In this document: positions 1 to 64,000 of the stretch, in pieces | How the letters are laid out: each line of letters starts with the position of its first letter | How positions within the stretch are numbered: the first letter of the stretch is position 1 | Assembly (NCBI GenBank): GCA_022402535.1 | Contig: JAKRSD010000020.1 | Location: 62,001 to 126,000 of the forward strand | DNA length: 64,000 nucleotides | Direction: 5' to 3' | From: Flavobacteriales bacterium | Lineage (GTDB): Bacteria > Bacteroidota > Bacteroidia > CAIKAF01 | Made by a program: the position numbers and the translations under genes | The notes under the pieces: model-generated | Databases searched by the model: none | What the model was told of the DNA's origin: nothing | The model's input: the letters and a program-made list of their open reading frames with translations, nothing else

Positions 1-993
1 AAATCGCTTCCATCACAGAGAATATTAATCATAGACGGCGCTATGGGTACTATGATTCAGCGATACAAGCTTAACGAAGAAGACTTTAGTGGCGAACGTT
101 TTGCGAACTTTACGCATCCGCTTAAAGGGAATAACGATTTATTATCTATTACCCGCCCCGATATTATTTCGGCAATTCATGAACAATATCTGGACGCCGG
201 TGCCGATATCATCGAAACCAATACATTCAGTTCCACATCCATTTCAATGGCCGATTACCATTTGGAAGAATTGGTTTATGAACTCAATTTTCAATCGGCC
301 CGGATTGCCCGTCAGGCGGCAGATAAGTTTACTGACATGAATCCGGATAAACCCCGTTTTGTTGCCGGAGCATTAGGTCCCACCAACCGCACGGCTTCAT
401 TATCACCCGATGTGAATGACCCGGGTTACCGCGCGGTAACGTTTGACGATCTTGTGGAAGCTTACGCCACCCAGGTAAGGGGTTTGGCAGAAGGAGGCGT
501 GGATTTATTTCTGGTGGAAACCGTATTTGATACGCTCAATTGTAAAGCAGCATTATATGCCATCGGCGATTATCTGGAAACGGAAGGAAAAGAAATGCCG
601 GTAATGATTTCAGGAACCATTACGGATGCCAGCGGCAGAACCCTTTCCGGGCAGACCGTAGAAGCTTTTTATATTTCAGTGGCCCATGCGGCTCCGCTCA
701 GCATAGGAATAAACTGCGCTTTGGGTGCCAAGGAAATGAAACCTTATCTGTATGCATTAGACCGTATCGCAGATTGTTATATCAGTGTGTATCCCAATGC
801 CGGACTTCCCAATGAATTCGGACAATATGATGAATCGCCTGAAGCCATGGCCGCCCAACTCGAAGAATTTATGGCTGAAGGATGGGTGAATTTTGTGGGA
901 GGATGTTGCGGAACCACTCCCGACCACATAAGGGCTATTGCCCAAATGGCTTCTCAGTACGAGCCCCGCCGCTATTCAGATATTCTTTCATGA
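1..993 (+). CDS. metH: Homocysteine S-methyltransferase domain protein (N-terminal part of split MetH), 5' end outside window
   Basis: Frame is open from base 1 ([20 protein letters not shown]...); [23 protein letters not shown] and the zinc-binding [11 protein letters not shown] motif are diagnostic of the cobalamin-dependent MetH homocysteine-binding domain. Confidence 0.93.
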
Positions 994-1571
994 AACGTGT
1001 TTTATTATGCATGATAACCGGGTTTGTCAGTTTGACACTTCAGGCACAGTTGTCAAAGTCTGAAACCCGTTTATTTTTTCTTTCCAATCCACACTATATT
1101 TCAGACGGATTTGATTTTCCGGTAGGGAAACCCGACGCCAAAGGATATTATAATGCTCAAGGTTTTGGTAAAAATTTGCATTTGGGCGACGACTGGAATG
1201 GAAAAGGCGGAGGAAATACGGATTTAGGCGACCCCGTATATGCCTGTGCCAATGGATTTGTAATACAAGCCGAAGATTTAGGCGGAGGCTGGGGAAATGT
1301 AGTCAGAGTGATACATGTGCTTTCTTTTGAACCTTTGGTGGTGGTTGAATCGGTTTATGCTCATTTAGATAAAATGGAAATACAACCGGGAATGGGCGTA
1401 AAACGGGGAAATTTAATCGGTACTATCGGCACTGCGGGAGGACGATATTATGCCCATCTTCATTTTGAAATCCGTACAAATCCGTTTATGGATATTGGAG
1501 GGGGATATTCATCAGATACAAAAGGATTCACAGATCCAACAGAATTTATCCAGCAAAATCGTACTAACTAG
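990..1571 (+). CDS. M23-family metallopeptidase (LytM-like), secreted
   Basis: Signal peptide [26 protein letters not shown]...[12 protein letters not shown]...VYAHLDKM...AHLHFEIR matches the peptidase M23 core. ATGA overlap with the metH fragment. Confidence 0.85.
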
Positions 1572-1591
1572 TAGGCGAAGTCAGACACTTT

Positions 1592-2008
1592 TTATTTCCA
1601 TTCAGCAATGGTTTTATTGTCTAAATCAAAAACCAACGTGAGTTTATGCTTCTTTTTAATGGAATGGGTGGCCTTATAAGAACAGTCGATGCTATACCCG
1701 TTTTTAATAGTGTGATCTTCCCATTTTCCTTCATACTGAGAAATTCCCATCACATAGATTTCATGCTCGCCTTTGGGAACTTCAAACTGAATACTTCCGG
1801 GAACAGATTGTTTGTTGGGTTCGCTTTCCTTAATTAATTTTTGATCCACATAAACCTGCAGTTTAAACGGATGGTCATACCCGGTTTCAATGCCTTTGAA
1901 AGACCAATTTACATTGAGCTGAGAAGCCTTTTTTTGAGCATGCAGATTGTTAATCAAATATACGGAAAGGAGTAGGGTAAATAAAAGCGGCTTGGTTATA
2001 CGATTCAT
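1592..2008 (-). CDS. Hypothetical secreted protein
   Basis: ORF with N-terminal signal peptide (MNRITKPLLFTLLLSVYLINNLHAQ). Confidence 0.65.
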   Translation of the reverse strand: MNRITKPLLFTLLLSVYLINNLHAQKKASQLNVNWSFKGIETGYDHPFKLQVYVDQKLIKESEPNKQSVPGSIQFEVPKGEHEIYVMGISQYEGKWEDHTIKNGYSIDCSYKATHSIKKKHKLTLVFDLDNKTIAEWK

Positions 2009-2114
2009 GATAAATGTTTAATAACAAACTTATTTAATTGTTGCTAAGGTAATTAAAAGAATGATTTGAGTAGCTTTTCAAAAAAGAAACGGAGATGTAT
2101 AAAAAAGTTGCGGA

Positions 2115-2825
2115 TTAAATTTTTACCACATTTACTCCAAACACTTCTTCAAACTTAGAAAGCACAATGCGTTTGGCATCTTCCATTTCCACTTTTTTAC
2201 CCAGCTCCGCTGAAATAGAAGTTACCCCTTTATCGGTAATTCCGCAGGGTATAATATGGTTGAAATAGGTTAAATCGGTTGAAACATTTAAACCAAAGCC
2301 GTGCATGGTAATCCATCGGCTCATGTGCACGCCGAGCGCACAAATTTTTCGCGCTTTTTCGGGGGTTTGCCAATCTACCCAAACGCCCGTCAGTCCATGA
2401 ACACGCCCGGCATCAAGTCCGAATTCAGCGCAGGTTTTTATCATCACTTCTTCCAAAAAACGCATGTACTTGTGGATATCGGTAAAAAACTGCTCCAAAT
2501 CTAAAATTGGATAACCTGTCAGTTGTCCGGGCCCGTGATAGGTGATATCACCTCCGCGGTTAATTTTAAAAAAATCAATTCCGCTCAGGCCCAATTCGCC
2601 CATATTCATCAGCAGATTTTCTTCCGAACCGCTTTTTCCCAAAGTGTACACAGGGTTGTGTTCGCAGAGCAAGATATGGTTTGGAATATCTACGGCCTCA
2701 TCTTCGGGCCGGTTACGGTTTTGGATTTTAAGCGCACTTTTTTCTTCCAAAAGCCGGGTTTGTAAATCCCAGGCATCCGAAAATGAAATGATTCCGCAAT
2801 CAATAAGTTGAACGTTTTTTCTCAT
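2115..2825 (-). CDS. lipB: Octanoyltransferase LipB (start trimmed to MRKNVQLIDCG)
   Basis: HNPVYTLGKSG, RGGDITYHGPGQLTGYPI, KICALGVHMSRWITMHGFGLNV motifs of LipB. Confidence 0.95.
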   Translation of the reverse strand: MRKNVQLIDCGIISFSDAWDLQTRLLEEKSALKIQNRNRPEDEAVDIPNHILLCEHNPVYTLGKSGSEENLLMNMGELGLSGIDFFKINRGGDITYHGPGQLTGYPILDLEQFFTDIHKYMRFLEEVMIKTCAEFGLDAGRVHGLTGVWVDWQTPEKARKICALGVHMSRWITMHGFGLNVSTDLTYFNHIIPCGITDKGVTSISAELGKKVEMEDAKRIVLSKFEEVFGVNVVKI

Positions 2826-2856
2826 CTGCGTTACAAAAGTACCTTTGTTGTACCAC

Positions 2857-4101
2857 ATGAAGATAAAAAACACAGATATTTTAGTGTTAGGTGGCGGAGC
2901 CGCCGGTTTTTTTGCAGCAGTATCTGCGGCTAACCAAAGGCCCGGGACGCATATTACCCTGCTTGAAAAAAGTGCCCGTTTTCTGGCCAAAGTAAAAGTA
3001 TCAGGAGGGGGAAGGTGCAATGTAACCTGCGGTGAAGATGACCCCAAAACATTGGCCGGTTATTATCCCCGTGGTGGTAGGATGCTCAGCCGTTTGTATT
3101 TTGAGTTTGGTCCACGCGAAGTAAAGCACTGGTTTGAATCGAGAGGTGTAAGACTGAAAACCGAAGCAGACGGAAGGGTTTTTCCGGTGACGGATTCTTC
3201 GCAAACCATTATTGAGTGTCTTACCCGTGAAGCTGTCAGACAGAATATCGATTGTATTCCGGGAGCGGATGCCATACAAATCAACCCGTCTGAAAGCGGT
3301 TTTGAGATTCAATTAAGGGACGGAGAATTAATCCGTGCGTCAAAAGTGATTGTGGCTACGGGCGGCTCGCCCAAAAAGGAAGGGCTGATTTGGCTGAAAA
3401 ATCTGGGTCATGAAATTACCGAGCCGGTTCCGTCTTTATTTACGTTTAATTCACCGGGGCATTCCATCTGTAAATTAATGGGAGTAAGTGTTCCGCAGGC
3501 ACTTGTGAAAATTGCGGGCACAAAATATGAATATGCGGGTCCATTGCTCATCACCCACTGGGGCCTGAGCGGTCCTGCGGTTTTAAAACTCTCGGCCTTT
3601 GCGGCCCGAGATTTGGCAGAGATACAGTACAACTTTACGGTATTGATCAACTGGAACGGCTATTCCCGGTCGGAGTGGGAAAAAAGCCTGGATAAAATGA
3701 TGTCTGAGCATCCTAAAAAGCAGTTGGATAATATTTCGTTTTGCGGCCTCCCCTCCTCTCTCTGGAAATTTATCCTTTCCGAAACGGGAATTTCGAACAC
3801 CTTGCAGGCAGGGCAATTAGGGCCAAAACAATACAATAAACTCCTCGAAAATTTATCGGGATTTACACTGCCCATCAAAGGAAAAACGACTTTTAAAGAA
3901 GAGTTTGTTACTGCGGGAGGCGTTTCGTTGGATTCCATAAATCCCAAAACCATGGAAAGCAAAACATGCCCCGGACTTTTTTTCGCCGGCGAAATTTTAG
4001 ATTTGGATGGAATTACGGGTGGTTATAATTTTCAGGCCGCGTGGACTACAGGTTACATAGCCGGTAAAAATGCAGTCATTCAATTTGTGGAAAATGAATA
4101 G
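2857..4101 (+). CDS. NAD(P)/FAD-dependent oxidoreductase, HI0933/BaiN family
   Basis: N-terminal GGGAAGFFAAV dinucleotide-binding motif, VSGGGRCNVT, C-terminal GLFFAGEILDLDGITGGYNFQAAWTTG. Confidence 0.9.
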   Translation: MKIKNTDILVLGGGAAGFFAAVSAANQRPGTHITLLEKSARFLAKVKVSGGGRCNVTCGEDDPKTLAGYYPRGGRMLSRLYFEFGPREVKHWFESRGVRLKTEADGRVFPVTDSSQTIIECLTREAVRQNIDCIPGADAIQINPSESGFEIQLRDGELIRASKVIVATGGSPKKEGLIWLKNLGHEITEPVPSLFTFNSPGHSICKLMGVSVPQALVKIAGTKYEYAGPLLITHWGLSGPAVLKLSAFAARDLAEIQYNFTVLINWNGYSRSEWEKSLDKMMSEHPKKQLDNISFCGLPSSLWKFILSETGISNTLQAGQLGPKQYNKLLENLSGFTLPIKGKTTFKEEFVTAGGVSLDSINPKTMESKTCPGLFFAGEILDLDGITGGYNFQAAWTTGYIAGKNAVIQFVENE

Positions 4102-4109
4102 AATCTGTC

Positions 4110-5063
4110 ATGAGTTTACTTAATACCATAGCCTTAATATTAGCCACCATATCCCTGTTTTTATATAGCCTGGAACGCTTTGGGAAGGAGATTAAAAAAA
4201 TAGGCGAAGAACGTTTGAGAAACTGGCTGGGCAGAGTTACATCCAACCGGTTCAGTGGTTTTCTGGCTGGGCTTCTGGCTACGGCTTTTATCCAGTCGAG
4301 CAGTGCGGTAACCAGCATCATTGTTACGTTTGTGGATTCAGGTACCATTTCCTTTGCCCACAGTTTGGGCGTGGTGCTCGGAGCCAATGTGGGAACCACT
4401 ACCACGGCATGGCTTGTGAGTTTAAAAATATTTGAAGTGGCCCCTTTTATCATGGTGGGCGGCATGATGCTCAGTTTTTTTCCCCGCAGTATTCACCTGA
4501 TAGGGAAAACCATTTTTTTATTCGGGTTTATTTTATTTTCACTCGAACTCATCAATAATGCACTGGAGCCAATCAAAAACAACGCATTGCTTATTCATTA
4601 CCTGAGTTTTGCCGATAATCATTTGATAGGAGTATTGGCGGGAATTATCATTACGGCTGTCATTCAATCCAGTTCTGTAACGGTCGGATTGGCATTATTG
4701 CTCCTGAGTCAGGGTTCTATCAGCACTGAAGGCACTGTGGCGGTTGTAATCGGTTCCAATTTAGGTTCCACTTCCACGGCAATCATCGCTTCCATTCGGA
4801 TGTCGCGCACGGCAACCCGAACGGCGGTGACCAATTTTGTATTTAATCTCACGGGAGTAATTCTCTTTTTTCCGCTCATAAATACATTAGCTCAAATATC
4901 ATCAGGAGTTTTTAACGAACCTGTAGAAATAGTGGCGTTATCTCATCTCATTTTCAATGTTTCCATAGGTGCCCTTTTTCTTTTGTTGCTCTCACCTATA
5001 TCAAACCTGATGCTTAGGCTGTTGCCCGATAAAAAAATTGAAGTGCATGAAATCATTAATTGA
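4110..5063 (+). CDS. Na/Pi cotransporter family protein
   Basis: Duplicated QSSSAVTSI / QSSSVTVGL motifs and multiple TM helices typical of the Na/Pi-cotransporter II-related family (PF02690). Confidence 0.88.
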   Translation: MSLLNTIALILATISLFLYSLERFGKEIKKIGEERLRNWLGRVTSNRFSGFLAGLLATAFIQSSSAVTSIIVTFVDSGTISFAHSLGVVLGANVGTTTTAWLVSLKIFEVAPFIMVGGMMLSFFPRSIHLIGKTIFLFGFILFSLELINNALEPIKNNALLIHYLSFADNHLIGVLAGIIITAVIQSSSVTVGLALLLLSQGSISTEGTVAVVIGSNLGSTSTAIIASIRMSRTATRTAVTNFVFNLTGVILFFPLINTLAQISSGVFNEPVEIVALSHLIFNVSIGALFLLLLSPISNLMLRLLPDKKIEVHEIIN

Positions 5064-5874
5064 TTTCCACCGTGCGGATTACTTCGTAGCCGAGATACTT
5101 TTCTAATATCTGCTGGTATTTTTTGGTGGCCGTAAAGCCAAATCCGCTTTCCATAAATTCATTAACCAAAACGGTCCATTCTGACTCTTTGGGTAAAATA
5201 AAACCGAACTTTTCGTTGTCTTTGTTCAGGCTGCGGTGCATTTTAAAATATGTGTTTGAAGTAAGGGTGAGATTCCGATATTTGATGATATCCATATAGG
5301 CCACAAATTTGGGGTCTGAAGCCAGCACATCACCTATGTTTTCTTTAATTTCTTTGATTTCCATGTTGGGGGCATATCTTTTTTGAAATGCTTTCATGTA
5401 CTCCACATGAATGGATTGACTTTCTGCCAGTCCTGTCACATTAATTCCTCTGAACGTTCCGGGCTGTTCGGTATCCAAGGTGTTTAATGAGCCGTGGGAA
5501 ACAAAAACTGCCACATTTTTCAAATAAGGGGCCGAATAATCGAATTCATTCAAACGCTCTTTGGTAATGGTTACGGTGCCTGCACCCAACGTGTTTTTGG
5601 GAGCGGTTTTCATGGCATCATAAAATTCTTTGAAAGAATTATAAGCGAAATAGGCGGGTTTTACATTGATTTTTTTCTTCTCGGCACACCAGCTTATGAA
5701 CTCCTGAATGATATCCGCTTCAACCCCTGCATAGGTTTGAGGTTTTTCGCCTTGCTTAAAAAGAAGCGGCTGTTCATAAAAATAAATATTCAGGGTACGT
5801 GCATTCTGAGCCAAGGAGTTCCCAAATGACAATACAATCAAAACGAGCAGTGAAAATAAATACGATTTTTTCAT
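5056..5874 (-). CDS. Periplasmic amino-acid-binding-like protein (SBP_bac_3 family)
   Basis: Signal peptide MKKSYLFSLLVLIVLSFGNSLAQ; YAGVEADIIQEFISWCAEK..., FDYSAPYLKNVAVFV resembling SBP family 3; upstream ORF extension is unlikely to be coding. Confidence 0.75.
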   Translation of the reverse strand: MKKSYLFSLLVLIVLSFGNSLAQNARTLNIYFYEQPLLFKQGEKPQTYAGVEADIIQEFISWCAEKKKINVKPAYFAYNSFKEFYDAMKTAPKNTLGAGTVTITKERLNEFDYSAPYLKNVAVFVSHGSLNTLDTEQPGTFRGINVTGLAESQSIHVEYMKAFQKRYAPNMEIKEIKENIGDVLASDPKFVAYMDIIKYRNLTLTSNTYFKMHRSLNKDNEKFGFILPKESEWTVLVNEFMESGFGFTATKKYQQILEKYLGYEVIRTVEIN

Positions 5875-5968
5875 GGGTAAAGAAGTTTTTAAATCGTTCC
5901 AAAGATATTTTTGATATCCGGTTAAACAAAATATTTTAGATTTGACAAAATTTATTAAATCCACCATC

Positions 5969-6616
5969 ATGACAAAGCGCAACATATTTGCAATCCTGTT
6001 CATTTTTGCCGCCGCCGTAATGTCGTTAGAATCCTGCAAAAAAGGCGATAACGATCCTTCAATCAGTTTTAAAAGCCGCACGGCAAGATTAAAAGGGAAA
6101 TGGGTACTTTCAGGTAAGCAGGCTATAATCAGTACTTCGTCAACTTCAAATACAGCTTCATTGACTTCTATCACCGTGGATGGTGTTTACAATGGAAACG
6201 AAGAAAGCATTCTTATCAATGATGCGGGTGTTGCCACCACAATCATCAGACGATATGTTTTTGACATCAATTTTGATGAAAACGGAACCTATCTGTTTAA
6301 TCTGAATGTGTTGGTTCCCGATCCGGCAATTAGCGGTGGATTTAAAACCCTTCTTTACGTATCCTCGGGAGTTTGGGCTTGGTTAGATCAGGGAAAAGAT
6401 AAATATGGCCTTTCATTAAGCAATGATTTTGAACCGTCTATTCCTGATTCGCTAGATCCTATGACGCTTTTACCTTATAGCATTTCAGGGGCTTACGCGG
6501 TAGACCGTCTCGCTTCTGATGAATTGATTCTTAAGCGCAGTGGTTCCTATACAACCAGCGAAGACACCGTGGTTACCAATATTAATTTTGACGGTTCATT
6601 TACATTTAAACGTTAA
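5969..6616 (+). CDS. Hypothetical lipoprotein (lipocalin-like-domain type)
   Basis: Lipobox-like MTKRNIFAILFIFAAAVMSLESC; LKGKWVLSGK segment. Confidence 0.6.
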   Translation: MTKRNIFAILFIFAAAVMSLESCKKGDNDPSISFKSRTARLKGKWVLSGKQAIISTSSTSNTASLTSITVDGVYNGNEESILINDAGVATTIIRRYVFDINFDENGTYLFNLNVLVPDPAISGGFKTLLYVSSGVWAWLDQGKDKYGLSLSNDFEPSIPDSLDPMTLLPYSISGAYAVDRLASDELILKRSGSYTTSEDTVVTNINFDGSFTFKR

Positions 6617-6631
6617 TCCCACAAATCTCTT

Positions 6632-6672
6632 TTTTAAAGGCCTTTCCCTTTCCGGAAGGGCCTTTTTTAATT
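6632..6672 (+). terminator. Rho-independent-like terminator
   Basis: aaaggcctttCCCTTtccggAAGGGccttttttaa hairpin with T tract just after the 5969-6616 CDS. Confidence 0.55.
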
Positions 6673-6673
6673 T

Positions 6674-8044
6674 ATGTTGCCCGCAGAATTTATACATCGC
6701 ATAAAAAGCCGTTTTTCTCCGGAAGAAGCGGATGCTTTTTTATGCTCTTTAGAAAATTATCCAGCCGTTTCGCTCCGTTTACATCCGCAAAAACCTTCTC
6801 TTCTACCACACGAAACTTCCGAAGCCGTTTCCTGGTGTGCATCGGGCAAATTTTTAACCCAAAGACCCGAATTCATTTTTGATCCGTTGTTACATGCCGG
6901 CGCATATTATGTGCAGGAATCTTCCTCCATGTTTCTGGAAAAAGCCATTCAAAAAATAAAACTGCCCACCAACGCTTCTGTGCTGGATTTGTGTGCTTCG
7001 CCAGGCGGAAAATCAACCCACCTGCTTTCTCTGATGCCCGAAGATGCAGTACTCACTTCAAATGAAGTGATCCGAACCCGGATTCCGGCACTGAAAGAAA
7101 ATATTCAACGGTGGGGATATCCCAATGTCATCATTTCGAATTCCGACCCTTCGGAATTTGAGCAGTTCCCCGGGCATTTCGATGTAATTGTTACCGATGC
7201 ACCATGCAGCGGTGAGGGTATGTTCCGGAAAGACCATGCAGCCCGCTCGCATTGGAATGACGAAAACCTGCGCACCTGTGAACTGCGCCAGAACCGTATT
7301 CTCGATTCCGTTCATAAAGCCCTGAAAACCGGTGGATATCTCGTATATTCTACGTGCACGTTTAATCCGGGCGAAAATGAATTGCAGATAAAACGCCTGC
7401 TTAATAGCGGGTTTGAATATGTTCCCATTTTGGAAGACGAAAAATCATTCCCTGAAATAACCCGTGTTCAACACGGAAACCGTGAGGTGGGCTATGCTTT
7501 TTACCCGCACAAAGTAAAGGGTGAAGGATTTTTTATCGCCTTACTCAGAAAAGTAACCGATTCGGTTGATGAAAACAATGTGCAGAATCGTTTCCGTAAA
7601 CCCTATTTTTCAAAAAGGATTCAGATTCCCCATGCCGCACTTCCATTTTTAAATCCTGATGTAAAACGGAATGGTTATGAGCGAAACGGGCAATTGTTTG
7701 TATTACAGGAACGGGTTGCCGGAGAATTAGAAATACTGGAATCCGGACTACAGATCATGTATGCAGGAGTGCAGGCAGGCATGATGAAAGGGAATGAATT
7801 TATGCCCGACCATACACTGGCGCTGAGTTTGTTGCTAAATAAAAATATCCCGCATATCGGATTGGGGAAAGAAGAGGCTCTCCAGTTTTTGAAAAAGGAG
7901 AGTATCCGGAATCACGACCGCGAAAAAGGCATTTATGCAGTTACTTTTCAAAATCTTCCTATCGGCTGGGTTAAAGCGGTTCCAGGCCGTTTAAATAATC
8001 TGCTTCCGCCGGAATTTCGCATTCGAAAAAATCTGCCTTTCTGA
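6674..8044 (+). CDS. RsmF/NOL1-NOP2-Sun family 16S rRNA m5C methyltransferase
   Basis: VLDLCASPGGKSTHLLSLM, TDAPCSGEGMFRKD, YSTCTFNPGENE motifs. Confidence 0.92.
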   Translation: MLPAEFIHRIKSRFSPEEADAFLCSLENYPAVSLRLHPQKPSLLPHETSEAVSWCASGKFLTQRPEFIFDPLLHAGAYYVQESSSMFLEKAIQKIKLPTNASVLDLCASPGGKSTHLLSLMPEDAVLTSNEVIRTRIPALKENIQRWGYPNVIISNSDPSEFEQFPGHFDVIVTDAPCSGEGMFRKDHAARSHWNDENLRTCELRQNRILDSVHKALKTGGYLVYSTCTFNPGENELQIKRLLNSGFEYVPILEDEKSFPEITRVQHGNREVGYAFYPHKVKGEGFFIALLRKVTDSVDENNVQNRFRKPYFSKRIQIPHAALPFLNPDVKRNGYERNGQLFVLQERVAGELEILESGLQIMYAGVQAGMMKGNEFMPDHTLALSLLLNKNIPHIGLGKEEALQFLKKESIRNHDREKGIYAVTFQNLPIGWVKAVPGRLNNLLPPEFRIRKNLPF

Positions 8045-8156
8045 TTTTTGAATTTTATGTCTGTGGAAAAGGAGTAGGTGTTCATGTAATTTCTTTTCGG
8101 GTTGGTACATTTAAAAGCTTCACCAAGGCATATAGACACTATATTAGCGTCATACT

Positions 8157-11087
8157 ATGTGTACTCGGTTCCGTTGGTTTTTGTTAATTTTTCTGGTGTT
8201 TGGCAACTTATTGTCTGCGCATGGACAAAATCCGTATTATGTCCAGTACACTTCGTTGAACGGTCTGCCGTCTAACCATATATTTGATTTGGCGGTTTCA
8301 TCAGAAGGTTACCTGTTGATAGGTACCGACGAAGGGTTGATAAAATTCGACGGAGAGCTTTTTACTTCTGTTCCCTTTGAAGCAGAAAACAATAACATTA
8401 AATCCATTTCCATAACGGATTTGTATCAGGATCATGCCGGAACGGTCTGGTGCAGAAACTTCTCCAATCAACTTTTTGCGGTAGAAAATCAGATACTCAA
8501 AGTGCAATCTTGGGTAATTCTGGAAGAAAATGAACAGGTAGAAAATCTAAATGAAAACAAAGGAAATGTTCACATAATCACGAATAAAAGAGTAATCAAA
8601 GTAAATCACGCAACAAAATCCCAATCCACCGTATTTAGAAATCCATTTTATGCACAGAATTCCATTCAGAGTGTGGTATTTACCCGTGAAGGAAAACTTG
8701 TGATAGGATTATCAGAAAAAATAATTATTCAAGGCACTCCGGATGTGATTGTAAAAACCACACTGCCTAAACCCAAACTGGTCTTTTTCAAAGGTGAAAC
8801 AGTGGTTGTTCCTTCCGGCGATTATGGAATAAACGACGTGTTCACCATTCGTGGAAATTCGTTAAACCTTTTCACTACGGTACCGGGTTTTTCCGATCGG
8901 TACAATTATTTTCCCCGGGTGGCCGGAGATGCCCTCTGGATATGCAGTAATCGGGGGATCTGGGCTGAAGATAACGGAACCTTTAAATCAAAGTTGCCCG
9001 CTTTCCCGGTATCTGATATTGTACAGGACCGACAAGGGAATTTTTGGCTGAGTACGTTGGGAAAAGGACTGCTGAAAATACCCGATTGGAATATTGAGCA
9101 GGTGCAGTTTGGGGCAGAATCACCCAATATAACCGTGTTGTCTCCGGGGCCTGAAAACACTTTTTTTGCGGGAGATACAGAAGGACGAATATATTGGCTG
9201 AACGGGCAGGGAGAATTGTTGAAGACATTAAAAAGTGACTATAAATCTCCCGTGGAATTTATCAGCTATCTGAAAAAATATAACAGAATTTATACTGCCC
9301 CGGGATATTACAATCTGGAAACAGGAAAAATGTTTAACGCCAGGCTTGCAGGCAAAAACGTTTCGTTTGATGGAAAAGGAAATCTTTTTTATGCTTTTCA
9401 TAATGGGGCGTTTGTTATACATGAAAATTTAACGGACCCGGCGGTAGAATACACCATTACGTCCGATATAAAAATTAAAGGGCAGCCCACGTTAATCAAT
9501 ACCCGATGCAAAGATATTTGGTTCGACACTTTGGAAAATAATGTATGGATTGCTTCAGTAGATGGATTATATTTTGGCAAACCCGGCGATAAACTCACGC
9601 TCTGTAAAGATCAATCAGGGAAACCCATTTACCCTGTGTCGTTAGCGGGAGTAGGAAATGGAGAACTGTTTGTGGGCACCATTCAGAGTGGTGTATATCA
9701 CATTAAACAGAAAAAAATATTCAGGCATTACAGTACTTCCGATGGTTTGTTTTCGGATGTAATTCGGAAATTAAAAATTTCAAAAGGAGAATTGAATATC
9801 ATCACGGGAAAGGGTATAAATATTCTGGATTTACAAAGTGGTAAATTGGTAAATAGAATCAATAAAATTGTTTCTGACGATTTGGAAGCCCGCGATATAT
9901 TTCACAACGATTTGTATTGGTTTATTGCATCGGGAAAAGGACTTTTAAAAGCCCGGTTCCACAATCAGGAGAAAAACAATGTGCTTCCCCTTTTGCGTAT
10001 TACGGATATTTCTGATGGAGATAATATATTTCAGACAACAGAGAAATTATATATATCGCCCCATGCCAAAAACATCAGCATCGGCTTTGAATCCATAAAT
10101 TTTTCTCCACCCGGCGATTATATAACAGAATACAGGCTTGCGCCCATAAGCAAAGACTGGACTCCCCTGCCGGTAGGCAACCGAAAAGTCATACTTCCCG
10201 TTCTGCCTGCCGGAGATTATACGTTTTCCATCCGTTTGCGCTCCACCGATGCAGTGTACAATTTGATTGTAGATGAGGTTGAGTTTACCGTAAATAAACC
10301 CTTTTGGCAACGTGTTTATTTTTGGTTACCGGCAACATTGCTTCTGCTGTTTTTGGCATGGGTATTATTAAAATATAACAACCGGAGAATCCGCGATAAA
10401 CAAAAGGTGAAAGAAGAATTGGCTACTTCCCGGCTCAAAACACTTCGTGCTCAAATGAATCCACATTTTCTATACAATGTACTGAATTCCATTCAGGGGT
10501 ATATTTACGGAAACCAGAAAGCCAAAGCCAGCGAACATCTCAGTAAATTTTCTTCGCTCATGCGAAAAATATTGGTGCTTTCTGAAAAAGAAAGGGTTTC
10601 CCTTTCGGAAGAAATAGATGCCCTGGACCTGTATCTGGAACTTGAATCTGCCCGTTTTGACAACGATTTTTCGTATTCACTCACCGTAAGTCCTGAAGCC
10701 CGGATGGCCGATCCGCTTATTCCGCCGCTGCTTATACAGCCGTTTGTAGAAAATGCCGTAAAGCATGGTTTACTTCACAAACCCGGAAATAAAGAGCTGA
10801 AAGTTGATGTGATGCTCTCAGAGAATGGACGGTTTTTGGAAGTGGTGATTGAAGACAACGGCATAGGCCGCAAAGCCTCCGAAGAACTGAACCGCATCAG
10901 AACGGCAAAACCCGAATCGTTTGCCATGAAAGCCATTTATTCGCGCATACATTTGCTCTCGCAGAGTAATATCTGTCAGATTACGCTCAACATAACCGAT
11001 AAAATACCTCCCGCTTTTCCTACTTTCGGTACGCGGGTTCACCTAAAATTTTCACTGCATGATGAATATAAAAACGCTCATAGTTGA
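8157..11087 (+). CDS. LytS-type sensor histidine kinase with two-component-regulator beta-propeller periplasmic domain
   Basis: YTSLNGLPSNHIFDLAVSSEGYLLIGTDEGLIKFDG propeller repeats; single TM; LKTLRAQMNPHFLYNVLNSIQGYI (His_kinase) and PPLLIQPFVENAVKHG. Confidence 0.93.
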   Translation: MCTRFRWFLLIFLVFGNLLSAHGQNPYYVQYTSLNGLPSNHIFDLAVSSEGYLLIGTDEGLIKFDGELFTSVPFEAENNNIKSISITDLYQDHAGTVWCRNFSNQLFAVENQILKVQSWVILEENEQVENLNENKGNVHIITNKRVIKVNHATKSQSTVFRNPFYAQNSIQSVVFTREGKLVIGLSEKIIIQGTPDVIVKTTLPKPKLVFFKGETVVVPSGDYGINDVFTIRGNSLNLFTTVPGFSDRYNYFPRVAGDALWICSNRGIWAEDNGTFKSKLPAFPVSDIVQDRQGNFWLSTLGKGLLKIPDWNIEQVQFGAESPNITVLSPGPENTFFAGDTEGRIYWLNGQGELLKTLKSDYKSPVEFISYLKKYNRIYTAPGYYNLETGKMFNARLAGKNVSFDGKGNLFYAFHNGAFVIHENLTDPAVEYTITSDIKIKGQPTLINTRCKDIWFDTLENNVWIASVDGLYFGKPGDKLTLCKDQSGKPIYPVSLAGVGNGELFVGTIQSGVYHIKQKKIFRHYSTSDGLFSDVIRKLKISKGELNIITGKGINILDLQSGKLVNRINKIVSDDLEARDIFHNDLYWFIASGKGLLKARFHNQEKNNVLPLLRITDISDGDNIFQTTEKLYISPHAKNISIGFESINFSPPGDYITEYRLAPISKDWTPLPVGNRKVILPVLPAGDYTFSIRLRSTDAVYNLIVDEVEFTVNKPFWQRVYFWLPATLLLLFLAWVLLKYNNRRIRDKQKVKEELATSRLKTLRAQMNPHFLYNVLNSIQGYIYGNQKAKASEHLSKFSSLMRKILVLSEKERVSLSEEIDALDLYLELESARFDNDFSYSLTVSPEARMADPLIPPLLIQPFVENAVKHGLLHKPGNKELKVDVMLSENGRFLEVVIEDNGIGRKASEELNRIRTAKPESFAMKAIYSRIHLLSQSNICQITLNITDKIPPAFPTFGTRVHLKFSLHDEYKNAHS

Positions 11088-11817
11088 CGATGAACCCCAG
11101 GCCCGTGTGGCCCTCAACGGTATTCTTTCCGAACCGGAATTTGAGGATGTAACCGTGGTGGGAGAAGCGCGCGATATACCCGAAGCGGTAAAACAGATAA
11201 ATCAGCTGCAACCCGATTTGGTATTGTTGGATATCGAAATGCCCGGATATAACGGTTTGGAACTCCTCCGTTTTTTTGACCCTGCCGATATCACATTCAA
11301 AATTGTATTCGTAACGGCTTACAGCGAATATGCCATTCATGCATTTGAGCTTTCGGCGGTAGATTATCTGCTGAAACCCGTGCAGCCTGTCCAATTGCGC
11401 AAAGCCATTGATAAAATCAAAAGCAGCGGATTTTCACAAAAACAGGGACTCGAAGTATTAAATGAAAATACCCGCAATCCCGAGCATGTAAAAATTGCCT
11501 TGCAGGTAGCCGAAGGCCTGCTGATTACTCCTCTGTCTGAAATTATGTATCTGAAAGCCGACGGTTCCTACACGCAGATATTTTTTACCGACGGAAGACG
11601 TATTGTGGTGTCCAGAAAGTTAATTGAGTACGAAAAATTGGAGAAATATGCCCAGTTTATCCGCGTGCATCGTTCGCACATGGTAAATATGACCTGTGTG
11701 AAAAAATACCTGAAACAGGATAATGGCATTCTGGTCATGCCCGACAATGAACACCTGAGTGTTTCTGCGGATAAAAAAAGCACCGTGCTGGACTGGTGGA
11801 AAGAAATCAAAATATAA
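11062..11817 (+). CDS. LytTR-family response regulator
   Basis: Receiver domain (LIVDDEPQAR, LVLLDIEMPG, FVTAYSEYA) plus LytTR domain (YLKADGSYTQIFF...FIRVHRSHMVN); overlaps the kinase gene. Confidence 0.95.
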   Translation: MNIKTLIVDDEPQARVALNGILSEPEFEDVTVVGEARDIPEAVKQINQLQPDLVLLDIEMPGYNGLELLRFFDPADITFKIVFVTAYSEYAIHAFELSAVDYLLKPVQPVQLRKAIDKIKSSGFSQKQGLEVLNENTRNPEHVKIALQVAEGLLITPLSEIMYLKADGSYTQIFFTDGRRIVVSRKLIEYEKLEKYAQFIRVHRSHMVNMTCVKKYLKQDNGILVMPDNEHLSVSADKKSTVLDWWKEIKI

Positions 11818-11838
11818 CATTCGGCACCGTCGTGCCGA

Positions 11839-12006
11839 TTACTCGGACTTGCGAGTGCCAAATACCAACAGAATAACCCCCAGGGGAATGGGTAACCAAA
11901 AGGTAGCTTTAAGTTCGGTTAGTTTCGGATCGGTGCAGCCCACCAGATACATGGCTCCCGCTGCCAAAAGGCACAGCACACCACCGACAACAAATAAGAG
12001 TTTCAT
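11839..12006 (-). CDS. Small two-TM membrane protein (paralogue of 12108-12278)
   Basis: MKLLFVVGGVLCLLAAGAMYLVGC...WLPIPLGVILLVFGTRKSE aligns along its length with the neighbouring ORF. Confidence 0.7.
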   Translation of the reverse strand: MKLLFVVGGVLCLLAAGAMYLVGCTDPKLTELKATFWLPIPLGVILLVFGTRKSE

Positions 12007-12107
12007 ACGCGTAAGGTTTAGTCTTACCAAATATAAACGCTTATTAGGATTTTCACATCCCGTTTTTAGGTGATTTTCACGGGGTTATGTTTTGTGTAGG
12101 TTTAGGA

Positions 12108-12278
12108 TTACTGCGGTGATTTTCTGAATCCCAGAATCAGCAGAATAACACCGAGAGGCAGGGGAACCCAGAAAAAATCTTTCAGTTCGCTCAGGTGGCC
12201 CGAATTGCTGCCCACGTAAAACATACCTACGGCCGCCATAATACACAAGATGCCGCCTACAATGAATAAAGCTTTCAT
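12108..12278 (-). CDS. Small two-TM membrane protein (paralogue of 11839-12006)
   Basis: MKALFIVGGILCIMAAVGMFYVGS...FWVPLPLGVILLILGFRKSPQ. Confidence 0.7.
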   Translation of the reverse strand: MKALFIVGGILCIMAAVGMFYVGSNSGHLSELKDFFWVPLPLGVILLILGFRKSPQ

Positions 12279-12404
12279 AAAATCAGATATTAATTTCCAC
12301 AAAGCAAAGGCGTTTTTAGCCATGGGAAACCACACCATCGGGTGATTTGATGTTATATTCAAATCGGGTGATTAGGACAGATATTTTTCTCTTTTGATTT
12401 CAAT

Positions 12405-12857
12405 CTACTCCCAAAACTCGGTATCAATCAAAAGAGTTACGGGTCCGTCGTTGGTGAGGGAAACTTTCATATCGGCGCCAAATTCGCCGGTAACCACGCG
12501 GGTAGAGAGTTCTTTTTCTAATTGAAGCACAAACATTTCGTATAACATGCGTGCAAACTCGGGTTTTGCCGCCCGGATAAACGAAGGACGGCTGCCCTTT
12601 TTGGTGGAGGCAAACAGGGTAAACTGACTGATGACCATCACCTGACCCATGATGTCGGTAAGGGAAAGATTCATTTTGCCTTCGGCATCATTAAAAATCC
12701 GCAGGCGGGTAATTTTATACGTGAGTTTTTGAATGGAGTCCACGGTATCACCGGCTTCTATACCCAGCAAAATAACCATGCCCGGGCCGATTTTGCCCTT
12801 TATTTTTCCGTCAATTTTTACGGAAGCGTCCGAAACCCGTTGGATAACCGCTCTCAT
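12405..12857 (-). CDS. dtd: D-aminoacyl-tRNA deacylase
   Basis: MRAVIQRVSDASVKIDGK, MVISQFTLFASTKKGSRPSF, VVTGEFGADMKVSLTNDGPVTLLIDT. Confidence 0.96.
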   Translation of the reverse strand: MRAVIQRVSDASVKIDGKIKGKIGPGMVILLGIEAGDTVDSIQKLTYKITRLRIFNDAEGKMNLSLTDIMGQVMVISQFTLFASTKKGSRPSFIRAAKPEFARMLYEMFVLQLEKELSTRVVTGEFGADMKVSLTNDGPVTLLIDTEFWE

Positions 12858-12923
12858 GATGGGCGCAAAAATACACGAAATCTTATATACCCCCGTTTGG
12901 CTTGTATCACTTACTTTTGACCC

Positions 12924-13385
12924 ATGAAAAAAGGACTGCTGTTTTTGGTCATCGTGCTGCTGGGTATGTCGGCATGTCGTGTGGTTCCGCCCACGGTAAC
13001 GGGTGTGCGTGCCTTTCAGCTTGCCAAAGACAATACCGGCAGGCAGGCCCTGCGTTTCGAAATTCGGGTAAACAATCCCAACATGCTTGGCTTTAGGGTA
13101 GATGACCCCGTGTTTGATGTTTTTCTGAATTCCAAAAAGCTGGCCTCGGCGTATAACGGAAAACCCATCCGGGTTAAAGCCCGGAGCCACGAATATTACG
13201 GGGTGTTTTTAGGTACCGAACTGCGTTCCTGGGTAGATTTTTTAGGCCCTGCCATTACGGTGCTTGCCTCCGGGAAAGCCGAATTTGAAGTAAAAGGTGA
13301 TCTGACGGCCCGCTTCCTGTTCTGGAAAAAAAGCCTGCCCGTCAGTGTAAAGGAAAGTGTTTCGATAAAAGAGTTGCTGAAATAA
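12924..13385 (+). CDS. LEA type 2-like lipoprotein
   Basis: Lipobox LLGMSAC; RFEIRVNNPNMLGFRVDD resembles the LEA14/WHy fold. Confidence 0.65.
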   Translation: MKKGLLFLVIVLLGMSACRVVPPTVTGVRAFQLAKDNTGRQALRFEIRVNNPNMLGFRVDDPVFDVFLNSKKLASAYNGKPIRVKARSHEYYGVFLGTELRSWVDFLGPAITVLASGKAEFEVKGDLTARFLFWKKSLPVSVKESVSIKELLK

Positions 13386-13412
13386 ACACCTCCCATCTCC
13401 GTTTTTCTGGGA

Positions 13413-14234
13413 ATGAAGAATCTTTTTCTGTTATTTTTTATCCCGGTTGTATCGGCTTGTGATGCACAAAGTTCCCACCGTTATATTTCCGAAACCGGGA
13501 ACACGGTAAACACCCGTTTCACGCTTCCCGAAGGATTTAAAAGAACCTCTGAAAATTCAGGCAGTTTCGCGTATTATCTTCGTCATTTTCCGCTTAAGCC
13601 ACACGGCGCAGAGGTGTATTATTTTGACGGCAGAAAAAAGGCAAACCGGGTGCATGAAGCGGTGTTGGATATCGATGTGGGCACCAAAGATCTTCAGCAA
13701 TGTGCCGATGCCGTAATGCGCCTGCGGGGCGAATATTTATTTAAAACGGGACAAAAAAACCGCATCGCGTTCCATTTCACCAATGGTTTCCGGGCGGCGT
13801 ATGCTGAATGGTCCAAAGGCAAACGCATGAAAGTGGAAGGGAACAAAACGTATTGGGTTAAATCCGCTTCGCCCGATACGGGTTATGCTTCGTTTCGAAA
13901 GTATATGGATTTAATTTTTATGTATGCGGGTACCCGTTCCTTAGAGAAAGAAATGAAACCGGTGCTCAAACCTTCCGAAATTCAAATCGGAGATGTGTTT
14001 ATACAGGGCGGGAGTCCGGGTCATGCGGTTATAGTGATGGATAAAGCCGTGCACGGACAAACGGGTGAAATTCTTTTTTTGCTGGCACAAAGTTATATGC
14101 CGGCACAAAGCATACATATTCTCAAAAATCCGGTTGATTCCAACCGTTCGCCTTGGTATGCTCTCCCTTCAGACGTAAAACTCATCACACCCGAATGGAC
14201 ATTTTTGGTTACGGATTTGAAGCGGTTTGAGTAG
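13413..14234 (+). CDS. DUF4846-like secreted/lipoprotein
   Basis: Lipobox-like FIPVVSAC; PEGFKRTSENSGSFAYYLRHFPLKPHGAEVYYFDG and GDVFIQGGSPGHAVIVMDKA segments. Confidence 0.75.
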   Translation: MKNLFLLFFIPVVSACDAQSSHRYISETGNTVNTRFTLPEGFKRTSENSGSFAYYLRHFPLKPHGAEVYYFDGRKKANRVHEAVLDIDVGTKDLQQCADAVMRLRGEYLFKTGQKNRIAFHFTNGFRAAYAEWSKGKRMKVEGNKTYWVKSASPDTGYASFRKYMDLIFMYAGTRSLEKEMKPVLKPSEIQIGDVFIQGGSPGHAVIVMDKAVHGQTGEILFLLAQSYMPAQSIHILKNPVDSNRSPWYALPSDVKLITPEWTFLVTDLKRFE

Positions 14235-14324
14235 GGGTGTTGAATATCTTAAATCTTTGTTTTTTTATTAGTTATCGGATAATGGGCATAAGAGGCAATG
14301 GGCAAAAGGCAATAGTTCTATTTT

Positions 14325-14430
14325 CCGGAGCGCAGCCCCGAACCCTTTCGTGGGCATGCAACGCATGAGCGCAGCGCAAAGCGAAGCGGCGCACGTAGTA
14401 GTAACCGAAGCGGAATAAATCAGCACATCA
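14325..14430 (+). repeat. Intergenic repeat family R1, copy 1
   Basis: CCGGAGCGCAGCCCCGAACCCTTTCGTGGGCATGCAACGC... shares long identical stretches with 14432-14510, 21928-22000 (inverted) and 49652-49746. Confidence 0.8.
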
Positions 14431-14431
14431 T

Positions 14432-14510
14432 CCGGAGCGCAGCCCCTAACCCTTTCGTGGGCATGCAACGCACGAAGCAAAGCGAGTAACCGATAGCGGA
14501 ATAAATTACC
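14432..14510 (+). repeat. Intergenic repeat family R1, copy 2
   Basis: CCGGAGCGCAGCCCCTAACCCTTTCGTGGGCATGCAACGCACGAAGCAAAGCGAGTAACCGATAGCGGAATAAATTACC. Confidence 0.8.
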
Positions 14511-14652
14511 AAATCATCAAATTACCAAATCATCAAATCAGCACATCATTGTCTTTCATCCTTGTTCCTTTATCCTTAATCTTGTTTCCTGGCTCTTGAC
14601 TCTTGATTACTCCCTTTGGTCATGCTTCGTTTCACTTCGCTTGGCTCTTGAT

Positions 14653-15207
14653 TCATCTACCCCCCACCCTCTTCACCACCACCCTGCCGATTCCCACTAA
14701 AATGAGCAGAATACCCGCAAAGGCAAACATCCATTTGAGCAGGCTGAAGGCGGAGGCCATTTGAGCCGTAAACCCGGAGTAGGTATCCGGGTGGCGGACG
14801 ATATGCGCCAGGGTGGCATTTTCGGCAAAATCGAAGAGTACGGCCAGAATGGCCGGCAGGTAGAGCCCCGGCATGCGGAAAGGTTCGCGCCCTTTGTAAT
14901 ACAAAAACACCAGACTGAACAGAAAAAACCCGCCGTAGAAAAACGGATAAAACGAATCCGTAACCGTGGCAATAAACAGATACTGCTCCCTGCAGGATTC
15001 ATTCATAAAAGCGACCATGGATTTAAGTTCGGCGGCATTGTACCCGATTTCGATATCGGGGATTTTCACCCCCGCTCCGCAGGAGGTTTCTAGGCGGCTG
15101 GCGGCCGCCGGCATAAAATAGGCAGCAAAGGCCAGGTACCCAGCGAAAAAAAACAGCCACACATATACGTTAGTGATGCGGAGGATAAACGCGTGTAAGG
15201 TTTTCAT
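14653..15207 (-). CDS. Hypothetical multi-pass membrane protein
   Basis: MKTLHAFILRITNVYVWLFFFAGYLAF... several hydrophobic helices. Confidence 0.65.
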   Translation of the reverse strand: MKTLHAFILRITNVYVWLFFFAGYLAFAAYFMPAAASRLETSCGAGVKIPDIEIGYNAAELKSMVAFMNESCREQYLFIATVTDSFYPFFYGGFFLFSLVFLYYKGREPFRMPGLYLPAILAVLFDFAENATLAHIVRHPDTYSGFTAQMASAFSLLKWMFAFAGILLILVGIGRVVVKRVGGR

Positions 15208-15466
15208 ACAAAACAGGGGATTAGAGAGACCAAGGTAAATAAATTGAATTGAAATTTGGGAAATAAAAAACGGACTTGTATTTTTGAACTTCAACCTTAA
15301 CTTTCAATTCTTGTGAAAAAACATCCAAAACCCCGAACCGTTTACAAACCTTTACATACATTTATTATCTATCAACGAAATATAGAAATCCGTTGCGCAT
15401 AGACACAAGTTGGTGGCAAGTGTAACGAACACATCAGCAAGACAAAAACTCAACGACAATAAATGA

Positions 15467-17821
15467 ATGATTAAAAAAATTGACATAGAGGCCTTCGGAC
15501 TTTATAAAAACTATAAATGGGACACCGAAATTGGGAAAAACGAGACCTTTAGACGAGTAAATATCATTTATGGACGTAACTATTCGGGTAAAACAACTTT
15601 GTCAAGAATATTAAAAAGTGTTGAAGACAAACATATTAACCCAAAGTACAGTAACGGTAAGTTTCAAATTACTTTTGACAACAACCATATCGTCAATGAA
15701 AACAATCTAGAAACAGAACTCCAAGACTATAAAATCCGAGTTTACAATTCAGATTTTGTAAAAGAGAATTTAAGTTGGCTACATAATGATGACGGAACAA
15801 TAAACCCATTTACAATTCTTGGAGCTAAAAATGTTGAACTTGACAAGAAAATAAAAGAAATTGAACAAAAACTCGGTTCAATTGAAAGTGAAAAAGGACT
15901 TTTATATAATCACTCAATCGTTGAAAAAGAATTTATTGAAGCTATAAAGGCGTATGAAAAATCTGTTAATGATTTAGACGATAAGCTAAGAGATAAAGCC
16001 AAAGAAATAAAGAATAATACTGCACTTTATTCACTTCCTACTTATCAAATCAATACAATAAAAACCGACATTCCGAAAGCAATAAAACAAGGACAATTAA
16101 CGGCAGAACAAATTATCAACAACCAAAAACTTTTAAAAGAAGACCAAAAGTCTGAAATTTTAAGATTAAAAGAAGCCAAACCGGGGTTTGAAACTTTCTA
16201 CATAAAAACCCAAGAGTTACTCCAAAAGAAAATCAAGCCAAGTCAACCAATAACAGATTTGGTAAATGACAGTCTTTTACAAGAGTGGGTGCGACAAGGT
16301 ATTGATAAACATAAAGACAAAAGAGAAACCTGCGGCTTTTGTGGTAATCTCATCAATAAAGACCTTTGGGAAAAACTCGATGCGCATTTTAGTAAAGAAT
16401 CGGAAGAACTAAGAAGAGAAATAAAGTCAAAAATTGACAATTTAGAACAAGCAAAAAATAACCTTGATAACTTTATCAATTTAACCAAAGAGCAGTTTTA
16501 CTCTAATCTTCATTCTGACTTTGATGCTGTATTTAAAAAATGGTCTGCGACCACAAAAACTTATTCTTCTAGCATCGAGTCATTGACAAAAGCATTAAAT
16601 GAAAGAGAGAAGGATATTTTCAAAGAGCGCGAATTAGATAAAATCGCAGATGTTTCAGAAACAATCCTTGATACAATCAAAGAGTTCAATGCACTAATTG
16701 ACCTGCACAATAAAAAATCTGAAACACTAGAGATAGACCAAAAAACCGCAAGACAAGAATTACGTCTTTCTGATGTTGCAAGTTTTATAGGCAAAATCAA
16801 TTACGAAGACGCTTTGGACACTATTCAAAAATTAGAAAGCGTTCAAAAGACAAAAAAGGGAGATTTAGATAAGTTGGCTACCCAAATCAACGAATTTGAC
16901 GAAGAAAAAAGAACTCTAGAAGCCCAGTCGAAAGATGAAAGCAAAGGTGCTGAATTAGTAAATCAACATCTAACTCATTTCTTTGGACACAATGAACTTA
17001 AGCTTATAGCAGAAGGCAATGCCCCTAATATTCTATTTAAAATAGTTCGAAATGACGAATATGCTTCAAATTTGAGTGAAGGTGAATGTAGTTTAATTTC
17101 CTTTTGTTATTTCATCGCTAAAATGGAAGACGAATTAAAGGACGAATTGAATAGCAGCAAACTTATCATATATATTGATGACCCTATTTCAAGTTTAGAC
17201 AGTAATCACATTTTCTTTATGTTCAGCCTAATAGAGAGTGTTATTGCCAAACCCAAAAAATATTGTCAGTTGTTTATTTCAACTCACAACTTGGACTTTT
17301 TGAAATATCTCAAACAATTAACTTTTCCCAAGACAAAAGAAGTTTCAGGTGGAAAGGATAAAAAACACTTTTTGGTCGAGAGAAATAAAAAAAACAGAAC
17401 AACTTTAAAATTAGCACCTGAGTATTTAAGAGAATATATTACAGAGTTTAACTATCTGTTTTATCAAATATACAGTTGCTCAAAATCAGACGCAGAGACA
17501 ATAGAGGATAACTATCAATACAACTTCGGAAATAATATGCGAAAATTTCTTGAAGCGTATTTGTTTTACAAATATCCTACAGGCAAACTTTCTTTTGAGC
17601 AAAGAGTCAAGAAATTCTTTGCTAATGATGATGTTTCTTATAACCTAGTCAGTAGAATTATAAACGAATATTCGCATTTGGGAGAACATTTTGACAGGGG
17701 TTTAGAGCCTATCGATGTTGACGCAATGAGAAAAATATCCGAAGCAGTAATGAAGAAAATTGAGATAATAGATAAACCACAGTTTGAAGCATTATTAGAA
17801 AGTGTAGAAAATGAAGCTTGA
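15467..17821 (+). CDS. RloC-like AAA_13 ATPase, candidate zinc-hook anticodon nuclease
   Basis: GRNYSGKTTLSRIL Walker A; coiled coil with CGFCG CxxC hook; NLSEGECSLISF ABC signature; LIIYIDDPISSLD Walker B; STHNLD H-loop; C-terminal RKFLE...NEYSH consistent with the R-E-H anticodon-nuclease triad. Confidence 0.75.
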   Translation: MIKKIDIEAFGLYKNYKWDTEIGKNETFRRVNIIYGRNYSGKTTLSRILKSVEDKHINPKYSNGKFQITFDNNHIVNENNLETELQDYKIRVYNSDFVKENLSWLHNDDGTINPFTILGAKNVELDKKIKEIEQKLGSIESEKGLLYNHSIVEKEFIEAIKAYEKSVNDLDDKLRDKAKEIKNNTALYSLPTYQINTIKTDIPKAIKQGQLTAEQIINNQKLLKEDQKSEILRLKEAKPGFETFYIKTQELLQKKIKPSQPITDLVNDSLLQEWVRQGIDKHKDKRETCGFCGNLINKDLWEKLDAHFSKESEELRREIKSKIDNLEQAKNNLDNFINLTKEQFYSNLHSDFDAVFKKWSATTKTYSSSIESLTKALNEREKDIFKERELDKIADVSETILDTIKEFNALIDLHNKKSETLEIDQKTARQELRLSDVASFIGKINYEDALDTIQKLESVQKTKKGDLDKLATQINEFDEEKRTLEAQSKDESKGAELVNQHLTHFFGHNELKLIAEGNAPNILFKIVRNDEYASNLSEGECSLISFCYFIAKMEDELKDELNSSKLIIYIDDPISSLDSNHIFFMFSLIESVIAKPKKYCQLFISTHNLDFLKYLKQLTFPKTKEVSGGKDKKHFLVERNKKNRTTLKLAPEYLREYITEFNYLFYQIYSCSKSDAETIEDNYQYNFGNNMRKFLEAYLFYKYPTGKLSFEQRVKKFFANDDVSYNLVSRIINEYSHLGEHFDRGLEPIDVDAMRKISEAVMKKIEIIDKPQFEALLESVENEA

Positions 17822-18234
17822 CGGCGAAATAACAAGAATACCAGCCACCAACAGGCGTAGCTGTTGCACAACCCTCCCAAAATGAAAAAATTAGCTGACT
17901 TTTTAGAAAAAATGGCTTATATGCCGACGCTAAGGATCGGCACACTTCGTGCAAGCGTTTTAAGGGCTTTTGAAGATCAAAACCCCTTTTTAACATCCCA
18001 AAATGAGGGGCGCATTTCGCTCCAAAATCCGTTTAATAAGGTCTGTTATATTTTTAAAAAAGGAAGCCACATAATTTTGATTTCCTAGCCGCCGAAGAAT
18101 TTTAGTCTTCAAAATCTTTTTTTACCTGTTTCGCATATCTTATTTTTCCCTAATTTAGGGAACCAAACGAACTTCTGCGAAATATGCTGACTTGTTGAAT
18201 TCTTTAAATCATCTCCCAAAATAACACCTACAAT

Positions 18235-18894
18235 ATGAACATAACAAGACGTGAAACCCTAAAACACTTATCCCTGTTGGGCACCTTGGCCTTTTTGCCC
18301 CAATCGGCTTTCGCCTTTTTGGAGGGAGATTTACCCCTGCATGTTATCGGCATCGGCGGGGCGGGTTCCAATATGGTGGAACAACTGCACCAACAAGGAA
18401 TTGCAGGAAAATTCACCTGCATTTCGGAACCGGCAAGACCGCACCTGCCCCGGGATATCCGATTTATCGAATTTGTGCCGCCCGGCGAACCCGTGTACCA
18501 CAAAGGAGAACTGATGTATAGAACCTCCAACTGGGAAGCGGAACTACAAATTCCTGAATCCGTACGGCAACTGTTTCATCCCCATGAAAAATACGTGCTG
18601 CTTGCCGGACTGGGCGGGTACACGGGCACCAAAATGACCGTGGCCTTGTCCTTACTGCTGAAAGAGCAAAATATCCCTGCCATTACGGTCTGTTCGCTGC
18701 CGTTTCAGTTTGAAGGAGAACAACGAGCCTCACGCGCGCAGGAAGCCGTCAATGAGTTGAAACACTTGTCTTCTTTTCATTACTATCCGCTCGAAAACAT
18801 CCGTGAAAGGTACGGAAACCTAACTATAGAAGAAGCCTTTACCAAAGCGAATGATCAGGCGTTTGAATTGTTCCATGCGGCATCCGGAGCATAA
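18235..18894 (+). CDS. FtsZ-like N-terminal GTPase-domain protein with Tat-like signal peptide
   Basis: MNITRRETLKHLSLLGTLAFLPQSAFA (TRRxxLK, hydrophobic stretch, AFA) followed by VIGIGGAGSNMVEQL, VLLAGLGGYTGTKMTVALSLLLKEQNIPAITVCSLPFQFEGEQRASRAQEAVNELK, collinear with the FtsZ G-box, GGGTGTG signature and KPFxFEG segments. Confidence 0.75.
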   Translation: MNITRRETLKHLSLLGTLAFLPQSAFAFLEGDLPLHVIGIGGAGSNMVEQLHQQGIAGKFTCISEPARPHLPRDIRFIEFVPPGEPVYHKGELMYRTSNWEAELQIPESVRQLFHPHEKYVLLAGLGGYTGTKMTVALSLLLKEQNIPAITVCSLPFQFEGEQRASRAQEAVNELKHLSSFHYYPLENIRERYGNLTIEEAFTKANDQAFELFHAASGA

Positions 18895-18961
18895 CAAAGG
18901 GTTACATTCTCTTTCGTATCTTAGCGTGTATTTTGCAGAATAGCTGCCACAATTCATCCTC

Positions 18962-19510
18962 ATGAAAAATATTGATAAAGAAAGTCTGGATAAAGCCTTC
19001 CGCTTATTTGAAAGTGGTGAGATTAACTCCGTTGAAATCGGCACCACTAAAGGGTTACAACAGATTCATCACTATCTATTTTCGGGCCTGTATGATTTTG
19101 CAGGCAAACTGCGCGAAAAAAATATTTCAAAAGGAGGTTTCCGTTTTGCCAATGCCCTGTATCTGAAAGAAATTTTGGAGAAAATAGATCAGATGCCTGA
19201 AAATACCTTTGAAGAAATCATAGCCAAATATGTGGAAATGAATATCGCCCATCCTTTAATGGAGGGTAACGGCAGAACCATGCGTATTTGGCTGGACCTG
19301 CTGTTGAAAGCTAAACTTCAAAAAGTGGTAAACTGGCAATTTGTAGATAAAACCCTTTATCTACAAGCCATGGAACGCAGTCCTGTGAACGACTTAGAAT
19401 TGAAAACGCTTCTCGGTGCAAACCTTACCGAAGACATCAACAACCGGGAAATTATTTTTAAAGGCATAGAACAATCTTACTATTACGAGGGATACGAAAT
19501 AGAAGATTAA
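18962..19510 (+). CDS. Fic family protein, class III architecture
   Basis: [12 protein letters not shown] Fic core; C-terminal [11 protein letters not shown] fits the inhibitory [ST]xxxE[GN] motif. Confidence 0.9.
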
Positions 19511-19866
19511 TAAGGGTGTAACACCACCTTTTATATTTTCATCTGAATGAATGTCTTTCTTCTGATTGCATCTATTTTCTTTTTATCAGCATAAAGTAAA
19601 AGTTTCAGACGTGCTCCGTTTCACTCCGCCTGACTTTTGGTTCTTTTGTTAAGGTTAATAAGCAAAATCCATCATCAGCACATTATAAGGCAATAGTTCT
19701 TATCCCGATGGCAATCGGGAAAGAGGCAGGAGTGTCATCAGCACATAAGCACATCAATTCATCAGCACATTTTTCTTGGCTCTTGGTTCATGGCTCTTGA
19801 TTCTAAACTCTTCCTTTTCCCAGCAAAAAATTCCCGTTCTTTGCCGGAAATTTCAGAAATAAAGAC

Positions 19867-21813
19867 ATGGTTTCAGTATCGGGAGTGGCAATCGGTTTCA
19901 GTGGCGATTACCTGTTTGAGGATGTAACGTTTATGGTGGGTCCCAATGATAAAATAGGACTTGCCGGGCGCAACGGGGCAGGAAAATCGACCCTGATGAA
20001 GGTAATGAGCGGGCGGCGCAAACCCGACCTGGGCAGTATCGCCATTCCCAACGCCGTTACGGTGGGTTATCTGGCGCAGGACCTGAATCCCAACTCGGCG
20101 CTCACCGTGCTCGAAGAAGCCAAAACGGCTTTCGCTTCGCTCAACAAAATGATGGAAGAATCGGAACGCCTGAAAGAAGAACTGAATACCCGCACCGACT
20201 ACGAAACCGACTCCTACATGGATCTGGCCATGCGCATGGCCGATATTGAAACCCAATTCGGCATGATGGGCGGCTACGAATCGGACGAAAAAACGATCAA
20301 AATTCTGAAAGGTTTGGGCTTTACCGATGCTGACATGAACCGTAAACTTTCGGAATTCAGCGGAGGATGGCAAATGCGGGTGGAACTGGCCAAACTGCTG
20401 CTTACCGAACCCGATCTGGTGCTGCTCGATGAGCCTACCAACCACTTAGATATTGAATCGATCGTGTGGTTGGAAAAATTCCTGGCCGAATATCCCAAAG
20501 CCGTGATGCTGGTGAGCCACGATAAGGCCTTTCTGGATAAGGTTACCAACCGCACCATAGAAATCACCAACGGCACCATTCAGGATTATAAAGCGAACTA
20601 CTCCAAATACCTGGAACTGCGTGCCGAGCGCAGAGCGCAACTTACCTCTGCGGCCAAAAACCAGGAAAAACAGATTGCCCAGATGGAGCGGAATATTGAC
20701 CGTTTCCGGGCAAAAGCATCCAAAGCGTCAATGGCGCAGTCGCTGATAAAAAAGCTGGATAAAATCGAGCGTATTGAGGTGGACGATGAAGACACGGCGG
20801 CGATGCGTTTCCGATTTCCCGAAGCAGCCCATTCGGGCAAAGTGGTGATTACGGCAAACCATGTATCGAAAAGTTATGGCGACAAACAGGTAATTCCGGA
20901 CCTTACGTTCACCGTGGACCGGGGCGACCGCATTGCATTCGTGGGCCGGAACGGAATGGGAAAAACCACCCTGGCCAAAATGATTGCCGGCGATATTGAC
21001 TACAACGGAAAAATAGAATTCGGACATAATGTGCTCATGGGCTATTTTGCCCAGCATCAGGCCAAAGAACTGGAAGGCAACAACACGGTGCTGGAAGAAA
21101 TGGAAAATGCCACTTCGCACAGTGAGCTGTTTAAGCAGGTGCGCAGTCTGTTGGGTGCATTTCTCTTCAGCGGCGATGATGTGTACAAAAAAGTGAAAGT
21201 ACTCTCGGGCGGAGAACGCGGGCGGCTGGCGCTGGCCAAACTGCTTACTGAACCCCTGAATTTTCTGCTGATGGACGAACCCACGAATCACTTGGATTTG
21301 CGCTCCAAAGAGGTGTTGAAACAGGCACTGAATGATTTTAAAGGAACGTTGATCATTGTATCGCACGATCGTGATTTTTTGCGCGGACTCACCAATAAAG
21401 TATTTGAATTTACGCCTGACGGAATTAAAGAACATATCGGCGGAGTGGATGAATTTTTAGCGCGAAAAGAAGCGGCCGATTTCAGGGCCATTGAAAGCGA
21501 AAAAACCAAACGGGCGGAGCAGAAAGAGATTTTTGCCAATCAGCTAAAAAACGAAAATACAACCACCGCTCAGCCCGTGGATTTTCAAAAGAAAAAAGAG
21601 GATGATAAAGAAAACAAACGACTGAAAAATGCGATTGCCAAAGCGGAGGAAAATATAACAAAACTGGAAGCCAAACTGGCCGAAATGGATGACAAACTGC
21701 AAAATCCGGAGACCTACAAACAACTGATGAACGATGCCGCGTTTTTTGAAGAATATAACAAAGTCAAAGCAGACTTAGACAGAGAAGTGGAAGCGTGGGA
21801 GAAGTTAATTTGA
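19867..21813 (+). CDS. ABC-F family ATP-binding protein
   Basis: Two ABC domains (GRNGAGKST, LSEFSGGWQMRVELAKLL, VLLDEPTNHLD; GRNGMGKTT, LSGGERGRLALAKLL, LMDEPTNHLD), linker and C-terminal coiled coil. Confidence 0.95.
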   Translation: MVSVSGVAIGFSGDYLFEDVTFMVGPNDKIGLAGRNGAGKSTLMKVMSGRRKPDLGSIAIPNAVTVGYLAQDLNPNSALTVLEEAKTAFASLNKMMEESERLKEELNTRTDYETDSYMDLAMRMADIETQFGMMGGYESDEKTIKILKGLGFTDADMNRKLSEFSGGWQMRVELAKLLLTEPDLVLLDEPTNHLDIESIVWLEKFLAEYPKAVMLVSHDKAFLDKVTNRTIEITNGTIQDYKANYSKYLELRAERRAQLTSAAKNQEKQIAQMERNIDRFRAKASKASMAQSLIKKLDKIERIEVDDEDTAAMRFRFPEAAHSGKVVITANHVSKSYGDKQVIPDLTFTVDRGDRIAFVGRNGMGKTTLAKMIAGDIDYNGKIEFGHNVLMGYFAQHQAKELEGNNTVLEEMENATSHSELFKQVRSLLGAFLFSGDDVYKKVKVLSGGERGRLALAKLLTEPLNFLLMDEPTNHLDLRSKEVLKQALNDFKGTLIIVSHDRDFLRGLTNKVFEFTPDGIKEHIGGVDEFLARKEAADFRAIESEKTKRAEQKEIFANQLKNENTTTAQPVDFQKKKEDDKENKRLKNAIAKAEENITKLEAKLAEMDDKLQNPETYKQLMNDAAFFEEYNKVKADLDREVEAWEKLI

Positions 21814-21927
21814 TGATTTGGTAATTTGATGATTTGGTAATTTATTCCGCTATCGCTCCATGCTCCGCTGCGCTCCGGATAATGTGATGATTTGATGATT
21901 TGATGATGGTGGAATTGATTTGAAAAT

Positions 21928-22000
21928 TTATTCCGCTTCGGTTACTCGCTTTGCTTCGTGCGTTGTATGCCCACGAAAGGGTTCGGGGCTGCGCTACGGA
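21928..22000 (-). repeat. Intergenic repeat family R1, copy 3 (inverted)
   Basis: Reverse complement CCGTAGCGCAGCCCCGAACCCTTTCGTGGGCATACAACGCACGAAGCAAAGCGAGTAACCGAAGCGGAATAA nearly matches 14432-14505. Confidence 0.8.
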
Positions 22001-22077
22001 AAATGAGTCAATTTGAAAATTTACCCCGTCACACTATTTTGTCCTGATACTTGATACTTAATACTTGATACTAAAAA

Positions 22078-22455
22078 ATGAAACAAATCATTCAATCTAA
22101 CGGAGGGGCGGCTCCCATAGGCCCATACAGTCGTGCTGTAAAAGCGGGAAATATGATTTTCTTTTCGGGTACCATTGCCCTTACGGAAGACGGGAATATG
22201 GTGCAGGACAGCCTGGAAGCCGAAACCGTGCAGGTGATGGAAAACATTAAAAACCTGCTGGAAGATGCCGGCATTAGTTTTTCGCATGTGGTAAAAACCA
22301 GCATATTTTTGAGCGATATGGCACATTTTGCTCAGGTAAACGAGGTGTATGCCCGTTATTTTACCGGAGATTTTCCCGCACGCGAAACCGTGGCCGTGGC
22401 GGGTTTGCCCAAAGGAGCCCATGTGGAAATTTCGGTGATTGCACTTGCCGGATAA
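22078..22455 (+). CDS. RidA family protein (reactive intermediate deaminase)
   Basis: APIGPYSRAVKAGNMIFFSGTIAL...METV-like REtvavaglPKGAHVEISVIAL. Confidence 0.93.
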   Translation: MKQIIQSNGGAAPIGPYSRAVKAGNMIFFSGTIALTEDGNMVQDSLEAETVQVMENIKNLLEDAGISFSHVVKTSIFLSDMAHFAQVNEVYARYFTGDFPARETVAVAGLPKGAHVEISVIALAG

Positions 22456-22497
22456 AGCATATTAATATCTTAGGGCGCAAATTAAATAGCTACTCGT

Positions 22498-22857
22498 ATG
22501 GAAATTCAATTAAAAGAACCCATCAGAAACATGCATGAAATGATACCCTTGGTGGCACACCTGTTTCCGGGATATCAGATGATGGTTCCGCCATTAAACA
22601 AAAAACGCCTGATGATTTGGAAATCCGAAGAAAAAGCGGCCATTATCCTGGTGCTTAAAAATCAGGGGGCCAGTTTTGTAGTAAAATCAGAACCTAACAT
22701 GAAAAATATGGGCCTGATGATTACCATGATTTTCGGCATATTATGTAGTCCGCTGGGTATAATCATTGCCATGATAATTATCTATGGAATGAACGGGGAC
22801 GGAAGACGCGCCAAAGCTGCGGAAGCTTACGAAATCCTGAAAACCGAATTCGCTTAA
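22498..22857 (+). CDS. Hypothetical membrane-associated protein
   Basis: Intact ORF with a central TM segment (LMITMIFGILCSPLGIIIAMIIIYGM). Confidence 0.6.
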   Translation: MEIQLKEPIRNMHEMIPLVAHLFPGYQMMVPPLNKKRLMIWKSEEKAAIILVLKNQGASFVVKSEPNMKNMGLMITMIFGILCSPLGIIIAMIIIYGMNGDGRRAKAAEAYEILKTEFA

Positions 22858-22859
22858 AA

Positions 22860-24098
22860 CTAGCGGGATTTTACCAGTTTTCCTTTAAACATTTCTAATA
22901 CCAATAATTTCATAGGGTCGCCTTTGCGGCCCTTTTTGCTGCCTTTACGGAAACTGTCGAACCAATATTTGGTATATACCGAGGCGTAAATGGCACACTG
23001 ACCGTGGTTGAATTTTTTGCCCGAAGAACGCAGTTTCACATTGGGTGCGCCGTTTTCCTTCATCACTTTGTGGGCTACCAGCGAATTTTTATAAAACACC
23101 TGTTCATCTGCTTCGCAATAACACAACATCACCGGTTCGCGGGGTGTCCAGTTATATACATTGTTTTGTTCCAAGGCCTTTTTAAACGGAAACTCCGGAT
23201 CATTTTCGTAAGCATACAGCACTTCCTCCTTAAAGATATCCTTAGGCACTTTGGGCATCGCTTTGTTTACTTTATCCATGCCATTTTTTCCGTCAAACAA
23301 AGGAGCCAAGGTGGTATCGTAAGGAGATTTGAAAATTTCGGAAGGATGCTCAAAAAATTGATAAATGGGATTATATCCAAAGACCAGAAAGGGCAGATAA
23401 CCGGGGTGTGAATATTCCTGATACATAACTTCTCTTTGTGCACCGGTCATATCATACGCTCCGGACATGGGCGAAGAGGCCCACACTTTAATTTCATCGG
23501 CATGGCGTTCCGAGATAAATTTATGGGCCGACATCGCAGCATGGCCACCCTGGGAATATCCGGTCAGAAACACCTTTTCAGCGGGATTGATATTGAGTTT
23601 TTCTTTCAAACTGCGTACGGCTCGAATCATATCAATCGTGCTCTGGGCCTCTGTTTCGGCATGTTGATAGGGATGCATGCCCTCCCCTTTTCCGAGTCCG
23701 AAATAATCGGGCATTAACACCAGATACCCGTCGGCGGCAAACACCATACACAACGACTGTTCGCCTTTCAGGTTAACGGGACGATCCTTTTTCATATCGG
23801 TTCCGTGATGATATACCATCATGGGCACTTCGGATTTTTTATGTCCTCGGGGTATAAAAATTTTGCCGGATGCCTTCACCGGAGTGCCGTTTGGCAATGT
23901 AGATGTGTACACCAGTTCCATAACATCCACCCCATTATTTACGGGCGTGATGAAGCGGGGAATTTTATTTTTTTTCCAGTAAGCAACGACTTCTTCCTTG
24001 CTCATGGATACAACCTGTTCCACAGAAAGAGGCTCTCCACCTGCAAATAAACGGGCAGAAAAAAGAATAAACAGCGCAAAAAATAAAATACGATTCAT
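22860..24098 (-). CDS. Secreted alpha/beta-hydrolase (lipase-like)
   Basis: Signal peptide; MMVYHHGTDM, VFLTGYSQGGHAAMSAHKF (GxSxG nucleophile elbow), C-terminal NHGQCAIYAS. Confidence 0.85.
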   Translation of the reverse strand: MNRILFFALFILFSARLFAGGEPLSVEQVVSMSKEEVVAYWKKNKIPRFITPVNNGVDVMELVYTSTLPNGTPVKASGKIFIPRGHKKSEVPMMVYHHGTDMKKDRPVNLKGEQSLCMVFAADGYLVLMPDYFGLGKGEGMHPYQHAETEAQSTIDMIRAVRSLKEKLNINPAEKVFLTGYSQGGHAAMSAHKFISERHADEIKVWASSPMSGAYDMTGAQREVMYQEYSHPGYLPFLVFGYNPIYQFFEHPSEIFKSPYDTTLAPLFDGKNGMDKVNKAMPKVPKDIFKEEVLYAYENDPEFPFKKALEQNNVYNWTPREPVMLCYCEADEQVFYKNSLVAHKVMKENGAPNVKLRSSGKKFNHGQCAIYASVYTKYWFDSFRKGSKKGRKGDPMKLLVLEMFKGKLVKSR

Positions 24099-24188
24099 GG
24101 GTGTGTTATGCATGCATACAAAGTTGCGGAAAATAGATTCCCTGCACAAGAGATGCATTCAACATTAACAGACTCTTAGCATTTCAGC

Positions 24189-27131
24189 TTAATATCCGAA
24201 TAATTCGTCTTCAGAAACAGAGCGAATTTGGGTGAAATACTTTTTCAAAACGGCCTTATCCATCTTTTCCAGATTGCCGAAAATGATTAGATATTTAGGT
24301 GATGCTGCGATATATGATTGCTGGAACTTTTCAATATCGGTGTATGTAATGGCATCCATACGCTCGGCGATAAACTGGTTTACGGGTACTTTTAACCCCA
24401 ATTTTTCGGAGCGAAGGTATTCGGATATCACATTTTCTCCGGTAATGCGCGACGTACTGATATTGAATTTAAGCGATGCTTTAGACGCCAAAAATTTGGG
24501 ATTGGACTTAGGCATTTTGTCCAACAAGGCATACATGGCATCAACCGATTCCGTCATTTTATCGCCCTGACAGCCGATATACGCCACAAAACGGAACGGA
24601 TACTTTTTATCTGAAGGAACATTATAGCGGCTATATGTACTGTATGCCAACGCCTTGCTTTCGCGGATTTCCTGAAACACCACGGATGACATTCCGCCGC
24701 CGAAATATTCGTTATACACCGCTACTACCGGCAACATATCCGCCTTAAAATCGGCCCCGTTATATAACCACAGAATGTCTGTCTGCACCTTGTCATAATT
24801 CACCAGAATCGCTTCTGCATTCTCCGGTTTACGCAATTCATAATCCGTAAATTTCACGGGAGAAGCCGGCGTTTTGGGTGTTAATGAAGCTTCTTCGCCC
24901 CGGTTTAATTCCGTACTCAACTCGGCTTCAGAAAAAGGACCGTAATACAAAATCCGGTAGGCCGAATTCATCATCAGGTCCATTTGACTTTTCAGTTCTT
25001 TTCCGGTTAGGGTTTTCAGTTGATCGGCACTCAAAATATGGGTAAACGGATTCATTCCGCTGTAATAGCCATAAGAATACAAACGAGACAGATACTGATC
25101 GGGGTTCATTTTGGCATCGGCACGTTCTTTTAATATTAATCCCGTAACCGATTGTAAAATCTCCTCTTTTATTTCGGGATAATTGAGTTTATCCTTGAAA
25201 AGACGATACGACTGGGAGAAGTTCTGATTCAATCCGCGAAGCGTAAAATACGTTTCTTCTTCGCGTACAGACATGGATACGGAAGCGGCCAGTTTATATA
25301 ACTCTTTGTCATATTCTTCCGCACTCATTTTACCGGCTCCGGCATACCCGAAATAATACTCAAGCACACGAAGTGAGGGGGAATACTTGTAACCTACAGG
25401 AACCACAAAATGCAGCGTGAATAAATCATTCACGGTGTTTTTGGTTTGAATGATCTGATGATAACCCATTTCGCCCAATATCACATCGCGTTTAAAGTCG
25501 GGGAACTCCGCTTGAATCTCAGACGCTTTCATGGCCAGAATTTCTTTCACAAAGGGAGATTCTTTATCGCGGTTTACTTCTACCGGAGTAATGGGCGGCT
25601 TTTCTACTTTCACGGTTTCAGGAGTTTTACCCTGACGTTTATACACAATCACCGGTGCATTCGATAAATGTTTGCGCGCATATTCCGTGATTTCTTTTTT
25701 GGATAATTTCAATTTTGATGCTTCGCCTTTTAACACCGAAACGCGGTCTCTCTCGGTTACAAATCCATTCAAAAGTTCAAAAGCCCGTCCTGAATTACTT
25801 TCAGCCGCACGCATATCCTGCAGGCGTTTGTTAAATACAATGGCCTGAATAAGCCCTTCGTCAAAATCGCCTTTTTTCAATTTTTCTACCTCTGCCAGAA
25901 TCAAATCTTTCAATTCTTCCAAGGTCTGCCCTTCTTTAGGCACTGCGGAAAAATAAAGGATGGAATAATCTTTAAGTGAATAAGCGCCGGCATCGGCCGA
26001 AAGCACCTGACGGCGGGTTACCAGTCCATCGAGCAAACCGGCTTTTCCGTTGGATAGAAAATCAGCCAGAATTTCTAAAACGGGCGTTTGTGCATCGGCA
26101 GCACCCGGAAATACAAATCCAAACGTGAGGTATTCCGACTCGGGACCGTACACCGAAATTTCCACGGGACGGGTTAAAGCATCCTCGGGAGTAAAAATAT
26201 ATTCAGGTACTTTTTTGGCCTTCATATAACCGAACGAAGCATCCACTTTTTTTAGCAGTTCATCGGGATTAAAATCACCTGATAAAACTACCACCATATT
26301 ATTGGGCACATAATAGGTTTCGTAGTATTTTCTGATTTCGAGCAGGGATGGATTTTTCAAGTGTTCCACCGTGCCGATAGTAGTTTGCAATCCGTAATTA
26401 TGTTTGCGGAAAAGGCCGGCAAATAATTGTTCAAAAACCTGATCGCCGTCGCTGTCCAACGAAATATTTTTTTCTTCATAAACGGCTTCCAATTCCGTAT
26501 GAAAAATCCGGAAAATAGGATTTCTGAAACGTTCCGCTTCAATCTTAAGCCATTGATCTATTCGGTTTGCAGGAATATCGTTGATATACGCCGTTTCTTC
26601 AAACGAAGTAAAGGCATTGGTGCCTTTAGCGCCAAGAGAGGCCATCATATTGTCGTATTCATTGGCTATGGCATATTTGGCCGCTAAACCCGAAACCGAA
26701 TCAATCTGACGATAAATTTTGGCTCTTTCTGTTTCGTTGCGCGTGCTGTTATATTGTTCGTAAAGTTTGTCGATGATATCCAACAGCGGTTTTTCTTTAC
26801 TCCAGTTTAAGGAACCGTATTTGTCTGTGCCTTTAAAAAGCATGTGTTCCAGATAATGCGCCAAACCCGTATGATTGGCCGGGTCGGTTTTACTGCCCGC
26901 TTTGGTGGCAATAATGGTTTGAAGACGGGGTTCTTTTTTATTTACCGAAGTAATCACGGTGAGTCCGTTTGCAAGCACATAATAACGGGCTTCCAGCGGG
27001 TCGTTGGTTACATATTTGTAGGTGTATCCGCCCGAAGAAGCTTCTTTCCATTCGTAAGCTTTTTGTCCGAAAACAAATGAGGATAGAAAGAAGAAAAGCA
27101 GGATAGAGAAGGTTGTTTTTGCCTGTTTCAT
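24189..27131 (-). CDS. M16 family zinc metallopeptidase (two-domain)
   Basis: HTGLAHYLEHMLFKGT (HxxEH), ELEAVYEEKNISLDSDGDQ, GGGMSSVVFQEIRESKALAYS. Confidence 0.93.
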   Translation of the reverse strand: MKQAKTTFSILLFFFLSSFVFGQKAYEWKEASSGGYTYKYVTNDPLEARYYVLANGLTVITSVNKKEPRLQTIIATKAGSKTDPANHTGLAHYLEHMLFKGTDKYGSLNWSKEKPLLDIIDKLYEQYNSTRNETERAKIYRQIDSVSGLAAKYAIANEYDNMMASLGAKGTNAFTSFEETAYINDIPANRIDQWLKIEAERFRNPIFRIFHTELEAVYEEKNISLDSDGDQVFEQLFAGLFRKHNYGLQTTIGTVEHLKNPSLLEIRKYYETYYVPNNMVVVLSGDFNPDELLKKVDASFGYMKAKKVPEYIFTPEDALTRPVEISVYGPESEYLTFGFVFPGAADAQTPVLEILADFLSNGKAGLLDGLVTRRQVLSADAGAYSLKDYSILYFSAVPKEGQTLEELKDLILAEVEKLKKGDFDEGLIQAIVFNKRLQDMRAAESNSGRAFELLNGFVTERDRVSVLKGEASKLKLSKKEITEYARKHLSNAPVIVYKRQGKTPETVKVEKPPITPVEVNRDKESPFVKEILAMKASEIQAEFPDFKRDVILGEMGYHQIIQTKNTVNDLFTLHFVVPVGYKYSPSLRVLEYYFGYAGAGKMSAEEYDKELYKLAASVSMSVREEETYFTLRGLNQNFSQSYRLFKDKLNYPEIKEEILQSVTGLILKERADAKMNPDQYLSRLYSYGYYSGMNPFTHILSADQLKTLTGKELKSQMDLMMNSAYRILYYGPFSEAELSTELNRGEEASLTPKTPASPVKFTDYELRKPENAEAILVNYDKVQTDILWLYNGADFKADMLPVVAVYNEYFGGGMSSVVFQEIRESKALAYSTYSRYNVPSDKKYPFRFVAYIGCQGDKMTESVDAMYALLDKMPKSNPKFLASKASLKFNISTSRITGENVISEYLRSEKLGLKVPVNQFIAERMDAITYTDIEKFQQSYIAASPKYLIIFGNLEKMDKAVLKKYFTQIRSVSEDELFGY

Positions 27132-27135
27132 AATG

Positions 27136-30100
27136 TTATTTTTTTGACAATTTCCAAATTTTATTTGAGGTGGTGTTACTGGATGATATCAGTTGAATTT
27201 CAAGATTCAGGTTTTGGGCGATTTGTTGCAGTTCATCTGCTCCGAAAAAATATAACGGATTGGTGGTTTTATTGAATTTCATAAACCGGGTAGACCAATT
27301 TTCGGTAGAAATGGTTTTATCGTGTTTGGTGTCCTGCGAATCGGCATCTTTAATGAGCATGACCCCATCAGGAAGTAAAGAAGCGGCACAACGCTGCAAG
27401 AGATTTTTCCGCTCCAAAGCGGGCAGATAATGCAATACATCCGACAGCACAATTCCGGAACAGGAATCCGGCGTAAAATCCGCTAATCCGGCATGTACAA
27501 ATTTCACCCTGTCCGATTTAGAAAAACGATGGGAAGCCGTGGTAATTTTTTCTTCATCGTAATCGCAACCCGTAATGTCGCGCTCATCACTCATAAAGGA
27601 AAGAATGTAGGCCATAAAACCATATCCGCAGCCCAAATCGTAAATTTTTCCTTTACGGGGTAAATGTTTGTGAAAATCGGAATAATAATTTTCAAATTTG
27701 ATTTTTATGCGGCAATACCATTCCAAACCCGGATTTAGGTATAAATAATTTTGAATGAGACGGTCGCGATGAAATCGGGTTCCCGCATGGTTTTCCAACA
27801 AATCGGCATATTCGGCACGCATGAGGGCGCATACTTTTTTACTGATTTCGGAATAGCCGGTATTTTCAGGAAAATCGGCCGGTTTCAAACGAGGCATCAC
27901 CTTCACGAATAAATCGGCCCTTCGGCCCCAAAATTCACCTTTATGCAAAAAGTCGCCGGTGCCGAATATCACCAAAGGCAAAATATCGGCACCAATTTCC
28001 TGGGCCACCTTAAAAGCGCCCTTATGAAAGCGGTGAATTTTATTATCCGTGCTGCGGGTTCCTTCCGGAAAAATTGCCACGATATTGCCTTCCTGAATTA
28101 ATTTTTCAATCACCGGTGTCATGGTTTCCACCCCCTGCGACACATCCAGAAATCCGGCCATGCGGCTCACCGGACCAAAAATGGGATTGTTATAAATTCG
28201 GTTATTGGCCGTTAGCACAATGCGGGGCGATAGCGAAAACAGATACACCACATCGATAAACGACTGATGATTGGCCACCAGAATACCGGGGTTTTTAAAT
28301 TTTTCGTCTGAATGTTTGATAACTGTTTTGCGGAACATGAAAACCACCCCGATATAAATACGGGCCCAAATCATCAGCCATAAACGAATGAAACGGGTAC
28401 GGTATTTTCTGGGAATAAAAACAGAAATCGAGACCAAAATACCCAAAGGCAGCAGATGAAAAAAGCCCGAAACCACCATGAACCAAGCCCATAGGGTAGC
28501 GATGGCATTTTTAAAGGTAAGCGGCTGCATGCCCCGGCGGGTTTTAGAAGTAATGAGCAGATGAAACAACCACGGCAAAATCGCATAAGACAAAAACAAT
28601 ACGGTGCCGATTCCTGCCACACCCATTGCGGCAATGGATTTCAGGGCGGGATGTCCGCTCAGCATCATGGCCCCCACCCCCAACATAGTGGTAAAAGCCG
28701 ACAGAAAAACGGAGGTTTTATAACTTTTTAAATTGAGCGTTCCCGAGCGGTAATCCTGCAACAATCCATTCATAATAAAAATGCAGTAATCATTTCCCAA
28801 ACCGAACACAAACGTGCAGATAATGATATTGACAATATTGAATTTCAAACCCAGAATGCCCATAAAACCGAGTGTCCACACCCAGCTCAGGATAAGCGGA
28901 ATATACGTGAGTGTGGCCAGTTCAATTCTGCCGTAAGAAATAAGTAATATAACAAACACCACGATAGACGAAATGCCCACCAGTTTATCTAAATCCACCT
29001 GAATGATTTCTATTAAATCGGACGCGAGTTTTTTACGGTCGAACATAAACACCCCATCCGATTCACCGATGGCCTCGTACACGGCGGGTTTGTCAACCTC
29101 TTTTACTTTCAGCACGCTCACGATATGTACCCCCGTTTCGTTTGCATTCACAAATTCACCGAGAAAGGCTTTTTGAATGGGTTCAAATTCTGCTAACGGA
29201 ACCGGTGCAAACGATTTATCGAGCGTTTCAAAAAAGCCGGCAAAAGCCGTTTCTTTAAATCCCAATCGGGAACCTGATGTGCGGATGCTGTTTTTTACAA
29301 AGGCTTTCTTTTCAGGTGTCCAAAAGGCATTCCAACGGTTTATTTTTTCCTGTTGGGCCCTTTGGTTCAATAACAGTTCTCCGGGACCCGAAATCCCCGC
29401 AATCAACTTTTTATCGCGTAAATCCGAAATAATACTTCTCTTGCCTTCCATCCGGGAAAGCGCTTCTTCCATATTTTTTCCGGAAGCAATAAAGAATACC
29501 GCTTTTTTAGACACATCACTTCCCTGGCTCAAAATCGCTTCCGATTCAGCCAGTTCGGGAGGCATATAACTGAAGTTTTCAGGGTCGCCTTCAAACTGCG
29601 GCGAATTAAAAAACAGCACACACACGGCCGTAAAAATTACCCCGGCGGCAATCACCAGGTTTTTTTTGTGGTAATCATATCCCGTGAGTTTTTCTATCCA
29701 GTTCACCTGCACTTCGTTCACTTCTTTTTTGGGAGTTTTCAGCAGATGCGGAAGCACAATCAACGAAGCAACAGCTGCCGTAAACACGCCCGTTCCCGCA
29801 AAAATCCCTAAGTCGCGCAGGGCTTCGGAATTGGTGAATAACAGGCAATAAAACGCACAGACGGTGGTAAAACTGCTCAGCAGCATACCCCCCGAAACAT
29901 CATGCAGGAGGGTTTTTACATTTTTCACCGAACGGAAATGGGTGAACACATGCAGTGAATAATCAATGGTAATACCCAGCACCATACCGCCCACGCCCAT
30001 TGCAATGGCCGATGCCGTTCCTTTCAAAAAATATAACGCTAAAAATCCAGCCGATGCTCCTATGGCCGCAGGGATAATAAGAATAAAATAATAGAAGGGA

Positions 30101-30969
30101 TTGCGGTAAAAATAGAGCAGAAACAAAAACAAAAAAATCCCCACGGCCGACATGATGATATTGATGTCGGTTTTAATGCGCGAAGCGTTGCCCGCAGCTA
30201 CCAACGGCGCACCGAAATAACTCACCACCACACCGTGGTCGGCCTCAACCCGTTGTTTTATTTCAGCCAGTTTTTCAGCCAGAATTCCGTTTAGACCCGT
30301 TTTTTTCGACGCATTTTCGGGTTGTATGTAGATCATCAGCTGTTGCCCGTCAGCAGAAAAAATACATTCCTTTTCTATCCGCAGTCCTTCGTCCGATTTA
30401 AGGGATTGTAATCTGCGCAGGGCACGCGGTGTCATGGAAAGCGGATCGCGCAGAAAGGTGGTTTTTAAAAAGGAACCGGCCGGCGATAACAAGGCGCGGT
30501 ACCCCGTGCTCAGTGCTTCATCAATTTTTTCTTCGGTCAGCATCGAATCCACCGAAGCATAATCCGATTCATTCAGGTAAAAGGGTAAAAAGCGATAAAA
30601 TAAATCGAAGGCATCGGTCATCTGCGCTTCATCCGGACGGAAAATAATTTCTTTGATAAACCCCGGTTTCAGGTTTTCCAGTTCGGCGGCTACCTGTTCA
30701 CCCGCGGCAATAAGTTTTTCGGCGGGTTCCGTTTCGGGGGTTTGGGTAGAAACCGACAACACAATTTTATCGGTAAACGATACCTGTTCCATCACCCGGT
30801 TAAACTCGCGGGCCCGCTCATCGGTAGGCATTACTTTGGTGATGTCCTCTTCGTAATCAAGATGAAAAGCGGCGAAAATTCCCGAAGCGATAAACAGCAC
30901 CGTAAGCAGAAACAGCAGGGCTTTTCTGGGCTGAAAAAATCGAAATAACCGCCAAAACAATCGGGACAT
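27136..30969 (-). CDS. Fused MMPL/RND-type transporter, lysophospholipid acyltransferase and class I SAM methyltransferase
   Basis: RND/MMPL TM blocks (LGITIDYSLHVFTHF; LGNDYCIFIMNGLL), PlsC NHQSFIDVVYLF and FPEGTRSTD, C-terminal IYDLGCGYGFMAYILSF methyltransferase motif I. Confidence 0.92.
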   Translation of the reverse strand: MSRLFWRLFRFFQPRKALLFLLTVLFIASGIFAAFHLDYEEDITKVMPTDERAREFNRVMEQVSFTDKIVLSVSTQTPETEPAEKLIAAGEQVAAELENLKPGFIKEIIFRPDEAQMTDAFDLFYRFLPFYLNESDYASVDSMLTEEKIDEALSTGYRALLSPAGSFLKTTFLRDPLSMTPRALRRLQSLKSDEGLRIEKECIFSADGQQLMIYIQPENASKKTGLNGILAEKLAEIKQRVEADHGVVVSYFGAPLVAAGNASRIKTDINIIMSAVGIFLFLFLLYFYRNPFYYFILIIPAAIGASAGFLALYFLKGTASAIAMGVGGMVLGITIDYSLHVFTHFRSVKNVKTLLHDVSGGMLLSSFTTVCAFYCLLFTNSEALRDLGIFAGTGVFTAAVASLIVLPHLLKTPKKEVNEVQVNWIEKLTGYDYHKKNLVIAAGVIFTAVCVLFFNSPQFEGDPENFSYMPPELAESEAILSQGSDVSKKAVFFIASGKNMEEALSRMEGKRSIISDLRDKKLIAGISGPGELLLNQRAQQEKINRWNAFWTPEKKAFVKNSIRTSGSRLGFKETAFAGFFETLDKSFAPVPLAEFEPIQKAFLGEFVNANETGVHIVSVLKVKEVDKPAVYEAIGESDGVFMFDRKKLASDLIEIIQVDLDKLVGISSIVVFVILLISYGRIELATLTYIPLILSWVWTLGFMGILGLKFNIVNIIICTFVFGLGNDYCIFIMNGLLQDYRSGTLNLKSYKTSVFLSAFTTMLGVGAMMLSGHPALKSIAAMGVAGIGTVLFLSYAILPWLFHLLITSKTRRGMQPLTFKNAIATLWAWFMVVSGFFHLLPLGILVSISVFIPRKYRTRFIRLWLMIWARIYIGVVFMFRKTVIKHSDEKFKNPGILVANHQSFIDVVYLFSLSPRIVLTANNRIYNNPIFGPVSRMAGFLDVSQGVETMTPVIEKLIQEGNIVAIFPEGTRSTDNKIHRFHKGAFKVAQEIGADILPLVIFGTGDFLHKGEFWGRRADLFVKVMPRLKPADFPENTGYSEISKKVCALMRAEYADLLENHAGTRFHRDRLIQNYLYLNPGLEWYCRIKIKFENYYSDFHKHLPRKGKIYDLGCGYGFMAYILSFMSDERDITGCDYDEEKITTASHRFSKSDRVKFVHAGLADFTPDSCSGIVLSDVLHYLPALERKNLLQRCAASLLPDGVMLIKDADSQDTKHDKTISTENWSTRFMKFNKTTNPLYFFGADELQQIAQNLNLEIQLISSSNTTSNKIWKLSKK

Positions 30970-31113
30970 GGGCAAAAGTGCTAAAAAAAATCGGGTCAGG
31001 GATAAGCTAGGGTAGCATCTGACCAAAAACAATACACCAACCGTTTCATTATTGTTTGCTTGAATTAACGAAATTATCCATCGCTCTCATTCTCCACACT
31101 CACACTGATTCGT

Positions 31114-31442
31114 TGCCCTCAAGCCCAGACGATGAATGTCGGGGCTGGCTTTTACTTTCTTTATCTCTGCTGTTTCTATTGTCTTTTTTGGAATCGGTGA
31201 GCATTTCTTGGTTGAACTGCACAAAGAAAGTAAACAAAGAAAAGGCTATGCTTCCGGAGTCGTTGTAGAGCACGGGAAGAAAGCAGGGCTTCTGTCCCCA
31301 GACGGCATCGGATTTATTGGCGGGGTACCCACACGTCGAAAATTCCGTCAAAAGGGTGGGTCAAAAGGCACCGTAGGGGCCGGCTTCCCACCCTTTAGGA
31401 ATTGAGACGGATGTGGGTCGCCAAAAATCCGCAGCCTTGATT
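31114..31442 (+). repeat. Intergenic repeat family R2, copy 1
   Basis: GCCCTCAAGCC...GGCTTTTACTTTCTTT...CAAAGAAAGTAAACAAAGAAAaGGC..GCTTCCGGAG...AAAGCAGGGCTT...CCAAAAATCCGCAGCCTTGAT; same ordered blocks as reverse complement of 42017-42220. Confidence 0.8.
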
Positions 31443-31527
31443 TTTTTGATTCTTTTTTCATCAAGGAAAAAAGAATGCCCTGCGGCGAGCAGAGAAACGA
31501 AAGTGGAATAGACATGAAATAACCGGG

Positions 31528-32595
31528 TCAAGGACAAGATAGTGCCAGCATCTGCTCAAAAACAGGCTGCCATCCCTTCCATTCCCACAAATTATTTACC
31601 GAATGATTGTGCCACAGAGGAGTAAAAACGCCCTGATGCTGACGCGTTTTTTCAATCAGCTCCGAGGCTTTGTCCACAGCCTCCTGTGGCGACAAATGCA
31701 GATACTCATGCAGCGTGCCGTCCATGCAGGAAAACGGAAAAACCGTAAGGTCGGTAAACGCGTCCTTTTCCTTATCAAACCACAAAAACGGTCGGCAGGT
31801 TCCGGCCCTGAATCCCGTTTGCGAAGCCCAGCCCATGCTGTAATCTTCGGTGATGCCTAACGCAATCAGGTTGCGGTACGTATCCGGAAATCGGAGTTTC
31901 AAAAAATGCTGCCGGCTTCGGGTTACAGGTTTTCCGATGAGATCCGAAAGCGAATCGTATTCTTTCCGCAGTAAGGTGTTATCCGCATTCGATGCAAATG
32001 ACGGATGCAGGCCTATATCAGCCCGTTCGCTCAAAAATTGAATCAGTTCGCGGCCCGCCTGTTTATCAAACGGAATATTGGTATCGTAGCCGTTGGCATA
32101 GTTTCCCATCTGTATAAAAAACAACGGACGCAACCCGAACGAGGCACAGGTGCTCAGAATGTACTCGTAGGTATCGTATGGGTCGGGTTTTGTGTTTGTC
32201 CACACCGCCAAACGGCTTTGGGCACGGCTCCGGTCGGTGAGGATATTTTTTAGCATGCCGCCCCCATTTTTCCAAGCCCCTTTTCCTTTAAACGCAAACG
32301 CATTGTCAATATCAAACGTGGGCACACAGGCGTAGGCATATTTTTGGGCGTATTCCCCAGGAAATTGCGCATCAAAAAAAGCATCCACTTCGGGCACTTC
32401 GGTTAATCCGCTTTTATGGCGGACCGATTCTTCCGCGGGGAAACGCCCTTTATCATCCTGCACTGCCGTGTTATATTCTTCGGCCCGTTGCAGCGTATCA
32501 AACAGAAGCGCGGCGTGTTCATCGGGCGCATGAACCTCTTGGGAAGGAGCCTTCCCCATAAAACTGTAATATAGGTTATGCAGCGGATCAGGCAT
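31528..32595 (-). CDS. Polysaccharide deacetylase-like protein
   Basis: FDIDNAFAFKGKG, DIGLHPSFASNADNTLLRKEYDSL, TPLWHNHSVNN resembling NodB-like/DUF7033 deacetylases; overlaps the wecB gene. Confidence 0.65.
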   Translation of the reverse strand: MPDPLHNLYYSFMGKAPSQEVHAPDEHAALLFDTLQRAEEYNTAVQDDKGRFPAEESVRHKSGLTEVPEVDAFFDAQFPGEYAQKYAYACVPTFDIDNAFAFKGKGAWKNGGGMLKNILTDRSRAQSRLAVWTNTKPDPYDTYEYILSTCASFGLRPLFFIQMGNYANGYDTNIPFDKQAGRELIQFLSERADIGLHPSFASNADNTLLRKEYDSLSDLIGKPVTRSRQHFLKLRFPDTYRNLIALGITEDYSMGWASQTGFRAGTCRPFLWFDKEKDAFTDLTVFPFSCMDGTLHEYLHLSPQEAVDKASELIEKTRQHQGVFTPLWHNHSVNNLWEWKGWQPVFEQMLALSCP

Positions 32596-33727
32596 TTCCG
32601 GGTTTTTCCAACACACTTAAAACTTCATCCAGAATATGCCGTGCCGCCTGTCCGTCGCCATACAGGGCCGGATAATCAGCCGTCTGGCGTCCGGCAAAAC
32701 GATGAAACGCTTCCGTCATTTTTTCAGGATCGGCATCCGCCAAAATTCCGTTTCCGGTATGCAGAATTTCCACCCATTCCGTTTCCGGACGAAGCACAAT
32801 ACAGGGCTTGCGGAAAAAATAGGCTTCCTTCTGCACCCCTCCGCTGTCCGTAATAATCTGCAGGGCATGTTTTTCCAGTTTAATCATGTCGAAAAACGAA
32901 ACCGGCTCCGTAATGCGCACCCGGTCATGCGGTTTTTCGGTCAGGCTTTCTATTTTTTTCTTCGTCCGCGGGTGGCAGGGCAAAATCACCTCCGTACCCG
33001 TTTCGGCAATCGCATTCAGTCCTTTAAAAAGGGCATTCAGCCGTTGGGCATTGTCCGTATTAAAATCGCGGTGAATCGTGCATAACACAAACGGTTTGTC
33101 GTGTACACCCAGGGTTTGGGTAATGGTACTTTGTGTTTCGGCCAGTTCGGCAAAAAACAGGGAATTGTCATACATCACATCGCCCACATTTTTCACCAGC
33201 GGATTATCGGGCGAGGCCGCGCGTTGCGCATCAAACCGAAACCCTTCCTTCTCCAGGTTTTGCACCCCCGCTTCCGTGGGCGGAAACAGAAAGGTGGACA
33301 CATGATCCGTGCAGATGCGGTTAATTTCTTCGGGCATGGATTTATTAAACGAACGCAGTCCCGCCTCCACATGAATCACCGGAATATGCAGTTTGGCCGC
33401 CGCCAGCGCACCCGCCAGCGTAGAGTTCGTATCACCGTACACCAACAGGGCATCAAATCGTTGTGTAAGCAGAATTTCTTCAATCTGTTTCATCATGTCG
33501 CCCGTTTGCTGTCCGTGCGAGCCGCTGCCCACATTCAGCCTAAAATCGGGCTGCGGAATCTGCATCTGTTCAAAAAACACCTGCGACATATTTTCGTCGT
33601 AGTGCTGACCCGTATGCAGCATATATTCGCGCACCCTTCCCCCGAAATGGTTTCGTACGGCACGGCTGATGGCAGCCGCCTTAATAAACTGGGGCCGGGC
33701 ACCCACAATGGTTAATATCGAAATCAT
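32588..33727 (-). CDS. wecB: UDP-N-acetylglucosamine 2-epimerase (non-hydrolysing)
   Basis: ILTIVGARPQFIKAAAISRA, HTGQHYDENMSQVFF, VHGDTNSTLAGALAA-like VYGDTNSTLAGALAA, HVEAGLRSFNKSMPEEINR. Confidence 0.94.
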   Translation of the reverse strand: MISILTIVGARPQFIKAAAISRAVRNHFGGRVREYMLHTGQHYDENMSQVFFEQMQIPQPDFRLNVGSGSHGQQTGDMMKQIEEILLTQRFDALLVYGDTNSTLAGALAAAKLHIPVIHVEAGLRSFNKSMPEEINRICTDHVSTFLFPPTEAGVQNLEKEGFRFDAQRAASPDNPLVKNVGDVMYDNSLFFAELAETQSTITQTLGVHDKPFVLCTIHRDFNTDNAQRLNALFKGLNAIAETGTEVILPCHPRTKKKIESLTEKPHDRVRITEPVSFFDMIKLEKHALQIITDSGGVQKEAYFFRKPCIVLRPETEWVEILHTGNGILADADPEKMTEAFHRFAGRQTADYPALYGDGQAARHILDEVLSVLEKPGNA

Positions 33728-33894
33728 AAAGCAAAGTAAAGCAATTTGTTTGGGGCGTGGTGAACACACGGGAGATTTAGATTTTTGAGGCGAAAAACCG
33801 ATTTATGCTTCTTGGAGAGTATTCAAAATCTGGGATTTTTCATTACTTTTATCCGGGGCAGACAAGTAAAGTAACACCTGCCCCTGTCATTAAC

Positions 33895-34407
33895 ATGAAA
33901 AACAAAACAAAAACAGCGGCCTTACTTTGCTTATGTATGATTTTTTTAGGAACAGTGTATTCCTGCAAAAAGGCGAAGGGAACAGATAAAGAACTGTTCG
34001 ACATGGCTACCGAAACGGGTGGATTTACCTGGTATAAAAATTCCGATATATTATTGGACAAGAGCAGCGGCAGCGGGCATCCCCAACCTTTTTTAAGAAC
34101 CCGTTACAACGCAATTGCCGCCACCCAATTAGATGCTGACGGTAAAGTGATTCCCGGATCTCTGTTTCCTGAAGGATCGTTAGTGGTGAAAGAATTAATC
34201 AATAATTCATCCGCTGTGGACCGGTATGCCATACTCTACAAAAACGCATCAAGCCATGATGCGGATGCCAACGGATGGGTCTGGGGGTATATCAATGCCG
34301 ACGGCATAGTGGCTGAACCGGCATCCAACCAAGGGGCTGCATGCATCAGTTGTCACCTACAGGATGAACACATTGACTACATGCTCATGAACAAATATTT
34401 TCCGTAA
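33895..34407 (+). CDS. Lipoprotein with C-terminal CxxCH haem-binding-like motif (cytochrome P460-like)
   Basis: Lipobox IFLGTVYSC; GAACISCHLQDEHIDYMLM near the C-terminus. Confidence 0.65.
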   Translation: MKNKTKTAALLCLCMIFLGTVYSCKKAKGTDKELFDMATETGGFTWYKNSDILLDKSSGSGHPQPFLRTRYNAIAATQLDADGKVIPGSLFPEGSLVVKELINNSSAVDRYAILYKNASSHDADANGWVWGYINADGIVAEPASNQGAACISCHLQDEHIDYMLMNKYFP

Positions 34408-34606
34408 AGCGCAAAAAGTTTTTACGGGTTTCCATAACCGAATAAACCGGTTTCGGGCTGAAAACAGCATTACGCATCAACGCAACACATAAAGCCATTT
34501 ATTGAGGGCGTGGAGAACCCGCCGTGCAAAACCTGCCCGTATTCCGTCTTTCCGCTGTAGTCCTCACCCTGCCTCATGGGTATTGGGAATCGGTGAATAA
34601 CCCCAC

Positions 34607-34638
34607 TTTTAATTATGGCGAATTCGCCATAATTAAAA
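34607..34638. promoter_or_regulatory. Perfect 32-bp palindrome, candidate operator
   Basis: TTTTAATTATGGCGAATTCGCCATAATTAAAA equals its own reverse complement; near-copy at 37685-37716. Confidence 0.75.
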
Positions 34639-34737
34639 ATCAAGCTAGTTTTATATTTCTCCAAAATGATTACTTTGCAAAAAAATTACATTTGCTCAAA
34701 ATGTTGTCGATATCTAATAAGATAGAGAGAATTAACT

Positions 34738-34854
34738 ATGTCACTAAATATACAGCATTTAGAAAACGAAATAATAGACCAATACCTCTACGACGAACAT
34801 CCATCAAGACCCTGGATTATTGGATTTAGTGGGGATGGCTTTATCATAAAATAG
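34738..34854 (+). pseudogene. Truncated 5' fragment of a dndC-like gene (phosphorothioation sulfurtransferase)
   Basis: MSLNIQHLENEIIDQYLYDEHPSRPWIIGFSGDGFIIK*; RPWIIGFSG is the start of the DndC PP-loop (PW[IV][IV]G[FY]SGGKDST), interrupted directly after SG. Confidence 0.6.
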
Positions 34855-34855
34855 T

Positions 34856-35818
34856 GTGCAGGAATTATTACACAAATATCTAAAAGCGTTCAAAAAGCTA
34901 AGAATAGACAGAGCTCATGGAGTTGCTCCACATAAACCTGTTTTGCTAATTTCTGTATTGCAAACATTCCAAAATGGATTAAACAACAACCAAAAGATCT
35001 ACATAACTCCAGAGTTAGTAGCATTCTTCAAATTAAATTGGAATTCTCTTGTAACTTCAAATCACGATTGTCGTTTCGCATTACCCTTCTATCATTTAAC
35101 AAGCGATAAATTTTGGAAACTTATTCCAAACTCTGGCTTTGAAAATATTCTTCAAATATCAGCATCTATGCGAAGTTTCGCCAACTTAAATGCTGCTGTC
35201 AACTGTGCAATAATAGATGAAGAACTATTTGAATTGATGATGGATAAAAAAGGTAATGAAATTTTGACCCAGTTTTTATTGGATGAATATTTCCCAAACC
35301 GTGAAAGCAATTTCAATAATTCATCGGACGGTCAGCAAAATTTATTTGATGAAATAGAAAATAAAATTCTTATGGAACCATCCGAAGAATATCAACAAGA
35401 AATTAAGTATCTTCTTGAACAGAAAAACGAAGAAGAAATTTTTCTGCGAGGGAGCTTATTCAAAAGAGAGATTCCCAAAATATATAACAACACTTGTTGC
35501 ATTTCAGGGATGAAAATTGATGCAACTATCAATGTTTCTATGATTGATGCTTGCCACATTGTGCCATTCAGTGTAAGTTATGATGATACTATTAAGAACG
35601 GAATTGCGTTGTGTCCGAACCTTCATAGAGCATTTGACAGAGGATTGATTGCTGTTGACGAAAGTTATAGAGTTGTTGTTTCAAAGTCTTTTAAAGAGCA
35701 TGAAACGAATTATAGTATTAGGGCTTTTGAGGGTAATGAGATTATGTTGCCATATTTGAAAAAATTTTATCCTAAAATAGAGAATTTTCAATGGCATTTA
35801 AAAAACGTTTTCAAATAA
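34856..35818 (+). CDS. SBD-HNH-type phosphorothioate-sensing restriction endonuclease candidate (GTG start)
   Basis: N-terminal HKPVLLISVL...FFKLNWNSLV...ALPFYHL sulfur-binding-domain-like segment; C-terminal RGSLFKREIPKIYNNTCCISGMKIDATINVSMIDACHIVPFSVSYDDTIKNGIALCPNLHRAFDRGLI is an HNH domain of the ScoMcrA-like type. Confidence 0.8.
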   Translation: MQELLHKYLKAFKKLRIDRAHGVAPHKPVLLISVLQTFQNGLNNNQKIYITPELVAFFKLNWNSLVTSNHDCRFALPFYHLTSDKFWKLIPNSGFENILQISASMRSFANLNAAVNCAIIDEELFELMMDKKGNEILTQFLLDEYFPNRESNFNNSSDGQQNLFDEIENKILMEPSEEYQQEIKYLLEQKNEEEIFLRGSLFKREIPKIYNNTCCISGMKIDATINVSMIDACHIVPFSVSYDDTIKNGIALCPNLHRAFDRGLIAVDESYRVVVSKSFKEHETNYSIRAFEGNEIMLPYLKKFYPKIENFQWHLKNVFK

Positions 35819-36024
35819 TGAAAATATCACTTATTCAGCCCATGAAATGCTTTGATATGTTTGATAATGAAATCAATGAAGGAGATTTGTTGGATGTTCA
35901 AATTGATCCCATTCCGAGAAAATTTTATAGGAAGTCGGATGGTGAGCTATATTTTAATCCATATGGAAAAGAAGAAAAAGTGTCTGCATATTTTAAAAAT
36001 GACTTAATCAAAGTAAATCAATGA
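35818..36024 (+). CDS. Small hypothetical protein
   Basis: MKISLIQPMKCFDMFDNEINEGDLLDVQ...; TAATG overlap with upstream HNH gene. Confidence 0.55.
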   Translation: MKISLIQPMKCFDMFDNEINEGDLLDVQIDPIPRKFYRKSDGELYFNPYGKEEKVSAYFKNDLIKVNQ

Positions 36025-36134
36025 CTTTCATTTATATATTCCTTTCAGCCCTTGCGATTCTCCTTATATTGAATATCATTCCCGCCTTAAAACCTATTAA
36101 GAAAGAATCAGGGAATGAACAATTTAATATCTAA
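36021..36134 (+). CDS. 37-aa single-TM small protein (not in supplied ORF track)
   Basis: MTFIYIFLSALAILLILNIIPALKPIKKESGNEQFNI*; ATGA overlap with upstream ORF. Confidence 0.4.
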   Translation: MTFIYIFLSALAILLILNIIPALKPIKKESGNEQFNI

Positions 36135-36138
36135 CATC

Positions 36139-36396
36139 ATGACAAAAGAAGAAACATACGAGTTTATAGGCGATTTAGCAATTAGCTTATATACTAAGAA
36201 GATTAAAATTAGCCTTACTGCATTAAACACCATCTTAGCTGATAATGGGGCGGAATACGGAAACAACAGAGGTTTGGCCGCTGGCATTGGTGGTGCTTAT
36301 CGGTATTGGAAAAGTAAGGACCCTGTTGTTCATCATGCAATAGCTTATACATTCAATGATAAGGACGGTGAACCAGCATGGATGAAGTATGAATAA
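36139..36396 (+). CDS. Small hypothetical protein
   Basis: MTKEETYEFIGDLAISLYTKKIKISLTALNTILADNGAEYGNNRGLAAGIGGAYRYW...; overlaps the next ORF. Confidence 0.6.
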   Translation: MTKEETYEFIGDLAISLYTKKIKISLTALNTILADNGAEYGNNRGLAAGIGGAYRYWKSKDPVVHHAIAYTFNDKDGEPAWMKYE

Positions 36397-36697
36397 AACG
36401 TTTCAAAAAGTAATACCAATTATTACGCTTTCAGAATTTCTAGAAAAGGCTAGAAAAGTAAAATCGTTTACCAGTTCTAACGGTAGACGATATGAAGTTC
36501 AGCGAATTGAAAATGATGAACTATTTTTTCTTCGTTTAGACGCTAAGTCAGATGAAGAATGGAGCATGAATTTGAAAGAAGTTTACAGGGCTTACGAAGA
36601 ACTTGACGATTTTGCAACGGTAAATTTTAAACCTTTCGTTCCCATTGCACATTCACCAGCAAGAGGTTTGTTGCTTCATTTGGGTATGTTGGAGTAG
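36389..36697 (+). CDS. Small hypothetical protein
   Basis: Intact 102-aa ORF overlapping the preceding ORF by 8 bp. Confidence 0.6.
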   Translation: MNKTFQKVIPIITLSEFLEKARKVKSFTSSNGRRYEVQRIENDELFFLRLDAKSDEEWSMNLKEVYRAYEELDDFATVNFKPFVPIAHSPARGLLLHLGMLE

Positions 36698-36856
36698 TTA
36701 TTTCATTTGCTTCAAAACGCTTTCAGAAGCATATAAAAAAGCGTTTCCTTTTTTGATGAATTCGAGTTTTCCTGCTTCACGCAGATGCATCACATCACAG
36801 GCTCGTATTTTTAGCGTTTTCATTACCTCTTTGCTTTTAAGCCATTTTTGTTCCAT
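36698..36856 (-). CDS. 52-aa excisionase/MerR-like HTH protein (not in supplied ORF track)
   Basis: Read from the minus strand: MEQKWLKSKEVMKTLKIRACDVMHLREAGKLEFIKKGNAFLYASESVLKQMK*; start overlaps the KilA-N stop (TAATG). Confidence 0.55.
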   Translation of the reverse strand: MEQKWLKSKEVMKTLKIRACDVMHLREAGKLEFIKKGNAFLYASESVLKQMK

Positions 36857-37680
36857 TACTTTAACTTTTTCAATCCCTTTGCGTTTACCAAACTTTTCAT
36901 TTGGGTAATGGCAATTTGGTTGAGTTGTATTAATCTTTCTTTTTGCATCAACCCCTGATGAATTAGCACCGCATTGATACTTTCAAGATTTGATAACACT
37001 ACCAATTGCTCAATGCTGGCATGGTCGCGTATGTTGCCTTCTAATTTTGGGTTAGCATCTCTCCATGCTGCGGCAGTAATACCAAACAACGCCACATTTA
37101 ATAAATCAGCTTCCGTAGCGTATGTATGGCTTGCTTGTTTGCCGGTGATGGTTTGGGGTATAAGTTTTTCTTTGATGGCATCGGTATGTATGTGATAGTT
37201 AACCTTGGCTAAGGTGCGTTGTAAATTCCATTCTAGTTTTAGGCGGTTATTTTCATCTTCTTTTAGGCGTTGAAATTCTTTGATGAGGTAAAGTTTAAAA
37301 CCCGAACTTACCCATGATGCGAATTCAAAAGCAATATCTTTCTGTGCAAATGTTCCTCCGTTATTTCCCGGTTTTGATACAATGCCTTTGGCATTGGTGC
37401 TTTCAATCCATTTTGTAGGAGACATGGTAAAAGAATTGCTCCCGGCTTCAAACAGAAAGGAGTCGAATTCGACCCCTTTGAAATCAGGATTATTTAATTG
37501 TTCCCAAAGCCCCAAAAACTCCAATGTGGTTCGGTTTCGCATCCAGTTTTTTACAACATCTTTTGGCTCTTCTGCGTTTTTCTGCCGCGCTATATCCGTA
37601 AGTGAGATATAATCTTCATTATTGATTTTTAGCGTTGCTATCGAAAAGCCTTTTACGATTATGATTTCTTTTTTTGCCAT
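36856..37680 (-). CDS. KilA-N domain protein
   Basis: YISLTDIARQKN...VVKNWMRNRTTLEFLGLWEQLNNPDFK...KWIESTNAKGIVSKPGNNGGTFAQKDIAFEFASWVSSGFKLYLIKEFQRLK. Confidence 0.88.
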   Translation of the reverse strand: MAKKEIIIVKGFSIATLKINNEDYISLTDIARQKNAEEPKDVVKNWMRNRTTLEFLGLWEQLNNPDFKGVEFDSFLFEAGSNSFTMSPTKWIESTNAKGIVSKPGNNGGTFAQKDIAFEFASWVSSGFKLYLIKEFQRLKEDENNRLKLEWNLQRTLAKVNYHIHTDAIKEKLIPQTITGKQASHTYATEADLLNVALFGITAAAWRDANPKLEGNIRDHASIEQLVVLSNLESINAVLIHQGLMQKERLIQLNQIAITQMKSLVNAKGLKKLK

Positions 37681-37684
37681 GTTG

Positions 37685-37716
37685 TTTTAATTGTGGCGAA
37701 TATGTCATATTTAATT
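37685..37716. promoter_or_regulatory. Imperfect copy of the 34607-34638 palindrome, candidate operator of the KilA-N gene
   Basis: TTTTAATTGTGGCGAATATGTCATATTTAATT aligns without gaps to TTTTAATTATGGCGAATTCGCCATAATTAAAA; lies 5 bp upstream of the KilA-N start codon. Confidence 0.65.
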
Positions 37717-38892
37717 TACCATGGCCCTCAGATTACTGACTACATTTTTTACCGAATCTATAACCATATCCATTTCCTTTTTTGTATTGAATTTCCCGAT
37801 AGAAAAACGAATAGAACTAAATGCAGCCACTTCATCTAAGCCCATAGCCGTTAAAACGTGAGAAGGCTCAATAGATGCAGAAGTGCAAGCACTTCCATTG
37901 CTCACTGCAATTAAAGGTAAATTGTTTTCAGGATTACTTAAACCCATAATAACAGCATCCGAGTCAGCACCTCTAAAGAGAATGTTTGAAGTATTGAATA
38001 AACGTGAGGTAGTGTTTCCGTTTACAGAAGTTCCCTCAATTTTGAGTAATTCGGTTTCTAAATAATCTCTCAAAGCACCAATGCTTTCAGCGTTTTTAGG
38101 TAACTCTCTTTTTGCAATGGCACAGGCCTCACCTAAGGCGACAATCCCTGGGACATTAAGCGTTCCACTTCTCAGCCCCTTTTCGTGACCACCACCATGT
38201 AGTAATGCAGGTATTTTGACACGGTTCATTCTTTGACGAACATACAAAGCACCGACACCTTTCGGTGCATATAACTTATGACCGCTTAAACAAAGTAAAT
38301 CAATGCCGAGTTCATCCACATTGACAGCTATTTTGCCGACAGCTTGTGTAGCATCCGACATAAACAAAGCACCAACACCATGAGACAATTCAGCAATTTC
38401 TTTTATGGGTTGTATGACACCTGTTTCATTGTTGGCAAGCATGACAGACACCAATATGGTATCATCACGCAGGACAGTTTTGAGTTCATCTAAATCAATC
38501 AAACCATCTGGCTTGACAGGCAGGCAAGTAACTTCAAAACCTTTGGTTTCCAAATATTGACAAGTATCTAAGACGGCACTATGTTCAGTTGACACCGTAA
38601 CAATGTGTTTTCCTTTTGACTGGTAATTTTCAGCGACACCTTTAATGGCGAGGTTTATCGCCTCGGTTGACCCACTCGTAAAGACAATTTCGTGTGCTTC
38701 TGCTTCAATCAACTCAGCCACTTGAACTCTGGCAGACTTGACAGCTTCGTAAGCATACACTCCAAACTGATGTGTGCTATTGGCATTTGCAAACTCATTT
38801 GTAAGAAATGGCATCATCGCATCCAACACCCTTTTATCAATTTGGGTAGTGGCGTTATTATCTAAATAAATGACTTGTTTTTTTGCTTCCAT
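37711..38892 (-). CDS. Cysteine desulfurase (NifS/IscS/DndA type)
   Basis: YLDNNATTQID, HSAVLDTCQYLETKGFEV, SGHKLYAPKGVGALYVR, SNGSACTSASIEPSHVLTAMGL. DndA assignment suggested only by context. Confidence 0.93.
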   Translation of the reverse strand: MEAKKQVIYLDNNATTQIDKRVLDAMMPFLTNEFANANSTHQFGVYAYEAVKSARVQVAELIEAEAHEIVFTSGSTEAINLAIKGVAENYQSKGKHIVTVSTEHSAVLDTCQYLETKGFEVTCLPVKPDGLIDLDELKTVLRDDTILVSVMLANNETGVIQPIKEIAELSHGVGALFMSDATQAVGKIAVNVDELGIDLLCLSGHKLYAPKGVGALYVRQRMNRVKIPALLHGGGHEKGLRSGTLNVPGIVALGEACAIAKRELPKNAESIGALRDYLETELLKIEGTSVNGNTTSRLFNTSNILFRGADSDAVIMGLSNPENNLPLIAVSNGSACTSASIEPSHVLTAMGLDEVAAFSSIRFSIGKFNTKKEMDMVIDSVKNVVSNLRAMVN

Positions 38893-38965
38893 TTCTATTC
38901 GACAAATTTATGAAATTGAAGGGTTGCATCTTGTTTTTTTAGAAATACTCTAGAACAAAATATAT

Positions 38966-38986
38966 AACTCATTCATAAAATGAGTT
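38966..38986. terminator. Hairpin, possible terminator of the PhoD-like gene
   Basis: AACTCATT-cataa-AATGAGTT, 8-bp perfect stem, located beyond the stop codon of the 38997-40784 CDS. Confidence 0.4.
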
Positions 38987-38996
38987 CTTCAACCCC

Positions 38997-40784
38997 TCAC
39001 CTCTTAATCACGCGGGTAGATAGCACCCGGTTTTCTAAGGCCACCGAGAGTACATATACCCCCGCCGGCAAGTGCGATAAGTCTACCTCAATTTGGGTTT
39101 CGTTTCCTAACGCCGATACATCTACCGAAAACAGCGATTTCCCCGATAAATCGGCAATCCACAGCTTTTGTATGCCCAAAGTACCCACCTTGTCAATAAG
39201 TCCCACAAATACCCTGTCGCCCGTAGGATTGGGATACACCACCCCGATTACCGATTCGGTGGCAGGCATTTCCTGAATGCCCACATACGAATTGTCGGGC
39301 ACGGTAAAACACGAAAGGGTGATATTGTCTTCGTCAATCACACAGAGGCGCACGGAGTCGTTACCGAATACTTCAATTTTACCGAATCCGTTTTTAAAAT
39401 TCAGGTTATCAATTCCGTTTCCGCCCCTGTTCCAAAGCGAATCTTTTACCGACGGATAACCCAAGAGCAGCGAGGTGGCATTAATCTGATACGCCAATTC
39501 GGTGGTGGTTACGCTCATGCCGCTGGCATTCAGTTCGGGGAAACCGGCATTTACGCCGTTGTCCATCACATTATGGTGGGTATCGCCCGTTACCCAGATT
39601 ACATTTTTTATCTGGTTTTGGGACACAAAATTCAACACGGCATCCTGGTCTTCGGGGTATCCGGCCCAATATCCGGCAAAAGAACCCGCAATGCGGAATC
39701 CGGTGCCGTATTGTCCCGCGATTTCAAACGGCAGCCCCTGCAGACCCATGCCCACATCAATCAGCCGGCGTATGCCCCGGTTAAAGGGAACGCCGCAAAC
39801 CACAAATTTCCATTGGGCGGTGGAATTCTGAAGTCCGTCCAACAGCCATTGCAACTGCTGTGTACCCAAAATGGAATGCCCCGGCGGCGGACTGTAGGTC
39901 CAATGATTATTAATCGAATCATACACAAAAGCGCGGGTGGGAGAATCGGCAAAAGAACGGGCATCCGTTACAAAAAACTCGCAATTGCCCATGGTAAATT
40001 TGTGATATACCCCGATGGAGGTGTCTGGACAGGGATACCCCGGAAAATAATCTACATAACCCTTAATGGCATTTTGCCAATGGGCCGCAGGAATGGAATC
40101 TATATTAAAGAAATTGTACACCTGATTGTTGCTGATATTGAAATCTACACTGTACCAAAGTTCGCGGTTGGGTCCGGCGGCATCATCGTCGTCGGGCATA
40201 TAATCCATGGGCACTTCAAACAGCATTTCGGTCATGTTTACTTCCTGATAGCGGCGGCGCCAGGCTTCCTGCACCATAGAAAAATCGCCTGGATAGGTAT
40301 TGGGCAACTGATAACTGGGATAGGTATAATCGCCGGTATGAATAAACAGATTGGGCTGATGCAGGGGCATCACTTCAAACACCTTCATATTCACTGTTTC
40401 CTGACAGGAGCCGGTGGTAAACACGTAATTTCCGGGCGAACCGGGCGTGGGAAAAGAACGGAACTTTCCGGAACGGCTATCCAGAGTGGCCCCGAACCGG
40501 AAACGCACATAATACATTTGGTATGCATTCAAACCGGAAAGGTTTACAATCACCGACTGATCGTCGAGTGCCGTGGTTTGAACAGGCACGGATTGCACAT
40601 TGGTAAAATTGGGCGATTCGCTGATTTCGAGCGTGAAGTTTTGTGGCGTCTGCGTGCGAATGTAAACCCTTGCCGACTGATGGGTCAATCCGCCGAAAAC
40701 AGGCCCGTGGGAAATAAACTGGGCACATAGCCACACAGGCAAAAGGGAAAAAACGGACGATAAAAAAGAAAATCTGAACATCAT
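38997..40784 (-). CDS. PhoD-like alkaline phosphatase with type IX secretion sorting domain
   Basis: Signal peptide; FTTGSCQE, FIHTGDYTYP, DDDDAAGPN, WVTGDTHHN metallophosphatase motifs; C-terminal VYPNPTGDRVFVG...LPAGVYVLSV...RVIKR. Confidence 0.9.
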   Translation of the reverse strand: MMFRFSFLSSVFSLLPVWLCAQFISHGPVFGGLTHQSARVYIRTQTPQNFTLEISESPNFTNVQSVPVQTTALDDQSVIVNLSGLNAYQMYYVRFRFGATLDSRSGKFRSFPTPGSPGNYVFTTGSCQETVNMKVFEVMPLHQPNLFIHTGDYTYPSYQLPNTYPGDFSMVQEAWRRRYQEVNMTEMLFEVPMDYMPDDDDAAGPNRELWYSVDFNISNNQVYNFFNIDSIPAAHWQNAIKGYVDYFPGYPCPDTSIGVYHKFTMGNCEFFVTDARSFADSPTRAFVYDSINNHWTYSPPPGHSILGTQQLQWLLDGLQNSTAQWKFVVCGVPFNRGIRRLIDVGMGLQGLPFEIAGQYGTGFRIAGSFAGYWAGYPEDQDAVLNFVSQNQIKNVIWVTGDTHHNVMDNGVNAGFPELNASGMSVTTTELAYQINATSLLLGYPSVKDSLWNRGGNGIDNLNFKNGFGKIEVFGNDSVRLCVIDEDNITLSCFTVPDNSYVGIQEMPATESVIGVVYPNPTGDRVFVGLIDKVGTLGIQKLWIADLSGKSLFSVDVSALGNETQIEVDLSHLPAGVYVLSVALENRVLSTRVIKR

Positions 40785-41076
40785 GGGGCTGAACTGTATA
40801 TGCCCAAATGTGCAGAAAGATTTTGAATAGTAGATAAATACGTGAAATAAATAACCCAAAAATAAAACGGCAGAAACAGAATGCGTTTACAGGTAATCCG
40901 CGGATTGGGTTATCCCATAAAAATCTATTTTCTATTTTTTATAAAAAGAGCAACACATTTTGTTTATCAGGTTATTGGTGTGTATGTCATTCTGGTTTCT
41001 ACCTGTTTATGATGCCCATCCGATTTCAGGATAGATGATTATTTATTATTTTTGAAACAGCATCTAAAAATTAATT

Positions 41077-41910
41077 GTGGATATGAATAAATTAAAATTA
41101 TTTGAAAGCAAAAAAGTCCGCACCCACTGGGATACAAAAAAGGAAACATGGTATTTTTCAGTGATTGATGTGATTGAAATATTGACGGGAAGTTCAATCC
41201 CCAAACGCTATTGGAGCGATTTAAAAAAGAAGCTCACCAAGGAAGGAAGTCAGCTGTACGAAAATATCGTACAACTGAAATTTGCAGCTGCTGATGGAAA
41301 AAACTATGCTACCGATTGTTTAGACACGCCGAATTTACTTCGTCTTATTCAATCCATCCCATCGCCTAAAGCAGAGCCTTTCAAACAATGGCTGGCAAAA
41401 GTCGGATATGAAAGGATGCAGGAGATACAAGATCCTGAGATGAGTTTAGAAAGAGCTCGGGAAAATTGGCAAAAATTGGGTAGAAGCGAAAAGTGGATTC
41501 AGCAACGAATGACAGGTCAGGAAACCCGCAATAAATTAACCGATTATTGGAAAGAAAGCGGCGTAAAAGAAAAAGATGAATTTGCATTCTTAACCAACAT
41601 TATCCATCAAGAATGGACAGGATTGACAGTGAAGAAACATAAAGATTTGAAAGGTTTAAAATCTCAAAATTTGCGTGACCATATGAGCGAGGCGGAATTG
41701 ATTTTTACGGCATTGGCAGAACTTTCCACCCGCCAAATTGCAGAAACAGAAAAAGCAAAAGGTGTTCAAGAAAATGCCATTGCAGGTAAGAAAGGCGGCA
41801 AAATTGCTAAAGATGCAAGATTGGCATTGGAACAAAAAACCGGGAAAAAAGTGGTAACAAAAGAAAACTTTTTACCCCCGCCAAAAACCAAGAAAAAACT
41901 CGGTAAATGA
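41077..41910 (+). CDS. Bro-N/DinD-like protein
   Basis: WYFSVIDVIEILTGSSIPKRYWSDLKKKL Bro-N segment; ESGVKEKDEFAFLTNIIHQEWTGLTVKKHKDLKGLKSQNLRDHMSEAELIFTALAELSTRQIAE resembles DNA-damage-inducible protein D. Confidence 0.85.
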   Translation: MDMNKLKLFESKKVRTHWDTKKETWYFSVIDVIEILTGSSIPKRYWSDLKKKLTKEGSQLYENIVQLKFAAADGKNYATDCLDTPNLLRLIQSIPSPKAEPFKQWLAKVGYERMQEIQDPEMSLERARENWQKLGRSEKWIQQRMTGQETRNKLTDYWKESGVKEKDEFAFLTNIIHQEWTGLTVKKHKDLKGLKSQNLRDHMSEAELIFTALAELSTRQIAETEKAKGVQENAIAGKKGGKIAKDARLALEQKTGKKVVTKENFLPPPKTKKKLGK

Positions 41911-42016
41911 TTAAATTATTTGTCTTAATAACATTCTCTTTTTCTATAGTAACACAAAGTACATATTTTATAAATGCTCACGACGTCCAGATAATAAAAT
42001 GAACAATAAGGAGTAA

Positions 42017-42220
42017 ATCAAGGCTGCGGATTTTTGGAGACAAAAGCCCTGCTTTCGGCAGCGTAGGAAGAAAAAGGCGTTAAGAAACGGCGAAGCCTTG
42101 GAGCTGTTTTAGCCTTTTTTTTCCGGTGCTCCGCAACGCCTCCGGAAGCAGTGCCCTTTCTTTGTTTACTTTCTTTGGGCAAGGCAAAGAAAGTAAAAGC
42201 CCGCCCGGCTTGAGGGCTAT
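42017..42220 (-). repeat. Intergenic repeat family R2, copy 2 (inverted)
   Basis: ATCAAGGCTGCGGATTTTTGG ... CTCCGGAAGCagtgCCTTTCTTTGTTTACTTTCTTTG...AAAGAAAGTAAAAGCC...GGCTTGAGGGC; inverse of 31114-31442. Confidence 0.8.
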
Positions 42221-42421
42221 GAAAAATTCAATTGAAAATGCCATTTAAGGGTTTTATCTTGAGTAGTGGTTAAATAAATTAAAACAAAAATCGCCAAATT
42301 CTTATTTGAAAATCTCTATAAGCCGCCTCTTGAAAATATAATCACAAATAAATTAAATTTCTCAATTTAGATTAAACCCATCACTTATTAACATCGGGAA
42401 GAATCCACCCTGTTTCCTATT

Positions 42422-42985
42422 CTATTTGGGGGGAATTTCAACACTTCTCCATTCTGATTTTAATAAAGCATAAATGACATCATCAGCCCATCTTCCCCGA
42501 AAAAATAAACTTTCTTTAAAATGGGCTTCTTTTCTAAATCCGAGCCGCTCCAACAAACGCATGGAAGCTTCGTTTTCAGGGTCTATAGACGCAATTACCC
42601 GATGTTTCTGCAAGGTAGAAAACACATGCTCCAAAATAGCCCGAAGGGCTTCTGTTGCATATCCCTTTCCATGATAGTTTTTAGCTAACGTGTAGCCGAT
42701 TTCTACCTGTTTGTGTTGTCCATCCGAAGCTAAAAAATGCAACCCCACATCACCGATTAACTGCCCGTTTTCTTTACAAATAAGCACCAACTGAAACCAG
42801 GTATCGGGCACATTGATTTCAGAGGCCGTACGGCGGATCAAATCAGTTATATCCTCCACAGCATGATATTCCGTTGGAAGAAATCGATTGACTTCTGCAT
42901 CGGAGCGATAGCGGTACATAGACTGCGCATCTTCCTTCGTCACGGGACGAATAAGCAGTCGGGAGGTATGAATGGAAAAGGACAT
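42422..42985 (-). CDS. GNAT-family N-acetyltransferase (RimJ/RimL-like)
   Basis: TSRLLIRPVTKEDAQSMYRYRSD, EIGYTLAKNYHGKGYATEALRAILEHVF, NEASMRLLERLGFRKEA. Confidence 0.93.
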   Translation of the reverse strand: MSFSIHTSRLLIRPVTKEDAQSMYRYRSDAEVNRFLPTEYHAVEDITDLIRRTASEINVPDTWFQLVLICKENGQLIGDVGLHFLASDGQHKQVEIGYTLAKNYHGKGYATEALRAILEHVFSTLQKHRVIASIDPENEASMRLLERLGFRKEAHFKESLFFRGRWADDVIYALLKSEWRSVEIPPK

Positions 42986-43030
42986 ATCTAAGTAAAAATG
43001 GGCCGATTTATCAGCCCATTCATGTTACAA

Positions 43031-44428
43031 TTATTTCAAGCTGCCCACCATATCTTCAGGGCGAACCCAGGCATCAAACTCTTCCGAAGTAAGATAACCG
43101 GTTTCCACGGCAGCTTCCTTCAGCGTTTTACCTTCTTTGTGCGCTTTTTTGGCAATCTCGGCACTCTTGTAATACCCGATATGCGGATTCAGCGAAGTAA
43201 CCAGCATCAACGAATTTTCTAAGTGTTTGCCGATTACGGGCAGATTAGGTTCAATACCGTCGGCACATTTTTCGGTAAACGAAACGCAGGCATCTCCGAT
43301 CAGGCGGGCGCTTTGCAGCACATTGTAAGCAATCACGGGTTTAAACACGTTCAGCTCAAAATGTCCGTTGGAACCGGCCACCGTAACGGCCACATCGTTG
43401 CCCATCACCTGGGCACATACCATCGTCAAGGCTTCGGGTTGTGTGGGGTTTACTTTCCCCGGCATAATGGAAGAACCCGGCTCATTATCCGGAATAATGA
43501 TTTCACCGATTCCGCAGCGGGGTCCCGAACTGAGCATACGAATATCGTTGGCAATTTTCATCATAGAAACGGCCGTACGCTTAAGTGCTCCGCTCAGTTC
43601 CACCATGGCATCGTGTGCGGCCAGGGCTTCAAATTTATTGGGTGCCGTTACAAATGGATACCCCGTGAACTCTGCAATTTTTTTAGCCACGAGCACATCA
43701 TATCCGGCAGGTGTATTCAATCCGGTGCCCACGGCGGTTCCGCCCAAGGCCAATTCGCGGATGGGTTCCAACGCATTTTTAATGGCACGCAGACTGCTGT
43801 TGAGCTGCTGTACATAGCCGCTGAACTCCTGACCCAGCGTAAGCGGGGTAGCATCCATAAAGTGGGTGCGGCCCGTTTTTACGATGGATGAAAACTGCTC
43901 CGCTTTGCGGTTCAGACTGTCGCGCAATTTTTCAATTCCCGGAATCGTGGTTTCCACCACCATTTTGTAGGCTGCAATATGCATGGCAGTTGGATAGGTA
44001 TCGTTGGAGGATTGTGATTTATTCACATCATCGTTCGGATTCAGGATTTTCTTTTCGTCGGTCAATGCCCCGCCCGAAAGCACATGTGCCCTGTAGGCAA
44101 TCACCTCATTGGCGTTCATATTGCTCTGCGTACCCGAACCGGTCTGCCAAATCACCAACGGAAACTGATCGTTGAGTTTACCCTCTAAAATTTCGTCACA
44201 AACCGTGGAGATTAAATCGCGTTTAGCGGCATCCAACACCCCCAAATCATGATTGGCATGGGCAGCAGCCTTTTTCAGATAAGCAAAGGCATAAATAATT
44301 TCTAAAGGCATGGAGGCTTCCGGACCTATTTTAAAATTGTTGCGGCTGCGTTCGGTCTGTGCACCCCAATATTTATCGGCAGGTACCTGCACCTCGCCCA
44401 TCGTGTCTTTTTCAATGCGATAACTCAT
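43031..44428 (-). CDS. fumC: Class II fumarate hydratase
   Basis: [65 protein letters not shown] signature. Confidence 0.97.
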
Positions 44429-44439
44429 GTTATATTTTT

Positions 44440-44979
44440 TTACAATTTATCTAATTTATTTACAAATGTTTTAAAATAAGCACAATTAAGTGTTTTATCA
44501 AAGCATATTTTATCAAACAAATCTGGTAAATCTCCTTCTTTGTATGAACTATTCTCCTTAAGTAATTTTTTGGGGTCAACTACTTTCATTACATCTTCAA
44601 CTTCATTAATTGCACATGAATACTTTTTATTAAATGTTTCAATATCAGTCAAGATTAAAGCTTCAATTTCAAAAATATGAAGTAAAAAAAGAGCCTTATT
44701 ATTTACTATTGATTTTGAATTATTAAAATATTCATTGCGTTCTAGTATCTTTTTCCGGTCCGTTTCCAAGGAGTCTAAATCTCTGATGAATATCACATAA
44801 TCAGGACGTTTTACAATGTAGCTAGCTCGGAGTAAATGTTTTGTTTTTTGATTATCCAATTCACTTCCTCTAATATCTTCTATCAAAGTTTCAAATGTAA
44901 AATGACTGAATCTTTTATTAAGCAAATTTTTCATTGCTTTTGTGTCAGAAGGAGCTTCGCCAACCAATCCGATTTTCAT
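44440..44979 (-). CDS. TOPRIM-like (DUF4276-like) protein, candidate effector of an ATPase/TOPRIM pair
   Basis: [20 protein letters not shown] (acidic E motif) and VIFIRDLDS (DxD) spaced as in TOPRIM folds; 10 bp downstream of an AAA ATPase gene. Confidence 0.65.
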
Positions 44980-44989
44980 ATTTCCTCAA

Positions 44990-46141
44990 CTAAATTCGAT
45001 TAAAGTCAGAATGAAGCCAATAATCACTCATAAAACCAACTTCATTCATGTAAACATTTGCATCATGAGATTCCTGCTCTGTCATATTTCGAAGTCGGGT
45101 GCCTTTATCTTTTGTCCATTCGCAAATCAAAACACGGTCTAATTCATCTTTAGAAAGTATATTAAGAACCTGTGGTGAATGTGTTGTAATTATTATCTGC
45201 TTATCATCCGCTTCTTCTTTAAGGAAATTCATCAATAAGTGAAGCTGATGAGGGTGAATTCCTAACTCAGGCTCTTCAATAAATATAATTTTAGATACAG
45301 GTTTTTCTCTTGTAAAATAAACAACACCTTTTCCCCAACCATAATTTCTAAAATTTATAATTTCAGAGATAATAAAAATAATTCTTTGTGTACCATCTGA
45401 CAAATTGTCAAACTTATACCAGATATCATTTAATAAATACTCAAACTGTAAATTTTTTATTTCAAAAAAGCCGTCTTTTATGCTTATCTCAAAATTAGGA
45501 TTCAATCTAATTTTTTCTACAACCGTATACTTGCAAACCTTTACTTCCAATAGTTTAATAAATTCCTCTATTATGGCCCTCTTGTCTTCATAAATTTGTG
45601 AATATTTACTTTCGACAGGTAGAACCTGAAATGGAACTAATAGTGCTTTTAGAAAATTATTTTCGTTTTCTGATATTATTAATTTAATTAATTCTTGGCT
45701 ATGATTATTATTATCAATTTTTTCCCTAACATCTATCGAATCTGAAATTACACCGATTTTGATTGGAATTTTGAATTTGATTAAAGATGAAACAAAATCA
45801 AAATTTTCATGTAATAATTCAATAAACGGCATTGAAGTATCTACACTATTGATTGCAATTGTTTGGCTATTTGTAAATATTTCGTCTTTATTTGTTTGAA
45901 TACTTTTTACTGTAATTTCTTTTTTTAAGCCACCTTTAATCAGCTTAAAAACAGAACTTATACCCACAAATTCCGAAAAATTAAAACTTAACAACTTAGA
46001 CAAAAAAGTAACTATGTTACTTTTCCCACTTCCATTCCGTCCAATTATAATGTTTAGCCCAGGCTTAAATTGAACCTTTGTGTCCACTATTGATTTATAG
46101 CCTTTTAAATGAGCTTCACTTATGTAAACGTTTTCATTCAT
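44990..46141 (-). CDS. AAA family ATPase (AAA_15/AAA_21, OLD-like)
   Basis: LKGYKSIVDTKVQFKPGLNIIIGRNGSGKSNIV, LSDGTQRIIFI, IIFIEEPELGIHPHQLHLL, IITTHSPQVLNIL. Confidence 0.9.
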   Translation of the reverse strand: MNENVYISEAHLKGYKSIVDTKVQFKPGLNIIIGRNGSGKSNIVTFLSKLLSFNFSEFVGISSVFKLIKGGLKKEITVKSIQTNKDEIFTNSQTIAINSVDTSMPFIELLHENFDFVSSLIKFKIPIKIGVISDSIDVREKIDNNNHSQELIKLIISENENNFLKALLVPFQVLPVESKYSQIYEDKRAIIEEFIKLLEVKVCKYTVVEKIRLNPNFEISIKDGFFEIKNLQFEYLLNDIWYKFDNLSDGTQRIIFIISEIINFRNYGWGKGVVYFTREKPVSKIIFIEEPELGIHPHQLHLLMNFLKEEADDKQIIITTHSPQVLNILSKDELDRVLICEWTKDKGTRLRNMTEQESHDANVYMNEVGFMSDYWLHSDFNRI

Positions 46142-46171
46142 GTGTTTAAATCCTTCGGAAATATACGTATA

Positions 46172-46699
46172 TTATTTACTCTCAATAAAATCTTTATACA
46201 AAAAGCTGGGCTGTATACCTTCATTATGCTGATATTTTCCGCTTTTATAGTTTACATAATCGCCCTCAATGGCATGATAAAAAATCTGGCAGATCTGTAC
46301 CCCCGGATAAATACGGATGGGATGGATACAGTGCATTTCCAAAGTCCAATAGCCGGCAAAACCTACATCGCCGAAGCCCGCAGTAACGTGAATGTACAAC
46401 CCTAACCTGCCGATGGATGAACGCCCTTCCAGCATGGGCACCACACCTTCGGAGCGAGTGTATTCCAACGTGCGGCCCAGATACAGTTTTCCGGGTTCCA
46501 ACAGCAGCCCCTCTTCGGGGATAATCATTTTTTCGGTGGCTGGTAGCGATTTCATATCTAACGGCATGTCGGTGTACACCAACAGCTCATTGTGCAGGCG
46601 AAGGTTATAGCTGTTCGGATTCAGTTGCGAAGCATCATACGGCTCAATGAACAGGCTTTTATTCAGCCGTTTTTCTATTTCAAGTCCCGAGAGGATCAT
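46172..46699 (-). CDS. dcd: dCTP deaminase
   Basis: MILSGLEIEKRL, QLNPNSYNLRLH, LEGRSSIGRLGLYIHVTAGFGDVGFAGYWTLEM. Confidence 0.94.
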   Translation of the reverse strand: MILSGLEIEKRLNKSLFIEPYDASQLNPNSYNLRLHNELLVYTDMPLDMKSLPATEKMIIPEEGLLLEPGKLYLGRTLEYTRSEGVVPMLEGRSSIGRLGLYIHVTAGFGDVGFAGYWTLEMHCIHPIRIYPGVQICQIFYHAIEGDYVNYKSGKYQHNEGIQPSFLYKDFIESK

Positions 46700-46757
46700 G
46701 GTATCTAAATTTGCGCGAAAGTAATGATTTAGAGGGTAATTTCTTACATTCGTGGAT

Positions 46758-47729
46758 ATGAAAAAAATCGGTGTTTTTACTTCGGGTGGCGATTCACCCG
46801 GCATGAATGCGGCCATCCGGGCTGTATTTAAAACATGCTCTCACTATGGCATTACATCTGTTGGCATTCAACGGGGATTTAACGGCATGATTGAAGGAGA
46901 TTATATTGAACTGAATGAAAACAACACCGAAGGCATCATACGCCGGGGCGGAACCATCCTGAAATCGGCCCGCAGTGAAGCCTTCCGTACCCCGGAAGGA
47001 CGTGAAAAAGCCTATCAGTTTTTAAAACAGTCGGGCATTGAGGGATTGGTGGCCATTGGCGGCGACGGCACCTACCGGGGTGTACGCGTGCTCCGCGAAG
47101 AATTTAATATTCCTGCCATCGGTATTCCCGGCACGATTGATAACGATTTGTACGGCACTGAATACACACTCGGCTACGATACCGCCGTGAACACTGCCGT
47201 GGAATGCATGGATCGCATTATGGATACAGCCGAATCGCACGACCGCATGTTTTTTGTGGAAGTGATGGGCCGCGATGCCGGATTTATAGCCCTGCATGCC
47301 GGTATGGCTTCGGGTGCGGGAGGCATTCTGATTCCCGAAGACCCAGACGATTGGAACGAACTTTATGCCGTGCTGGAAAAACGAGGAAAAGCCGGTGTAA
47401 AAGAACCCTTTCTGGTAGTGGTTTCCGAAGGAGAAAAAGAGGGAAATGCCTTTTATCTTTCGGAGCAGATTAAAACCAAATACCCCAATTTCGATGTAAA
47501 AGTATCGGTACTGGGCCATGTGCAACGCGGAGGAGCACCGAGCTGGTTCGACCGCGTATTGGGCGGAAAAATGGGCGTGGCGGCCGTAGAAGCGCTCCGG
47601 GCCGGAAAAACCGATTTAGCCACAGGACTAAAAGGCGAAGAAATTATCTTCACCCCGTTTGAACAGGCCGTGAAAATGCACCGGATTCCCGATGTGGAAA
47701 CCATACGCATGTCAAAAATACTGAGATAA
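46758..47729 (+). CDS. pfkA: 6-phosphofructokinase
   Basis: GVFTSGGDSPGMNAAIRAV, IGGDGTYRG, GIPGTIDNDLYGTEYTLGYDTAV, LGHVQRGGAPSWFDRVLG. Confidence 0.97.
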   Translation: MKKIGVFTSGGDSPGMNAAIRAVFKTCSHYGITSVGIQRGFNGMIEGDYIELNENNTEGIIRRGGTILKSARSEAFRTPEGREKAYQFLKQSGIEGLVAIGGDGTYRGVRVLREEFNIPAIGIPGTIDNDLYGTEYTLGYDTAVNTAVECMDRIMDTAESHDRMFFVEVMGRDAGFIALHAGMASGAGGILIPEDPDDWNELYAVLEKRGKAGVKEPFLVVVSEGEKEGNAFYLSEQIKTKYPNFDVKVSVLGHVQRGGAPSWFDRVLGGKMGVAAVEALRAGKTDLATGLKGEEIIFTPFEQAVKMHRIPDVETIRMSKILR

Positions 47730-47769
47730 CTTGCAAAGCCTACCTTTGCCCCATTCATATCAAACACAC

Positions 47770-48384
47770 ATGAGCATTGCACTGATAGAAAAATATTTTC
47801 CGGAAGCCGACGGAGCCGTGATGGATAAAATCAGCCAATTGGAAAATCTCTATGCCGGTTGGAATGCACAGATTAACCTGATTTCGCGAAATGATTTTGA
47901 ACATTTTTGGGAAAGGCATGTGTTATATTCCTTAGCCATCATTCCGTATTTTTCGTTTCCGGAAGGAGCCCGCGTCATTGATGTGGGAACAGGGGGTGGA
48001 TTTCCAGGAATTCCGCTTTCCATTTGGTTTCCCAAAACTGAATTTGTACTCAATGATTCCATTGCCAAAAAATTAAAAGTGGCCACCGATGTGGCCAAAA
48101 AACTGGGACTTCAAAACGTAAAAACCCACTGGTCGAATTCAAAAGATATTAAAGAACGGTTTGATTATATAACAGGCCGTGCCGTAAAATCTATTCCGGA
48201 GTTTTATGGATTTACGAATCATCTACTCAACAGAGAAAAACATGCCTCCTATTGGTATTGGAAAGGCGGCGATTTTGACAACGAACTGATAAATGTGCCG
48301 CTTCATGCCAGTGTGTATGAACTGAATAAAAAGTTTGAAGAACCGTTTTTCGAAACCAAAAAAATCATACACCTCTATCGCTGA
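47770..48384 (+). CDS. rsmG: 16S rRNA (guanine527-N7)-methyltransferase
   Basis: WNAQINLISRNDFEHFWERHVLYSLAI, VIDVGTGGGFPGIPLSI, DYITGRAVKSIPEF. Confidence 0.95.
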   Translation: MSIALIEKYFPEADGAVMDKISQLENLYAGWNAQINLISRNDFEHFWERHVLYSLAIIPYFSFPEGARVIDVGTGGGFPGIPLSIWFPKTEFVLNDSIAKKLKVATDVAKKLGLQNVKTHWSNSKDIKERFDYITGRAVKSIPEFYGFTNHLLNREKHASYWYWKGGDFDNELINVPLHASVYELNKKFEEPFFETKKIIHLYR

Positions 48385-49289
48385 TGATTAAAGTAACAGC
48401 CGAATCGTTTATTAAAAACAATGCATTGTGCGAGGAATTACTTCGGGTTTTTCCATCTGCGGTTTTTTATGACAAATCGGTTGCTCTTGACACCTTCTGT
48501 GCTGATGCAGAGGCGTTGATTGTTGGGCGTGAAATCATCGATGAGGCTTTTTTACGGCAATGTTCCAAACTGAAAATCATTTCAAAATATGGGGTGGGAA
48601 TGGATAATATTGACCGCGAAGCCTGTGAAAAATATAACATCAAAATCGGTTGGACCGGCGGGGTAAACAAAACCTCAGTAGCCGAACTCACCTTAGCGTT
48701 TATGCTGGGTGCGGCGCATAATATGTTTTACACGGGCACCGAACTCAAAAAAGGAAATTGGTTTAAAAACGGGGGCCGGCTGCTCAGCGGAAAAACCATC
48801 GGTATTGTGGGTGTGGGTCATATCGGTAAAGAACTTATCCGCATGTTGAAACCCTTTCAATGTAAAATATTAGCTAACGATATCATAGATCATTCCAATT
48901 ACTACTTTTCAAACAATATAATAAATTGTTCGAAAGAAGATCTTTATTCAAATGCCGATATCATTACATTCCACGTACCGCTTACCGAAATGACCCGCAA
49001 TATGGTAGGCGAAAGAGAACTGGGTTTATGTAAACCTCATTCCTTTTTGATTAATACTTCCCGGGGCGAAATAATCCGGGAAGAAGCCCTAAAAAATGCT
49101 GTGTTAAATAACCAAATCGGCGGGGTGTTCCTGGATGTTTTTTCAACCGAACCCTTCACCGATAGCGAGTTTCTTACACATCCACGTACCTTCTGCACGC
49201 CGCATATAGGCGGAAACGCCTATGAAGCCGTCATGGCTATGGGCCGGAGTGCCATTTCCCATGTAAAATCTTATTACGAAAAAACATGA
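48384..49289 (+). CDS. D-isomer-specific 2-hydroxyacid dehydrogenase (phosphoglycerate dehydrogenase-like)
   Basis: [63 protein letters not shown]. Confidence 0.92.
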
Positions 49290-49513
49290 AATTCAACCTT
49301 GTTATACTTTTATTGAGCCTGTGTATAGGCTTTATTTCCTGTAAAACCCAATCTACCCAAAAAGAAGCCTGCGTGGCCAACCCCAAACCCGATTGCATGT
49401 GTACCCTGCAATACGACCCCGTTTGCGGATGCGATGGTATCACTTACGGGAACCAATGTGCGGCAGATTGCGCACAAATCAGGGTGGTTTACAAAGGAGA
49501 ATGCAAGAAATAG
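49286..49513 (+). CDS. Kazal-type serine protease inhibitor domain lipoprotein
   Basis: Lipobox [45 protein letters not shown] is a Kazal domain. Confidence 0.9.
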
Positions 49514-49651
49514 TATTAAGTAGTTAGTATTGAGTAGTTAGATTTTTATGTATTTTCAAATCAATAAATTATCAAGCAAATCCATTACCATTTGAGTCTG
49601 CATTGCTCGTTCCATCGCAAAAAACCAGAGGGCATCAGAATTAGCACATGA

Positions 49652-49746
49652 TCCTGAGCGCAGTGGAGCATGCAACGCTCGAAGCAAAGCGCAAAGCGAA
49701 GCGGCGCAGGTAGTAGTAACCGGCAGCGAAATAAATCAGCACATCA
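49652..49746 (+). repeat. Intergenic repeat family R1, copy 4 (divergent)
   Basis: GCGCAAAGCGAAGCGGCGCAGGTAGTAGTAACCG and AAATAAATCAGCACATCATC shared with 14371-14430. Confidence 0.7.
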
Positions 49747-49827
49747 TCAAATTTTCAAATTAAACAACCCTTTTTCTTTTATCATATTTAATTACATTTG
49801 CCGCATGCAATTCAACCTCCGTGTTGA

Positions 49828-49916
49828 ATGTGCCTCGGGGTGCACCCCTTGTGGGAGCTGAGATTACACCCGTTAAACCTGATCCGGTTAGTACCGGCGT
49901 AGGGAAGGCAGGCAGA
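49828..49916 (+). ncRNA. TPP riboswitch (THI element)
   Basis: CTCGGGGTGCACCCCTTGTGGGAGCTGAGATTACACCCGTTAAACCTGATCCGGTTAGTACCGGCGTAGGGAAGGCA contains the canonical CTGAGA, ACCTGATC and GTACCGGCGTAGGGA blocks. Confidence 0.97.
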
Positions 49917-49991
49917 ATCCAATCGATTTTCCTGTCCAATTTTATTTATTAACCCGTGTGTGGCCTATAAACCATACACACAACACATGTT

Positions 49992-52379
49992 ATGATGGGA
50001 AAAAAAATTTTCTTTTCCGTATTGCAGGTCATGATGATGGGCGCTGCCGCTTATGCACAAGTTTCCCTATCGGGAAAAATTACCCATGCCCAAACGGGCG
50101 AACCGCTCACAGGAGCCAATATCACACTGCAAAACGGCTTGCGAGGTACCGCATCACGTATGGATGGCACCTACGAACTGCAAAACCTGAAAGAAGGAAA
50201 AACGGTACTGCGGATTACGTTTTTAGGATTTAAACCCGTTTTCGACACCCTGATGCTGAATAAGGGAAAAAATCAGCGCGACTATGTGTTAACACCCGTG
50301 GAATCACAATTGGCCCCGCTGGAAGTAATTGCCTTACGGGCCGGAGAAACCGATCCGTTTTTGCCCACCAACTTATCTGAAGAAGATATCCGAAAACAAA
50401 ATTTCGGGAAAGACCTGCCCATTTTACTGGACCAGACGGCATCTACCGTAACTTTTTCCGACGCGGGTAATGGTGTTGGATACACAGGACTACGGATTCG
50501 AGGAGCCGATATCACCCGCATCAATGTTACGCTGGACGGAATTCCGGTAAACGATCCGGAAAGTCAGGCCGTATTTTGGGTAAACACACCCGACCTGGCC
50601 TCATCCGTGCAGGATATTCAAATACAACGGGGAGCAGGAGCTTCCACTAATGGAGCAGGTAACTTTGGGGCTTCGGTAAACCTGAGTACGAACCGGTTTA
50701 ATCCGAAACCGTATGTGGATATGGCCGCTTCCTACGGCTCATTCAATACCCTAAAAACTACGCTGAATGCCGGTTCGGGGCTTATCGGTAAAAAATTCAC
50801 TTTCGATGCCCGGGCCTCACGGATTGTTTCGGACGGCTATATTGACAGGGCAAAAAGCAACCTGCAATCCTTTTTTGTTTCGGGAGCATATTGGGGCAAA
50901 AAAACCACAATCCGGTTCAATGCCTTTACCGGAAAAGAAAAAACCTACCAAAGCTGGAACGGTTTGCCAGAATACCTTCTCGAAGAAAACCGCACATTCA
51001 ACATTTCGGGAACCGAAAAACCGGGTGAACCCTATGCCAATGAAACCGATAACTACCGACAGGATTATTACCGGGCATTTATCACCCATGAATTTAATGA
51101 TTCATGGTCGGTTAACGGTGCGGTATTTCTTACCCGCGGCAAAGGCTACTACGAAAACTACCGTGCGGATGACCGGCTTTCGCGATATGGACTGGAGCCT
51201 GTAATTATAGGAAACGACACCCTGACCCGAAGCGATATGGTCCGACAGCTTTGGTTAGATAATTATTTTTATGGCACCACACTGGCAGCTCAATATAACG
51301 GCAAAAAAATAAAAATCACACTCGGTGGTGCTTACACTTCTTATGATGCCCGGCATTACGGAAAAATTGTCTGGGCACAGGTGGGACTTCCCGTTCCGGA
51401 ACATACTTTTTACAATCTGAGCGCTTTTAAAAACGACGGAAACCTATATGCCAAAATAAACTGGGAAGTGGCTAATAACCTGCATCTTTACGGTGATATC
51501 CAATACCGTTATGTAGATTATAAACTGAATGGTTTTCGCAACAGTCCTGAATTATTCAAACGAGAAACTTTTCATTTCATCAATCCGAAAGCCGGTTTAA
51601 CCTATCTGATAAACGGAAAAGACAAAGTGTTTGCTTCGGCGGCGGTGGCTAATAAAGAGCCTAACCGCGATGATTTTGAAGTGGCAGGCGCAACACCCGT
51701 TCATGAAACCTTATATGACGTGGAGGCGGGTTATGCACGCAAAACAAAGCGCTACTCGATAGAAGCCAATGCCTTTTTTATGTACTACAGAAACCAGCTG
51801 ATATTAACCGGCAAAATCAATGATGTGGGCGCCTATACAAGAACGAATGTACCCGTGAGTTACCGCTCCGGAATTGAACTGCAGGGTGCGGTAAAGTTTT
51901 TAAAAATGGTTACCCTTCAGGCTAATATTGCCCTCAGCACCAACAAAATCAAGTCATTTACTGAGTTTATAGATAACTATGATACTTTCGAACAAGAAAG
52001 CATTGAGCATAAAAACACGGACATTGCCTTCTCGCCGAATTTGATTGCGGGAGCCACTTTATCCGTAAATCCTGTTCAGGGGTTACACATGGATCTGATT
52101 ACAAAATTTGTGGGGCGGCAGTACATGGATAATACCCAAAACAAAGCACGCAGCCTCAACCCTTTCAGCGTTACGGATGTCAAAATCCGATACGAAATTG
52201 CGTTAAAACCGTTAAAAAATTTGGGAATCTTCGTAAACCTGCATAACATTGCCAACGCAAAATATGCACCCAATGGATATACCTTCAGTTATATATATGA
52301 AGGTGAACCGATAACTGAAAACTTTTACTTTCCTCAGGCCAGATTTCACTGGTCCACAGGAATACAGATTTCGTTCTGA
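49992..52379 (+). CDS. TonB-dependent receptor with carboxypeptidase-like N-terminal domain, probable thiamine-compound transporter
   Basis: SLSGKITHAQTGEPLTGANITLQN..., plug GLRIRGADITRINVTLDGIPVNDPES, beta-barrel; directly downstream of the TPP riboswitch. Confidence 0.93.
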   Translation: MMGKKIFFSVLQVMMMGAAAYAQVSLSGKITHAQTGEPLTGANITLQNGLRGTASRMDGTYELQNLKEGKTVLRITFLGFKPVFDTLMLNKGKNQRDYVLTPVESQLAPLEVIALRAGETDPFLPTNLSEEDIRKQNFGKDLPILLDQTASTVTFSDAGNGVGYTGLRIRGADITRINVTLDGIPVNDPESQAVFWVNTPDLASSVQDIQIQRGAGASTNGAGNFGASVNLSTNRFNPKPYVDMAASYGSFNTLKTTLNAGSGLIGKKFTFDARASRIVSDGYIDRAKSNLQSFFVSGAYWGKKTTIRFNAFTGKEKTYQSWNGLPEYLLEENRTFNISGTEKPGEPYANETDNYRQDYYRAFITHEFNDSWSVNGAVFLTRGKGYYENYRADDRLSRYGLEPVIIGNDTLTRSDMVRQLWLDNYFYGTTLAAQYNGKKIKITLGGAYTSYDARHYGKIVWAQVGLPVPEHTFYNLSAFKNDGNLYAKINWEVANNLHLYGDIQYRYVDYKLNGFRNSPELFKRETFHFINPKAGLTYLINGKDKVFASAAVANKEPNRDDFEVAGATPVHETLYDVEAGYARKTKRYSIEANAFFMYYRNQLILTGKINDVGAYTRTNVPVSYRSGIELQGAVKFLKMVTLQANIALSTNKIKSFTEFIDNYDTFEQESIEHKNTDIAFSPNLIAGATLSVNPVQGLHMDLITKFVGRQYMDNTQNKARSLNPFSVTDVKIRYEIALKPLKNLGIFVNLHNIANAKYAPNGYTFSYIYEGEPITENFYFPQARFHWSTGIQISF

Positions 52380-52503
52380 TATAGCATTTGATGATGTACA
52401 AGGGGGATGAGGGACGCACCCGGGTTTAGCTTTTCGTTATTCCCGGGTGCAAATTCCCTTAGGAAAACAAAAACAGGCTAATCCAAAAAAAGTTTAGAAT
52501 ACG

Positions 52504-53109
52504 TTAATTAGGTCCGCAGTTACAATCGTGCGAAAAATGAATGGTAACGCCTGGAAGCATTTCTTTCAATATCCATTTTGTGGCATCCGTGAACATAATT
52601 ACTCTCAGATCAATTTCTTTCAGGTTGGGTACTTTTTTCAGGGAAGACGGAAGTCCTGAAAGATTATTTTCCCAAAGACTAAGTACTTCCAGACTTTCAC
52701 ACTCTCCGATGCTTTCGGGCAACTGATACAAATCGTTGCGGCTGGCATCTAACATTTCAAGATTTTTCAACTCCCCGATTTCCGAAGGTAATTCGGTCAA
52801 TTTATTTTTAGAAACATTCAGTACCCGTAATTTTTTCAATGTTTTAATCTCAGGAGGAATCCGTTTAAGTTGGTTTTTACTTAAATCAAGTTCTTCCAGA
52901 TTCACCAGTTCAAAAACCTCCGGAGGGATTTCTTTGAGTTTACTTTTAGATAACCACAACCGCTTGATTGCTTTTGGCGTTTTCAGGGCTTCTTTTAAAT
53001 CGGTATATACAGGCACATCCTGAAACATATCCTCTTTCTGTCCCAATACAGAAGTAGAGAGGAGGAACATAAAAAACAGGGGGAGTAATTTATTGATCAA
53101 GTTCTTCAA
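52504..53109 (-). CDS. Secreted leucine-rich-repeat protein
   Basis: Signal peptide; repeats LEELDLSKNQLKRIPPEIKTLKKLRVLNVSKNKLTELPSEIGELKNLEML. Confidence 0.9.
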   Translation of the reverse strand: MKNLINKLLPLFFMFLLSTSVLGQKEDMFQDVPVYTDLKEALKTPKAIKRLWLSKSKLKEIPPEVFELVNLEELDLSKNQLKRIPPEIKTLKKLRVLNVSKNKLTELPSEIGELKNLEMLDASRNDLYQLPESIGECESLEVLSLWENNLSGLPSSLKKVPNLKEIDLRVIMFTDATKWILKEMLPGVTIHFSHDCNCGPN

Positions 53110-54028
53110 ATATTTTTTCTGAATGCAATTTATCTAATTTCATCTGTTCTGTCAATTCCTGCAAACTCTCAAAACGACTTTCGTCTCTCAGTTTTTTAAT
53201 AAACTGAAGCGAAATTTTCTGTCCATAGAGATTTTGGTCCCAGTCAAAAATATTTACCTCTATGCGCCGGTCCATTTTATCCAACGTCCTTCTGGGACCT
53301 GTGTGCAGCATTCCATTTTTGGTTTCTCCGTTGATTATCACCCGCACAGCATAAATGCCATCGGCAGGCACCAGCTTTAACGGATCATCGGGGAAAATAT
53401 TGGCCGTAGGAAAACCCAATGTTCTGCCGAGTTTGTCACCTTCTATTACGGTTCCTTGTAACGAGTACGTATATCCCAAAATGTCCTTGGCATATTCCAC
53501 ATTACCGCTGAGCAGCGCCTGACGGATTTTAGATGAACTTACGGCCACTCCTTCAATTTCCAGGGCGGGAATTTCTTCTACTTCAAAACCAAAACCGGGA
53601 GCCATTTCTTTCAACTCTTTAAAGCTTCCGCCTCTGCCCTTTCCGAATCGGTGATCGTAGCCGATAACCAACTTTTTAACTCCGATTTTTTCAACCAAAA
53701 TTTCACGGATGTATTCTTCGGCCGTTATTTGAGAAAATGCCAGAGTAAAAGGAATGACGACAAGATGTTTGAGCCCGGTTTGTGCCAAAAGCTCTTCTTT
53801 TTCTTCCTGAGAATTCAGCAGTTTCAAGTCGGCAGAATCGGGGTGGATAACCGTTCGGGGATGGGGATAAAACGTAATGAGCACAGACTGTCCTTCAATT
53901 TCCTGGGCCGATTTATTCAACCGTTCCAAAATAATTTTGTGCCCCGGATGTACCCCGTCAAAAGTGCCTGTGGTAACCACAGCACCCGGAATGTGGGGTA
54001 TATCAGCAATACTTCTGTAAATTTTCAT
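53090..54028 (-). CDS. ribF: Bifunctional riboflavin kinase/FAD synthetase
   Basis: VVTTGTFDGVHPGHKIILERL, IGYDHRFGKGRGG, GRTLGFPTANIFP, NGMLHTGPRRTLD. Confidence 0.96.
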   Translation of the reverse strand: MKIYRSIADIPHIPGAVVTTGTFDGVHPGHKIILERLNKSAQEIEGQSVLITFYPHPRTVIHPDSADLKLLNSQEEKEELLAQTGLKHLVVIPFTLAFSQITAEEYIREILVEKIGVKKLVIGYDHRFGKGRGGSFKELKEMAPGFGFEVEEIPALEIEGVAVSSSKIRQALLSGNVEYAKDILGYTYSLQGTVIEGDKLGRTLGFPTANIFPDDPLKLVPADGIYAVRVIINGETKNGMLHTGPRRTLDKMDRRIEVNIFDWDQNLYGQKISLQFIKKLRDESRFESLQELTEQMKLDKLHSEKIFEELDQ

Positions 54029-54169
54029 TACGGGTGCAAAGGTAGGAAACATAAGCCAACACAAAAATGGATTGCGGGAATTTGGTTTCTGACAAACTGA
54101 TTGCATCCCGCAAGTCTCCCTGATTTCAAAAAAAATACAGCAATTGATTTTTATTTAAAAATATGGTGA

Positions 54170-55741
<1,572 letters not shown>

Positions 55742-55758
55742 TCGTTAATTTGAAAGAA

Positions 55759-56004
55759 ATGCAGGTAGAAATAATCACACCCGATACAGTACTTTTCAGT
55801 GGAGAAGCCAAACTGGTTCAATTACCGGGTACTGACGGTTCATTCGAAATTTTAAATCAGCACGCACCCATTATTGCCACTTTAGGAAAAGGAAAAATCA
55901 AAGTGGTTAACAACAGCGGCGAAACAAGCCTGATTGAAATTGTAAGCGGAGTGGTTGAAATGAGCGATAATAAAGCAAATATTCTGGCCGAACAGCCTAA
56001 ATAG
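55759..56004 (+). CDS. atpC: F0F1 ATP synthase subunit epsilon
   Basis: MQVEIITPDTVLFSGEAKLVQLPGTDGSFEILNQHAPIIATL. Confidence 0.95.
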   Translation: MQVEIITPDTVLFSGEAKLVQLPGTDGSFEILNQHAPIIATLGKGKIKVVNNSGETSLIEIVSGVVEMSDNKANILAEQPK

Positions 56005-56024
56005 ACAATACGTTTTAATTTTAT

Positions 56025-56056
56025 AACCTGTGCTTTTTAAGTACAGGTTTTTTTTT
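56025..56056 (+). terminator. Rho-independent terminator after atpDC
   Basis: AACCTGTgctttttaagtACAGGTT followed by a T tract. Confidence 0.8.
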
Positions 56057-56122
56057 GTATAGAATTATACGTATTTGTGTTTAATTGAAAATTGGAGTAT
56101 TTTCAATCTTATTAAGCATAAA

Positions 56123-56148
56123 AAAAGGGAAGCATATGCTTCCCTTTT
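56123..56148. terminator. Bidirectional terminator hairpin
   Basis: AAAAGGGAAGCATATGCTTCCCTTTT perfect palindrome between convergent atpC and OmpA-family genes. Confidence 0.75.
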
Positions 56149-56171
56149 AAGTTATAGAATTTACGTTGTAC

Positions 56172-58454
56172 TTAATTTGATTTCAGAATTCTAACTTCTG
56201 TTCGTCGATTCTGCTGATGTTCTTCTTCAGAACAAGGAACACCATTTGAACAATTATTTACATGTTTGGTTTCACCGTAACCTTTTGCAACGAGACGGGA
56301 CGAAGGAATACCTTTCACTTTAACAAGATAATCTACACAACTTTGAGCTCTTCTTTGTGAGAGGGCCATGTTATAACTATCAGTTCCACGGCTATCAGTG
56401 TGTGAACTCAGCTCAATACGAACTGTGGGATTCATCATGAGAAAACGATAAGCTTTATCTAAATCCACAATACTCTTCGGACGTAAAGTAGCTTTATCAA
56501 AGTCATAATAAATATCTTCCAACACAAAAGAACTTCCCTCTTCCATTTTCTCAAGACATACTTCCTTAGTTATTTTTAAATCTGGTTCAGAACCTTTAAT
56601 AACGTAATAAACACGTTTTACAGAAGGCAAATAACTTTGCCCTACCATAGCGTTTTCCAAATCAGAGTGAATTAAAGCAAATCCTTTTGCAGTAGGGATT
56701 TCGTTTCCGGGTTGGAATATTTCAATTTCACCGTTAGCATTAGTTGTAACCGTTTTTTCAAAGTCATCTTCAAGTCCTTTTAGCGTAAAAGTCATATTGG
56801 CAAGAGGCTTTTTATCATAGCAATCTAATACACGAAGTACAAAAAGTCCATCGCCTTTTTTGCGTTTTTCTCCTCCCGGATTTAAAAATAATTCTGCTGT
56901 TAGTGTTTTAGATTCTTTTACGCCCTTTGTTGTTACATCTTCAGGTTTTTCAAGTTTATAATTCTCAGCTCCGGCTGTAATCACATAATCACATTCCGTG
57001 TTAAGCGGTACATAAAATTTACCGGATGAGTCCGTTTTTACCATCATAGAATCCCCAATCGTAAGATTCTTTACAACTACATCGGCATTTTCAATAGTAG
57101 TTTTGTCTCCATTATTTTTAACCGTACCTTCAAGGTTCAAAATAATTCTGTTCATGTTAACCGAATAAATTCTATCTACATAATCACTTCTATCTGAAGA
57201 CATGTAAGCAAGTTTGCCGTCTTGTGTAATTAAGGCAAAATCATCGAACTGCGTATTTACCGGATAACCCAAGTTGAAAGGGGTTATGAAATTTCCGCCG
57301 GCATTGCGGCTTTCAAAAATGTCTAAACCACCGAGCCCCACATGACCTTTAGATGCGAAGTATAATGTATTGTCTTTATCCACAAATGGAAACATTTCAT
57401 CAGATGGGGTATTAACTACTTTGCCTAAATTTACGGGGACACCCCATCCTCCGGCTACTTTTTCGCTTTTCCAGATATCCACACCCCCTTCGCCACCTGG
57501 CATATCCGAAGCAAAATAGAGCGTTTTTTCATCTGAAGATAAAGCGGCATGACCAATAGAATAGGTGTTACTGTTATACTGGAAAGGCTGGGGAACACCC
57601 CATTTATTGTCTTGCCCCTTTTCAGCGATATACAAATTTAACATCACCTTATCATCTTTTCCAGCTGTTCTATCTTTTTCAGTTCTGTTACGGGTTATAT
57701 AAGCAGTTTTAAAATCTTTTGAAAAAAATACTGGTCCATCATGGGGTTTTGTTTTGAATCCTCTCTTTTGAAGTTTACCTCGCTTAGAGAAATCATCCCC
57801 TTCTTTTTGTGAATAATAAACATTTAAAAAACCAGTGTTATCCCAGCCATATTTACCACCAAGTGTTGAGCCTTTTCGTGAAGATGCATAAGCAATCCCT
57901 TCCTGATAAAATGCAGGTCCAAAATCGCCCAAGTTTTTATTTAGTGACAACTTTTTCAATTTATAATTAGAACTATCTGCTTTAAGCTTTCTGTAGTAAT
58001 TACTCTGCACAACATAAGATTGAATAACCTTGTCTTCTACATTCAGGCCTTTGAGCATATCTAAGTATTTTGCAGATTCTTCATAACGCCCTAAATACCT
58101 TAATGACTCAAAATACATGAATAAGTCTTCTTTGGATGCTGCTCCTTTTTCAGCCAAAAATCCATACCAACGTGCAGATTCTTTATAATTTCTGGTATAG
58201 AAATAAGATTCACCTGCACGGCGTATCACTTCCCAGTCAGTCGCTTTTCCTTTTTTATTACGACGCTCATTCTTCTTTGCCAGTTCGCCATACATTGGTG
58301 CCGCAACTGAGAAATTCAAATATCCGTAATTTTGGTCGGCTAAATCTTTTTTGGCAGAAGACTGTCCAAACAGACTTGGGAATGTAAAGGCTGCAAGCAA
58401 AAAGATAACAATAGTTCGAGTTGCTTCAGCGGTTATATGTTTAAGTCTTTTCAT
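56172..58454 (-). CDS. OmpA-family protein with PD40-like repeats
   Basis: C-terminal LEDIYYDFDKATLRPKSIVDLDKAYRFLMMNPTVRIELSSHTDSRGTDSYNMALSQRRAQSCVDYLV; WD40-like SSDEKTLYFASDMPGGEGGVDIW. Confidence 0.93.
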   Translation of the reverse strand: MKRLKHITAEATRTIVIFLLAAFTFPSLFGQSSAKKDLADQNYGYLNFSVAAPMYGELAKKNERRNKKGKATDWEVIRRAGESYFYTRNYKESARWYGFLAEKGAASKEDLFMYFESLRYLGRYEESAKYLDMLKGLNVEDKVIQSYVVQSNYYRKLKADSSNYKLKKLSLNKNLGDFGPAFYQEGIAYASSRKGSTLGGKYGWDNTGFLNVYYSQKEGDDFSKRGKLQKRGFKTKPHDGPVFFSKDFKTAYITRNRTEKDRTAGKDDKVMLNLYIAEKGQDNKWGVPQPFQYNSNTYSIGHAALSSDEKTLYFASDMPGGEGGVDIWKSEKVAGGWGVPVNLGKVVNTPSDEMFPFVDKDNTLYFASKGHVGLGGLDIFESRNAGGNFITPFNLGYPVNTQFDDFALITQDGKLAYMSSDRSDYVDRIYSVNMNRIILNLEGTVKNNGDKTTIENADVVVKNLTIGDSMMVKTDSSGKFYVPLNTECDYVITAGAENYKLEKPEDVTTKGVKESKTLTAELFLNPGGEKRKKGDGLFVLRVLDCYDKKPLANMTFTLKGLEDDFEKTVTTNANGEIEIFQPGNEIPTAKGFALIHSDLENAMVGQSYLPSVKRVYYVIKGSEPDLKITKEVCLEKMEEGSSFVLEDIYYDFDKATLRPKSIVDLDKAYRFLMMNPTVRIELSSHTDSRGTDSYNMALSQRRAQSCVDYLVKVKGIPSSRLVAKGYGETKHVNNCSNGVPCSEEEHQQNRRTEVRILKSN

Positions 58455-58460
58455 GTTTTC

Positions 58461-59405
58461 TTAAAAATAACGGGGTGATAAAAAGGGTTTCTTTTTCGTT
58501 TTAAGGTCAAAACTCAGCATAACTTCGTGTGTTCCACGCTGATTTGTACGGAAAGCATTTAAACCATTTACTGGGAAATCAAAAGCATATCCAAATGTAA
58601 CCGTCTCTTTAATCTGAACGGCTACGTTTACCCCGGCACTTTCATGAAAGCGATATGATGGTCCGATCCAGAGTGTATTTAGAATTAAAAAGTTCGCATT
58701 GATGTCAAAAGTAAGTGGTGCATTCTCTGAAATCTTAACCAAAGCACTAGGTTTAAAATCAACGATACTGTTAAGCTTAAACACATAACCTCCCGTTACA
58801 TAAAAGTGACGGCGCTGAAGGGCTTCTCCGATATTCACGCCATCGCCCAATCTGTTTCTGAGAAGACGGGGTACCGAAACACCGGCATAAAAACGTTCTC
58901 CGTAATAGTACAACCCTGCTCCGAAATTCGGACGAACCTTGCTGGCATAATAATTATATACAGGGTCACCGGGATCTAAAGGATTTGTTTTGTTAAAATC
59001 ATACACCTGCCAATCGGCCCCGGCACTCATACCAAAGGCCAGTCGATCACCCTTACGGTTCAGTTTTAATCCGTAAGAAATATCTGCAAAGGCACTTGTG
59101 CGGTTTCTGGCACCAATGGCATCATTACTGATGTGGAAACCAAGTCCCAGACTTTGATTTAACAAAGGAGCATCAAAAGACAAAAACTGGCTCATCGGTG
59201 CGCCATCTATTCCCACCCATTGAAAACGGGCAATAGCGACTCCGTGAATGCTTCCTCTGCTCCCTGCATAAGCCGGGTTAAAAAGCAAAGGATTAAACAT
59301 ATAAAGCGATGACTGCTCTTCCGTCTGGGCCTTAACTGCCCGAGGTATAAAACAGAGACCCGAAATGAGGAGGGTCATAAGTGCGGTGAAAAAACGATTT
59401 CTCAT
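58461..59405 (-). CDS. PorP/SprF family type IX secretion membrane protein
   Basis: QSSLYMFNPLLFNPAYAGSRG and downstream beta-strand pattern typical of PorP/SprF. Confidence 0.92.
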   Translation of the reverse strand: MRNRFFTALMTLLISGLCFIPRAVKAQTEEQSSLYMFNPLLFNPAYAGSRGSIHGVAIARFQWVGIDGAPMSQFLSFDAPLLNQSLGLGFHISNDAIGARNRTSAFADISYGLKLNRKGDRLAFGMSAGADWQVYDFNKTNPLDPGDPVYNYYASKVRPNFGAGLYYYGERFYAGVSVPRLLRNRLGDGVNIGEALQRRHFYVTGGYVFKLNSIVDFKPSALVKISENAPLTFDINANFLILNTLWIGPSYRFHESAGVNVAVQIKETVTFGYAFDFPVNGLNAFRTNQRGTHEVMLSFDLKTKKKPFLSPRYF

Positions 59406-59474
59406 ATTTTTTTGTTTTTAAGGTCCGGGAGGACTAGCCTCCCGGTTCCTGTTTCGTTTTATTCTTTTCTAAGG

Positions 59475-62400
59475 TTAGTATTGTAATTCTAAGTATCCTG
59501 AAACTACTTTATTCTTTTCGAGTTCAATGACATAGAAGTAGGTACCTGCGGGTAGGCGACCATTGCCTATTGTCGCCATACCTTCTGAGTAACCTTCCCA
59601 GTTATCCTGATATGGTGAAGCTTTAAATACCAGATTACCCCAGCGGTTAAATATCTCCACTTTGTGGTTAGGATATTTATCAAGACCCGGTACAACCCAT
59701 TTGTCATTGAATCCGTCACCGTTCGGCGTAACCAGATTCGGCACATCTCCAAATACACAGTCTATGATAACCGACACGGTATCTATACAACCATTAGCGT
59801 CAGTAACGGTAAGTGTGTACGTTCCATCTCCTACGGCATTCAGATTTGCTGAGGTTTGACCATTTGACCAATTGAAGTTATATGGTTCGGTGCCTCCGGT
59901 AACAAAAATCTGTGCAAAACCATTATCATATCCGCAGGTGCCATTGTTAACTAAATCTACCGTAATGGCAAGAATTTCAGGCTCGGTAATGGTTATAGTA
60001 GCTGAAGCTGTACAACCTAATGCATCGGTTACGGTTACCGGATAAGTACCGGGTGCAAGACCTGTCAGTAATGAATCGGTACCAAACGTACCCCAGTCGA
60101 AGCTGAACGGACCAACCGCATCATTCACTATCACCGTTGCGGTTCCGTCACTTGCACCGTTACAGCTTACATTACTAAATACTGGGGTAAGTACAGGTGT
60201 GGAAACCGTTACATTGAAACTACATACGGTAACATTACCTGCAGCGTCGGTTGCTGTGTAGGTAACCGTTGTGGTTCCGGTTGGGAAGCTACTGCCCGGT
60301 GTATGACTGGCAATGAATGTAACAATACCACAGTTATCAGAAGGCACTGGCTCTGTCCAACTAACGTTAGACGAACAACTGTTGATATCTGATGGACAAC
60401 CAGTAATCACAGGAGCTTCAGTATCGTTTACAGTAATCACAAACGAGCATGTTGCAAAGTTTCCAGCAGCATCTGTTGCTGTGTAGGTTACGGTTGTTGT
60501 TCCTACTGTAAATTCTTCACCGGATGTGTGGGTTGAAGTAATTACTAAACCTTGACCACAATTATCAGTAAAGGTAGGTGGAGTCCAAGTTACAGGAGCA
60601 GAACAAATTCCTGGTAATGAAACTTCTGTAATATCAGAAGGACAATCCGTTACTGCAGGTGCCTCATCGTCTACAACCGTTACTGTAAAGCTATAAGTTG
60701 TTATTAAGCCAGCCTGATCAACAGCCGTGTAAGTTACTGTAGTTGTTCCAACAGGGAATGTACTTCCCGAAGCAAAGTCAGATGTAAAGCTTACAATAGA
60801 ACAGTTATCTGTTGCCTGAGGAGCAACCCAGTTTACAACGGCAGAGCAGTTTCCAATGTTATTGCTCTGAATAATATTGGCTGGACCATTCACAATTACA
60901 GGAGCTTCTACATCATTTACGATAACCGTAAATGTACAGTTGGTAGTGTTTCCTGCTAAGTCTGTAGCAGTGTATATTACATCTGTTGAACCCACAGGGA
61001 AGAAGCTACCGGGCGCAATGTTAGAGGTAAGCGTTGTACCTGGACAATTATCAAATGCCGTAGGTAATACCCAGTTGTATGATGTTCCACACAGTCCAGG
61101 AGAACTATTCAATGTAACATTGATTGGACAAGATGAAATAGTAGGTATCTGAGTATCTATAACCGTTATATTAAATGAACAAGCAGCAACGTTTCCTGAA
61201 GGATCGGTTACAGTATATGTTACTGTTGTTGTTCCAACCGGGAAGGTAGTACCTGGAAGATGACTGATCTGGATATTCAGCAAATCCTGACAATTGTCTG
61301 TGATAGTAGGATTAGCCCACAATACTGGAGCGCCGCAGGTATTAAATGCTGCATTCACCGTAATATCTGAAGGACAGTTTGTAATTGTAGGAATCTCAGT
61401 ATCAATTACCGTAATATTGAATGAACAAATCGTCACATTTCCGGCGGCATCTGTAGCAGTGTATGTAACAACAGTTGTACCTGCTGTAAAGAAATCACCT
61501 GGGTTATGGCTTGAAACAACTGTTAAGCCGGACTGACCCTGACAATTATCTGTAAATACAGGAGGAGTCCAGGTAACGTTGTTGCCACAAAGTCCTGGTG
61601 TGTTGTTCAACGTAATGTCTGATGGACAACCTACCAATACGGGCACTTCGGTATCATTAACCGTTACGTTAAATGTACATGTACTTACATTTCCATAGAT
61701 ATCAGTGGCTGTGTAAGTAACCGTAGTTGTTCCAACCGGGAAGATAGTACCCGGTGTGTGAGTTGATGTAAATGATGCAAGACCACAATTATCAGAAGCT
61801 GAAGGAACTGTCCAACTAACAAGGGCTTCACAAACACCCGGGTCATTGGATACAACAATATTTGTAGGACATCCAGAAATTACAGGAGCCTGTGTATCCG
61901 TTACTGTCACGGTAAAGCTACAGGTTACAGTATTATTTGAAGCATCTGTTGCTGTATATGTTACCGTTGTGGTACCCACAGGGAAGAAGTCCCCACTATT
62001 GTGGGTTGAAGTTAAAGATACACCAGGACAATTATCCAGCGCAGAAGGTAAAGTCCAAGTAACGTTAGCTCCACAAACACCATTGCTTGTATTGATATTA
62101 ATGTTCTGTGGACAAGAGACAATTTGTGGTGTCTGTGTATCATTAACTGTTACGTTAAATGTACAAATTGCCGTATTCCCTGCTGGATCAACTGCTGTAT
62201 AGGTTACGGTAGTTGTTCCTATTGGGAATGTTGTTCCAGGCAAGTGGCTTGCGGTAACTATCAAGAAACCCTGACAATTATCAGCAAATACAGGAGCAGG
62301 CCATGAAACTGAGGCGCCACATGTATTAAAGTTATTGCTTACTATAATGTCTGACGGACATGAAACCGTGGTTGGAAGTTCAGAATCATTTACAGTTACT

Positions 62401-63968
62401 GTAAACGAACATGCAGCTGAATTTCCTGAAGCATCAGTGGCTGTATAAGTAACCACAGTTACCCCTACAGGGAAGAAATCGCCGGGATTGTGGGTTGAAA
62501 CAAATGTAAATCCGGTATTGCAATTATCAGAAGCGGTTGGAGGAATCCATGAAACCTCAGCACCACATTCTCCTAAATCATTAGAAGTGACAATATTTGT
62601 CGGACAATCAACAATTACAGGAAGTTGAGTGTCATTTACTGTTACAGTAAATGAACATGTAACCGAATTACCTGCGGAATCAACAGCCGTATAAACAACC
62701 GTGGTAACTCCAATAGGAAATACATCACCAGGGTTGTGAGTGGATGTAAACGATGCTAAACCACAGTTATCGAAAGCCGTTGGTGCAACCCAAGTTACTA
62801 TAGCATTACACTGATCTGGATCATTTGAAACGCTAATATCAGAAGGACAACCCGAAATCACAGGAGGTACATTTTCAACAACAGTTACGTTGAAAGAACA
62901 AGTTGAAACATTGCCATATAAATCCGTAGCAGTGTATGTTACAGTTGTTGTTCCTACCGGGAAGAAGTCTCCACTATTGTGAGTTGCGCTCAATATAGCT
63001 CCTGAACAGTTATCTGAAACAGTAGGCACTGGCCAGAATACATTGGCACCGCACAACACAGGAGAAGTTGAAACTGTTACATTAGGCGGACACACTGTAA
63101 TTACAGGAGGAATCGTATCAACAATTTCAATAACAAATGAGCACGTAGTGGCATTCCCCTGTACATCAGTTCCAGTATATGTTACTGTGGTAAACCCAAC
63201 AGGGAAGCCCATTCCTGGTATGTGTGTTGATGTGACAGTTAAGCCGGGACAATTGTCTGTAAACACAGGAGGAACCCAAGAAACTGTAGCTCCGCAGGTG
63301 AAGAAAGTTGCAGATACAGAAATCGTATCTGTCGGACATCCTGTTACGGCTGGAAACTCCACATCATTAACCGTAACCGTAAAGCTACACTGAGCAATAT
63401 TGCCAGCAGCATCTGTAGCCGTGTAGGTAACTGTAGAAGTTCCAACTGGGAAGAAGTCTCCAGGATTGAAGTTTGATGTTAAAGTAACTATGCTACAATT
63501 GTCTGTTGCTGTTGGTGGTGTCCATGTTACGGAAGCTCCACACAATGAAGAATCATTGGGAACTACAATATCAGTAGGACAATCCAAGATAACTGGAAGC
63601 TGATTTTCCGTTACTGTAACCGTAAAGGAACAGTTTGTTACATTTCCTGCTGAATCAACAGCTGTATAGACAACAGTAGTAACCCCAACAGGGAATACAT
63701 CTCCCGAATTGTGAGTTGATGTAAATGAAGCTAATCCACAGTTATCAGAAGCTGTAGGCGCAATCCAATTTACAATAGCATTACACGAATCTAAGTCGTT
63801 TGCAACAACAATATTCGAAGGACAGCCAAAAATTATTGGTGCTTGACTATCCGTTACAGTTACAGTAAAGCTGCATGTTACGATATTGTTAGATGCATCT
63901 GTAGCAGTATAGGTTACTGTTGTACTTCCAATAGGGAAGAAATCACCACTATTATGGGTAGATGTCAA
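59475..63968 (-). CDS. Giant HYR-repeat / SprB-like surface protein with gliding-motility-type C-terminal domain; 5' end outside window
   Basis: About 15 tandem HYR units (e.g. [18 protein letters not shown]...[24 protein letters not shown]), two SprB-like units, then [33 protein letters not shown]...[12 protein letters not shown]. Coding frame appears to continue past the window edge. Confidence 0.93.
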   Translation of the reverse strand: [1497 protein letters not shown]

Positions 63969-64000
63969 CAGAACGCCTGGGCAATTATCAATTGCAGAAG

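Follow-up and report, generated by a model that had tools for sequence, protein, structure and literature searches.

FtsZ relatives and a short FtsZ-like gene

FtsZ and the tubulins are regarded as polymers of the cytoplasm that are driven by GTP. The plasmid and phage tubulins (TubZ/RepX and PhuZ) are full-length GTP-driven polymers as well. Among the diverged relatives of FtsZ, the FtsZl1 proteins (Makarova and Koonin 2010) are long, carry a coiled coil and a helical C-terminal domain, and are encoded in operons with vWA, GTPase and kinase genes (PMC2875224). One archaeal FtsZ-like protein, an FtsZl1 member, is fused to N-terminal transmembrane helices, and membrane-fused relatives of FtsZ are therefore not wholly without precedent (PMC2875224). 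The FtsZl2 proteins keep T1, T4, T6, T7 and H7 and have a C-terminal region of ∼300 aa (PMC2875224).

We analysed an FtsZ-like gene in a stretch of 64,000 nucleotides from a Flavobacteriales bacterium (the whole stretch is referred to as the window). The ORF lies exactly where the first-pass annotation had placed it (18235-18894, + strand), starts with ATG and encodes 219 aa followed by a stop codon. The leader and the FtsZ-collinear segments quoted in that annotation are all present. The features, with the evidence for each, are as follows.

18235..18894, + strand: whole ORF, leader plus truncated FtsZ N-terminal domain (ORF, Pfam and PDB matches; homologue at L020:1474-2166)
18235..18315, + strand: residues 1-27, twin-arginine-type leader with TRRETLK, hydrophobic core and AFA (sequence; aligned leader of the homologue)
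18343..18375, + strand: residues 37-47, T1 glycine loop (GIGGAGSN), kept (FtsZ alignment)
18481..18534, + strand: residues 83-100, at the place of the FtsZ T3 loop (G.GAG..P); the T3 motif is absent (FtsZ alignment)
18607..18633, + strand: residues 125-133, GLGGYTGTK, T4 signature loop with Gly replaced by Tyr129 and the last Gly by Lys (FtsZ alignment)
18697..18726, + strand: residues 155-164, LPFQFEGEQR, T5 loop; Glu160 and Arg164 kept (FtsZ alignment)
18784..18804, + strand: residues 184-190, T6 position; the guanine-binding Asn of FtsZ is Leu186 here and Leu in the homologue too (FtsZ alignment)
18826..18891, + strand: residues 198-219, helix H7 and then the stop (FtsZ alignment, structure model)

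Since the reading frame ends with helix H7, the protein has no counterpart of the FtsZ T7 loop (N..D..D) or of its C-terminal domain, which agrees with the earlier description of a protein without the T7-loop half. Upstream of the ATG the frame stays open for just 9 further codons. TTG codons at positions 15, 18, 21 and 29 are in principle possible later starts, and a start at codon 29 (18319) would produce a protein with no leader; these starts are disfavoured because the leader is conserved in the homologue.

The protein resembles the N-terminal GTPase domain of bacterial FtsZ (PF00091; TIGR00065) in its fold, its T1 loop, its GG.TG core, its PFxFE..R segment and the order of the elements through H7. 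It departs from FtsZ in its twin-arginine leader, in the absence of T7, the C-terminal domain, T3, the T2 Asp, the T6 Asn and the last Gly of T4, and in forming, with its homologue, a separate clade on long branches. Like FtsZl1, it is a diverged FtsZ-like domain found alongside a normal FtsZ, and in both the T6-T7 elements are not recognisable (PMC2875224). Unlike FtsZl1, it is a lone domain of 219 aa, much closer to FtsZ itself, with an AAA_13 ATPase and a Fic protein as neighbours; neither the coiled coil and helical C-terminal domain nor the vWA, kinase or GTPase neighbours of FtsZl1 were found. With FtsZl2 it shares being an FtsZ-like paralogue that lacks conserved neighbours (PMC2875224), but its T6 Asn is a Leu and it has neither T7 nor a C-terminal region. 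It is, like TubZ/RepX and PhuZ, a divergent prokaryotic member of the tubulin superfamily and gives fold matches to phage tubulins; this similarity is, however, weaker than that to FtsZ, and no homologue was found on mobile elements. In the open-access literature searched, we found no description of an FtsZ domain preceded by a Tat-type leader, and within that literature the earlier statement that no such family had been described stands. As far as searched, the protein is an undescribed variant within the FtsZ/tubulin superfamily, real and rare.

Fold, paralogy and the one homologue

The protein matched the Pfam Tubulin model (PF00091) with an E-value of 4.7e-11, above the cut-off of that model. 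The NCBIfam ftsZ model TIGR00065 also matched (8.3e-17), with a score of 61.5 bits that does not reach the equivalog cut-off of 295.2. All 49 PDB sequence matches at E<=1e-3 were FtsZ, the best (6.4e-15) extending across residues 35-206, and the part that can be aligned with FtsZ is residues 35-208. The similarity to FtsZ is not due to chance.

A single-sequence AlphaFold2 model was weak (pLDDT 57, pTM 0.58). Its best 22 matches in the PDB were nonetheless all FtsZ, with E-values down to 3e-7. A second model, for which an alignment including 31 FtsZ N-domains was supplied, reached a pLDDT of 77.6, exceeded 90 across most of residues 111-180, had the elements through H7 in the FtsZ order and gave structure matches with E-values down to 1.7e-11. 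As the FtsZ rows help the second model, the single-sequence model is the fairer test of the fold. The tubulin-superfamily fold proposed in the first-pass annotation was thus upheld, FtsZ being the best fold match even from the single sequence, and a fold with no FtsZ/tubulin similarity, which would have overturned that proposal, was excluded by structure prediction. The predicted GTPase-domain fold, together with the significant profile match, places the protein in the FtsZ/tubulin superfamily. The signature loop of the superfamily, GGGTG(S/T)G, is only partly kept, being GGYTGTK in the window protein and GGYTGGT in the homologue.

The same genome encodes a separate, complete FtsZ (544 aa) directly after an FtsA-like gene, and the window protein is 32% identical to the N-domain of this FtsZ. 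The leader-bearing gene is therefore a paralogue and not the division protein, and the full-length FtsZ elsewhere in the genome would have freed this copy from division.

Searching 395 sampled genomes of the class, we observed one true homologue (G328:C6; 1.9e-36), far above every ftsZ match. It comes from a different bacterial family and has an open frame of 232 aa and a protein of 230 aa (L020:1474-2166), which starts MNNAQNKKTSRRQVLKSLISLGAAALLPSVLKA and ends at the same point after H7. The two proteins are 37-38% identical end to end (residues 4-219, 107 bits, vs 54 bits between the window protein and the FtsZ of its own genome). At 24 positions they share a residue that never occurs there in 62 FtsZ. 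In a tree of the pair and 63 other proteins (62 canonical FtsZ and one plasmid FtsZ-like protein), the pair formed a single clade with support of 100/99, which joins beside the FtsZ of the window's own family; the exact place of branching is unsure because the branches are very long.

At the thresholds used, no member was found in the other 15 genomes of the window's order or in the other 86 genomes of the homologue's family, and a profile of the pair found no third member in further, overlapping samples of the class, order and phylum. Of the class matches, two with short open frames (G225 and G292) were rejected as members, being real ftsZ genes cut at contig ends. Genome contigs searched with the window protein alone gave no homologue; searched with the pair alignment they gave 40 loci, and the 23 that were read out were canonical full-length FtsZ. 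The IMG/VR scans gave no homologue, and loci with the GLGGYTG DNA pattern encode no relative. Phages and plasmids likewise gave no homologue and just weak matches, namely annotated phage FtsZ, one unannotated phage record and a 320-aa FtsZ-like protein of a Marinomonas plasmid. The last of these, encoded on Marinomonas algicola plasmid NZ_CP061942.1 (L019:6364-8945), matches Pfam Tubulin at 3.9e-32 and keeps its T-loops; its gene overlaps the end of a PcfJ-domain gene and its branch in the tree is very long. The family of the window protein seems to be real, rare and patchy, with two members known.

A truncated, rare and patchily distributed gene could be a decaying ftsZ fragment that acquired its leader by chance. 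This explanation is already close to refuted and we hold it to be very improbable: the frame is intact, the GC content is host-like, and a homologue in another family has the same ends, the leader and the 24 shared residues absent from the 62 FtsZ. A pseudogene or a chance leader is unlikely because the homologue has the same leader, likewise ends after H7 and shares many departures from FtsZ.

The leader and the eroded nucleotide pocket

The leader of the window protein (residues 1-27) is MNITRRETLKHLSLLGTLAFLPQSAFA. Ahead of the hydrophobic core stands TRRETLK in the window protein and SRRQVLK in the homologue; at this composition, the probability of [ST]RRxxLK occurring by chance within the first 20 residues is ∼2e-5. 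Between the two proteins, 11 of 25 leader positions are identical compared to 70 of 191 in the body, so that the leader matches the body in conservation, and none of 200,000 shuffles equalled the score of the leader alignment. The first-pass annotation had proposed looking for homologues that keep both the twin-arginine leader and the GGxTG loop, and the homologue keeps the two together; homologues without the leader would have spoken against that annotation, and the sole homologue retains it. The annotation had also suggested a search of the genome for tatA and tatC: TatC (1.2e-66) and two TatA-type genes are present. TatC is encoded in the genome of the homologue as well. The window's genome also encodes T9SS-type and PorP/SprF-like proteins, which suggest that it belongs to the Bacteroidetes.

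By the positive-inside rule, a twin arginine before a hydrophobic core puts the following domain outside. The domain is therefore predicted to face outward, with the leader either cut or kept as an anchor. From the leader we infer export across the inner membrane, or anchoring in it, probably via Tat. The protein could instead be exported or anchored likewise by Sec, with the twin arginines incidental or merely an aid to anchoring, and we consider this unlikely though worth keeping in mind. The leader does have a hydrophobic core and an AxA-like end, and the Pfam TAT_signal model misses the window protein. The same model does hit the homologue at 6.1e-4, with 20.1 bits that fall just short of the cut-off of 22.7. 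Against Sec, RRxxLK is kept in both members and the hydrophobicity is mild (mean KD 1.12 and 1.56 in the two members). Neither leader has a Gln after the likely cleavage site, whereas most Bacteroidetes Sec/SPI substrates expose one (PMC5837995); the main text of that paper makes no mention of Tat. The missing Gln is a weak hint that fits Tat and proves little. Taken from the leaders, Tat would be the route rather than Sec.

We compared the nucleotide pocket of both members with 62 FtsZ. Both retain GGxGS in T1, GG.TG at the core of T4, PFxFE and the Arg of T5. Both have lost the T3 loop, the Asp in the NTD motif of T2 and the T6 Asn, in whose place each has Leu. GGGTGTG has become GGYTG(T/G)(K/T), with the third Gly replaced by Tyr129 in both and the last Gly by Lys or Thr; Tyr at position 129 occurs in none of the 62 FtsZ. 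Judged from the aligned residues, the GTP site is eroded in both members, and in much the same way.

In FtsZ structures, T3 is in contact with the gamma-phosphate, and the guanine is bound by the Asn of T6. Because both are gone, GTP binding is probably weak or lost, with the domain itself retained, although what is left of the site (T1, a part of T4, and Glu and Arg of T5) counts against such a loss. Since T7 is missing, the protein has no catalytic residues to offer for hydrolysis of the FtsZ type. The earlier designation as a GTP-binding fold is consequently not supported, as both members lack the T3 loop, the T2 Asp, the T6 Asn and the final Gly of GGGTGTG; here the first-pass annotation needs its chief amendment.

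The same changes bear on the idea, also raised in the first reading, of an FtsZ decoy or cap. As a cytoplasmic regulator of FtsZ, the protein would use its leader as a membrane anchor and its N-domain to cap or titrate FtsZ filaments at the membrane. The polarity of FtsZ filaments is established, and an FtsZ N-domain without T7 could add at just one filament end; the 32% identity to the FtsZ N-domain of the same genome is also consistent with such a role. However, the loss of T3, the T2 Asp and the T6 Asn takes away GTP contacts on which the interface depends, and the twin arginine ahead of the core predicts a domain on the outside. The decoy or cap is thus weakened, because the pocket changes also cost the N-domain some of its half of the longitudinal interface and because an outward-facing domain is predicted from the charges of the leader. 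We regard a regulatory role of this kind as rather improbable.

Gene neighbourhood and the proposed periplasmic role

The upstream neighbour (15467-17821, +) encodes an AAA_13 ATPase that matches PADLOC candidate PDC-S06 (2e-277) and, more weakly, PrrC. The downstream neighbour (18962-19510, +) encodes a class-III-type Fic adenylyltransferase (NF046029, PADLOC candidate PDC-S04). As these are candidate defence families, the three genes could form an acquired defence cassette in which the FtsZ domain is a sensor or a mimic of a target. The FtsZ-like gene, though, has a host-like GC content of 0.50, whereas the neighbours are GC-poor (0.32 for the AAA_13 ATPase and 0.38 for Fic), and it therefore looks resident and the neighbours acquired. 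A mobile origin is marked down on this GC content, the neighbours of the homologue are different, and no homologue was found in plasmids, phages or IMG/VR. We consider a defence cassette highly improbable.

Other defence-type genes occur elsewhere in the window. In a unit of two genes at 44440-46141 (-), the first encodes an AAA ATPase with matches to AriA/HEC-01A/GajA-type defence ATPases and the second a DUF4276 (HEC-01B-like) protein; together they are likely an ATPase-plus-TOPRIM-type defence pair. Candidate defence genes at 34856-35818 (+), 36856-37680 (-) and 41077-41910 (+) encode an HNH restriction-type endonuclease, a protein of PDC-S22 and one of PDC-S13 with Bro-N. A single 1298-aa chain encoded at 27136-31032 (-) combines an MMPL exporter with a phospholipid-type acyltransferase and a methyltransferase.

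In the homologue's genome, 25 bp separate the gene from a DUF932-domain gene upstream of it, as if the two formed one operon (L038:5195-6848), and a TonB-dependent receptor gene follows. The DUF932 protein was dropped as a candidate partner, as it had no match in the window's genome in a search run without a positive control. The gene neighbourhoods of the two members have nothing in common from which a function could be named.

The reading we favour, by a modest measure and from sequence comparison, is that of a small FtsZ-derived family whose N-domain is exported or anchored by Tat, does not polymerise and has a repurposed cleft. An ftsZ copy would have lost everything past helix H7 and acquired a twin-arginine leader. 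What was left, a Rossmann-type N-terminal domain, would fold in the cytoplasm, and Tat would carry the folded domain across the inner membrane or leave it anchored there, where it would act as a monomer on the periplasmic side. The old nucleotide cleft would have kept its shape and been remade; with such a cleft, the ligand or partner would most likely be something other than GTP, and polymerisation by the FtsZ mechanism would not be expected.

The chances seem to us about even that this is the first family of the tubulin/FtsZ superfamily working outside the cytoplasm, as a Tat-exported N-domain freed of polymerisation and GTP and with a new periplasmic ligand or partner. If so, the FtsZ fold can be put to new use beyond the cytoplasm as a domain that does not polymerise, and the family would provide a natural case of an FtsZ N-domain that folds and lasts alone.
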